Below, piece after piece: positions 1 through 38,036 of a stretch of DNA of 38,036 nucleotides (the first letter of the stretch is position 1; the number at the start of each line of letters is the position of its first letter). The translations under genes were made by a program, and so were the position numbers. The notes under the pieces were generated by a model that had not been told where the DNA came from, searched no databases, and saw nothing but the letters and a program-made list of their open reading frames with translations. Source of the stretch: Flavobacteriales bacterium BRH_c54 (GTDB lineage Bacteria > Bacteroidota > Bacteroidia > Flavobacteriales_E > Vicingaceae); the NCBI GenBank assembly GCA_000961845.1, contig LADZ01000061.1, positions 1-38,036 on the forward strand, given 5' to 3'.

Positions 1-316
1 ATCCAATATAAGGTAAATAAATTGGAGCAAAAACAACTCCTAAAAAATGTTCTTTAAAAGAAGTTTTTCCTAATAATTTCATCAGTTCGACAATAATTCC
101 CATCCAAACTACAAAACCTAAAAAAGGAATATAGTAAGTAATAATCCATAACCAAGATTTCTTGATGGTTTTACAAGCAATATAAGTAGAGTAGAAGGGA
201 ACTAAAGCTTTCCAGCCTTCAATACCGATTTTTTCGAAAATTTTATACAACCCAACATGAGCTGCAATAAAGTATATTAATGATAGAACAATAAATGCTG
301 GGATACTGATTTCCAT
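1..316 (-). CDS. lepB: Signal peptidase I, N-terminal part (cut by window edge)
   Basis: Only the first 105 codons are present; the frame runs off the left edge. Translated from the ATG at 316, the protein opens with a hydrophobic segment (about residues 4-22), then a stretch containing GWKALVPFYSTYIACK, then further hydrophobic segments. This resembles the extra multi-membrane N-terminal region that Bacteroidota signal peptidase I proteins carry before the S26 peptidase domain. The catalytic Ser and Lys lie outside the window, so the call rests on the N-terminal region alone. A TATATTTG promoter element on the minus strand lies at 350-357, 34 bases before the start. LepB would cleave signal peptides of secreted proteins at the inner membrane. 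A stand-alone membrane protein of the same N-terminal family is the alternative. Confidence 0.7.
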   Translation of the reverse strand, partial: MEISIPAFIVLSLIYFIAAHVGLYKIFEKIGIEGWKALVPFYSTYIACKTIKKSWLWIITYYIPFLGFVVWMGIIVELMKLLGKTSFKEHFLGVVFAPIYLPYIG

Positions 317-349
317 GGAATGATGAATTTATTAAATTAAATGATTGAA

Positions 350-357
350 CAAATATA
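350..357 (-). promoter_or_regulatory. -7 element for lepB
   Basis: The plus strand reads CAAATATA, so the minus strand reads TATATTTG, an exact match to the Bacteroidota TAnnTTTG -7 element. It sits 34 bases upstream of the lepB ATG. Confidence 0.55.
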
Positions 358-414
358 GAAGATTTATAAAGAAACCAATGGCTTTTAACAAAATTTATAA
401 CTAGTAAATAGTAA

Positions 415-1035
415 TTAGTTGATGGCTCCGAAAATCATCCAGCCATAGATAGCAAAACGTACAAATCTTAAAAGACCATAAGCAAGGTAGCTTGGTAAAG
501 GGTATTTAATAATTCCGGCAGCAACACTGGTAATGGCGAAAGGTACAGGTAATAAAGCACCGGCAATAATTAATAGGCCGCCCCATTTCCTCATGTTATT
601 AACATGTTTTGTCATTTTCACCTCTAAAAATTCATATACAGAAGGAAAATAAGCAAAGGTTCTACCTGAGAAATAAGAGATTACTCCTCCTAAGTAGGAA
701 GCAATAGATAATAGACCTAAATAAAACCAAGAAGAATCTGTTTTTGCTGCCCAGGCAATAAAAATTTCAGGAGGTATTAATCCCAATATAGATTCACTAA
801 TTAAGAAAACACTTAAAATTCCTGCTGTTGGGAATGAAGAAATCATCAATTCTAAAATATCGTTGATGTTCATTACAAAAAAATGGATGCCTAAAATAGC
901 TACAATGAAGATTACAATTGGCCAAAAAGATTTTTTTAGAATAGTTTTCAAAAAACTATAAAAACCAGTATAAACATAATACTGATGTAGTAGTTGTAAA
1001 CGGGATTTTTTCTTAAATTTTTGTACCTTTTCCAT
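415..1035 (-). CDS. VTT-domain (DedA/SNARE-associated type) membrane protein
   Basis: A 206-residue inner-membrane protein. A basic N-terminus (KVQKFKKKSR) precedes about five hydrophobic segments near residues 38-56, 71-97, 102-124, 151-176 and 180-203. The central YLGGVISYFSGR and the LLPVPFAITSVAAGI stretch are the glycine-rich and proline-containing re-entrant parts expected of the VTT fold (PF09335 type). DedA/VTT proteins take part in lipid scrambling or carrier recycling and proton-motive-force homeostasis in other bacteria. Which applies here cannot be told. It follows lepB's start in the same orientation with a 98-base gap, and both genes have their own -7 elements. Divergent purC lies 301 bases away. 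The family call is fairly safe; the substrate is unknown. Confidence 0.8.
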   Translation of the reverse strand: MEKVQKFKKKSRLQLLHQYYVYTGFYSFLKTILKKSFWPIVIFIVAILGIHFFVMNINDILELMISSFPTAGILSVFLISESILGLIPPEIFIAWAAKTDSSWFYLGLLSIASYLGGVISYFSGRTFAYFPSVYEFLEVKMTKHVNNMRKWGGLLIIAGALLPVPFAITSVAAGIIKYPLPSYLAYGLLRFVRFAIYGWMIFGAIN

Positions 1036-1040
1036 ATCTT

Positions 1041-1059
1041 ATCCTAACAAAGATAGGAT
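1041..1059 (-). promoter_or_regulatory. -7 element inside an inverted repeat, upstream of the VTT gene
   Basis: The plus strand has CAAAGATA at 1048-1055, i.e. TATCTTTG on the minus strand, only 12 bases before the ATG of the VTT protein. The element lies within the inverted repeat ATCCTA - 7 bases - TAGGAT (1041-1046 and 1054-1059). If used, the mRNA leader would be only a few bases long. The inverted repeat could be an operator or chance. Confidence 0.4.
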
Positions 1060-1300
1060 TAACTTTAGGTTGTTCAGGTGTTTGTACAGTTAATTTTTTG
1101 TAATTTCTATTATGTTTTTGATTATTAAATATTTAATTTTTTTTTGATTAATGTGAAAATTTAACAACGAAATAATTTTTAGTGTTCTACAGCTAAAAAC
1201 TCACACATTCACAAACTATAACACAAATAGATATTAACAATTTAGCAATAAGTTGGAATAACTTTTAAAGTATTTGTTTAGCTCTATGGTAATATGATTA

Positions 1301-1308
1301 TATATTTG
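1301..1308 (+). promoter_or_regulatory. -7 element of the purC promoter
   Basis: TATATTTG is an exact TAnnTTTG match, 28 bases before the purC ATG. A TTTG at 1273-1276 lies 24 bases upstream, slightly beyond the usual -33 spacing of about 17-23 bases, so the -33 element is uncertain. Confidence 0.6.
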
Positions 1309-1336
1309 CACTTTTAAATTTAATAGATTAAAACTC

Positions 1337-2287
1337 ATGCAAAGCAACGCTGTAAAAGAAACTCACTTTAATTTTAAAGGTCAAAAAAGTTTTTATAAAG
1401 GAAAAGTTAGAGATGTATATAATATTAATGATGAGTTATTGGTAATGGTAGTATCCGATAGAATTTCAGCGTTTGATGTGGTACTTCCTAAAGCTATTCC
1501 TTTTAAAGGACAGGTGTTGAATCAAATAGCCGCTAAATTTTTAAAAGCTACAGCAGATATTTTACCTAACTGGGTAGTGGCAACTCCCGATCCTAATGTT
1601 ACTATAGGCAGAATTTGCGAGCCTTTTAGAGTAGAAATGGTTATAAGAGGTTATTTGTCCGGACATGCATGGCGTGAGTATAAAGCAGGTAAAAGAATTT
1701 TATGTGGAGTTGAGATGCCAGATGGAATGAAAGAAAATGATAAATTTCCACAACCCATTATAACACCATCTACAAAAGCGTATGAAGGACATGATGAAGA
1801 TATTTCTCGTGAAGAAATTATTAAGCAAGGTATTGTTTCTAAAGAAGATTATATACAATTAGAAGATTATACCCGCAAAATTTTTCAACGAGGAACAGAA
1901 ATGGCTGAGAAAATGGGATTGATTTTGGTTGATACCAAATATGAGTTTGGAAAAATTGGCGATGTTATCTATTTAATTGATGAAATTCATACGCCAGATT
2001 CTTCTAGGTATTTTTATAAAGAAGGTTATCAGCAAAGACAGGATAATAACGAAAAACAAAAACAACTTTCTAAGGAGTTTGTAAGAGAATGGCTTATTGC
2101 TAATGGCTTCCAAGGTAAAGACGGACAGCAAGTGCCAACAATGACTGATGAATTTGTAAATGAAGTTTCGGAACGATATATAGAGCTTTATGAGCAAATT
2201 ACAGGTGACAAATTTCAGCGTGCTGATATTTCTGATATCCAAACTAGAATTGAAAATAATTGTAAAGCTTTTTTAGCTACCATTTAA
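1337..2287 (+). CDS. purC: Phosphoribosylaminoimidazole-succinocarboxamide synthase
   Basis: A 316-residue SAICAR synthetase. It joins CAIR and aspartate using ATP to give SAICAR in cytosolic purine synthesis. The N-terminal GKVRDVY (residues 22-28) is the nucleotide-binding strand-loop. [26 protein letters not shown] and the [11 protein letters not shown] signature near residues 195-205 are all in family order. Length fits the single-domain long form common in Bacteroidota. It is the first gene of a probable rightward operon: the hxpB-like gene begins 20 bases after the stop and the MBOAT gene follows. An exact TAnnTTTG element lies 28 bases upstream of the ATG. No other pur genes are nearby, as is usual for the dispersed purine pathway in this group. 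Confidence 0.97.
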
Positions 2288-2307
2288 GAATACTATAAAA
2301 CAACAAA

Positions 2308-2973
2308 ATGCAATCAACTATTAAGGCGGTAATTTACGATATGGATGGAGTTTTGATTAACTCAGAACCATTATGGAGAGAAGCGGAAATACTTACTTTT
2401 AATAAAGTAGGTTTAAATTTTACTGAAGAAATGTGTAGAGAAACTATGGGTATGCGTTTGTATGAAGTAGTGGATTATTGGTATAACAAAACCCCATGGG
2501 AAGGAGTGTCGCTTAAAGAAGTGGAAAAAGAATTGTTAAAAACAGTCACCTCTTTAATTGTAGAAAATGGGAAAGCTATGGAAGGTGTTGTAGAATCTTT
2601 AGAATATTTTCAGTCTAAAGGGTATAAGTTGGCTTTAGCATCATCTTCCGCTATGAAATTGATTATTACGGTATTAAATAAACTTAAAGTTGCTTCTTAT
2701 TTTGAGGTGATAAATTCAGCAGAAAATCTACCTTTTGGAAAACCGCATCCTGAAATTTTTATTAAAACAGCCCAAGAATTAGACATTCATCCGATAAATT
2801 GTTTGGTTATTGAAGATTCTTTTAATGGTGTTTTGGCAGCTAAATCAGCATTAATGAAAGTAGTTGCCATTCCTGATGAAGAAAGTAGAGATGACCATCG
2901 ATTTATTATTGCAGATAAAAAACTCAATAGTCTTTTAGAAATAGAAAACGTAATACTTGAGTCAACAATTTAA
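2308..2973 (+). CDS. hxpB: HAD-family sugar/hexitol phosphatase, HxpB-like
   Basis: A 221-residue haloacid-dehalogenase phosphatase of the beta-phosphoglucomutase-like branch with an alpha-helical cap. Motif I is YDMDGVLINSEPLW (nucleophile Asp11, acid/base Asp13), motif II the serines of LASSSAMK, motif III the Lys of FGKPHPEIF, and motif IV the acidic pair in VIEDSFNGVLAAKSA. Similarity to E. coli YniC/HxpB runs across the length (SEPLW, VVDLWY-like VVDYWYNKTPW, GKPHP), which favours 2-deoxyglucose-6-phosphate or hexitol-phosphate phosphatase. Exact substrate assignment within HAD is inference. It lies 20 bases after purC. Its 3' end overlaps a possible TTG start of the MBOAT gene at 2957. 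Confidence 0.85.
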   Translation: MQSTIKAVIYDMDGVLINSEPLWREAEILTFNKVGLNFTEEMCRETMGMRLYEVVDYWYNKTPWEGVSLKEVEKELLKTVTSLIVENGKAMEGVVESLEYFQSKGYKLALASSSAMKLIITVLNKLKVASYFEVINSAENLPFGKPHPEIFIKTAQELDIHPINCLVIEDSFNGVLAAKSALMKVVAIPDEESRDDHRFIIADKKLNSLLEIENVILESTI

Positions 2974-3004
2974 CATATCAGAATGGTTGATCCAATTTTT
3001 TAGC

Positions 3005-4660
3005 ATGAGCAATCTTAAAAGTTTGTTTGTGTATAATGAAGGTGAACCAATGATATTTACCGCTTTTTTCTTTTGGGGATTTTTTGCTGTAGTGCTTTTA
3101 ATATATTCCCTCATCCATAAAAAAAGAGGATTAAGAAATGCTTTTTTATTTTTTGCCAGCTTATTTTTTTATTACAAAACAAGTGGGTTATTTATCAGTA
3201 TATTACTTTTCTCTACTTTATCAGATTATTTTATAGGAAAAATAATTTATGCTTCTCCTAAAAAAGTAACTAAGCAAATTTTTGTGGGGTTAAGTGTGGT
3301 TATTAACCTTTTTGTGTTGTGTTATTTTAAGTATGCGTATTTCTTTACCGATGCGTATAACGATATTTTTCAGACCAATTATCAAGTGTTTAACCATTTT
3401 GCTCAATTTGCTAACGAAACCGTAGGAACGGCTTATTCTGTTAATCAAATTTTATTGCCCGTAGGGATTTCTTTTTTCACTTTCCAAACCATAAGTTATT
3501 CGGTGGATGTGTACAAAGAAAAAATTAAGCCTGTAAATAGTATTTTAGATTTTGGTTTTTATGTCTCTTTCTTTCCGCAGTTGGTTGCCGGGCCAATTGT
3601 TAGAGCTTCGGAGTTTATTCCTCAATTGTACCAACCGTACAAACTAACACAACATCAATTTGGGTTAGCTTTATTTTGGATTTTAAAAGGGTTGACAAAA
3701 AAAATAGTGATAGGCGATTACATAGCCGTAAATTTTATCGATAGGGTTTTTCATAATCCATTAATGTTTACCGGCTATGAAAACCTGATGGCCTTGTACG
3801 GTTATTCCTTACAAGTATATGCCGATTTTTCCGGTTATACCGATATCGCCATTGGTGTAGCGTTGTTAATGGGTTTTACATTGCCAACCAACTTTAACTC
3901 ACCCTACAAAGCTAAAAATGTAGGTGAATTTTGGAAACGTTGGCACATGAGTTTATCCTCATGGTTGAAAGATTATTTATATATTCCCTTAGGAGGAAAT
4001 AGAGGAGGCTCTTTAGGAACATGGATAGCTATTGGAGTCATAAGTGCTTTTGTTATTTTACTTTCAGGAAAAATGATAGTACTTTATTCCTTTTTGTGGG
4101 CTGCTATTTTAATTTCAGTGTTGGCTATTTGGATAAAATCTTTTAGAGCATGGCTTACCACTAATATTAATTTGCTGATAACTATGTTGCTTGGAGGTTT
4201 GTGGCACGGAGCAAGTTGGCAATTTGTAATTTGGGGCGGATTAAATGGATTAGGCTTAATGGTGTATAAGCTTTGGCGAAAAATTAGTCCTTATGAAAAA
4301 TACAACAACTTTTTGGCATTGGCGGTAAAGGTATTTATTACTTTTAATTTCATCACCTTTACCAGAATTTGGTTTAGAGGGGAAAGCATGGAGTCTACTT
4401 GGCAAATTTTGAGACAAATAGGTAATAATTTTAGTGCAGAATTAATTCCATCAATTACTTCCTCTTACGCTATGGTGTTTATAGTGATGCTTATAGGCTA
4501 CATTATTCATGTGTTACCTACCAAAATTAAAAATTGGTATCAAGAAGCATTTATTAAATTACCTTTATGGGTAAAAATTATTGTTAGCAGTATAACTATT
4601 TTTGGCATTTATCAGTCAATGTCAGCTGATTTACATTCTTTTATTTATTTTCAGTTTTAA
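3005..4660 (+). CDS. MBOAT O-acyltransferase, AlgI/DltB-like
   Basis: A polytopic membrane-bound O-acyltransferase, 551 residues from the ATG at 3005. A TTG at 2957 would add 16 residues and overlap the hxpB stop; I prefer the ATG, but the choice is open. Family blocks: VGISFFTFQTISYSVDVY, FFPQLVAGPIVRASEF, then FWKRWHMSLSSWLKDYLYIP with GGNRGG, and the active-site His401 in GGLWHGASW. AlgI-type proteins pass acetyl groups across the inner membrane to a periplasmic SGNH-type partner acting on alginate, cellulose or peptidoglycan. An extra hydrophobic insert of about 60 residues separates the GGNRGG block from the His block. No SGNH partner is adjacent on this strand; the nearest is at 6088-7590, next to a different MBOAT. 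Confidence 0.9.
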   Translation: MSNLKSLFVYNEGEPMIFTAFFFWGFFAVVLLIYSLIHKKRGLRNAFLFFASLFFYYKTSGLFISILLFSTLSDYFIGKIIYASPKKVTKQIFVGLSVVINLFVLCYFKYAYFFTDAYNDIFQTNYQVFNHFAQFANETVGTAYSVNQILLPVGISFFTFQTISYSVDVYKEKIKPVNSILDFGFYVSFFPQLVAGPIVRASEFIPQLYQPYKLTQHQFGLALFWILKGLTKKIVIGDYIAVNFIDRVFHNPLMFTGYENLMALYGYSLQVYADFSGYTDIAIGVALLMGFTLPTNFNSPYKAKNVGEFWKRWHMSLSSWLKDYLYIPLGGNRGGSLGTWIAIGVISAFVILLSGKMIVLYSFLWAAILISVLAIWIKSFRAWLTTNINLLITMLLGGLWHGASWQFVIWGGLNGLGLMVYKLWRKISPYEKYNNFLALAVKVFITFNFITFTRIWFRGESMESTWQILRQIGNNFSAELIPSITSSYAMVFIVMLIGYIIHVLPTKIKNWYQEAFIKLPLWVKIIVSSITIFGIYQSMSADLHSFIYFQF

Positions 4661-4687
4661 GTAGTTTGTTTTTTTGTATGGTATTTG

Positions 4688-5488
4688 TCATCCTAAATTA
4701 CCACCAATGCTATTATAAATGTTTTGGGGTTGCCAATTTCTTTTATTGCCTAATCTCATTCGTTTTTCTGTTCGGTTTTCTTTAAATTTGTTTTGTTTCA
4801 TAAATTCTGTCCCAAATAAATTGTCGATAGGAAATGCAGCAAAATCTTTTGACTTTAAGCGTAACTTCATTAGTTCCTGTCCAGCTATGTATGTTGTTGC
4901 TATTATTAAGCCGTTTCCTAAGCTAGGAAAGTAAACACCTTGCACCTCATTTTCTTGTAAATATAAAAATCCTTTTGAGAGGTGTTGTTCGATAAGTAAA
5001 ATTCTGTTTTCGCCTGAAACTAGTCTGTCTATGTCTAAGATTTGTTTTTTGAAGTCACGATTAATTGCAATAATATTTTCAGGACAATTAAATGTTTTGT
5101 TGGTTAATTCACACGAAAAAATGATATATTCAGTTTCTATTTCAAATCCAATTTTTTTGTACACCGGCTCCCCAAGTTCGGTTGCTAATAAATAAACTGT
5201 TTCACATCCTTTTGAATGTGCAATATCAACTAAAGTTTGGGTGATTACTTTCCCTATACCTTGATTTCTATAGTCAGAATGAACAATAATATGAGCTAAC
5301 CAAGCAGTTTTATTATGGATTATTGTTGCTCCGATGCCAACAATTTTTTTATTGATACGTACTTTAATAGGAAAACAAAAATTTGAGTTGGTGTACCAAT
5401 CAATGATTGGAATAACGCCTTCCCAACCAAATGGAAGTAATTCGGAAATATAACGAATATCGCTATGTTCTAAATCTTGTATCTTCAT
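4688..5488 (-). CDS. GNAT N-acetyltransferase with C-terminal Acetyltransf_18-like domain
   Basis: A 266-residue soluble acetyltransferase. The N-terminal GNAT domain (about 1-130) shows strand beta-4 WLAHIIVHSDYRNQGIGK with the acetyl-CoA pyrophosphate loop R-N-Q-G-I-G at 74-79. The C-terminal half (about 150-266), ending in YNSIGGNLG, resembles the domain that follows GNAT in YitH-like proteins (PF18014 type), which helps shape the acceptor site. The acceptor substrate is unknown. The gene is tail-to-tail with the upstream MBOAT gene with 27 bases between them. A minus-strand TACATTTG element lies at 5515-5522, 27 bases before the ATG, so it is probably transcribed alone. Confidence 0.85.
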   Translation of the reverse strand: MKIQDLEHSDIRYISELLPFGWEGVIPIIDWYTNSNFCFPIKVRINKKIVGIGATIIHNKTAWLAHIIVHSDYRNQGIGKVITQTLVDIAHSKGCETVYLLATELGEPVYKKIGFEIETEYIIFSCELTNKTFNCPENIIAINRDFKKQILDIDRLVSGENRILLIEQHLSKGFLYLQENEVQGVYFPSLGNGLIIATTYIAGQELMKLRLKSKDFAAFPIDNLFGTEFMKQNKFKENRTEKRMRLGNKRNWQPQNIYNSIGGNLG

Positions 5489-5514
5489 TTTAATATTTTG
5501 CTTATTAACTTCTC

Positions 5515-5522
5515 CAAATGTA
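5515..5522 (-). promoter_or_regulatory. -7 element for the GNAT gene
   Basis: CAAATGTA on the plus strand is TACATTTG on the minus strand, an exact TAnnTTTG match 27 bases upstream of the ATG at 5488. Confidence 0.5.
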
Positions 5523-5603
5523 TCAAAAATAACTTAAATATATTAAAGAATATGAGGGGGAGTAGGAAGTTTTTGGTGTAATATATTTCTGACTGTTAAA
5601 TAA

Positions 5604-6044
5604 TTATCGTTTGTAAAATATATAATCAGTTATTAATGGAGTAATACCGTTTTGTCTTAAGTCGGAAATAATTTGTCCTTTATGATGGCTGAAATGATTT
5701 GCTACATGAAATAGTATTTGTTGGATAGAGTTATTAAATTCTTTACCTCTTGAGTTAGAATAAGAGATTACTTTATCCAATTTATATTCATCTAAAATTT
5801 TTAATGTTTCTTTAAAGTTATCGGTATCAATTTTTATACATTCTGGAAGCGAATGAATTTGATGTACACCTAATTTTTCTTTGTTTGTAATTCGTGCATT
5901 CCAAATTTGTTGTGCATTTATGGTATGAGAAAAAAGAGGGATTGTTCTTTCTAATAAACTGCTTTCATTTTCAATCATTTGCTTTGCCAGTTCTTGATTG
6001 AAGTAATGGTGATATTCAAAAATATCTTTAAAAAATGTATTCAT
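5604..6044 (-). CDS. DinB/DfsB-fold protein
   Basis: A 146-residue four-helix-bundle protein of the DinB superfamily. The three expected metal ligands are His40 (SHTINAQQIWNAR), His117 and His121 (NHFSHHKGQI), in the usual spacing. DinB-fold enzymes include thiol-dependent S-transferases (bacillithiol, mycothiol and related) and many of unknown function. The name reflects DNA-damage induction of the Bacillus founder and does not imply a repair role. The start is the ATG at 6044. The SGNH gene ends 43 bases upstream on the same strand, so readthrough from the MBOAT/SGNH pair is possible. An (AAT)6 tract lies in that gap. Substrate and thiol are unknown. Confidence 0.85.
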   Translation of the reverse strand: MNTFFKDIFEYHHYFNQELAKQMIENESSLLERTIPLFSHTINAQQIWNARITNKEKLGVHQIHSLPECIKIDTDNFKETLKILDEYKLDKVISYSNSRGKEFNNSIQQILFHVANHFSHHKGQIISDLRQNGITPLITDYIFYKR

Positions 6045-6067
6045 GTTTTATACAACATCTGTTAGAA

Positions 6068-6085
6068 AATAATAATAATAATAAT
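6068..6085. repeat. (AAT)6 microsatellite
   Basis: Six perfect AAT units lie in the 43-base gap between the SGNH gene and the DinB-fold gene, about 24 bases upstream of the latter's start. The short tract could vary in length and alter translation spacing, but this is speculative in such AT-rich sequence. Confidence 0.6.
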
Positions 6086-6087
6086 AT

Positions 6088-7590
6088 TTATACTCCGATA
6101 ATCGCTCCGTCTATAACATTTTCAATACGCAAAGGCTTTATTAATGAAGTAAAAATTACTTCTTTTTCAAGTTGATGAAACATGTCATAATTTAAATCTA
6201 TGGAAGCAGTCTGTTTTACTCCATTATAGTCAAATTTTAGTAGGAGTCTAAGTTTAACATTTTCATAATTTATACCCCTAAACATTTTTTTATCTATTTT
6301 AACAATAATTTTGTTAGCTTTAGTATTGTTTATGTCTAATAAAAGACAATTTTTAATTGTAATATTTTGTAGCTTTTTATTAGTGCAAATAATTCTGTTA
6401 TTAATATCATTTTCGTACGGATTAAAATTTTCAAAATAGCCTTCTTCACCATAAAATAATTTATGCCATTTATTATCGGTATGTCTTAATGGGAGTTCTA
6501 CATTTAAACTATCTCTAATATAATTTGCTAATTTGTAAGTTGCAAGCAATGAACCATTATAAGTCATGTGTTGATTGGATTTATATGTATTTTCAAAAGC
6601 ATACGGACCAAATCCATTATATCCTGGTACTTTTTGCATATTAATCCATTTGTTAGGATATTGTTTAAGAATTTCAGCAAGTTTTTTTTCCCATTTATAA
6701 TATTCGGAAACGTGTTTCTCATACATAGGAAGTGTAAGAAAAACCAACTCAATTTTTTCTTTTTCACATAAATCTACAATTTTTTTTACATATTTTTCTG
6801 CATAAGAACTATAACTGTAATCAGCACCTTTTACAGGAGATCCTAATGAATCATATTTAGCTAATGTTTGATTTTCTAGTCCTTTTTGAAATCGAACAAA
6901 TCGTCCTAAATAAAGCTTTTTTTTCTCTTTAGATTTGTTCTTTATTAGTTTTTTATTTAATGCAAGTTGTGTGGTGTCATTAAATATAAAACCGTGGTTT
7001 CTTAGTGTATTCGACCATGCGTAAAAGTAATTATCAGATTTAAACAAAAAAGGCATAGAAGTTAGTTTTGATAGAATATCTTTTCTTGCATAAAAACTTT
7101 TTAATTGATCGGATAAATTACCATCTTTTAGTTCATATGGATTAAAGTCATTAATTCCGTATGTTTCAATAACAACAAGCTTTGCATCAGTTCTTTTTAA
7201 TGCTTCTTTTAGACCATAATAGGAATCAGCAATATTGGTTCCGGGAGAAGCAAGGATAAAAGAATTAACACCCAAAGTAATACTAAGGTTTTTAGGGTTA
7301 ATTCCTGAATACAAGTGAGAGTTTCCCATTAATAGTATATCTACATTATTTTTTTTAGTGAATTCGTAAAAGGAATCCCATTTTTTTTTTGTGTGATTGT
7401 TTTTTTCGTTTGGGTTAAAATAACCTTTCGTATCAATGTATAATATAGCAAAGAAAAAAAGCAAAATCATAAATAATGATTTTATTCCTATCAGTAGAAT
7501 CGGTTTATCAGAAAACAAATTTTTCTTATTTTCTTTTTCTACCTTGTTAATGTTCGTTTTTTTATTGTGATTTTTATATTTTTTACTCAT
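6088..7590 (-). CDS. SGNH-type (DltD/AlgJ-like) periplasmic partner of MBOAT, with extra C-terminal domain
   Basis: A 500-residue protein with a very basic cytoplasmic head (residues 1-28), one membrane segment (about 30-52) and a periplasmic SGNH-hydrolase-like domain. Block I is LLMGNSHLYSG, with Ser91 the probable nucleophile, and block V holds His341 in SNQHMTYNG. The Asp expected three residues before that His is Ser338 here. After the SGNH domain (to about 362) come some 135 more residues, lysine/asparagine-rich and predicted by eye to be beta-stranded, which could be a glycan-binding domain. It starts 6 bases after the adjacent MBOAT stop, so the two form one operon. By analogy with AlgI/AlgJ and DltB/DltD, it would take the acyl group from the MBOAT and place it on a surface polymer. 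The polymer is unknown. Confidence 0.8.
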   Translation of the reverse strand: MSKKYKNHNKKTNINKVEKENKKNLFSDKPILLIGIKSLFMILLFFFAILYIDTKGYFNPNEKNNHTKKKWDSFYEFTKKNNVDILLMGNSHLYSGINPKNLSITLGVNSFILASPGTNIADSYYGLKEALKRTDAKLVVIETYGINDFNPYELKDGNLSDQLKSFYARKDILSKLTSMPFLFKSDNYFYAWSNTLRNHGFIFNDTTQLALNKKLIKNKSKEKKKLYLGRFVRFQKGLENQTLAKYDSLGSPVKGADYSYSSYAEKYVKKIVDLCEKEKIELVFLTLPMYEKHVSEYYKWEKKLAEILKQYPNKWINMQKVPGYNGFGPYAFENTYKSNQHMTYNGSLLATYKLANYIRDSLNVELPLRHTDNKWHKLFYGEEGYFENFNPYENDINNRIICTNKKLQNITIKNCLLLDINNTKANKIIVKIDKKMFRGINYENVKLRLLLKFDYNGVKQTASIDLNYDMFHQLEKEVIFTSLIKPLRIENVIDGAIIGV

Positions 7591-7596
7591 AACTAA

Positions 7597-9030
7597 TTAA
7601 AATTGGAAGTAAATAAAATTATTGTCATTTAAGCCAATACCATAACTACCAAAAAATAGAATAATTCCAATTATAGAGATATAAACAGCCCATCTAAAAA
7701 TAAAATTAATAGAATTAAATTTCTCATAAATTTTCTCAAACTTTTCCTGAAATATCTCAAAAATTACATAAGCAATTAAGAGCTTAATAGTAAAAGAAAA
7801 TTCCAAAGAGTTTAATCCAAAATTATATATGATGTCTTTATTTGCATCTCCTAAGTGAGAAAACATGACTATTGCATCATTAAAGGTTTGTGCTCTAAAG
7901 AAAATTAATGATAAAGCCCATAATGTTGAAATGAATAAACTTGTAAAAATTCTCTTAGCAATATTTTTATCAGTCTTTCCTAAGAAATAGTCAAATATTA
8001 ATATAAAAAGTGCATTTAGGAATCCCCAGATTACGAAATTCCATGATGCCCCATGCCATAAACCACTTAACACAAATACAATTAAAATATTCTTTATGTG
8101 TTTCGTTTTTCCTTTTCTGTTGCCCCCTAACGGTATATAAACATAATCTTTAAACCAGGAACTTAAGCTTATGTGCCATCTTTTCCAGAAATCAGAAAAA
8201 GATGTTGAAAGATAAGGTCTTTTAAAGTTAGTTGATAAGTTAAAACCAAGTGTTCTAGCACTTCCTATAGCTATGTCTGAATATGCAGAAAAATCTAAAT
8301 AAAGCTGAAAGGCAAAAAATATTATTGCAATAATGGTTGTGGTATTGTCTAATTTGTCAATATTGGCATAGGCATTATCAACATAAATTGCTAAACGATC
8401 AGCTATAACAATTTTTTTTAAAAAACCCCATGCCATTAGTAATAACCCACTTCTCAACAATTCATAATTAATGCGGCTTTTTTCTAAGAACTGAGGGAGA
8501 AGGTCTTTTGCTCTTTCAATAGGTCCTGCAACCAATTGTGGAAAAAATGAGACAAAAGCAAAAAAGGCAAATATATTATTATTAGGTTTTAATTTCTTAT
8601 AGTAAATATCTAATGTATAACTCAAAGTCTGAAATGTATAAAAACTGATACCAACAGGAAGAATAATATTCATTCTATAGGGACTGAAATTTGTGCCAAA
8701 AAAAGTAAAGGCATCAACAAAACTATCAGCAAAGAAGTTGAAATATTTAAAGAAACCCAAAAAACCAATATTTACAACTAAACTAACAAGCAACCACTTT
8801 TTACGTTTTTTGTTATCATTGTTCTCATATATTTTTTTTCCAGCAATATAATCAACAATTGAACTAATTATAATTAATGATAGAAAACGCCAATCCCACC
8901 AACCATAAAAAAAATAACTTACTAGGATTAAAAAAATGTTACGATTACGAATGTTGTTTTTAAAAAATATCCAGTATAATACGAATACTATGAAAAAAAA
9001 AATTCCAAAATCAATCGAATTAAAAATCAT
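7597..9030 (-). CDS. MBOAT O-acyltransferase, AlgI-like, paired with SGNH protein
   Basis: A 477-residue polytopic inner-membrane acyltransferase of typical AlgI length. Family blocks: VSYFFYGWWDWRFL near the N-terminus, PVGISFYTFQTLSYTLDIYY (125-144), FFPQLVAGPIERA, LDFSAYSDIAIG (245-256), FWKRWHISLSSWFKDYVYIP (281-300) with LGGNRKG, and the active-site His326 in LSGLWHGASW. It is the first gene of a leftward operon with the SGNH gene 6 bases downstream. A minus-strand TATATTTG lies at 9122-9129, giving a leader of about 85 bases that holds a 13-base palindrome. It shares the MBOAT blocks with the protein at 3005-4660 but lacks that protein's long insert, so the two look like separate family members rather than a recent duplication. 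Donor and acceptor are unknown. Confidence 0.92.
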   Translation of the reverse strand: MIFNSIDFGIFFFIVFVLYWIFFKNNIRNRNIFLILVSYFFYGWWDWRFLSLIIISSIVDYIAGKKIYENNDNKKRKKWLLVSLVVNIGFLGFFKYFNFFADSFVDAFTFFGTNFSPYRMNIILPVGISFYTFQTLSYTLDIYYKKLKPNNNIFAFFAFVSFFPQLVAGPIERAKDLLPQFLEKSRINYELLRSGLLLMAWGFLKKIVIADRLAIYVDNAYANIDKLDNTTTIIAIIFFAFQLYLDFSAYSDIAIGSARTLGFNLSTNFKRPYLSTSFSDFWKRWHISLSSWFKDYVYIPLGGNRKGKTKHIKNILIVFVLSGLWHGASWNFVIWGFLNALFILIFDYFLGKTDKNIAKRIFTSLFISTLWALSLIFFRAQTFNDAIVMFSHLGDANKDIIYNFGLNSLEFSFTIKLLIAYVIFEIFQEKFEKIYEKFNSINFIFRWAVYISIIGIILFFGSYGIGLNDNNFIYFQF

Positions 9031-9100
9031 AATTTTTTTATTGTTTCTATTTTTTTATTATATGTGCTCTAGCTTAATATGAGTATTATAAATACCAAAA

Positions 9101-9113
9101 ATCTATTATAGAT
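9101..9113. repeat. 13-base palindrome ATCTAT-T-ATAGAT
   Basis: Perfect six-base arms around one central base, located just downstream of the minus-strand -7 element at 9122-9129, so it would lie within the first bases transcribed from the MBOAT/SGNH promoter. It may be an operator; chance is possible in such AT-rich DNA. Confidence 0.35.
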
Positions 9114-9121
9114 ATATTTTT

Positions 9122-9129
9122 CAAATATA
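9122..9129 (-). promoter_or_regulatory. -7 element of the MBOAT/SGNH operon
   Basis: CAAATATA on the plus strand reads TATATTTG on the minus strand, an exact match, about 92 bases upstream of the MBOAT ATG. It is back-to-back with the pgpA promoter. Confidence 0.5.
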
Positions 9130-9169
9130 TAAAAAATAACTTATAAATTAAGCTCTTGATGCTAAAGTG

Positions 9170-9197
9170 TTGTTTTAAAAAAAGAAACTTAGTTTTG
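9170..9197 (+). promoter_or_regulatory. pgpA promoter (-33 TTG, -7 TAGTTTTG)
   Basis: TTG at 9170-9172 and TAGTTTTG at 9190-9197 are separated by 17 bases, fitting the flavobacterial TTG/TAnnTTTG consensus. The pgpA ATG follows 29 bases after the -7 element. Confidence 0.6.
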
Positions 9198-9226
9198 TAG
9201 AATAGAATACAAACACTATTTTTTTA

Positions 9227-9691
9227 ATGAAGAACATACACATACTAATAGCTACTACTTTTGGAGCAGGGTTTTCGCCTGTAGCTCCCGGAACCGCTGG
9301 AGCAATAGTGGGCGGTGCTTTTTTGTGGTTGTTTCATCAATTAGAGTGGTTTCCTACTTATCCTAATCCATTAGCATTTATCGTGTTAATTATTGTTGTG
9401 GCATTGCTCGGAATTTACGCTACCAATAAATTGGAGCAGGAGTGGGGTAAAGACCCTTCAAAAGTTGTGATAGATGAGTTGGTAGGTGTTTGGATAGCCA
9501 TGGTCTTTGTATCTTTTTCGTGGTTAAATTTATTGTTGGCTTTTGGCTTATTTCGTTTTTTTGATATTGCTAAACCATTAGGCGTTAGAAAAATGGAGCA
9601 ATTTAAAGGTGGTTTAGGTGTAATGGCAGATGATGTTTTAGCAGGAATTTATGCTAACTTAGCATTGCAATTAATTTTACTATTTATTTGA
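9227..9691 (+). CDS. pgpA: Phosphatidylglycerophosphatase A
   Basis: A 154-residue inner-membrane phosphatase that converts phosphatidylglycerol phosphate to phosphatidylglycerol, the last step of PG synthesis. Family hallmarks: TTFGAGFSPVAPGTAGAIVG at residues 10-29, the KDPSKVVIDELVG block near residue 80, which carries the acidic residues of the active site, and FRFFDIAKPLG followed by GGLGVMADDVLAG. Three to four hydrophobic segments are visible. Its TGA stop overlaps the TTG start of gtrA (TTGA at 9688-9691), suggesting translational coupling. A good promoter lies upstream at 9170-9197. Downstream coupling to a GtrA-type flippase-like protein suggests envelope lipid and glycan biogenesis. 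Confidence 0.95.
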   Translation: MKNIHILIATTFGAGFSPVAPGTAGAIVGGAFLWLFHQLEWFPTYPNPLAFIVLIIVVALLGIYATNKLEQEWGKDPSKVVIDELVGVWIAMVFVSFSWLNLLLAFGLFRFFDIAKPLGVRKMEQFKGGLGVMADDVLAGIYANLALQLILLFI

Positions 9692-10080
9692 GGGTTAAAT
9701 TCTTTTTCATATCATTTTTAAAGTACCAAACAGCTGCACTTATAGCTACTATGGTAGATTTTGGCGTATTTTTTTTATTGAAAGATGTGTTTCATATTTG
9801 GTATGTTTATGCAACAGCTATAGGTGCTTTAACAGGAGCTATTATCAACTTTATTTTGTGTAGAAATTGGGCTTTTTCTGCAAGAGAGAAAAAATTAGTA
9901 AACCAAATCGGTAGGTACATTATGGTGTCCTTAGGAAGTTTATTACTTAATACTGTTTTGGTTTATGTAATTACAGAGTTATTTAAAATACATGAAAATT
10001 ATTCGAGAGTAATGACAGCAATTTTGGTAGCGGTTACTTATAACTTTACCTTGCAAAAATATTTTGTTTTCAAAAAATAA
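9688..10080 (+). CDS. GtrA-family membrane protein
   Basis: A 130-residue protein with four hydrophobic segments and the GtrA pattern: an early ALIATMVDFGVFFLL, then GALTGAIINFILCRNWAF and a last segment ending NFTLQKYFVF. GtrA proteins are thought to help move polyprenyl-phosphate-linked sugars across the inner membrane for glycan modification. The start is TTG at 9688, which overlaps the pgpA stop. The only nearby ATG (9751) would remove most of the first membrane segment, so the TTG start is preferred. No glycosyltransferase partner is adjacent, so the linked sugar is unknown. Confidence 0.85.
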   Translation: MRVKFFFISFLKYQTAALIATMVDFGVFFLLKDVFHIWYVYATAIGALTGAIINFILCRNWAFSAREKKLVNQIGRYIMVSLGSLLLNTVLVYVITELFKIHENYSRVMTAILVAVTYNFTLQKYFVFKK

Positions 10081-10122
10081 TTTTTAATGACTAAAATCAT
10101 TAGCTAAGTTAAATCAATCCAT

Positions 10123-10130
10123 TACTTTTG
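10123..10130 (+). promoter_or_regulatory. -7 element for the DUF4920 gene
   Basis: TACTTTTG matches TAnnTTTG exactly and lies 34 bases before the ATG at 10165. Confidence 0.5.
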
Positions 10131-10164
10131 TTAATCAATTCGTTAAAACATTAAAAATATACCT

Positions 10165-10683
10165 ATGAAGAAATTAATTTTTATTTTATCAACAGTTGTA
10201 TTAGTAGCTTGCCAGGAAAATAATAAAGAACAAGAAAAAGAAGTAGTAAGTGAGGAAATAGAAGTAATCGTAACCAAACACGGAATGGATATTACTGAAG
10301 AAGGAGCTATTACAGCTGCAGAATTTTTAGCTCAATTTGAAGGCAAAGATTCATTATATACTAAACTAATTGCTCCTATTAATGAAGTATGTGCTAAAAA
10401 AGGTTGCTGGATGACAATTAACTTAGGCGATGATAAAGATATGCGTGTAACATTTAAAGATTATGATTTTTTTGTACCTAAAGATGCCGCAGGAAGATTT
10501 GCAATTGTACAAGGTTTTGCAAAAATTGATACCACATCTGTAGCAACATTAAAACATTATTTAGAAGATGCAGAAGCTTCGCAAGAAGAGATTGATGCAG
10601 TTACAGAACCAGAAATTAATTATTCTTTTGAAGCCGAAGGTGTAATTATTAAAGAGGAAAAGTTAATTACGAAAGGAGAATAA
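10165..10683 (+). CDS. DUF4920-type lipoprotein
   Basis: A 172-residue predicted lipoprotein. The signal peptide ends in lipobox LVAC with Cys16, followed by a Glu/Lys-rich linker (17-36) and a compact domain (about 37-165). Within it the pattern VCAKKGCWM (Cys76, Cys81) is the most distinctive feature and resembles the conserved cysteine pair of DUF4920 (PF16267). The pair could bind a metal or form a disulphide, but function is not established. The next gene, a c-heme lipoprotein, starts 18 bases after its stop. A strong terminator hairpin lies just downstream, inside that gene, so this gene may often be transcribed alone. Confidence 0.8.
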   Translation: MKKLIFILSTVVLVACQENNKEQEKEVVSEEIEVIVTKHGMDITEEGAITAAEFLAQFEGKDSLYTKLIAPINEVCAKKGCWMTINLGDDKDMRVTFKDYDFFVPKDAAGRFAIVQGFAKIDTTSVATLKHYLEDAEASQEEIDAVTEPEINYSFEAEGVIIKEEKLITKGE

Positions 10684-10701
10684 AACTTAATAATATTAAT
10701 A

Positions 10702-11172
10702 ATGACTACATTCATTAAAAATAGATATATCCCGACTATTATTTTCGGGATATTTTTTTTCATTATATCATGTGCTGATATAACAACAGAACAAGTAATT
10801 AATGAAGAAGTAACTACTGAAGTAGTTGACAATCATCCGAACAAAGATAGCGAGTTGGCTTTACTAATGCGAAAAATGTATAACGATGCCGATAGTATTA
10901 AACAGCTTATTGTAAACGATGAGGGAAATATTTCTAAGGAATACATTGAAGCGTTAGAAAGAATACATACTGCAACTCCAACAGATGCAGATGTTAAGAC
11001 ACCTGAATTTAAAGCCTATACCGAATTGATGATTAATGAGGCGAATACTCTTTTTTCCAATCCAGAAAACAAAAAAGAAGGCTTTAATAATTTGGTAAAC
11101 AAATGTGTGGAATGTCATCAATCTTTCTGTCCAGGACCAATAAAAAAGATTAATAAGCTACGAATTAATTAG
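10702..11172 (+). CDS. Small c-heme lipoprotein (CxxCH)
   Basis: A 156-residue protein. The predicted lipoprotein signal ends in IISC (Cys24), followed by an acidic linker to about residue 50 and a mainly helical domain. The single heme-attachment motif CVECH (135-139) lies near the C-terminus with a further Cys143 in SFCPGPIKK. A C-terminal CxxCH after a helical body recalls the cytochrome c' layout, and similar small proteins occur in Flavobacteria. Electron transfer or sensing at the envelope is inference. An intrinsic-terminator-like hairpin with eight T residues (10727-10760) lies within codons 9-20, overlapping the signal peptide. No downstream ATG would keep a signal sequence, so the ATG at 10702 stands if the product is exported. 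Confidence 0.75.
   Translation: MTTFIKNRYIPTIIFGIFFFIISCADITTEQVINEEVTTEVVDNHPNKDSELALLMRKMYNDADSIKQLIVNDEGNISKEYIEALERIHTATPTDADVKTPEFKAYTELMINEANTLFSNPENKKEGFNNLVNKCVECHQSFCPGPIKKINKLRIN
10727..10760 (+). terminator. Intrinsic terminator inside the c-heme lipoprotein's signal-peptide codons
   Basis: Arms ATATCCCGA (10727-10735) and TCGGGATAT (10745-10753) pair perfectly over nine bases around a nine-base loop, and eight consecutive T follow from 10753 to 10760. It sits 44 bases after the DUF4920 stop, where that gene's terminator would be expected, yet also 25 bases inside the next reading frame. Confidence 0.7.
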
Positions 11173-11173
11173 C

Positions 11174-11225
11174 GATTAGAAATTTGATATTAAAGATTCT
11201 GCGATAATCAGCGTTATCTGTGGGA
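11174..11225. repeat. Degenerate intergenic repeat debris
   Basis: The convergent gap after the c-heme gene holds GATTAGAAATT (11174-11184), TGATATTAAAGATT (11185-11198) and TCTGCGATAA (11198-11207), followed by the related TCAGCGTTA and TCTGTGGGA. GATTAGAAATT recurs inverted at 26326-26336, and the other two elements recur at 13807-13846. It resembles dispersed non-coding repeats seen between Flavobacteriales genes. Confidence 0.4.
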
Positions 11226-11234
11226 GAAACGTCA

Positions 11235-12650
11235 TCACTTTTTCATAAAACCTTCAGATTTTGCGATAACAGAGGAAACCGTGATATCTCCGGTAACATT
11301 TACTACTGTCCGCATCATATCTAAAATTCTGTCTACAGGAAAAATAATAGCTATCCAAGCGGGATTTAAACCAACAGCATCTAACACGATCATTAACATT
11401 ACTAAACCTGCACTAGGAACAGCCGCAGAACCAATTGAAGCTAAGGTAGCAGTAGCTACAATAGTAAGTTGTTGAGCCATGTCTAAATCTATTAAATGAA
11501 TTTGAGCCAAATAAATTACAGCTACAGACTGGTAAAGACTTGTTCCGTCCATGTTTACTGTTGCCCCAATTGGTAAGACAAAGCTAGAAACTTCTTCAGG
11601 TACTTTTAAATTATCGTTTACGCACTCCATAGTAATAGGAAGTGTAGCGGCACTAGAACTTGATGAAAAAGCCAATAGTTGAGCAGGGCTAATTTTTTTG
11701 AACAGCGTAGTGTAACCAATTTTCAAAACTTTTGTCATAATAAGCGGATAAACAACAAAAACCAAAAATGCCAAGCCAATTACAACCACTATGCTGTACC
11801 ATCCTAAATTTATAATAATTTCCTGGATAGCTTTAGGATCGTCACCTGCCATTTCGCTTAGTTTTGCAGCCATCAATGCAAAAACAAAAAATGGAGCAGC
11901 TTTCATTACAATATCCACCATTTTTAAGAATACTTCATTAAAGCCATCAATAATTCCGGCAACATTATCAGCTTTCTTTTTGTTTATTGTAAGTAAAACA
12001 ACACCAAAAAAGATGGCAAAAAAGATAATTTGTAGCATTAGTTTATTGTCTGCCAACGAAACAAAAATATTTGAAGGAACCATATCAATTAAAAAAGCCA
12101 ATGGACCAGCTTCTTTTGTTTTTCTGGCTTCTTGTTGGCGTTTAGCTATATTTGGATCTGTTGTGGCTATAGACTTATCAAATTCATATTGTTGAGAAGC
12201 ATCATCAACTAAGTTTTTATAATCCGGATTGGTAAGGTAAGATTGATGGTCTTTAATAATGATGTTATTTTCTTGAGCCCAAAGCTCATAGGTTATTCTG
12301 TTTTTTACTCGCTGATTTTCATCTAAATACTTGCCCGGCTTAATAACGTTTACCAACACTAATCCTAAGCTTACCGCAAAAACAGTGGTTAATAAATAAA
12401 TGCCAAGTGTTTTTACTCCAACTCTTCCTAAGCGTTTTATGTCAGATAATCCTGATATACCAACAATTATAGAGAATAAAACTAAAGGAATAGCAATTAA
12501 TTTTAATAAATTGATGAAGATTTCACCCCACGGAGCAATCCAGTTTTTGGTAAAAGTGCTCCATCCAAAATTGGCAGAAATGTAAGCCCAAATAATACCT
12601 AATAGTAAGCCAATGATTATTTTCCAGTGTAAAGCTAGTTTCTTCTTCAT
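11235..12650 (-). CDS. Dicarboxylate/amino acid:cation symporter (DAACS)
   Basis: A 471-residue inner-membrane sodium- or proton-coupled symporter of the GltP/DctA family. The serine-rich re-entrant hairpin reads SSSSAATLPITMECV, and NMDGTSLYQ is the helix-7 NMDGT substrate/cation motif. A further re-entrant loop is ASIGSAAVPSAG. Between the third and fourth membrane segments is a long hydrophilic insert (about residues 107-180), which accounts for the protein being longer than the usual 410-440. Glutamate, aspartate or C4-dicarboxylates are the likely substrates; the sequence alone does not decide which. It begins 2 bases after the aroC stop, so the two are co-transcribed. Confidence 0.93.
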   Translation of the reverse strand: MKKKLALHWKIIIGLLLGIIWAYISANFGWSTFTKNWIAPWGEIFINLLKLIAIPLVLFSIIVGISGLSDIKRLGRVGVKTLGIYLLTTVFAVSLGLVLVNVIKPGKYLDENQRVKNRITYELWAQENNIIIKDHQSYLTNPDYKNLVDDASQQYEFDKSIATTDPNIAKRQQEARKTKEAGPLAFLIDMVPSNIFVSLADNKLMLQIIFFAIFFGVVLLTINKKKADNVAGIIDGFNEVFLKMVDIVMKAAPFFVFALMAAKLSEMAGDDPKAIQEIIINLGWYSIVVVIGLAFLVFVVYPLIMTKVLKIGYTTLFKKISPAQLLAFSSSSSAATLPITMECVNDNLKVPEEVSSFVLPIGATVNMDGTSLYQSVAVIYLAQIHLIDLDMAQQLTIVATATLASIGSAAVPSAGLVMLMIVLDAVGLNPAWIAIIFPVDRILDMMRTVVNVTGDITVSSVIAKSEGFMKK

Positions 12651-12652
12651 AT

Positions 12653-13726
12653 TTATTTTGAATGATTACGTAATAAATGATCTACCACCACTAAAGCAGC
12701 CATACTTTCAACTATTGGAACGGCTCTGGGTAATACACAAGGGTCGTGTCTTCCTTTGCCGTTTATTGTTGTTTTGTTATGATGGATATCAATAGTCTGT
12801 TGCGTTTGCATAATAGTAGCAACAGGTTTAAAAGCAACATTAAAATAAACATCTTCACCATTACTAATTCCACCTAACACACCTCCGGAATGATTAGTTT
12901 TTGTAATTATTTTATTGTTTTCGATATCAAACACATCATTATGTTCAGAGCCTTTCATGTTCATACAACCAAAACCTGAGCCTATTTCAAAACCTTTGGT
13001 AGCATTAATGCTTAACATGGCTTTGGCTAAATCTGCTTCCAATCTATCAAAAACTGGTTCACCTAAACCAACAGGTAAATTATTGATTACACAAGATATT
13101 TTTCCACCAATGGTATCGCCTTCTTTTCTGATTTTATCAATATAATCATATATTATATCTGCGATGGTATCATCGGGGCAACGAGTGGGATGGAGGTAGG
13201 TTTTAGAGAAGTCTAATTCTGTATATTTCTTCAGTAATTTGATGTCACCAACTTGTGCAACATATGCGTTGATAGTGATGTTATATTTTGCTAAGATTTG
13301 TTGAGCAATGGCTCCGCCAACAACTCTGCAAGCCGTTTCTCTAGCAGAACTCCTTCCACCACCACGGTAATCTCTTACTCCATATTTTTTCTGATAAGTA
13401 AAATCGGCATGAGAAGGTCTGAATTTATCTTTAATATGTTCATAATCGTTGGGTTTTTGGTTGTTGTTTTTAATGATAAAACCAATAGGACTTCCTGTAG
13501 TAATACCATTAAAAACTCCTGAAAGAATTTCTACTTTGTCTTCCTCTTTACGTTGGCTAGTAATGCGTGATTGTCCGGGTTTTCTTCTGTCTAAAGCTTG
13601 CTGAATAAGATTAATGTCTAAGGCTAGTCCCGCAGGACAACCATCAATCATTCCACCGATAGCTTCACCGTGAGACTCGCCAAAAGTAGTTAGTTTAAAG
13701 ATAGTACCAAAAGTGTTTCCTGCCAT
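12653..13726 (-). CDS. aroC: Chorismate synthase
   Basis: A 357-residue flavoenzyme that makes chorismate from 5-enolpyruvylshikimate 3-phosphate, the last step of the common aromatic pathway. Signatures: FGESHG near residue 16, the [21 protein letters not shown] stretch including the RGGGRSSAR block (about residues 120-130), and [15 protein letters not shown] near residue 285. The start at 13726 gives the canonical MAGNTFG N-terminus. The symporter gene follows after two bases. The upstream 135 bases hold a three-copy 16-base repeat and no exact TAnnTTTG element, so the promoter is not visible to me. No other aro genes are nearby. Confidence 0.98.
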
Positions 13727-13757
13727 TTGCGTTTGTAAATTGACTGCTAAAATACTT

Positions 13758-13805
13758 AAAGTTCATAAAGTAGAAAGTTCATAAAGTAGAAAGTTTGTAA
13801 AGAAA
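13758..13805. repeat. Three tandem 16-base repeats
   Basis: AAAGTTCATAAAGTAG occurs perfectly at 13758-13773 and 13774-13789, with a degenerate third copy at 13790-13805 (AAAGTTTGTAAAGAAA). It lies about 32 bases upstream of the aroC start. Confidence 0.75.
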
Positions 13806-13806
13806 A

Positions 13807-13846
13807 TGATATTAAATGATTTAACGTATTAACTTCTCTGCGATAA
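13807..13846. repeat. Second copy of the intergenic repeat debris
   Basis: TGATATTAAA (13807-13816) followed by GATT and then TCTGCGATAA (13837-13846) repeats two elements found at 11185-11207, in the same orientation, on the other side of the aroC-symporter pair. Confidence 0.4.
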
Positions 13847-13861
13847 AAAAAAATAGGTGGC

Positions 13862-14887
13862 TTAGAAAGTCTCACAATTTTTACAAAGGTCTATTTCATG
13901 TTTTTTACGTTGGTAAAAGAGTTCTAGCCATTTTTTTCTGGTAGGGGAATTATACACGTCAAATAAAGATTGTTGTTGAATATTTCCTACAACACCTCTT
14001 GAGTTTAAATCGGTACAACAAACATTTACATCTCCATTTGGTAAAATTACAAGCTGATGCATTAATAGTCCGCAGCCGATTTTATGAGGCTTACTCATGC
14101 TGTTAGAAGAATTTCCTTCAATATCAACTTCTCCAGCCCACGAGTGTGGATGACGTAATTCATAAGTATCAACCAAGTTCAATACTTCAACAAATTGCTT
14201 GTCCATCCAATCTGTTTTTAGTGGGTTGTTGGAATCAATTACAGAAATAATGTGTGTTTTAATATTGGCTTTTTGGCGTTTATTTTCATTCAAGAAAAAC
14301 ACCATGTTTTTATAAAAAACATCCCATTTTGCTCTAATTCTCATGGATTCAAAACGTTCAGGAGAACCACCATCCATACTGAAACGCATAACATCAACAG
14401 CTCCACTTTCAATAATTTCTAGGGCTTTTTGTTCTGTAAGTGGAGTAGCATTGGTAAGTAAATTTACAGTTGCGAACTTTTGGTTTTTATAGTTGGCTAA
14501 GTCCTTATATTTCTTAATAACAGTCAATAACTCTCCAATTTGAGGGTGAAGCAAGGTTTCTCCTCCACTATGTAAATGGATTACTTCTACTTTTCTAAAA
14601 CGGTGGTCATTTACTAGATTATTCATCAAGTTTTCAAGTATGTTGGGGGTCATCCTTACTTTTGGCTTTTCGTGGTCTAAGGAGCAAAAGGAACATCTTA
14701 AATTGCAATAGCTAACAAATTCAATATTTATTTCTCGTGTAGTGGTGGAGTTTTTAAAAATGTTCCATTGGTAATAGAATAAATAGTTTTTTACAAATAA
14801 CATTCCTTGTAGAAATTCTAATGTTTTCCATAGAAAAGTACCTTTTTTAAGTTTTCTAACAAAAAAATCTCTTGTTGCAATTAACAT
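13862..14887 (-). CDS. Radical SAM/SPASM-domain protein
   Basis: A 341-residue radical S-adenosylmethionine enzyme. The cluster-binding motif CNLRCSFC places Cys61, Cys65 and Cys68, followed by the SAM-binding GGE of HSGGETLLHP. The C-terminal third holds a SPASM-like cysteine set: GCGLLMHQLVILPNGDVNVCC and later DLCKNCETF, likely for auxiliary clusters. An N-terminal stretch of about 50 basic and aromatic residues precedes the barrel. Related proteins often sit in surface-polysaccharide clusters. Here it lies 94 bases downstream of an unknown polytopic membrane protein, itself 31 bases downstream of wecB. The substrate is unknown; peptide, sugar or lipid modification are all possible. Confidence 0.85.
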   Translation of the reverse strand: MLIATRDFFVRKLKKGTFLWKTLEFLQGMLFVKNYLFYYQWNIFKNSTTTREINIEFVSYCNLRCSFCSLDHEKPKVRMTPNILENLMNNLVNDHRFRKVEVIHLHSGGETLLHPQIGELLTVIKKYKDLANYKNQKFATVNLLTNATPLTEQKALEIIESGAVDVMRFSMDGGSPERFESMRIRAKWDVFYKNMVFFLNENKRQKANIKTHIISVIDSNNPLKTDWMDKQFVEVLNLVDTYELRHPHSWAGEVDIEGNSSNSMSKPHKIGCGLLMHQLVILPNGDVNVCCTDLNSRGVVGNIQQQSLFDVYNSPTRKKWLELFYQRKKHEIDLCKNCETF

Positions 14888-14981
14888 AATTTATTGTAGC
14901 AATAATTTAGAACAATAAAATTAGTTACTAGCCTTAATTTAATAAGTGATATAAATCATGTTTGAAAAGAGATTTGAAACT

Positions 14982-16310
14982 TTATTTATTTTCTTTTTGA
15001 AAAAAAATAGTACTAAAAAATCGTAAAAACTTATTAGTATCGAATTGATTGCCAATGGCTAATAGAAAAAATAAAATCACAAAAATTTTATATCGTACTA
15101 TAGCTCCTAAAATGGGGGTTGTTAGTCCGATTACAATTGCCAACACCAAAGCAAACAAAATTGAAAAATAAAATAGAGCAGAAAAGCTTGGGTTTTTAGT
15201 TCTAAAGAATAATAAAAACACACAAAAAAGAATGATAAGTATGTTTTCTAAGGCACTAAAAAGTGTAAATACAGAATAGCTTTCCCACAAAAAGGGTCTT
15301 AAAAATACATTAATTAGAGCTTGTGGAGTATAGGCTAATAAATCTGAAAGGTGATTAAACTTAGGTTGATAAATAGCACTTCTCACATCCATTTTTTCAA
15401 CTAAATAAATAAAATCTTGTTGTTTGTTTATAATAATATCAATAGGATTGAGCGGGTGATTAATGAAATTCAAGACTAAACTTATAAAAACTATTATAAG
15501 TACTGTATACAAGTAGCTTAAATGGATGCTTTTTACTTTTTTATGAATTAGGAAGCCTAACGCTCCCGGAACTAAGGCAATAAGAATAATTAGTTTAGAG
15601 AATAAGATAATTATACAGGAAAGGATAATAATCAATAGGCTTTTAAAAGACCATTGCTCATTAATATTGAAGAAGTTCAACAAAAATAACCCTAAGGCAA
15701 AAATGATTAAGCCTTCTTTTAATAAACCGGAACCCCAAAATAAAAGAGAAGGAGTAAACATGATAATAAGGAATAACCATTTTTCTTTATTGAGATACAA
15801 TTTTTTAAATACTTTGAAAATAGCTACTAAACCTATTAATGAAAGAAAGTTGATAAATACATTGTGTACATGAAAAAATCCAAAGGAGAATAACCTAACT
15901 ATGGCATTAAAGCGAATCATTATATGGGTATCACTTAAAAAATTACTATTATTTACTCTGTTCCAATAGTGCATTTTGCTATAATAATGTTCATGAAAAT
16001 AAGCTGAATTAATATCTAACCCTATAACCATTTGAATATAATCTAACGGATTAGTTTTTAGGGCATCAAACATAATTTTACTATCATCAAAATATTTAAA
16101 AATATCAGCGACAGCTCTATCTGAATAATAGTAGGTGTAGATAAGTGTTATTAAAATGCTAAGAATGATTTTTATTCCGAAAATGATGATTAACCAATAC
16201 GTTGGGATAAGAGATAATTTAAAAAAACTGCTTTTACTGATTATAAAACAGCCAATAAGTATATAAAGTATGGTTAAACCGATTTCTATCATCCTGAGAA
16301 TAAAAACCAA
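14982..16310 (-). CDS. Polytopic membrane protein of unknown function, possibly glycan polymerase/transferase-like
   Basis: A 442-residue protein with about ten to twelve hydrophobic segments across its length and a larger non-membrane loop near residues 65-130 (ADIFKYFDDSKIMFDAL and YYSKMHYWNRVNNSNF). A second notable stretch, LLFWGSGLLKEGLIIFALG, places a conserved-looking Ser-Gly and Lys-Glu at a membrane boundary. The architecture resembles Wzy-type polymerases and GT-C transferases, but I recognise no diagnostic motif. The first gene of the group, wecB, ends 31 bases upstream on the same strand, and the radical SAM gene follows 94 bases downstream. This suggests a role in using ManNAc-containing glycans, which is inference from context only. 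Confidence 0.65.
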   Translation of the reverse strand: MVFILRMIEIGLTILYILIGCFIISKSSFFKLSLIPTYWLIIIFGIKIILSILITLIYTYYYSDRAVADIFKYFDDSKIMFDALKTNPLDYIQMVIGLDINSAYFHEHYYSKMHYWNRVNNSNFLSDTHIMIRFNAIVRLFSFGFFHVHNVFINFLSLIGLVAIFKVFKKLYLNKEKWLFLIIMFTPSLLFWGSGLLKEGLIIFALGLFLLNFFNINEQWSFKSLLIIILSCIIILFSKLIILIALVPGALGFLIHKKVKSIHLSYLYTVLIIVFISLVLNFINHPLNPIDIIINKQQDFIYLVEKMDVRSAIYQPKFNHLSDLLAYTPQALINVFLRPFLWESYSVFTLFSALENILIILFCVFLLFFRTKNPSFSALFYFSILFALVLAIVIGLTTPILGAIVRYKIFVILFFLLAIGNQFDTNKFLRFFSTIFFQKENK

Positions 16311-16341
16311 AGTAACGAAATAAACTAAAGAATAGGAGAAA

Positions 16342-17445
16342 TTAAGAGGTTAAAATCTCATGCAATACCTCAACAATTCTTTTGGTAGCTTGTCCATCCC
16401 ACATTGGTGGAATTTTGCCTTTTTTGTAATTACCTGTTTCTATTTCGTTAATTTTTTTAGCTACAGCATCATAATTGTATTCAACTAATTCATTAGTGCC
16501 TAAAGTAATGGTAATAGGTCTTTCCGTATTATCTCTTAAGGTTAAACAAGGTACTTGTCGGTAGGTAGTTTCTTCTTGAATTCCACCGCTATCTGTAAGT
16601 ACATATTGGCAAGTTGCAATTAGTTTTTGAAAGCTTAAATAGTTTAAAGATTCCGTAATTATTACTTTAGAATTATTTTCTAACTGGCTAAATAAATCAT
16701 GTTTAATTAAACTATTTTTAGTTCTGTGATGAATTGGTATTACTAAATAATTGTTTTCAGAAACTTTGTTTATTATGTCAAGTAAAATAAGCAAACGCTT
16801 TTTGGTATCAACATTAGATGGTCTGTGCATGGTCATTAAAACAAAATCTTTATTTACAATATTCAGTTTTTCTAAGATGTTATTTTTTTGAATTATGTCA
16901 TCAAAAGCTACTAAAGTATCTATCATAGTATTTCCCACAAAATGAAGTTGCTCAGGATTTTTTCCGGCATTAATAAGGTTATCGTAACCACTTTGTTCGG
17001 TTACAAAAAAATGATTGGTAATTAAATCGGTGATTAATCTATTTATTTCTTCGGGCATATCATTATCAAAACTTCGTAGTCCGCTTTCTAAATGAAAAAG
17101 TAGTGTATTGGTTTTATTTCCTACAATAGCTCCTGCCAAAGTAGAATTCACATCTCCAACAACTATTAGTGCATCTGGTTGGTGAAGATTTACCTTTTGT
17201 TCTAATTCAATAATTATTTGTCCGATTTGCGAGGATGGAGTTGTAGCAGTTACGTTTAAAAAGTCAGGTTGTTTTAGGCCTAGTTCAGTAAAAAATATAT
17301 CAGACATATTAATGTCATAATGCTGATTGGTATGAATTAAAATATATTCAAAAGCATCTCCATATTTTGCTAATTCTTTTTCAAATTGAGTAACTTTTAT
17401 AAAATTTGGTCGAGTTCCTACTACAACCATTATTTTTTTTGCCAT
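16342..17445 (-). CDS. wecB: UDP-N-acetylglucosamine 2-epimerase (non-hydrolysing)
   Basis: A 367-residue cytosolic GT-B-fold epimerase that interconverts UDP-GlcNAc and UDP-ManNAc for surface glycans. Family features: VVGTRPNFIKV at residues 8-18, HTNQHYDINMSD around 38-50, VVGDVNSTLAGA, HLESGLRSFDNDMPEEINR with the catalytic acidic residues, MTMHRPSNVD, and LTDSGGIQEE with VPCLTLRDNTERP. The usual fragment in the family is HRREN, here HRPSN, a variant seen in some Bacteroidota epimerases. It is the first gene of a leftward set with the polytopic protein. No UDP-ManNAc dehydrogenase is present in the window. Confidence 0.93.
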   Translation of the reverse strand: MAKKIMVVVGTRPNFIKVTQFEKELAKYGDAFEYILIHTNQHYDINMSDIFFTELGLKQPDFLNVTATTPSSQIGQIIIELEQKVNLHQPDALIVVGDVNSTLAGAIVGNKTNTLLFHLESGLRSFDNDMPEEINRLITDLITNHFFVTEQSGYDNLINAGKNPEQLHFVGNTMIDTLVAFDDIIQKNNILEKLNIVNKDFVLMTMHRPSNVDTKKRLLILLDIINKVSENNYLVIPIHHRTKNSLIKHDLFSQLENNSKVIITESLNYLSFQKLIATCQYVLTDSGGIQEETTYRQVPCLTLRDNTERPITITLGTNELVEYNYDAVAKKINEIETGNYKKGKIPPMWDGQATKRIVEVLHEILTS

Positions 17446-17553
17446 TCGCTTAGTTTTTACACGATAAAATTAGTGTTTTATAAGGTAAAAAAAAATTATT
17501 AAACCTATCATAAAATAAATTGGTCAAAATGTTTTTTGAATTAAAATCCTATT

Positions 17554-17561
17554 TACATTTG
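17554..17561 (+). promoter_or_regulatory. -7 element for the SET-domain gene
   Basis: TACATTTG is an exact TAnnTTTG match. A TTG at 17536-17538 lies 15 bases upstream, a little closer than usual. The preferred ATG at 17664 would then have a leader of about 95 bases. Confidence 0.5.
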
Positions 17562-17663
17562 TGCTGATAATAGCTGTTATTGTTTTAAGGTTTTTTTGAG
17601 TATTTGATTTCGCAGCTATTTAGATTTTTAAGCTCAATAAGTAATTTTTTAAACCTTAAATAT

Positions 17664-18269
17664 ATGATTCATCCACTTACAGAATTAAAATTTATTAGCA
17701 ACGAAATAGGCTATGGCGTTGTTGCACGAGAGTTTATCCCAAAAGGAACAATAACTTGGGTATTAGATAAACTAGATAGAGAATTTAGTCCGTTAGAAAT
17801 TCAAACAATGGAACCTATTTATCAGGAAATTTTAGATTTTTATACTTTTAGAAATAATAATGGTAATTATGTGTTGTGTTGGGATAATGGAAGGTATGTA
17901 AATCATAGTTTTAATTCTAATTGTTTAACAACGGCATACGATTTTGAAATTGCTATTAGAGACATTCTTCCGGGAGAGCAACTTACGGATGATTATGGAT
18001 ACTTGAATATTCCCTATCCGTTTAGAGGAGTAGATGAAGGCACTCGCAGAAAAATTGTTTACCCAGATGATTTGGTAAAATATCATAAAGTTTGGGATAA
18101 GAAGATAGAAAGAGCATTTCCGTTAATTACTAAAGTAAATCAACCTTTACGTACCTTAATTTCTGATGAAAAATGGAAAGAGATTGAAGCTATAGAAAAA
18201 GGCGAAAAACAAATGCTTTCTATTTTACATAATTTCTATCCAAACGGAAATGGTGAGAAAATGAAATAA
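17664..18269 (+). CDS. SET-domain protein (putative protein lysine methyltransferase)
   Basis: A 201-residue protein from the ATG at 17664. A TTG at 17604 in the same frame would add 20 hydrophobic residues, but the sequence from MIHPLTELKF matches the expected start of the fold. The SET domain covers about 8-115: GYGVVAREFIPKGTITW, then NHSFNSNC (80-87), the counterpart of NHSCxPN, and GEQLTDDYGY (104-113), holding the SAM-site and catalytic tyrosine. The C-terminal 85 residues lack the cysteine cluster of eukaryotic post-SET domains. Bacterial SET proteins methylate lysines in ribosomal, histone-like or host proteins; the target here is unknown. It is a single rightward gene between divergent wecB and radC. 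Confidence 0.85.
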   Translation: MIHPLTELKFISNEIGYGVVAREFIPKGTITWVLDKLDREFSPLEIQTMEPIYQEILDFYTFRNNNGNYVLCWDNGRYVNHSFNSNCLTTAYDFEIAIRDILPGEQLTDDYGYLNIPYPFRGVDEGTRRKIVYPDDLVKYHKVWDKKIERAFPLITKVNQPLRTLISDEKWKEIEAIEKGEKQMLSILHNFYPNGNGEKMK

Positions 18270-18351
18270 GAATTTGACTAAGAAGTAAAAAGTATATTTT
18301 TCGCTAATTTAGCAGCAACTTTAGTTGATAATCAATTGAGACAGTTGCTTT

Positions 18352-19044
18352 ATGTATCCCGAAAAACTAAATATAAAAGCTTGGTCCTTAGAAGATAGAC
18401 CTAGAGAAAAATTACTTTCTAAAGGTAGGTCGGCTCTTTCTGATGCTGAACTTATAGCAATTTTAATTGGCTCAGGAAATAGAAATGAAACGGCTGTAGA
18501 ACTTTCTAAAAAAATATTTAAATCTATTGATAATGATTTGAATAAATTAGGAAAACTTTCTGTTAAAGAATTAATGCAGTTTAAAGGAATAGGAGAGGCA
18601 AAAGCCATTAGTATTGTAGCAGCCTTGGAGTTGGGTAGGAGAAGGAAAAATACAGATAATCAGCTTAAAAAAAACATTAAATCTAGCAAAGATGTTTTTG
18701 AGGAGGTTATTGGTGTAATGAGTGATTTACCTCATGAAGAATTTTGGGTGTTGTTTTTAGACAGGCGTAATGCGGTTATTAAAAAAAGTAATATAAGTAA
18801 AGGAGGTATATCAGGTACTGTTGCAGATGCTAAAATTATTTTTAAAGAAGCAATGCAATTACTTGCTTCTGCAATTATTTTGTGTCATAATCATCCATCA
18901 GGAAATTTAAAACCAAGTGATGCAGATATACAACTTACCAAAAAAATGAAAGAAATTGGTAATTTGGTTGATGTACCTGTGCTTGATCATTTAATTATTA
19001 CGGACAAAAGTTATTTTAGCTTTGGTGATGAAGGGTTAATATAA
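18352..19044 (+). CDS. radC: RadC-family JAB/MPN protein
   Basis: A 230-residue protein. The N-terminal helix-hairpin-helix region (about 60-95, FKGIGEAKAI) is followed by a JAMM-type metalloprotease-like domain with His179 and His181 in HNHPSGN and Asp192 completing the zinc site. RadC was named for a repair phenotype later assigned to another gene, so the role remains unclear; DNA-related metallohydrolase activity is plausible. The deacetylase-like gene starts 6 bases after its stop, and upp and a small membrane protein follow closely, giving a probable four-gene operon. No exact TAnnTTTG element is visible upstream. Confidence 0.93.
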   Translation: MYPEKLNIKAWSLEDRPREKLLSKGRSALSDAELIAILIGSGNRNETAVELSKKIFKSIDNDLNKLGKLSVKELMQFKGIGEAKAISIVAALELGRRRKNTDNQLKKNIKSSKDVFEEVIGVMSDLPHEEFWVLFLDRRNAVIKKSNISKGGISGTVADAKIIFKEAMQLLASAIILCHNHPSGNLKPSDADIQLTKKMKEIGNLVDVPVLDHLIITDKSYFSFGDEGLI

Positions 19045-19050
19045 GAAAAA

Positions 19051-20355
19051 ATGATTTTAGTCTATACACATAAATTAACCAACCGAATTAGCTATACTTT
19101 TCAAACGATTTTTGAGCAAATTCTAAAAACTTCTGTTTCATTTACAGATGATGTAGATTTTTATTTATCGTGCAAAACAGCCAAATTATCTTATACCACA
19201 AAAGCAATAGATGATGGTTTGTATTTTACATCTACAAGCTTATTGTTTGAAGAAGAAATAAAATTACAAAATACCGCAGCAATTCCGCAAACAGATGGAA
19301 CAGTTGGTTTATTTGAAATATCAACAAATAAACATTTTAATTTTGATGTTTTTGCTACTGTATTTTACTTAATATCAAGGTATGAGGAGTATCTACCTCA
19401 TCAAAAAGATAAACATGGAAGATTTTTAGCAACAGAGAGTTTTGCGTTTAAAAATAACTGTATAGAATTGCCAATGGTAAATATATGGGCAGAAAAAATT
19501 GCTCAACTTATTACAACTCATTTTACTAATTATAAATTTTCCGAACGAAAATTTGAGTTTTTAAGCACCATTGATATAGATAATGCTTTTGCTATTAAAC
19601 ACAAAGGTTTTTGGAGAACTGTAGGTGGGCTAGCAAAATCTATTACGGAACCTCAAAATTTAAAGAACAGAATAGATGTTTTGCGTGATAAAGCTGAAGA
19701 CCCTTATGATACTTACAATTATCAGGATGAAGTACATCAAAAATACAATATTCAACCAATTTACTTTTTTTTAGTTGGTAATTATTCTTCTTTTGATAAA
19801 AATATAGCTTTCACCAACAAAAAATTTCAACATTTAATAAAAAAGATAGCTATTACCAATACGGTAGGGCTGCATCCATCGTATCAATCTAATACTAATA
19901 ATGCTTTACTTAAAGAAGAAAAGTTACGATTAGAAAGTATTATAAATAAAAACATTAATAAAAGTCGACAACATTTTTTAAAGTTAAATTTTCCATCAAC
20001 ATACAGAAATTTAATTGACATTGGAATTAATGAGGATTATACTATGGGATATGTTGAAAGTATTGGTTTTAGAGCAAGTATTTGTTCTCCATATTATTTT
20101 TTTGATATAGAAAAAAACAAAGTAAGTCCTTTAAAAATCATACCTTTTTGTGTGATGGAAGCAGGATTAAAATACTACCAGAATTTTACTGTAGAAGAAG
20201 GAATTATCAACATTAATAAAATAGTTGAGATTGTAAAAAAAGTAAATGGTACTTTTGTAAGTGTATGGCATAACGAATCTCTTTCTGATGTAGGAATATG
20301 GAAAGGATGGAGAAAGGTCTATGAGCAAATGCTATTGAATATAAAAAAGAAATAA
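19051..20355 (+). CDS. Polysaccharide-deacetylase-like protein with DUF7033-type N-terminus
   Basis: A 434-residue protein without a clear signal peptide. The first half (about 1-165) resembles the N-terminal domain commonly fused to this enzyme group in Bacteroidota (YLISRYEEYLPHQKDKHGRF). From about 170 a NodB-like barrel begins with LSTIDIDNAFAIKHKG, where the paired Asp could be the general base and metal ligand, and GLHPSYQSN supplies a His/Ser site. RASICSPYYFFD and FVSVWHNESLSD fit the later barrel strands. Sugar or peptidoglycan N-deacetylation is the family expectation, but several members of this branch lack demonstrated activity. It lies 6 bases after radC and 24 before upp. Confidence 0.8.
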   Translation: MILVYTHKLTNRISYTFQTIFEQILKTSVSFTDDVDFYLSCKTAKLSYTTKAIDDGLYFTSTSLLFEEEIKLQNTAAIPQTDGTVGLFEISTNKHFNFDVFATVFYLISRYEEYLPHQKDKHGRFLATESFAFKNNCIELPMVNIWAEKIAQLITTHFTNYKFSERKFEFLSTIDIDNAFAIKHKGFWRTVGGLAKSITEPQNLKNRIDVLRDKAEDPYDTYNYQDEVHQKYNIQPIYFFLVGNYSSFDKNIAFTNKKFQHLIKKIAITNTVGLHPSYQSNTNNALLKEEKLRLESIINKNINKSRQHFLKLNFPSTYRNLIDIGINEDYTMGYVESIGFRASICSPYYFFDIEKNKVSPLKIIPFCVMEAGLKYYQNFTVEEGIININKIVEIVKKVNGTFVSVWHNESLSDVGIWKGWRKVYEQMLLNIKKK

Positions 20356-20379
20356 ATTAACGGTAAAATTTAGCTACAT

Positions 20380-21030
20380 ATGAAAATTATTAACCTAGGC
20401 TCAGAAAATACTATTTTTAATCAGTTTATTGCAGAAATAAGAAATGCTAATATACAAGTTGATAGCATGCGTTTTAGAAGGAATTGTGAACGTTTAGGAG
20501 AAATTTTTGCTTATGAAGTCAGTAAAACGTTGGTGTATAAAAAACAAGAAGTAGTTACTCCTTTAGGTGTTGCAGAAATGAGCTTACCTAAAGAGCAACC
20601 TGTTTTGGCAACTATCTTAAGAGCTGGGCTTCCTTTACATCAAGGGTTACTAAATTATTTTGATAAAGCTGACAATGCTTTTGTATCTGCCTACAGAAAA
20701 CATCATAAGGATGGATCTTTTGTAATTGAAGCAGAATACATGGCTAGCCCTGATTTAACAGACCGTACAGTAATTTTATCTGATCCTATGCTTGCTTCAG
20801 GAGCATCTATGGTTGAAATTTACAAACTTTTATTAGAGAAGGGAAAACCATCTAACTTGCATATAGTTACATTAATAGCAAGTGTTGAAGGCGTAAATTA
20901 TATCAAAAAACATTTGCCTGAAGATACTACTGTTTGGGTAGGTGCTGTTGATGATGAACTTACAGCCCAATCTTACATTGTTCCAGGACTTGGCGATGCG
21001 GGAGATTTGGCATTTGGTGCTAAAGAATAA
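20380..21030 (+). CDS. upp: Uracil phosphoribosyltransferase
   Basis: A 216-residue cytosolic salvage enzyme making UMP from uracil and PRPP. The PRPP-binding loop reads LSDPMLASGASM (about 128-139), preceded by ATILRAGLPLHQG. The uracil-recognition segment VDDELTAQSYIVPGLGDAGDLAFG closes the C-terminus. Full length and order match the family. It sits within the radC-deacetylase-upp-membrane protein run, with 24 bases upstream and 7 downstream. Confidence 0.96.
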   Translation: MKIINLGSENTIFNQFIAEIRNANIQVDSMRFRRNCERLGEIFAYEVSKTLVYKKQEVVTPLGVAEMSLPKEQPVLATILRAGLPLHQGLLNYFDKADNAFVSAYRKHHKDGSFVIEAEYMASPDLTDRTVILSDPMLASGASMVEIYKLLLEKGKPSNLHIVTLIASVEGVNYIKKHLPEDTTVWVGAVDDELTAQSYIVPGLGDAGDLAFGAKE

Positions 21031-21037
21031 ACAATAA

Positions 21038-21490
21038 ATGTTTTTGTCTTTTTATGAAATATTTTTTCTATTAGCTTTTAGTGCTACCAAGTTTATGGCA
21101 TCAGCACTGTATATTCTTGCTATAAAAAGAATATCATGGATTTCTACGTTATTGATTTTATTAATAGGTGGCTGTTTAGGAATATTGGTTTTTTATTTTT
21201 TAGGAGCTTTCATTAATCAGTTAATTGATAAATTATTAGATAGATGGAGAAAAGATAAGTCGCCATCAAAAATATTTTCTAGTTCTAGTAGAAGAATTAT
21301 CAATATAAAATCTAAATATGGATTAATGGGAATTTCCTTTTTAACACCACTATTGTTTTCAATTCCTTTGGGATGTTTTTTGGCAACTCGATTTTTTAAA
21401 AAGAGCAATCAAACGCTACTAATTATGTTGTTGGGAGTTGTTTTTTGGACAGCAGTATTAAGCTTTACAAAGTTTATTGTATCAATGTAA
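21038..21490 (+). CDS. Small integral membrane protein of unknown function
   Basis: A 150-residue protein with about four hydrophobic segments (near 4-26, 34-62, 95-118 and 125-147) and a basic central loop (LLDRWRKDKSPSK to NIKSKYG). The stretch KYGLMGISFLTPLLFSIPLG resembles the glycine/proline helical entry in small exporter-like families such as PF06695, but the match is weak and I do not name a function. It starts 7 bases after upp, so is likely co-transcribed. Its last nine bases overlap the end of the convergent patatin gene. Confidence 0.7.
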   Translation: MFLSFYEIFFLLAFSATKFMASALYILAIKRISWISTLLILLIGGCLGILVFYFLGAFINQLIDKLLDRWRKDKSPSKIFSSSSRRIINIKSKYGLMGISFLTPLLFSIPLGCFLATRFFKKSNQTLLIMLLGVVFWTAVLSFTKFIVSM

Positions 21491-23761
21491 GCTCTTTTTA
21501 GGAAAGATTAAATAACCAAAGTGTACTAAAAAACTCCAATGATCTTCTTGTCTATCGTAATAATTTACATTTATGGCAATAGGTCCTATTGGAGTATGAT
21601 ATACTAATGAAGATGCGGCAATATACTCTCTTGAAGCCCATTCTAAACCATAAGCTGCTTTATTAAATTCATTTTGAAATATTCTTTGATATGGCTGAAA
21701 AATATAACCTTCCAATCGTAAATGAAAATTTTGGTTAAACATAATAATGTTTTTTATCCCTCCGGCAGCATAATTGTGTGCTCTTAATCTTTCTTGAAAC
21801 AGTGTTCTGCTTTCGCTAACAGGAGCAAAGGCATTAGCCGTTAAAATACTAGCAGTATAATTTTCAAAGAAAGACTGGTTAGAATATACCCCTTCACCAA
21901 AAATTCCAAAGCGTACCTTCCCTTTTCTTATAAAATATTTGTCAAAAGTGGCTTTTAACAAAAACCATTCATGATATTCTTGAGCAATATCTTTAATTAT
22001 GGAGGTTGAACCAGGAATAGTTTTTTCTTTACCTTTAATATACTTTGCGCCAACAGTAAAAAAACTTCCGGCAGTAGCATATTGTTTCCTGTTTAACGAG
22101 TTTCTTTCATATTTTAGAAATCCAATTGCATTTCTAAAGCTTGTTTTGTCAGTTGTGTCGGTAGAAATAAATTGTCTGGTTTGATAATATTCATTATCTA
22201 ATTCTCCGGCTGTTGCCCCAATTACTAATTTACCTTTGTATGCAACAGGAATTCCTATTTCTGTTTTAGCATATAAATCGGAACTTCTTAAAAAAGAAGG
22301 TCTGGTATCTTCAAAAAAAGTGGAGTTACTTCTAAAATAATCCCACCTATCATTATTAAAAGTGGTAACCCAGTAGAAAGGTAGTGGTTTAGGAAAATCA
22401 ATTCTAAATCCAATACTAACAGAGTTGTGAAGTTTTCCAAAATAAGTACTTGCTAAAAATGAATAAGCTTTTTTTCTTAAGACATTATACTGAAGCCCTA
22501 AGTATCCTGTATTTATTGGTCTTGATGAAAAGACTCCCCCAAATGAAACAATAAAATTTCTTTCTTTTTTTGCTTTTAGTAATAAGCTAAATTTATTTGA
22601 TTCATTATTAAAAATAGCTTCTGGATAAAGTGATTTAATTTTGTCGTCAGAAGATACTTTAATGTATTCAGATTTTAAATCTTCTGCACTAAGAGTGTCT
22701 TTTTTTAGCCTGATAGAGTTTTTGATATATGTATTTTGAGAGGCTTTCAATCCTTGTACATGAATATTTTCAAAAATAAGTTCAGGAAGTTTTTCTTTAT
22801 AGTTTTTTCTTTTTTCGGAAATATAAGTAGAATCATTTCTTCTGGAAACATTGTTTTTTATGTATTCAATTTTTTTTAGTGTTGCTTCATAACCAATTCT
22901 TATTAATTCTTTATTATTATCAAAATTAAAAGTAGAAAAGTCTTCTGCATTGGGTTCTATTAAAACAGATTGCTCGCAAGGTATTATGTATTCTGTATCG
23001 TTAGAAATAATTGCTTTTATTTGAGAAATGATGTCATCTTCATTAGGAGGTAAAAAGTTAGAAGATACATTACTACCAATTATAAAATCAGGGTCGAACT
23101 CATTGTACATCACATTAGATGGAAAGTTATTGTATAACCCACCATCAAATAATAATTGATTTTCATATGTTACCGGAGATAAGTAAAACGGGTAGGCCAT
23201 TGTTGCTCTAATAGCTGTTGGCAAAGGTCCTTTTTTTAAAATAACTGGTTTTTTTGAAATAATATCAGAAGCTATACATCTGTAGGGAATAAATAAACTG
23301 TCGAAATTGTTTTTTGCTTTTGCAGAAGCTGGTGCTAAATATTGCATTAATGCATAATTTATGGCAGATGGAGAAACAAGGTTGGTCGGTAAGCTAATTT
23401 CAATAATTGTATCTAAATTTAATTTAAAAGTAAATAACGAAGGGTCTTCTTTTTTTTGTCTTAAGTAATAGATATATTTATCATCCAATTGACCATTGGC
23501 CCAATTTTTAAACTTGTCTGATAAAAAAATTTCTTCTATTTCCTTTGGGGAATAACCAGCAGCATAGAATCCGGCAACTAAGCCTCCCATAGATGTGCCG
23601 GCAATATAATCAATAGGAATATTATTTTCTTCTAACGCTTTTAAAACACCAACATGAGCAATACCACTAGAACCACCACCACTAAATACAAGTCCAACTT
23701 TTTGAGCATTAACAATTAATGACACACTCAAGAATAGCACTAAGAATAAGCTTTTGGACAT
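21482..23761 (-). CDS. Patatin-like phospholipase fused to an Omp85-type barrel (type Vd-like)
   Basis: A 759-residue outer-membrane protein. A signal peptide (1-19, cleaving near NAQ) precedes a patatin domain (about 21-310) with GGGSSG oxyanion hole (28-33), catalytic Ser57 in GTSMG and Asp206 in FDGGLYNNFPS. A POTRA-like domain follows (about 325-395, beginning LIFENIHVQGLKAS) and then a beta-barrel to the C-terminus (about 400-759), including FLKYERNSLNRKQYATAGSF. This layout is that of PlpD-like type V secretion and is widespread in Bacteroidota, where the lipase may stay surface-attached. It lies leftward after the aminotransferase gene with a 138-base gap, and its 3' end overlaps the convergent small membrane protein by nine bases. 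Confidence 0.92.
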   Translation of the reverse strand: MSKSLFLVLFLSVSLIVNAQKVGLVFSGGGSSGIAHVGVLKALEENNIPIDYIAGTSMGGLVAGFYAAGYSPKEIEEIFLSDKFKNWANGQLDDKYIYYLRQKKEDPSLFTFKLNLDTIIEISLPTNLVSPSAINYALMQYLAPASAKAKNNFDSLFIPYRCIASDIISKKPVILKKGPLPTAIRATMAYPFYLSPVTYENQLLFDGGLYNNFPSNVMYNEFDPDFIIGSNVSSNFLPPNEDDIISQIKAIISNDTEYIIPCEQSVLIEPNAEDFSTFNFDNNKELIRIGYEATLKKIEYIKNNVSRRNDSTYISEKRKNYKEKLPELIFENIHVQGLKASQNTYIKNSIRLKKDTLSAEDLKSEYIKVSSDDKIKSLYPEAIFNNESNKFSLLLKAKKERNFIVSFGGVFSSRPINTGYLGLQYNVLRKKAYSFLASTYFGKLHNSVSIGFRIDFPKPLPFYWVTTFNNDRWDYFRSNSTFFEDTRPSFLRSSDLYAKTEIGIPVAYKGKLVIGATAGELDNEYYQTRQFISTDTTDKTSFRNAIGFLKYERNSLNRKQYATAGSFFTVGAKYIKGKEKTIPGSTSIIKDIAQEYHEWFLLKATFDKYFIRKGKVRFGIFGEGVYSNQSFFENYTASILTANAFAPVSESRTLFQERLRAHNYAAGGIKNIIMFNQNFHLRLEGYIFQPYQRIFQNEFNKAAYGLEWASREYIAASSLVYHTPIGPIAINVNYYDRQEDHWSFLVHFGYLIFPKKSLH

Positions 23762-23899
23762 TTTTATTAACTGAATTTTATTGATCTTCTTCTCTTTATT
23801 AAAGTTGCTAATTTCCTAATAAAAAATTGAATAACAATTGGGTAAGCAAAAATTACCTTGTTTTAAACTTATAAATACGGCAAATGTCTATAGAAAAAA

Positions 23900-25123
23900 T
23901 TATTTTACTAACGATTGTTTTTGTTTTAAAGTATTTTCAGGATATACTTGTAAGGCATGTTTTAAACATTCAATGGCATTTAATAATGAGTTTTCGTTTA
24001 ATACATAAGCAATACGAACTTCTTTTTTTCCTAATCCTTTAGTAGCATAAAATCCGGCAGCAGGTGCCAACATAACAGTTTGTTTATTATATTCAAATTC
24101 TTCTAATAACCATTGACAAAATTTTTCAGCATCTTTTACAGGCAATTCTACAACTGCATAAAAAGCCCCTCCAGGAGTTGGACATTTTACTCCTTCAATT
24201 TCGTTAAGTCCTTTGATCACTACATTTCTTCTTTTTACATATTCTTCGATTACTTCATCAAAATAACTTTGCGGGGTATTTAATGCAGCTTCTCCGGCTA
24301 TTTGTCCTAATGTTGGCGGACTTAGTCTGGCTTGAGCGTATTTTAAAGCTGTAGCAATTAATTTTTTGTTTTTAGAAATAAAGGCCCCAATACGAGCTCC
24401 GCACATGCTATATCTTTTTGAAATAGAATCTATAACAATAGTATTTTCTTCAATATCTTTTAAATTAAATACAGAGTAGTGTTTTTTGCCATCGTAACAA
24501 AATTCTCTATAAACTTCATCGGCTATTAAATAAAGGTTATGTTTTTTAACAATATTTCTTAGTGTTTCTAATTCTTCTTTACTGTATAAATATCCTGTTG
24601 GATTACCCGGGTTGCAAATTAATATAGCTTTTGTTTTTGGAGTTATTAATTTTTCAAATTCTTCAATAGGAGGCAGGGCAAAACCATTTTCTATTGTAGA
24701 AGTTACAGGAACAATATTTACTCCTGCAATTTGAGAAAAACCGTTGTAGTTGGCATAAAAAGGTTCAGGAATAATAACTTCATCACCAGGATTCATGCAG
24801 CAGTTAAAAGCAAAAACTAAGGCTTCAGAACCTCCTGTTGTTACTAAAATATCATCGGCAGTAATACCAAAATCTAAGTTATTATAATACTTTGCTAATC
24901 CATTTCTGTAACCTACGCCACCGGCAGAATGACTATATTCAATAATATATCTGTCAATAATTCTTAGGGCATCAATAGCTACTTCGGGAGTTTTAATATC
25001 CGGCTGACCTATATTTAAATAATAAACGGTTGTTCCCTTAGCTTCAGCAGCTTGAGCAAACGGAACAAGCTTTCTGATTGGTGATTCTGGCATTAATGTA
25101 CTTCTTTCTGATAATGATAACAT
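23900..25123 (-). CDS. PLP-dependent aminotransferase, class I/II
   Basis: A 407-residue cytosolic fold-type I aminotransferase. The cofactor lysine is Lys236 in SISKRYSMCGARIG. Other PLP contacts are Asn171 in NPGNPTG, Asp202 in ADEVYREF and the phosphate-side TTGGSEA (95-101). Arg/Gly of GARIG completes the phosphate cup. It most resembles the aspartate/aromatic branch (AspC-like), but substrate cannot be fixed from motifs. A terminator at 25201-25236 separates it from the DUF1573 gene upstream, so it should have its own promoter. An imperfect CAAAGATTA at 25127-25135 is the nearest candidate. Confidence 0.92.
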   Translation of the reverse strand: MLSLSERSTLMPESPIRKLVPFAQAAEAKGTTVYYLNIGQPDIKTPEVAIDALRIIDRYIIEYSHSAGGVGYRNGLAKYYNNLDFGITADDILVTTGGSEALVFAFNCCMNPGDEVIIPEPFYANYNGFSQIAGVNIVPVTSTIENGFALPPIEEFEKLITPKTKAILICNPGNPTGYLYSKEELETLRNIVKKHNLYLIADEVYREFCYDGKKHYSVFNLKDIEENTIVIDSISKRYSMCGARIGAFISKNKKLIATALKYAQARLSPPTLGQIAGEAALNTPQSYFDEVIEEYVKRRNVVIKGLNEIEGVKCPTPGGAFYAVVELPVKDAEKFCQWLLEEFEYNKQTVMLAPAAGFYATKGLGKKEVRIAYVLNENSLLNAIECLKHALQVYPENTLKQKQSLVK

Positions 25124-25200
25124 AGCAAAGATTAAAAAATTGAAGTATAAAATTACTAAACAAGATTTGGTTTAGACAATTAATTTAGCTTAAAGTATAA

Positions 25201-25236
25201 AAAAAACCTGACGAATAATTTCCATCAGGTTTTTTT
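25201..25236 (-). terminator. Intrinsic terminator after the DUF1573 gene
   Basis: AAAAAACCTGA (25201-25211) pairs with TCAGGTTTTTT (25225-25235) around a 13-base loop. The A tract becomes the U tract when read leftward, and the structure lies 19 bases beyond the DUF1573 stop. The T run on the other side makes it work in both directions in principle. Confidence 0.85.
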
Positions 25237-25255
25237 GTTGAATATTTAGTAAAGA

Positions 25256-25708
25256 TTAGTTTGCCGGAGCACCAACAGCTTCTTTTGTAGGAGTAGTTTT
25301 AGGAGCAACAACAGTACCTTTAATTCTAATAATTTTTGTAGGCTCAGTAGCATTTGAAGTAATGGTTACTGATTTATTAATAGCACCAATTCTTTTAGTA
25401 TCATATTTTACTTTAATAGCTGCTTTCTGACCTGGTTTAATAGGTTCTTTTGGCCAAGTAGGAACAGTACATCCACAGCTTCCTACTGCATTAGAGATAA
25501 TTAATGGACTTTTTCCTGTGTTAGTGAATACAAATTCTCTTACACCATCAGCACCTTGTTCAATAGTTCCATAATCAACAACTTCTTGTTCAAAAGAAAT
25601 AATTGCTGCATTTTCATTTTGGATAGGTGTAGCACCATCTGCCGTTTGAGCATTGATTACTGCTGCAGAAGCTAGTAATATACTTAATGATAAAATAATT
25701 TTTTTCAT
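25256..25708 (-). CDS. DUF1573-domain secreted protein
   Basis: A 150-residue protein with a signal peptide (1-20, ending VINA-Q) and a single Ig-like domain of the DUF1573/ASH type. The hallmark GSCGCTVPTWPKEPIKPGQ holds Cys78 and Cys80, followed by strands VKYDTKRIGAINKSVTI. Proteins of this kind are abundant in Bacteroidota envelopes and of unknown role; they are thought to mediate binding. A minus-strand TAAATTTG at 25753-25760 lies 44 bases upstream, and a strong terminator follows, so the gene is monocistronic. Confidence 0.93.
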   Translation of the reverse strand: MKKIILSLSILLASAAVINAQTADGATPIQNENAAIISFEQEVVDYGTIEQGADGVREFVFTNTGKSPLIISNAVGSCGCTVPTWPKEPIKPGQKAAIKVKYDTKRIGAINKSVTITSNATEPTKIIRIKGTVVAPKTTPTKEAVGAPAN

Positions 25709-25752
25709 AGTTAAATTTATTTATAGGTTAATAATAATTGATAAATACTCCT

Positions 25753-25760
25753 CAAATTTA
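25753..25760 (-). promoter_or_regulatory. -7 element for the DUF1573 gene
   Basis: CAAATTTA on the plus strand is TAAATTTG on the minus strand, an exact TAnnTTTG match 44 bases before the ATG. Confidence 0.5.
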
Positions 25761-25812
25761 AGAAGAAAGCACTTCTATCTTATATGCATTAACACTTCTT
25801 TAACAAAATGAA

Positions 25813-26301
25813 TTATTTATCAAGTAATTGATTGACATCAAAAGCAAAGGGAAGTAAATCGGCAATACTATTAAAAACCCAAACAGCAGAATTTCCTGAT
25901 TTTAAAACTATCTTAATTGGAGTTTGTTGTTTTTTCTCATACTCTATAAGTGCTTGACGACAAGATCCACAGGGAGAAAGAGGTGTTTGATTGTTTTTTG
26001 TTGTGGTAATAATTATTTCTTTTATTTTTTCGTTAGGATATTTTGAATTAGCGTAAAAAACAGCTACCCTTTCGGCACAAGTTCCTGATGGATAAGCTGC
26101 ATTTTCTTGATTTGTTCCTTTTATTATTTCATTGTTGCTAAGTTGAAGTACAGCACTTACTTCGAAATTTGAATAAGGGGCATAGGCATTTTTAAGGTTT
26201 TCATCAGCTAACTGAATTAATTGTTGGGTTTGTTCAGGCAAAAGATGTAATTCATCGTTTTGGTATTCTTTATATCTAATGGTAAATTCTTGTTCTTTCA
26301 T
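25813..26301 (-). CDS. cdd: Cytidine deaminase
   Basis: A 162-residue zinc enzyme that deaminates cytidine and deoxycytidine in pyrimidine salvage. Zinc ligands are Cys75 (CAERVA, with catalytic Glu77) and Cys111 and Cys114 in SPCGSCRQ. The substrate stretch YAPYSNFEVSAVL (40-52) fits the homotetrameric class, as does NQENAAYPSGT. It is slightly longer than the usual 130-140 residues because of an N-terminal extension of about 20. Divergent from moaCB, with 113 bases between the starts. A minus-strand TATCTTTG lies 40 bases upstream. Confidence 0.95.
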   Translation of the reverse strand: MKEQEFTIRYKEYQNDELHLLPEQTQQLIQLADENLKNAYAPYSNFEVSAVLQLSNNEIIKGTNQENAAYPSGTCAERVAVFYANSKYPNEKIKEIIITTTKNNQTPLSPCGSCRQALIEYEKKQQTPIKIVLKSGNSAVWVFNSIADLLPFAFDVNQLLDK

Positions 26302-26325
26302 ATTATGGGTTCTTCATTAATCTCT

Positions 26326-26336
26326 AATTTCTAATC
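26326..26336. repeat. Inverted copy of GATTAGAAATT debris
   Basis: AATTTCTAATC is the reverse complement of the 11-base element at 11174-11184. Both copies are intergenic; here it is between cdd and moaCB. Confidence 0.35.
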
Positions 26337-26341
26337 AAATT

Positions 26342-26349
26342 CAAAGATA
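26342..26349 (-). promoter_or_regulatory. -7 element for cdd
   Basis: CAAAGATA on the plus strand is TATCTTTG on the minus strand, an exact TAnnTTTG match 40 bases upstream of the cdd ATG. Confidence 0.45.
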
Positions 26350-26414
26350 TGAGTTAAATCATTTAAAAAAAGTATTATTTTATCGAATTTTGGGTGAAGA
26401 TAAATTTTTAATAG

Positions 26415-27326
26415 ATGATAGATATAACCCATAAAAATAATACACTAAGAGTTGCAACAGCTCAAGCCATTGTAAAAGTGAGTAAACCAGAAACTATAGT
26501 TGCTATTAAAGAGAATAAAGTTCCTAAAGGAGATGTATTTGCCATGAGTAAAGCTGTAGGGTTGTTAGGCGTTAAGAAAACCGCCTTATTATTGGCAGAT
26601 TGTCATCCTATGCCCATAGAAGCTACCACTATTGATTATGAAATTAAAGATTTAGCTATCTATATTTATATTACTGTAAAAACCATTTATAAAACAGGTG
26701 TAGAAGTTGAAGCCATGCATGGAGCTAGTTTAGTAGCGTTGAATATGTATGATATGCTAAAACCTATCGATAAAGGAATAGAGATTCAGCAAATAAAATT
26801 ATTAGATAAAAAAGGAGGGAAGTCTGATTTTAAAGATAAATTTAGACAAGATTTAAAGGCAGTGGTAATTGTTTGTTCCGATACTATTTCGAAAGGACAA
26901 AAAGAAGATAAAGCTGGAAAAGCTATTATTGATAAATTAAAGGAATGTGATGTTTCTATAGCCGATTATATTATAATTCCTGATGAAAAAGCAATTATAG
27001 CAGAAAAAGCTGTTTTTTATGCGAATGAAAAAGTGAATTTAATTATTTATACAGGAGGGACAGGTTTGTCTTCAAGAGATGTTACTCCAGAAGCACTTCG
27101 TCCGTTGCTAGATAGAGAGATTAAAGGAATAGAAGAAGCAATTAGAGCTTACGGACAAGGTCGAACACCTTACTCTATGTTGTCTAGAAGCGTTGCGGGA
27201 GTTATAAAAGATTCGTTGGTGTTGGCATTACCTGGCTCAACTAATGGAGCAAAAGAAAGCATGGAGGCAGTCTTCCCTGCTATTCTCCATGCTTTTAGAA
27301 TTTTAAAAGGAGCAAGACATGATTAA
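26415..27326 (+). CDS. moaCB: Bifunctional molybdenum cofactor protein MoaC-MoaB
   Basis: A 303-residue fusion. The N-terminal part (about 1-142) is MoaC, forming cyclic pyranopterin phosphate. The residues expected in its active site are present: Lys38 (KGDV), His64 (DCHPM), Glu97 and Glu99 (KTGVEVEAM), Asp113 and Lys116 (DMLKPIDKG), ending in KKGGKSD. The C-terminal part (about 148-303) is a MoaB/MogA molybdopterin adenylyltransferase with CSD, TGGTG (213-217), SSRDVTPEA and LPGSTN. No other molybdenum cofactor gene is within the window. It is divergent from cdd, and its last four bases overlap the end of the convergent sigma factor gene. Confidence 0.95.
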
Positions 27327-28192
27327 CCTAAAAATGGTCTGAGCAAATTACTTCTTGATGTTTGTTTTAATCTTCGTAAAGATTTTTCTTTTATCTGACG
27401 AACTCTTTCTCTTGTTAAGTCAAGACTTCTACCTATTTCATCTAAGGTAAGAGGGTTTTTATACCCAATTCCGTAGTACATTTTTAAAACAGTAGCTTCT
27501 CTGGGAGAAAGTGTAGATAAAGAACGTTCAATTTCACTTCGTAGAGATTCATTAGTTAATTCTTTATCTGGAGAATTTAAAACATTTTCATCGCTCATTA
27601 AATCTAACATGCTTCCAGAGTCTTCATTATCAGAAAGTGGAGCATCAACAGAAATGTGTCGTCCAGAAATTTTAAGGAAATCACTCACCTCATTTGTGGT
27701 AATATCAAGTAAATCGGCAATTTCTTCTACAGAAGGTTCTCTTTCATGAAATTGCTCTAATGAAGTAAAAGCTTTATTTATTTTAGAAATATTACCAATT
27801 TTATTTAAGGGCAAACGAACAATTCTAGCTTGTTCTGCTATAGCTTGTAAAATAGATTGGCGTATCCACCAAACGGCATAAGAAATAAACTTAAAACCTC
27901 TGGTTTCATCAAACCTTTCAGCAGCTTTTATCAAACCAATATTCCCTTCATTAATTAAATCGGGAAGTGTTAGTCCTTGATTTTGGTATTGCTTAGAAAC
28001 AGATATTACAAAACGTAGGTTAGCTCTAACTAATTTTTCGAGAGCATTCATATCTCCTGCTTTAATTTTTCTGGCTAACTCTACTTCTTCATCAGCGGTA
28101 ATCATGTCTAATTTAGAAATATCCTGAAGGTATTTTTCCAATGAAATAGTTTCTCTATTGGTTACCTGCTGTGTAATTTTAAGTTGTCTCAT
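27323..28192 (-). CDS. rpoD: Primary RNA polymerase sigma-70 factor
   Basis: A 289-residue sigma factor with regions 1.2 to 4.2 but no 1.1 or large non-conserved region. Region 1.2 is [27 protein letters not shown]. Region 2 includes [17 protein letters not shown] and [21 protein letters not shown] (promoter melting and -7 recognition). Region 3 follows, and region 4 is [28 protein letters not shown] (-33 recognition helix). Length and the opening [21 protein letters not shown] are those of the Bacteroidota housekeeping sigma, which reads TTG / TAnnTTTG promoters like those listed across this window. It is divergent from queE and convergent with moaCB, overlapping it by four bases. No exact promoter element is visible upstream. 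Confidence 0.97.
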
Positions 28193-28306
28193 GCAGTTGT
28201 TTTTTGGTTGATATTGGGCGTTTTACGAGTATTAAGTATTTATGTTACAAAAACAATTAAACAACTAAGTAAAAATACTATAAATAGAATATAGAAAAAC
28301 AAATCT

Positions 28307-28314
28307 TATTTTTG
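28307..28314 (+). promoter_or_regulatory. -7 element abutting the queE start
   Basis: TATTTTTG is an exact TAnnTTTG match ending four bases before the queE ATG at 28319. Transcription from it would start at or just after the ATG's first base, implying a leaderless message or a start further downstream. Confidence 0.5.
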
Positions 28315-28318
28315 CGGT

Positions 28319-28978
28319 ATGATAAATACGTTAATAAATAAAAAACTGAGTGAAGAGCAACAGGAAGGACTTGTGGAAGGTAAAATATTGCCGATAATGG
28401 AAGCGTTTTATTCTGTTCAGGGAGAAGGATATAATACAGGGAAAGCTGCTTATTTTATTCGTGTTGGAGGGTGCGATGTTGGTTGTCATTGGTGTGATGT
28501 AAAAGAAAGTTGGAATCCGGATTTACATCCCTTGGTAGATGTACAACAAATTATAGAAAACATTATTAAAATTGAAGCGAAAGCTATAGTAATAACAGGA
28601 GGAGAACCTTTATTGTATAATTTAGATTACATTACTAATCAGTTAAAAGCTATAGGGGTAGAAGTTTTTTTAGAAACTTCAGGCGCTCATCAAAGTAGTG
28701 GAAGTTGGGATTGGTATTGTTTATCTCCAAAAAAAAATATACCACCGCTTGATGATGCTTACCACTATGCAGATGAACTTAAAGTAATTATTCACAATAA
28801 AAATGATTTTAAGTGGGCGGAAGAACATGCTGCAAAAGTGAAGAAACATTGTCGTTTGTACTTACAACCCGAGTGGAGTAGTCAGGAAAAAATGTTACCT
28901 CTAATTATTGAGTATGTGAAAAAATATACACAATGGTCAATTTCTTTACAAACGCATAAATACATGCATATACCTTAG
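28319..28978 (+). CDS. queE: 7-carboxy-7-deazaguanine synthase
   Basis: A 219-residue radical SAM enzyme that converts 6-carboxytetrahydropterin to 7-carboxy-7-deazaguanine in queuosine synthesis. The cluster cysteines are Cys52, Cys56 and Cys59 in GGCDVGCHWCD, preceded by the family signature FYSVQGEGYNTGKAAYFIRVGG. GGEPLLYN is the SAM-binding GGE. The N-terminal 25 residues ahead of PIMEAF agree with homologues in this phylum. The HsdR-N-like gene starts 7 bases later and topB follows. No other que genes are in the window. The upstream -7 element is so close that the transcript may be leaderless. Confidence 0.95.
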   Translation: MINTLINKKLSEEQQEGLVEGKILPIMEAFYSVQGEGYNTGKAAYFIRVGGCDVGCHWCDVKESWNPDLHPLVDVQQIIENIIKIEAKAIVITGGEPLLYNLDYITNQLKAIGVEVFLETSGAHQSSGSWDWYCLSPKKNIPPLDDAYHYADELKVIIHNKNDFKWAEEHAAKVKKHCRLYLQPEWSSQEKMLPLIIEYVKKYTQWSISLQTHKYMHIP

Positions 28979-28985
28979 TATTAAT

Positions 28986-29435
28986 ATGCACCAACTCAAC
29001 TTACCGGAATACGATTACAAAGTTAAGCGAGAGCATGATAAGGAATACATTTTTGATGTTATTCGTAAAAAATACTTGGTTTTATCTCCTGAAGAATGGG
29101 TAAGACAAAATTTGGTTAGTTTTTTAATCAATCACAAGCATTTTCCTAAATCTTTTATTGTAATAGAAAAAGGTTTAGTGTTTAACGAAATGCAAAAAAG
29201 AGCAGATGTGTTGATTTACAATCAAGAATTACAACCTTTGTTTTTGGTAGAGTGTAAAGCTCCACATATAAAAATATCGGAAGCTACTTTTGAGCAAATA
29301 GCTCGATATAACATGGTTTTTAAAGTTCCTTATCTTTTAGTAACCAATGGAATGAATCATTATTGTTGTAAAATAGATTTTGAAAATGAGTCTTACATTT
29401 TTTTAGAGGATATTCCTGATTATGAATTATTGTAA
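28986..29435 (+). CDS. HsdR N-terminal-like nuclease-fold protein
   Basis: A 149-residue stand-alone protein matching the type I restriction R-subunit N-terminal family (PF13588 type). The PD-(D/E)xK core is visible as RADVLIYN (Asp74) and LFLVECKAP (Glu89, Lys91), with an upstream helix EEWVRQNLVSFLI. There is no helicase domain and no hsdM or hsdS gene nearby, so restriction is unlikely. Such single-domain proteins are common and conserved in Flavobacteria and of unknown function. It starts 7 bases after queE and is 40 bases from topB, so it is probably co-expressed with DNA-topology and tRNA-modification genes. Confidence 0.85.
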   Translation: MHQLNLPEYDYKVKREHDKEYIFDVIRKKYLVLSPEEWVRQNLVSFLINHKHFPKSFIVIEKGLVFNEMQKRADVLIYNQELQPLFLVECKAPHIKISEATFEQIARYNMVFKVPYLLVTNGMNHYCCKIDFENESYIFLEDIPDYELL

Positions 29436-29475
29436 AAAAACCATTAATTTGTAAAAAGCTATTTTATTATACAAA

Positions 29476-31764
29476 ATGAAAGTTTGCATTGCCGAAAAAC
29501 CCAGTGTAGCCAGAGAAATTGCCAGTGTGCTTGGTGCTAATACTAAGCGAGATGGTTATTTTGAAGGCAATGGTTATGCAGTAACTTACACTTTCGGACA
29601 TTTATGTACTCTTTTTGAACCACACGATTATAAAGATTATTGGAAAAGTTGGAATTTGAACAACTTGCCTATGTTGCCTGAAAAATTTAAAACCAAAGTG
29701 GTTGACAATTCAGGAATTCAAAAGCAGTTCAACATTGTAAAAACTTTATTTGATAATGCTACTTTAGTTATCAACTGTGGTGATGCCGGACAAGAGGGAG
29801 AGCTTATTCAGCGTTGGGTATTAGAGCAAGCAGGGTATAAAGGAGAAGTGAAACGATTATGGATTTCCTCATTAACTACTGAAGCCATTAAAGAAGGTTT
29901 TGACAACTTAAAACCTTCGGAAAAATATGATAATTTATATTATGCCGGGTTTTCCAGAGCTATAGGAGATTGGTTGTTGGGAATGAATGCTACTCGCTTA
30001 TATACTATTAAACATGGCGGTTACAAACAAGTATTATCTATAGGAAGAGTACAAACGCCAACATTAGCAATGGTAGTAAACAGGTTTAAAGAAATAGAAA
30101 ACTTTAAGCCAACACTTTTTTGGGAGTTACAAACGCTTTACAGAGATATCTTATTTAATTGCGAAGAAGGCAGGTTCTTAAAAAAAGAAGATGGAGAAAA
30201 GTTAGCTAATAAAGTTAAAGAGAGTGATTTTGAAATTGTTTCAGTAGAAAAAAAGAAAGGGAAAGAATATGCTCCAAAGTTGTTTGATTTAACAGGTTTA
30301 CAGGTTTACTGTAATAATAAATTTGGTTTTTCTGCTGACGATACCCTTAAAACCGTTCAAAAACTTTACGAGCAAAAGGTAGTAACTTACCCAAGGGTGG
30401 ACACTACATTTTTACCAAATGATGTTTATCCGAAAGTAAAAGGTATTTTGGAAAAATTGACTAACTACCAGCAATTAACGCAACCTTTATTAGGAAAGAA
30501 AATTAGAAAATCATCTAAAGTATTTAATGATAAAAAAGTTACCGATCACCATGCTATTATACCAACAGGTGTTCAGAATTCATTAAGTCTGCATGAGCAA
30601 AAGGTTTATGATATAATTGTAAGACGTTTTATAGCTGTTTTTTATGAAGATTGTTCTGTAGATAATACAGCAGTTATTGGTAAAGCAGCCGATGTAACTT
30701 TTAAAACAACAGGCAAAGTAATTACCGAAAAAGGGTGGAGGGTAGTTTTTGAAATTTCCGGAGCTGAAGAAAAAGAACCTGATGTACTTCCGACTTTTAA
30801 GAAAGGCGAAAAAGGACCACATGAGCCAAGTTTTTTGGAGAAAGAAACAAAGCCACCAAAAATGTTTACCGAAGCAACTTTATTAAGAGCTATGGAAACT
30901 GCCGGTAAGCAAGTTGATGATGAAGAATTACGAGAATTGATGAAAGAAAACGGAATAGGAAGGCCATCTACTAGAGCAAACATTATAGAAACCTTATTTA
31001 AGCGTAAATATATTGTAAGAAATAAAAAACAGCTTTTACCAACAACTACAGGTATTCAACTGATAGATACTATAAAAAATAAAATTCTTACTTCAGCAGA
31101 GTTAACAGGTACTTGGGAGAAGCAACTTCAAGAAATTGAAAAAGGTAAATACAATGCAGGTACTTTTATCAAGAACATGAAAAAAATGGTAGATGACTTG
31201 GTGTATGAAGTAAGGATGGAGCAAAATAGTGCTCAGATATCTCATGTAACGCATCAAGCAGAAACGAAAATTAAAAAGAAAACATCTGGAATTGAAACCA
31301 CAATATGTCCTAAATGTAAAAAAGGTAACATGCTTAAAGGAAAAACTGCTTATGGTTGCAGTGAATATTCTAATGGATGTAAATTTCTTCTGCCGTTTAT
31401 TTTTCAAGAAAAGAAATTAACCGAGAAACAAATCCTTCAAATATTAAAAAAAGGAAAATCAACAGTTATAAAAGGTTTTAAACACAATGGTGAAAAAATA
31501 GATGGAGTGTTGAGTTTGAATGAGCAGTTTGAATTGGTGTTAACTCCAAGATCAGCAAAGAAAAAGAATGTTGCTAAAATCAATATTTTAATTTGTCCGA
31601 AATGTAAAAAAGGAGAGATTATAAAAGGCAAAACCGCCTATGGTTGCAGCGAATATAAAAATGGTTGCGATTTTCTTTATTCATTTGAAGATGTTAGAAA
31701 ACAAGCAGCAGATAAACCATTAACCAAAGAGTTGGTGGTGGAGATTCTCTCGGGTAATAATTAA
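29476..31764 (+). CDS. topB: DNA topoisomerase III (type IA)
   Basis: A 762-residue type IA topoisomerase. The toprim domain (1-about 140) holds Glu7 in CIAEKPSVA and CGDAGQEGEL. The active-site tyrosine is Tyr305 in VTYPRVDTTFLP, and GIGRPSTRANIIETL lies in domain IV. After the core (about 1-580), two near-identical zinc-ribbon units, CPKCKKGNMLKGKTAYGC and CPKCKKGEIIKGKTAYGC, each end NGC and follow one another with a TopB C-terminal repeat between. In the toprim motif the second acidic position of D-x-D is Gly105 (D-A-G-Q-E-G-E), a variant I recall in other Bacteroidota TopB proteins. It decatenates single-strand-bearing DNA. It follows the HsdR-N-like gene by 40 bases. Confidence 0.95.
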   Translation: MKVCIAEKPSVAREIASVLGANTKRDGYFEGNGYAVTYTFGHLCTLFEPHDYKDYWKSWNLNNLPMLPEKFKTKVVDNSGIQKQFNIVKTLFDNATLVINCGDAGQEGELIQRWVLEQAGYKGEVKRLWISSLTTEAIKEGFDNLKPSEKYDNLYYAGFSRAIGDWLLGMNATRLYTIKHGGYKQVLSIGRVQTPTLAMVVNRFKEIENFKPTLFWELQTLYRDILFNCEEGRFLKKEDGEKLANKVKESDFEIVSVEKKKGKEYAPKLFDLTGLQVYCNNKFGFSADDTLKTVQKLYEQKVVTYPRVDTTFLPNDVYPKVKGILEKLTNYQQLTQPLLGKKIRKSSKVFNDKKVTDHHAIIPTGVQNSLSLHEQKVYDIIVRRFIAVFYEDCSVDNTAVIGKAADVTFKTTGKVITEKGWRVVFEISGAEEKEPDVLPTFKKGEKGPHEPSFLEKETKPPKMFTEATLLRAMETAGKQVDDEELRELMKENGIGRPSTRANIIETLFKRKYIVRNKKQLLPTTTGIQLIDTIKNKILTSAELTGTWEKQLQEIEKGKYNAGTFIKNMKKMVDDLVYEVRMEQNSAQISHVTHQAETKIKKKTSGIETTICPKCKKGNMLKGKTAYGCSEYSNGCKFLLPFIFQEKKLTEKQILQILKKGKSTVIKGFKHNGEKIDGVLSLNEQFELVLTPRSAKKKNVAKINILICPKCKKGEIIKGKTAYGCSEYKNGCDFLYSFEDVRKQAADKPLTKELVVEILSGNN

Positions 31765-31795
31765 CCGAGATTTCTAAAAACAAGTTAATTTTAAC

Positions 31796-31990
31796 TCATT
31801 TATTATCTATCAAATCGCAAAGCGATTGGTAATACTTTTTTAGGTTTTGGACGGTAACTTCCGGATTATTTTTATTGGGAATGGTCATTGGCATTTCGTT
31901 CAAAAACTCTATTAACTCCGGATGGTTTTTCTGGATTTCAGCAGTTTTTTGCATGATTTTATCATTCCATTCTTTTTCTTCTGTATTCAT
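31796..31990 (-). CDS. Small conserved-type hypothetical protein
   Basis: A 64-residue soluble acidic protein with two amphipathic helices. It opens with an EEKEWNDKIMQKT helix and has a central MPMTIPNKNNPEVTVQNLKKYYQSL. I recall similar 60-70-residue proteins (EKEWN...MP.TIP....P.....NL..YY.SL) in Flavobacteria, but no function is known. It starts 36 bases after the stop of the HPF-like gene on the same strand and ends 31 bases from convergent topB. Codon use fits its neighbours, so it is more likely real than chance. Confidence 0.6.
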   Translation of the reverse strand: MNTEEKEWNDKIMQKTAEIQKNHPELIEFLNEMPMTIPNKNNPEVTVQNLKKYYQSLCDLIDNK

Positions 31991-32026
31991 AACATTAGGT
32001 TTTAGTAGGTTTGATAATAGTAGAAT

Positions 32027-32341
32027 TTAATACGTTTTAATCTTGCCTAAAGTAGTATTTAACGCAGCAGTAAGTTTTTCAGAAGCAGTTATAACAGCTT
32101 GTTCTATATTTGTTGCATCGCTAGTAACAGCAATAGGTTTAAGATTCTCTACACGAGCTTCTAACATGCATCTTTTATCCTTACCTACAGATTTTTTTCC
32201 ATTTTCATCAGAAAGGTGTACTTCTAAACGAGTAATTCTATCTTTAAATCGACTTAGTGAATCTGTTAAAATAGTACTAAGTTTTTCTTTTAGTTGATCT
32301 GTTCCTGAAATATTGTTATCTGTGTTGAATTGAATTTGCAT
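32027..32341 (-). CDS. Short HPF/RaiA-like ribosome-associated protein
   Basis: A 104-residue protein from the ATG at 32341. An upstream TTG at 32383 in frame is disfavoured because a TACCTTTG promoter element overlaps it. The sequence MQIQFNTDNN, then helix QLKEKLSTILTDSLSRF, strand ITRLEVHLSDENG and KRCMLEARVENLKPIAVTSDATNIEQAVITASEKL follow the beta-alpha-beta-beta-beta-alpha order of the HPF N-domain (PF02482 type). It lacks the C-terminal dimerisation domain of long HPF. Hibernation binding at the 30S decoding site is the family expectation. It is usual for gldD to follow gldE; here this gene stands in its place. Confidence 0.8.
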   Translation of the reverse strand: MQIQFNTDNNISGTDQLKEKLSTILTDSLSRFKDRITRLEVHLSDENGKKSVGKDKRCMLEARVENLKPIAVTSDATNIEQAVITASEKLTAALNTTLGKIKTY

Positions 32342-32380
32342 AATAAATAAGATTAAGGTATGTTGAATATATATCTCCCG

Positions 32381-32388
32381 CAAAGGTA
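32381..32388 (-). promoter_or_regulatory. -7 element for the HPF-like gene
   Basis: CAAAGGTA on the plus strand is TACCTTTG on the minus strand, an exact TAnnTTTG match 39 bases upstream of the ATG at 32341. It supports that start over the longer TTG frame. Confidence 0.5.
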
Positions 32389-32410
32389 AGATTTTATTGG
32401 CAATAAAAGC

Positions 32411-33745
32411 TTAATTGCTTACCGTTAGTTTTATTCTTTTAACTCTCCTTTTGTCAGAAGCTTCAACAGTAAAAGTGAGGTTTTTGAGAGTTATTTTTTC
32501 ATTTTTCTGAGGGATTTTTTCAGCTATTTCAATTACCAATCCGGCAAGTGATTCAGCATCAATTTTTTCATCACCAAAAAACTCATCATCATCAATATTA
32601 ATAATTTTAAAGACATCGTTTAAGGCTGTTTTTCCATCAAAAACATAGTTGTTATCATCTAATTTAGAGTAGGTAATGTCTTCATCATCAAACTCATCAC
32701 TAATTTCACCAACAATCTCTTCTAAAATATCTTCTAAAGAAACAATTCCGGATGTCCCGCCATATTCATCTACTACAATAGCAAGGTGCATTTTCTTTTC
32801 CTGAAATTCGGATAACAAATCATCCAGTTTTTTATTTTCAGGAACAAAGAAAGGAGTACGTAATAGTTTTGTCCATTCAAAATCTTCTTTCTCTTCAATA
32901 TGAGCTAACAAATCTTTAATATAAATAACACCAACTATGGTATCAAAAGAATCTTCAAAAACCGGAATTCTGGAATAGCCTGAATCTAAAATAGTTTCGA
33001 GTACAGATGAATAAGGCAGATTTTTCTCTAGTGCAACAACATCAACTCTTGCAGTCATAATTTGCTTTACACTGGTTTCGCCAAATTTAATAATTCCTTT
33101 AAGAATTTTATGTTCATCATTATCTTCTTCAATATCTGATGTTAAATCTAAAGCATGAGACAAATCTTCAACAGTAACATCCAAGCCTCTTTGTTTAATA
33201 TGTTTGTCAATAACACTTGAAAAAGTCATTAAAACATAGCTAAGCGGATAAAGTATGAAAGAAAGAAAGCTGAGCGGAAAGCTCATAAACTTAGATAAAA
33301 ACAAGGCATTTTTGGTAGCATAAATTTTTGGAATTACTTCTCCAAAAAGTAGAATAATAAAGGTAATACCTATTACTTGAATACCAAAGCTAATATACTC
33401 GGGAAGAGAGGAAAAATTGATAAGTTGATTAATAACTAATGTAGTTAATAAAATTAACCCTACATTGATTAAGTTATTGGCAACTAATATAGTAGCTAAC
33501 AATCTTTTTTGGTCGTAAAGTAATTTTTTTACTCGCGAAAGAGATGTTGAACTATTGTTTGGTTCTTCTTCTAAATCTTTTGGTAATAAAGAGAAGTAGG
33601 CTATTTCTGAACCGGAAATTAAACCTGAAAAAACCAATAAAAATAACACAACTATTAATTCAATAGAAGTTACTAAATCAATTGAATTTAGAATTGAAGT
33701 AATTACAAAATGTGTGTGTTGCAGGGCAGGTAGAGGATCGTCCAA
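32411..33745 (-). CDS. gldE: GldE-type CNNM/CBS membrane protein
   Basis: A 444-residue inner-membrane protein of the HlyC/CorC (CNNM) family. The N-terminal DUF21/CNNM domain has about four hydrophobic segments (25-55, 90-125, 125-150, 155-180) with FSGLISGSEIAYFSLLPKDLEE. Two CBS domains follow (about 215-340: VKQIMTARVDVVALE and LAIVVDEYGGTSGIVSLEDILEEIVGEISDEFD), and then a CorC_HlyC C-terminal domain. Position directly after ssb (23-base gap) and mutY is that of gldE in gliding Flavobacteria. GldE supports gliding, associated with the type IX secretion apparatus, or transports divalent cations. gldD, which normally follows, is absent here. Motility of this organism cannot be inferred. 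Confidence 0.88.
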   Translation of the reverse strand: MDDPLPALQHTHFVITSILNSIDLVTSIELIVVLFLLVFSGLISGSEIAYFSLLPKDLEEEPNNSSTSLSRVKKLLYDQKRLLATILVANNLINVGLILLTTLVINQLINFSSLPEYISFGIQVIGITFIILLFGEVIPKIYATKNALFLSKFMSFPLSFLSFILYPLSYVLMTFSSVIDKHIKQRGLDVTVEDLSHALDLTSDIEEDNDEHKILKGIIKFGETSVKQIMTARVDVVALEKNLPYSSVLETILDSGYSRIPVFEDSFDTIVGVIYIKDLLAHIEEKEDFEWTKLLRTPFFVPENKKLDDLLSEFQEKKMHLAIVVDEYGGTSGIVSLEDILEEIVGEISDEFDDEDITYSKLDDNNYVFDGKTALNDVFKIINIDDDEFFGDEKIDAESLAGLVIEIAEKIPQKNEKITLKNLTFTVEASDKRRVKRIKLTVSN

Positions 33746-33768
33746 TTTTCAGTTACTAATTTTAGTTA

Positions 33769-34209
33769 TTAAAATGGTAAATCATCTGTTTCAGATGGTT
33801 CATTATCTATTTGTGCCGAAGAAGAAGTTCCGGATGATTTGCTTTGTTGAGCAGCATCTGAAGATGAATTATCATCTTTTCTTCCTAACATTTGCATGCT
33901 GTCGCCAACAATTTCAGTAGTATATCTATCATGTCCGTCTTTATCTTGCCATTTTCGGGTTCTAAGTTTACCTTCAATATAAACCTGGTTTCCTTTTTTG
34001 AGATATTTCTCGGCAATTTCTGCTAAACCTCTCCATAAAACAACATTGTGCCATTCAGTAATGGTTTTCTTTTCTCCGGAGCTTCTGTCGGTATAGTTTT
34101 CAGAGGTTGCTAAAGGGAAGTTAGCTACAGCTGTACCTCCTTCTAAATATCTAACTTCCGGGTCTTTACCCAAGTTCCCTACCAATATTACTTTATTAAT
34201 TCCAGCCAT
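33769..34209 (-). CDS. ssb: Single-stranded DNA-binding protein
   Basis: A 146-residue SSB. The OB fold (about 1-110) runs from [21 protein letters not shown] through [21 protein letters not shown] and [17 protein letters not shown]. The C-terminal tail is a Ser/Gln/Asp-rich linker ending in TDDLPF, the acidic tip that binds replication and repair partners. Its gene lies 65 bases after mutY on the same strand, with a TACATTTG element at 34234-34241, and 23 bases before gldE, so ssb and gldE are likely co-transcribed. Confidence 0.97.
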
Positions 34210-34233
34210 AATAAATGTTATTTTTTACAATAC

Positions 34234-34241
34234 CAAATGTA
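34234..34241 (-). promoter_or_regulatory. -7 element for ssb-gldE
   Basis: CAAATGTA on the plus strand is TACATTTG on the minus strand, an exact TAnnTTTG match 24 bases before the ssb ATG. It lies in the mutY-ssb gap. Confidence 0.5.
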
Positions 34242-34274
34242 GTAAAAAAATATGAATTGATATAAAAATTGATG

Positions 34275-35327
34275 CTAAAAGCTTTTAACATAATTTTCTA
34301 TGAGCTTTGGCAAAGGATAATTGTTAATGGACGAGCTGTTTATTTTTGTGAAATCTGTTTCTAAATGGTTGGTTTTATTTGTAGTTATGTGCCAAAAGGT
34401 AGCATATATTTTTTGATGAGATAATATGTGTTTAGTTTCTGATGAAACTTTGTTTAATATTAAAGTAGTTGAATTTGGCAATAATTGTTGAAAAGTAGTT
34501 TGTTTACTCAGTTCAGTAAAAGAGGAGATTTTCTCTAGTGTTTCTATTAAAGGAAAATCATATAAACCTTTCCATATGTCGCTGTTTTTTCTTTCCGCAA
34601 TAAATGTCTCTGAATGGTTATTTTCAATAATTAAATAATTAAAGTATCTATTAGTTTGTTTTATCTTTTTAGATTTAACAGGTAATAAGTCTACTTGTTT
34701 ATTAGCAAGAGCAGCACAAGAGTTGTTAAAAACACAGTTTTCACAGTCGGGATTTTTAGGGGTGCAAACTAATGCTCCAAACTCCATGATTGCTTGGTTG
34801 TGTAGTGCTGCTTGTTTTTTATTGATTAACTGGTTAGCCAATGTATAGAAAGTTTTTTTTCCTACTAGAGTATCAATAGGAGTATCAATCCCATAGATTC
34901 TGGCAAGTACTCTAAAAACATTTCCATCAACAACAGGATAGGGGAGTTGATAAGCAAAAGAAGCAATGGCAGCAGCAGTGTATTCGCCAATTCCTTTTAA
35001 GGATAAAATACTATTATAATCATTAGGAAAAATACCTTTATATTCTTTGGTAATAACTTTAGCGGTTGCATGTAAGTTTCTGGCACGAGAATAATATCCT
35101 AAGCCTTGCCAAAGTTTTAATACATCTTGTTCGGAAGCGGTTGCTAAGTCGTTTACAGTTGGATAATGTTCTATAAACTTATAATAATAAGATAAGCCTT
35201 GATTTACTCTGGTTTGTTGTAATATTATTTCCGACAACCATATTTTGTATGGATTGGTAGTGTTTCGCCAAGGTAAGTCGCGCTTGTTTTGCTTGTACCA
35301 AGAAATTAAATTATCAGAAAAATGCAT
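34275..35327 (-). CDS. mutY: A/G-specific adenine glycosylase
   Basis: A 350-residue base-excision enzyme removing adenine opposite 8-oxoguanine. The catalytic Glu33 is in SEIILQQTRV, the helix-hairpin-helix is LKGIGEYTAAAI (110-121), and Asp134 is in PVVDGNVFRV. The 4Fe-4S site is Cys188-x6-Cys195-x2-Cys198-x5-Cys204, exactly spaced. The C-terminal NUDIX-like domain (about 225-350) recognises 8-oxoguanine. It is first of the leftward mutY, ssb, gldE run and divergent from the HU gene. A minus-strand TAATTTTG lies at 35350-35357. Confidence 0.97.
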   Translation of the reverse strand: MHFSDNLISWYKQNKRDLPWRNTTNPYKIWLSEIILQQTRVNQGLSYYYKFIEHYPTVNDLATASEQDVLKLWQGLGYYSRARNLHATAKVITKEYKGIFPNDYNSILSLKGIGEYTAAAIASFAYQLPYPVVDGNVFRVLARIYGIDTPIDTLVGKKTFYTLANQLINKKQAALHNQAIMEFGALVCTPKNPDCENCVFNNSCAALANKQVDLLPVKSKKIKQTNRYFNYLIIENNHSETFIAERKNSDIWKGLYDFPLIETLEKISSFTELSKQTTFQQLLPNSTTLILNKVSSETKHILSHQKIYATFWHITTNKTNHLETDFTKINSSSINNYPLPKLIENYVKSF

Positions 35328-35349
35328 TAAATAAAATTAGTTAAGAAGA

Positions 35350-35357
35350 CAAAATTA
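35350..35357 (-). promoter_or_regulatory. -7 element for mutY
   Basis: CAAAATTA on the plus strand is TAATTTTG on the minus strand, an exact TAnnTTTG match 22 bases before the mutY ATG. Confidence 0.5.
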
Positions 35358-35497
35358 CGAAAGAATAATGGTCTATTTTGTTGAGATTATCAATCAAACA
35401 GTTAGGCGAAAGCATTTGTTTGTCGAAAGTTTTAAATGGTTAAGCTAAAATATGTTAATGTTTTTTAACGTATTAGGGTTAAATGTACTTTAACTCT

Positions 35498-35505
35498 TAT
35501 ATTTG
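35498..35505 (+). promoter_or_regulatory. -7 element for the HU gene
   Basis: TATATTTG is an exact TAnnTTTG match, the same octamer as at purC. The ATG follows 73 bases later, giving a leader of about 65-70 bases that is A/T-rich without a strong hairpin. No clear -33 TTG is present. Confidence 0.6.
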
Positions 35506-35578
35506 CACTCGAATTTACACATGTAAATTTATTGATAAGTAAAAATTAAATTAATATAAACTTAAAAAGTATTAAAAA

Positions 35579-35863
35579 ATGACAAAAGCGGATATCGTTT
35601 CTAAAATTTCAGAGAAAACAGGAATTGAGAAATTAACAGTACAAACTACTGTAGAAGAATTTATGAAAACAGTTAGAAAATCTTTAGAAGAAGGTAATAA
35701 CGTGTATTTAAGAGGGTTCGGTAGTTTTGTTGTTAAAAGAAGAGCTGAAAAAACTGGTAGAAACATTTCAAAAAATACAACTATTATTATACCTGCTCAC
35801 AACATACCAGCTTTCAAACCTGCAAAATCTTTTGTAGAGAAAGTGAAAAAAAATGTGAAATAA
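35579..35863 (+). CDS. HU/IHF-family DNA-binding protein
   Basis: A 94-residue histone-like DNA-bending protein. The family layout is complete: an N-terminal helical pair, the signature FGSFVVKRRAEKTGRNI (about 50-66) leading into the beta-arm, and the arm tip with proline in TTIIIPAHNIPAFKPAK. A final helix ends FVEKVKKNVK. It acts on the nucleoid, recombination and replication. It is divergent from mutY across 251 bases and is followed by the small basic-protein gene 73 bases on, which has its own promoter. Confidence 0.95.
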   Translation: MTKADIVSKISEKTGIEKLTVQTTVEEFMKTVRKSLEEGNNVYLRGFGSFVVKRRAEKTGRNISKNTTIIIPAHNIPAFKPAKSFVEKVKKNVK

Positions 35864-35876
35864 TAAAATTTTAGTT

Positions 35877-35903
35877 TACATTTGCGACTTCAAAAATTGA
35901 AGT
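35877..35903 (+). promoter_or_regulatory. Promoter and inverted repeat before the small basic protein
   Basis: TACATTTG (35877-35884) is an exact TAnnTTTG match. It is followed at once by a perfect seven-base inverted repeat, ACTTCAA - AAA - TTGAAGT (35887-35903), which would overlap the transcription start and first transcribed bases. Confidence 0.5.
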
Positions 35904-35936
35904 AATAAAGTATTAAACATATAAAATAAAGACATT

Positions 35937-36026
35937 ATGCCAAGCGGTAAAAAAAGAAAAAGACATAAGATGGCTACGCACAAGCGTAAAAAAAGACTTA
36001 GAAAAAACAGACACAAGAAAAAATAA
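35937..36026 (+). CDS. 29-residue basic protein, AURKAIP1/COX24 (mS38-like) type
   Basis: A very short gene with start ATG at 35937 and TAA at 36024-36026. The product opens MPSGKKRKRHKMATHKRKK and ends RLRKNRHKKK, with about two thirds lysine, arginine or histidine and no acidic residue. In Flavobacteria a protein almost like this, annotated AURKAIP1/COX24-domain, follows HU or precedes rng. The domain is also the core of mitochondrial ribosomal protein mS38, so a ribosome-bound peptide is likely. A small extra ribosomal protein has been reported in a Flavobacterium ribosome structure, but I cannot say whether it is this one. It has its own promoter and a strong terminator after it. Confidence 0.85.
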   Translation: MPSGKKRKRHKMATHKRKKRLRKNRHKKK

Positions 36027-36085
36027 TTATTCTTTTTAGGGTCTGAAATTATTTTTCAGTTCTTTATTTTAAGCAAATGATTTTT

Positions 36086-36125
36086 AAGAAACTAGTATCC
36101 TGTTTTGGGATACTAGTTTTTCTTA
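36086..36125 (+). terminator. Strong intrinsic terminator
   Basis: AAACTAGTATCC (36089-36100) pairs perfectly over twelve bases with GGATACTAGTTT (36108-36119) around a seven-base loop, and TTTCTT follows. It lies 60 bases after the small basic-protein gene and isolates it from rng. Confidence 0.9.
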
Positions 36126-36224
36126 TTTATCAGCCTTTTGTTTATTTAGTTGCGTTATTTATACATCACGTTAGCAACTAAGATAATTGTTTTCAACAAA
36201 GATGTTTTTCAAAAGTCTATTAGA

Positions 36225-37784
36225 ATGAGTGTAGAGTTAGTAATAAGTTCTTCACCTAATGAGGTTGTTATAGCCATTCTTCAAGATGGAAAATTAGTAG
36301 AATTACACAAGGAGAAAACCAATAATAATTTTTCAGTAGGTGATATTTATCTCGGTAAGGTAAGAAAGATTATGCCGGGATTAAATGCAACTTTCGTAAA
36401 TGTTGGCTACGAAAAGGATGCTTTTTTGCACTATTTAGATTTAGGAGCAAAATTTAATTCTTTTGCAAAATTTACCAAAGGTGTTGCCGGTGGGAGAATT
36501 AATTCGTCATCATTAGATGTTGAATTTGAACCTGAAATTGAAAAAACGGGTAAAATTGAAAAAACATTAAAATCTTCAGATCAAATTTTAGTACAAATTG
36601 CCAAGGAACCGATATCTACAAAAGGTCCTAGGTTAAGTTCGGAAATTTCTATTGCCGGACGATATTTGGTGTTGGTACCTTTCTCTAATAAAGTTTCTGT
36701 TTCTCAAAAAATTAAAGATGCCGAAGAGAGAGAAAGATTGATAAGACTTATTAAAAGTATTAAACCTAAAGGTTTTGGAGTAATTATTAGAACGGTTGCC
36801 AAAAACAAAAAAGTTGCCGATTTGCATGCTGATATGAATGATTTGACGCTGCGTTGGGAAACTGTTTTTAACAACCTTAAAAATGCTCATGCTCCTAAAA
36901 AAATTCTTGGAGAAATAGACAGAACTTCTTCTTTATTAAGAGATTTATTAAATAAAGATTTCAGTAGTATTCATATTGACGATGAAGCTCTTTTTAATGA
37001 AGTTAAAACCTTTCTAAGCTCAATAGCTCCCGATAGAGAAAAAATACTAAAACAGTATACAGGTAAATCTCCTATTTTTGAACAATATGGTATTGAAAGA
37101 CAAATAAAATCTTTGTTTGGAAAGAATGTAACTCTAAAAACAGGTGTTTATCTTATTATAGAACATACAGAAGCATTACATGTTATTGATGTAAATAGCG
37201 GACAAAGAGGGAAGAAGAAGGATAAAACTCAAGAAGAAAATGCACTTGAAGTAAATTTAGAAGCTGCTGAAGAAATTGCTCGTCAACTTAGGTTGAGAGA
37301 TATGGGTGGAATTGTTGTTGTTGATTTCATCGATATGAAAGAAGCAGAAAACAGGAAGAAGCTTTATGAAAAAATGCAAGAGTTTATGCAGTTCGATAGA
37401 GCAAAGCATAATATTCTTCCTCCAAGTAAATTCGGACTGGTACAAATTACTCGTCAGCGAGTTCGTCCGGAAATGGAAATTAAAACTTCTGAAAAATGTC
37501 CTTGTTGTGGTGGTAAAGGAGAAGTTCAGTCAACAGTTTTATTAGTAGATGAGATTGAAAATAACCTGCGTTATATAACTCAGCAACTAAATATTAATAA
37601 AATTAGTATTACGGTTCATCCTTTCTTAGAAGCGTATATCAATAAAAGAAAAGGGTTGCTCTCATCCTTAAGAAAAGAATGGCAATCTAAATTTAAAGCA
37701 TCTGTAGAGGTTATCCCATCAACAGCACAAAATTTTCTTGAATATCATTTTTATGATGCTAAAGGAGATGAAATTCACAAGTGA
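36225..37784 (+). CDS. rng: Ribonuclease E/G family endoribonuclease
   Basis: A 519-residue RNase from the ATG at 36225. A TTG at 36150 in frame would add 25 residues, but sequence from MSVELVISSSPNEVV fits the family's normal start. An S1 RNA-binding domain (about 37-130, GDIYLGKVRKIMPGLNATFVNVG) leads into the catalytic domain. The two catalytic aspartates are in LHVIDVNSG and VVVDFIDM, about 40 residues apart. The zinc-link cysteines CPCCGGKG follow, and a small C-terminal domain ends near 519. There is no long RNase E-type degradosome tail, so it is closer to RNase G. It processes rRNA and mRNA 5' ends. The terminator at 36086-36125 separates it from upstream genes. Confidence 0.95.
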   Translation: MSVELVISSSPNEVVIAILQDGKLVELHKEKTNNNFSVGDIYLGKVRKIMPGLNATFVNVGYEKDAFLHYLDLGAKFNSFAKFTKGVAGGRINSSSLDVEFEPEIEKTGKIEKTLKSSDQILVQIAKEPISTKGPRLSSEISIAGRYLVLVPFSNKVSVSQKIKDAEERERLIRLIKSIKPKGFGVIIRTVAKNKKVADLHADMNDLTLRWETVFNNLKNAHAPKKILGEIDRTSSLLRDLLNKDFSSIHIDDEALFNEVKTFLSSIAPDREKILKQYTGKSPIFEQYGIERQIKSLFGKNVTLKTGVYLIIEHTEALHVIDVNSGQRGKKKDKTQEENALEVNLEAAEEIARQLRLRDMGGIVVVDFIDMKEAENRKKLYEKMQEFMQFDRAKHNILPPSKFGLVQITRQRVRPEMEIKTSEKCPCCGGKGEVQSTVLLVDEIENNLRYITQQLNINKISITVHPFLEAYINKRKGLLSSLRKEWQSKFKASVEVIPSTAQNFLEYHFYDAKGDEIHK

Positions 37785-37788
37785 TTTT

Positions 37789-38036
37789 TTAAACTCTCAT
37801 TGAGTTAGAATGATAATACTCATAATCTTTTATAATGGTATTAAGAAACTCAATACTTTTCATTGGGGTAGTTATGTTTAGCGTATTTTGGGTTTTTTCA
37901 GCCAGTTGATTGACAATGTCTAATCGGTTTTTGCTTCTTGCATGATTAAAAACTTCTCGGATAATAGAAATATCTTTCTCATTAAGTTGCTCCACTTCTC
38001 TAAAAACGATAGCATAATCATCATCAGAAATATTCA
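37789..38036 (-). CDS. Small hypothetical protein, 5' end at or just past the window edge
   Basis: The frame is open to the edge: the last two bases read TG on the minus strand, so an ATG one base outside would give about 82 residues beginning NISDDDYAIVF. An internal GTG at 37995 would give 68 residues instead. The protein is soluble and mainly helical with REVEQLNEKDISIIREVFN, LDIVNQLAEKTQ and FLNTIIKDYEYY. I do not recognise its family. It ends 4 bases from convergent rng. The remaining 5' sequence is needed to decide the start. Confidence 0.5.
   Translation of the reverse strand, partial: NISDDDYAIVFREVEQLNEKDISIIREVFNHARSKNRLDIVNQLAEKTQNTLNITTPMKSIEFLNTIIKDYEYYHSNSMRV

Follow-up and report, generated by a model that had tools for sequence, protein, structure and literature searches.

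A putative leaky terminator read as signal-peptide codons of a candidate cytochrome lipoprotein gene downstream of DUF4920 in the Vicingaceae

Sequence comparison suggests that a hairpin followed by eight T residues, found behind the DUF4920 gene of Flavobacteriales bacterium BRH_c54, is probably a real, selected and leaky terminator of the DUF4920 transcript that the next gene reads as codons. The window referred to throughout is the whole 38,036-nt stretch of DNA that was analysed. In the mechanism proposed here, the hairpin and T8 would act as an intrinsic terminator where the two genes of one transcript, DUF4920 and then the cytochrome lipoprotein, meet, and part, probably most, of the DUF4920 transcripts would end ∼75 nt after the stop codon. 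The frame of the second gene would begin before the hairpin and run through it, the same bases supplying the hydrophobic core of its signal peptide, and full-length cytochrome mRNA would arise only from RNA polymerases escaping termination, a built-in brake (leaky attenuator) expected to hold cytochrome output below DUF4920 output. Termination by RNA polymerase at the hairpin, its frequency, and the output ratio as the selected trait are what we infer from this arrangement. Because the hairpin lies inside the coding sequence, past any promoter upstream of the ATG, any full-length cytochrome mRNA would be a readthrough product; the proposal of an earlier, sequence-only reading that the gene is transcribed only by readthrough thus follows from the geometry. 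The same position within the frame makes the main conclusion independent of the promoter, and if the hairpin terminates at all, the second gene is limited.

The rightward gene run in the window comprises PgpA, GtrA, DUF4920 and a 156-aa lipoprotein. The DUF4920 protein (PF16267; 108.8 bits against a Pfam cut-off of 25) is encoded at 10165–10683 on the plus strand, and no paper on DUF4920 was found in the PMC literature. The lipoprotein gene follows on the same strand at 10702–11172, with its ATG at 10702 and a signal peptide that extends to the lipobox Cys at codon 24 (codons 1–24, 10702–10773; direct reading and homologue alignment). The c-heme label given to this protein by the sequence-only reading is supported by a single haem-binding motif, CVECHQ, in which CVECH occupies residues 135–139 of 156, near the C end of a helical bundle; the predicted structure has five helices (pLDDT 91.4). 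The score for Pfam Cytochrom_C_2 (PF01322), 17.2 bits, stays below the cut-off of 26.5, the best Foldseek match to the model was a cytochrome c′ at E 0.62, with none at E 0.001 or better, and NCBIfam returned no match for the protein, which we tentatively describe as a cytochrome c′-like lipoprotein. Together with its homologues, the product of 10702–11172 apparently belongs to an unnamed lipoprotein family with the motifs DSELALLMR and CxxCHQxxCPGP. The Bacteroidota −7 promoter consensus is TAnnTTTG. Upstream of DUF4920, TACTTTTG at 10123–10130 (plus strand) is the only match to this pattern in 10081–10164, the plus strand of the whole window holding 31; none was found in 10165–10701, between the start of DUF4920 and the cytochrome ATG. 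Two further elements were seen in the window. The sequence TCTGCGATAATCAGCGTTATCTGTGGGA lies at 11198–11225 between convergent genes, and the rest of the genome has one further copy, carrying 2 mismatches, at G000:C22:18565. An imperfect hairpin followed by TTATTTTG occurs at 29522–29555 and at L160:12656–12689, and also in G004, at the 5′ end of a gene starting MKVCIAEKPSVAREIASVLG.

Reading of the plus strand together with RNAfold placed the left stem arm (ATATCCCGA) at 10727–10735 in codons 9–12, a 9-nt loop (CTATTATTT) at 10736–10744, and the right arm (TCGGGATAT) at 10745–10753 in codons 15–18. The T tract, read directly, spans 10753–10760 in codons 18–20 and encodes part of the FFF core, base 10753 being both the last paired base of the stem and the first T of the run. 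By direct reading the 9-bp stem is perfect over 10727–10753, loop included, which confirms the earlier description of a 9-bp stem, 9-nt loop and T8 inside codons 9–20 of a c-heme lipoprotein gene. The stem starts 43 nt past the DUF4920 stop codon (which ends at 10683) and 25 nt after the cytochrome start codon, and codons 1–24 of the cytochrome gene hold no in-frame stop before 10760; the window's peptide in this region reads IPTIIFGIFFF. A conserved lipoprotein frame that is translated would therefore run into the terminator, and 10727–10760 has the stable hairpin with a T tract directly 3′ that defines intrinsic terminators. Folding of 10715–10765 gave −11.5 kcal/mol, compared with −4.84 (sd 2.15) for shuffled sequences (z −3.10), none of 200 shuffles being as low. 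A simple terminator scan that allowed loops of only 3–8 nt passed over the site, and found 5 sites in 20 kb where 8.0 were expected in shuffles. The site is the sole strict match in the first 105 nt of any called open reading frame (ORF) in the window plus twenty 20-kb same-genus stretches, while a looser scan of this sample matched 18 of 329 ORFs; with no second strict case in the window and 400 kb of same-genus genome, a genus-wide habit was rejected. Synonymous recoding of the start of the window's gene produced a strict terminator in a fraction of 0.02 of 100 draws. The minus strand is unlikely to hold a leftward terminator, since the stem is followed there only by ATCTATTTTT and by no direct T run. 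A search of 10000–11400 against Rfam gave 7 matches up to E 5, none close to its own gathering score.

Among named records the closest are Flavobacteriales bacterium UBA2669 and isolate N3M-Bin_4, at 94 and 95% protein identity, followed by metagenome-assembled genomes such as a Vicingaceae bacterium at 73% protein identity, and the cytochrome lipoprotein gene was found in 30 of 46 genomes of the family. Close relatives with an intact gene and no stem would, among other things, have spoken against the sequence-only reading, which was upheld for the most part: the hairpin occurs in 6/6 genomes of the window's genus, 3/4 of g4, 8/9 of g13 and 1/1 of g6, but one g4 genome (L044) and one g13 genome (L047) keep the gene and lack the hairpin. 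It is also absent from nine other examined family members; a tenth (G013), cut at the 5′ side, fell outside the comparison. A wider set was assembled from 80 of 142 relatives, the window and eight family loci, giving 89 loci, or 84 after removal of five duplicates, with genes and signal peptides called by crude scripts rather than by Prodigal or SignalP. Folding to −9 kcal/mol or below with a T-rich tail selected 25 unique loci, from which L073, L077 and L113 were dropped as imperfect; L040 and L041 were kept despite imperfect stems, their outer arms matching the same-genus hairpin. A clean hairpin with T tract in the signal-peptide codons was thus counted in 22 of 84 unique loci. Type A hairpins (g1 and g4; ATCCCGA..TCGGGAT) end 17–21 nt before the Cys codon and encode IP...GIF, and type B hairpins (g13, g6, L050, L062 and L092; GGGATGC..GCATCCC and variants) end 9–11 nt before it and encode G-C/Y ... 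A/V/T-S/P; the L111 hairpin is a third kind. Both arms have changed together in L051/L036 (AGGGTGTC..GACACCCT), and the amino acids with them. In three same-genus genomes (L039–L041) the inner loop has been enlarged by small palindromes, the outer arms and the frame being kept. A later start codon, which would leave the hairpin in the 5′ UTR, was rejected since the lipobox needs the hairpin codons; L014 and L051 have only GTG or TTG starts upstream of the stem.

Presence of the hairpin follows the upstream gene. Of 46 loci that have DUF4920 upstream, 21 embed the hairpin, as against none of the 36 that lack DUF4920 there; two loci at contig ends were left uncounted. Because those 36 loci include no clean case, we rejected the idea that the hairpin characterizes the cytochrome family as a whole. 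On a tree the comparison becomes 20/43 against 0/36 (Fisher 5e-7), of which kinship accounts for part, only two independent pairs being available on well-supported branches. Resolution on this tree is poor (stars on 15 of 78 inner branches; L103, L111 and L116 fell out), so gains are not separable from losses. Within the 21 loci the stem starts 6–43 nt after the DUF4920 stop, most commonly at 18 nt (8/21).

These distances bear on the possibility of antitermination controlled by a ribosome, in which the stem would be kept open by a ribosome, either translating the early cytochrome codons or completing DUF4920, so that cytochrome transcription reports translation or export status, as in the pyrBI and pil1 leaders. 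According to PMC4824070, a trailing ribosome in E. coli represses terminators within ∼27 nt of an upstream stop, and 15 of the 21 stems lie 6–21 nt past the DUF4920 stop, within that range; in Streptococcus gallolyticus pil1, moreover, a terminator is opened when a long leader peptide is translated (PMC3894217). The window's own spacing, however, is 43 nt, and the spacing as such is not special, because ordinary terminators of its kin sit at similar distances from stop codons (6–66 nt). In E. coli, terminators located in the opening 100 bp of a frame are efficient, and translation took away only ∼10% of the efficiency of one placed 30 bp after the start codon (PMC4824070). These results point to a leaky junction terminator rather than to masking by the cytochrome's own ribosome, and the suggestion of the sequence-only reading that ribosomes on the early codons mask the hairpin is not supported. 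For opening the stem, the ribosome that completes DUF4920 is plausibly a better candidate than one on the early codons at the 15 loci with short spacing, and less so in the window. On balance antitermination of this kind appears unlikely, though it is the strongest of the alternatives. A point against the leaky terminator is that transcripts ending at the hairpin would leave the second frame without a stop codon; this is a cost observed in PMC4824070.

That the palindrome may act as a terminator is suggested by its occurrence elsewhere in related genomes. The signature ATCCCG..CGGGAT-T is present in 57 of 100 of these, the reversed control giving two matches in total. Where context was read (31 sites at 30 loci), 28 sites were noncoding, of which 18 lie 6–66 nt past a same-strand stop and 10 have no such stop within 150 nt; the 3 coding sites are the cytochrome gene in the window's genus. 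Clean post-stop terminators were found for 10 of 329 genes in the window and same-genus sample, the cytochrome-gene hairpin included, and this hairpin has the weakest energy of the ten (−10.6 compared with a median of −16.35), as would fit a leaky terminator. The base of its stem is A-T rich, and with the weak energy this means that it may hardly terminate. The hairpin could accordingly be kept for another RNA role, such as 3′-end or message stability, processing, or slower early translation, with no useful termination; besides the weakest stem energy of the sample, the inner loops and imperfect stems of L040 and L041 point in this direction. Against it, a T tract follows the stem in all 22 clean loci (having been required for their selection), and copies of the palindrome with T tract are mostly located behind genes. 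We regard such a role as improbable.

An origin of the arrangement by chance, or from a mobile palindrome, might be expected in signal-peptide codons, which are T-rich in AT-rich genomes, and the small palindromes that have enlarged the inner loops of L039–L041 are of the same tenor. Strict terminators in the first 105 nt, however, occur in 12 of 69 called cytochrome genes against 0.24 expected when codons were resampled synonymously with the codon usage of each locus. This count comes from a strict ORF scan that misses inner loops, far starts and cases lacking an ATG (L039–L041, L045, L048, L051 and L111) and did not take in L009, L014 and L019. In a plain MAFFT alignment of the 12 type B hairpins all 96 cells pair, which alone proves little because the rows were chosen for folding; 5 of the 8 pairs have changed on both sides, a number reached by 2 of 500 shuffles, and covariation was 0.403, compared with 0.205 in shuffles and no more than 0.180 for slid partners. 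The synonymous resampling, rather than the covariation rows, is the independent test of selection. The comparison of homologous signal-peptide DNA that the sequence-only reading had called for thus found stem pairing conserved, with compensatory changes at those five pairs, and its idea of two roles for one sequence gains from the fact that pairing was kept through changes on both sides, some of which alter amino acids. Relative to its two closest kin, the window shows 0 codon differences in codons 1–24, against differences at 41 of 130 codons beginning with codon 26 and at 60 of 172 codons of DUF4920; this quiet zone is modest support only, because the last DUF4920 codons are likewise quiet in part of the comparisons. 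Taken together, these comparisons of sequence indicate that the hairpin structure is kept by selection. Chance or a mobile repeat is largely refuted for the family by the synonymous recoding and the paired changes, and ATCCCGA..TCGGGAT stands at only 2 places in the whole genome; we consider either origin very improbable.

A hairpin next to a homopolymer favours slippage, and both are present here, so that RNA polymerase might slip on the T8 behind the hairpin and yield frameshifted products; the T runs of the homologues, however, differ in length and are often broken (TTTTCTTT, TTTTTGTT, TTTTTTAT) with the frame kept, and this explanation has very little to recommend it.

Similar overlaps were sought in other genes. 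In a 1.45-Mb set, 7 of 384 other called genes with a signal peptide had strict matches (0.34 expected), compared with 1 of 536 genes without a hydrophobic start (0.44 expected) and 2 of 145 membrane genes (0.22 expected). A further 400 kb gave 2 of 101 signal-peptide genes (0.07 expected; one of the two, L228, resembles a membrane protein more), 0 of 161 without a hydrophobic start and 0 of 38 membrane genes. The nine signal-peptide matches are partly homologous to each other (L103/L116, L055/L059) and the sample is non-random, with many loci around DUF4920, making the rate indicative only. Terminators in signal-peptide codons were likewise seen in the second genes of DUF1573 pairs, in L190–L192 (with changed arms) and in L195, near position 1500 of these loci, the first gene's stop lying 26–39 nt upstream; the L195 hairpin is quite different and encodes SIPYILFLYGIFFF, close to the window's IPTIIFGIFFF. 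The DUF1573 search covered 30 loci, 4 of which the script did not resolve, and found a clean hairpin in the signal peptide in 4 of the 26 others, many of which are not second genes of a pair.

Several single cases were noted in addition. At L239:7221 a perfect 11-bp terminator with T8 falls in signal-peptide codons; the gene encodes an exported protein of 166 aa, and its ATG overlaps the preceding gene, which encodes 843 aa. Look-alike palindromes (AAGCGGA..TTCGCTT with T tract) stand in signal peptides at L055:2207, L059:1853 and L058:979 (SG..LI.SLLFF); the palindrome-bearing genes of L058 and of L055/L059 look unrelated, and a similar palindrome is intergenic in L169. The signal peptides of two lipoproteins, at L072:4364 and L176:1188, contain a terminator-like hairpin, 34 and 9 nt, respectively, after the upstream gene, which in L072 is the cytochrome homologue. 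A recurrent Bacteroidota arrangement may exist, and we raise it as a tentative generalization on which the odds are somewhat adverse: the signal peptide of a second, exported gene would be written across the first gene's terminator, stem and U-tract forming the hydrophobic core and all full-length messages being readthrough, as a built-in dosage brake on exported proteins. It would have arisen more than once, in cytochrome lipoproteins behind DUF4920 (two types), in second DUF1573 genes, and in the single cases L239, L176, L072, L055/L059 and L058.

If these readings hold, one sequence is apparently held by selection as both terminator and Sec signal peptide, with paired changes altering the protein, and this group of uncultured bacteria might make the second protein only if transcription gets past a probable stop that doubles as its export signal. 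For Bacteroidota, the arrangement would provide a natural setting in which to measure how intrinsic termination proceeds ahead of ribosomes, and its signature, a second gene whose signal peptide contains a hairpin and T tract, would be simple to search for in genomes. It would also be a warning for gene finders and terminator predictors that exclude coding DNA.

Known terminators inside reading frames are mostly those of leader peptides and ribosome-rescue factors; in pyrBI/pyrL, the leader peptide works together with pausing of transcription and control by UTP. None in signal-peptide codons was described in the titles or abstract beginnings among the PMC matches listed, which leave out subscription papers; many putative terminators predicted inside ORFs are mentioned in PMC4824070. 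The nearest precedents are brfA, pil1 and pyrBI. In the E. coli pyrBI/pyrL attenuator, as in the window, an intrinsic terminator lies inside a translated frame (PMC5021804). The S. gallolyticus pil1 leader resembles the present case in that a frame runs into or through a terminator before an exported product, but there it is a separate leader peptide with repeat-driven frame switching (PMC3894217), whereas here it is the structural gene's own signal peptide. Bacillus subtilis brfA shares an intrinsic terminator inside a coding region, demonstrated by synonymous mutations and a downstream reporter (PMC6881298); its terminator lies late in the frame and the shortened product is the functional one, whereas here the cut would come before the lipobox Cys and protein would be made only by readthrough. 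A truncated product like that of BrfA was rejected for the window, where the T run stops at codon 20 and a cut there would leave out both Cys 24 and the entire haem domain. Closest in geometry to the leaky junction terminator proposed here is the E. coli tR2 construct W48, which stays efficient with its terminator after an upstream gene and 30 bp after the start (here 25 nt), but which is an artificial plasmid in another phylum with no signal peptide (PMC4824070).
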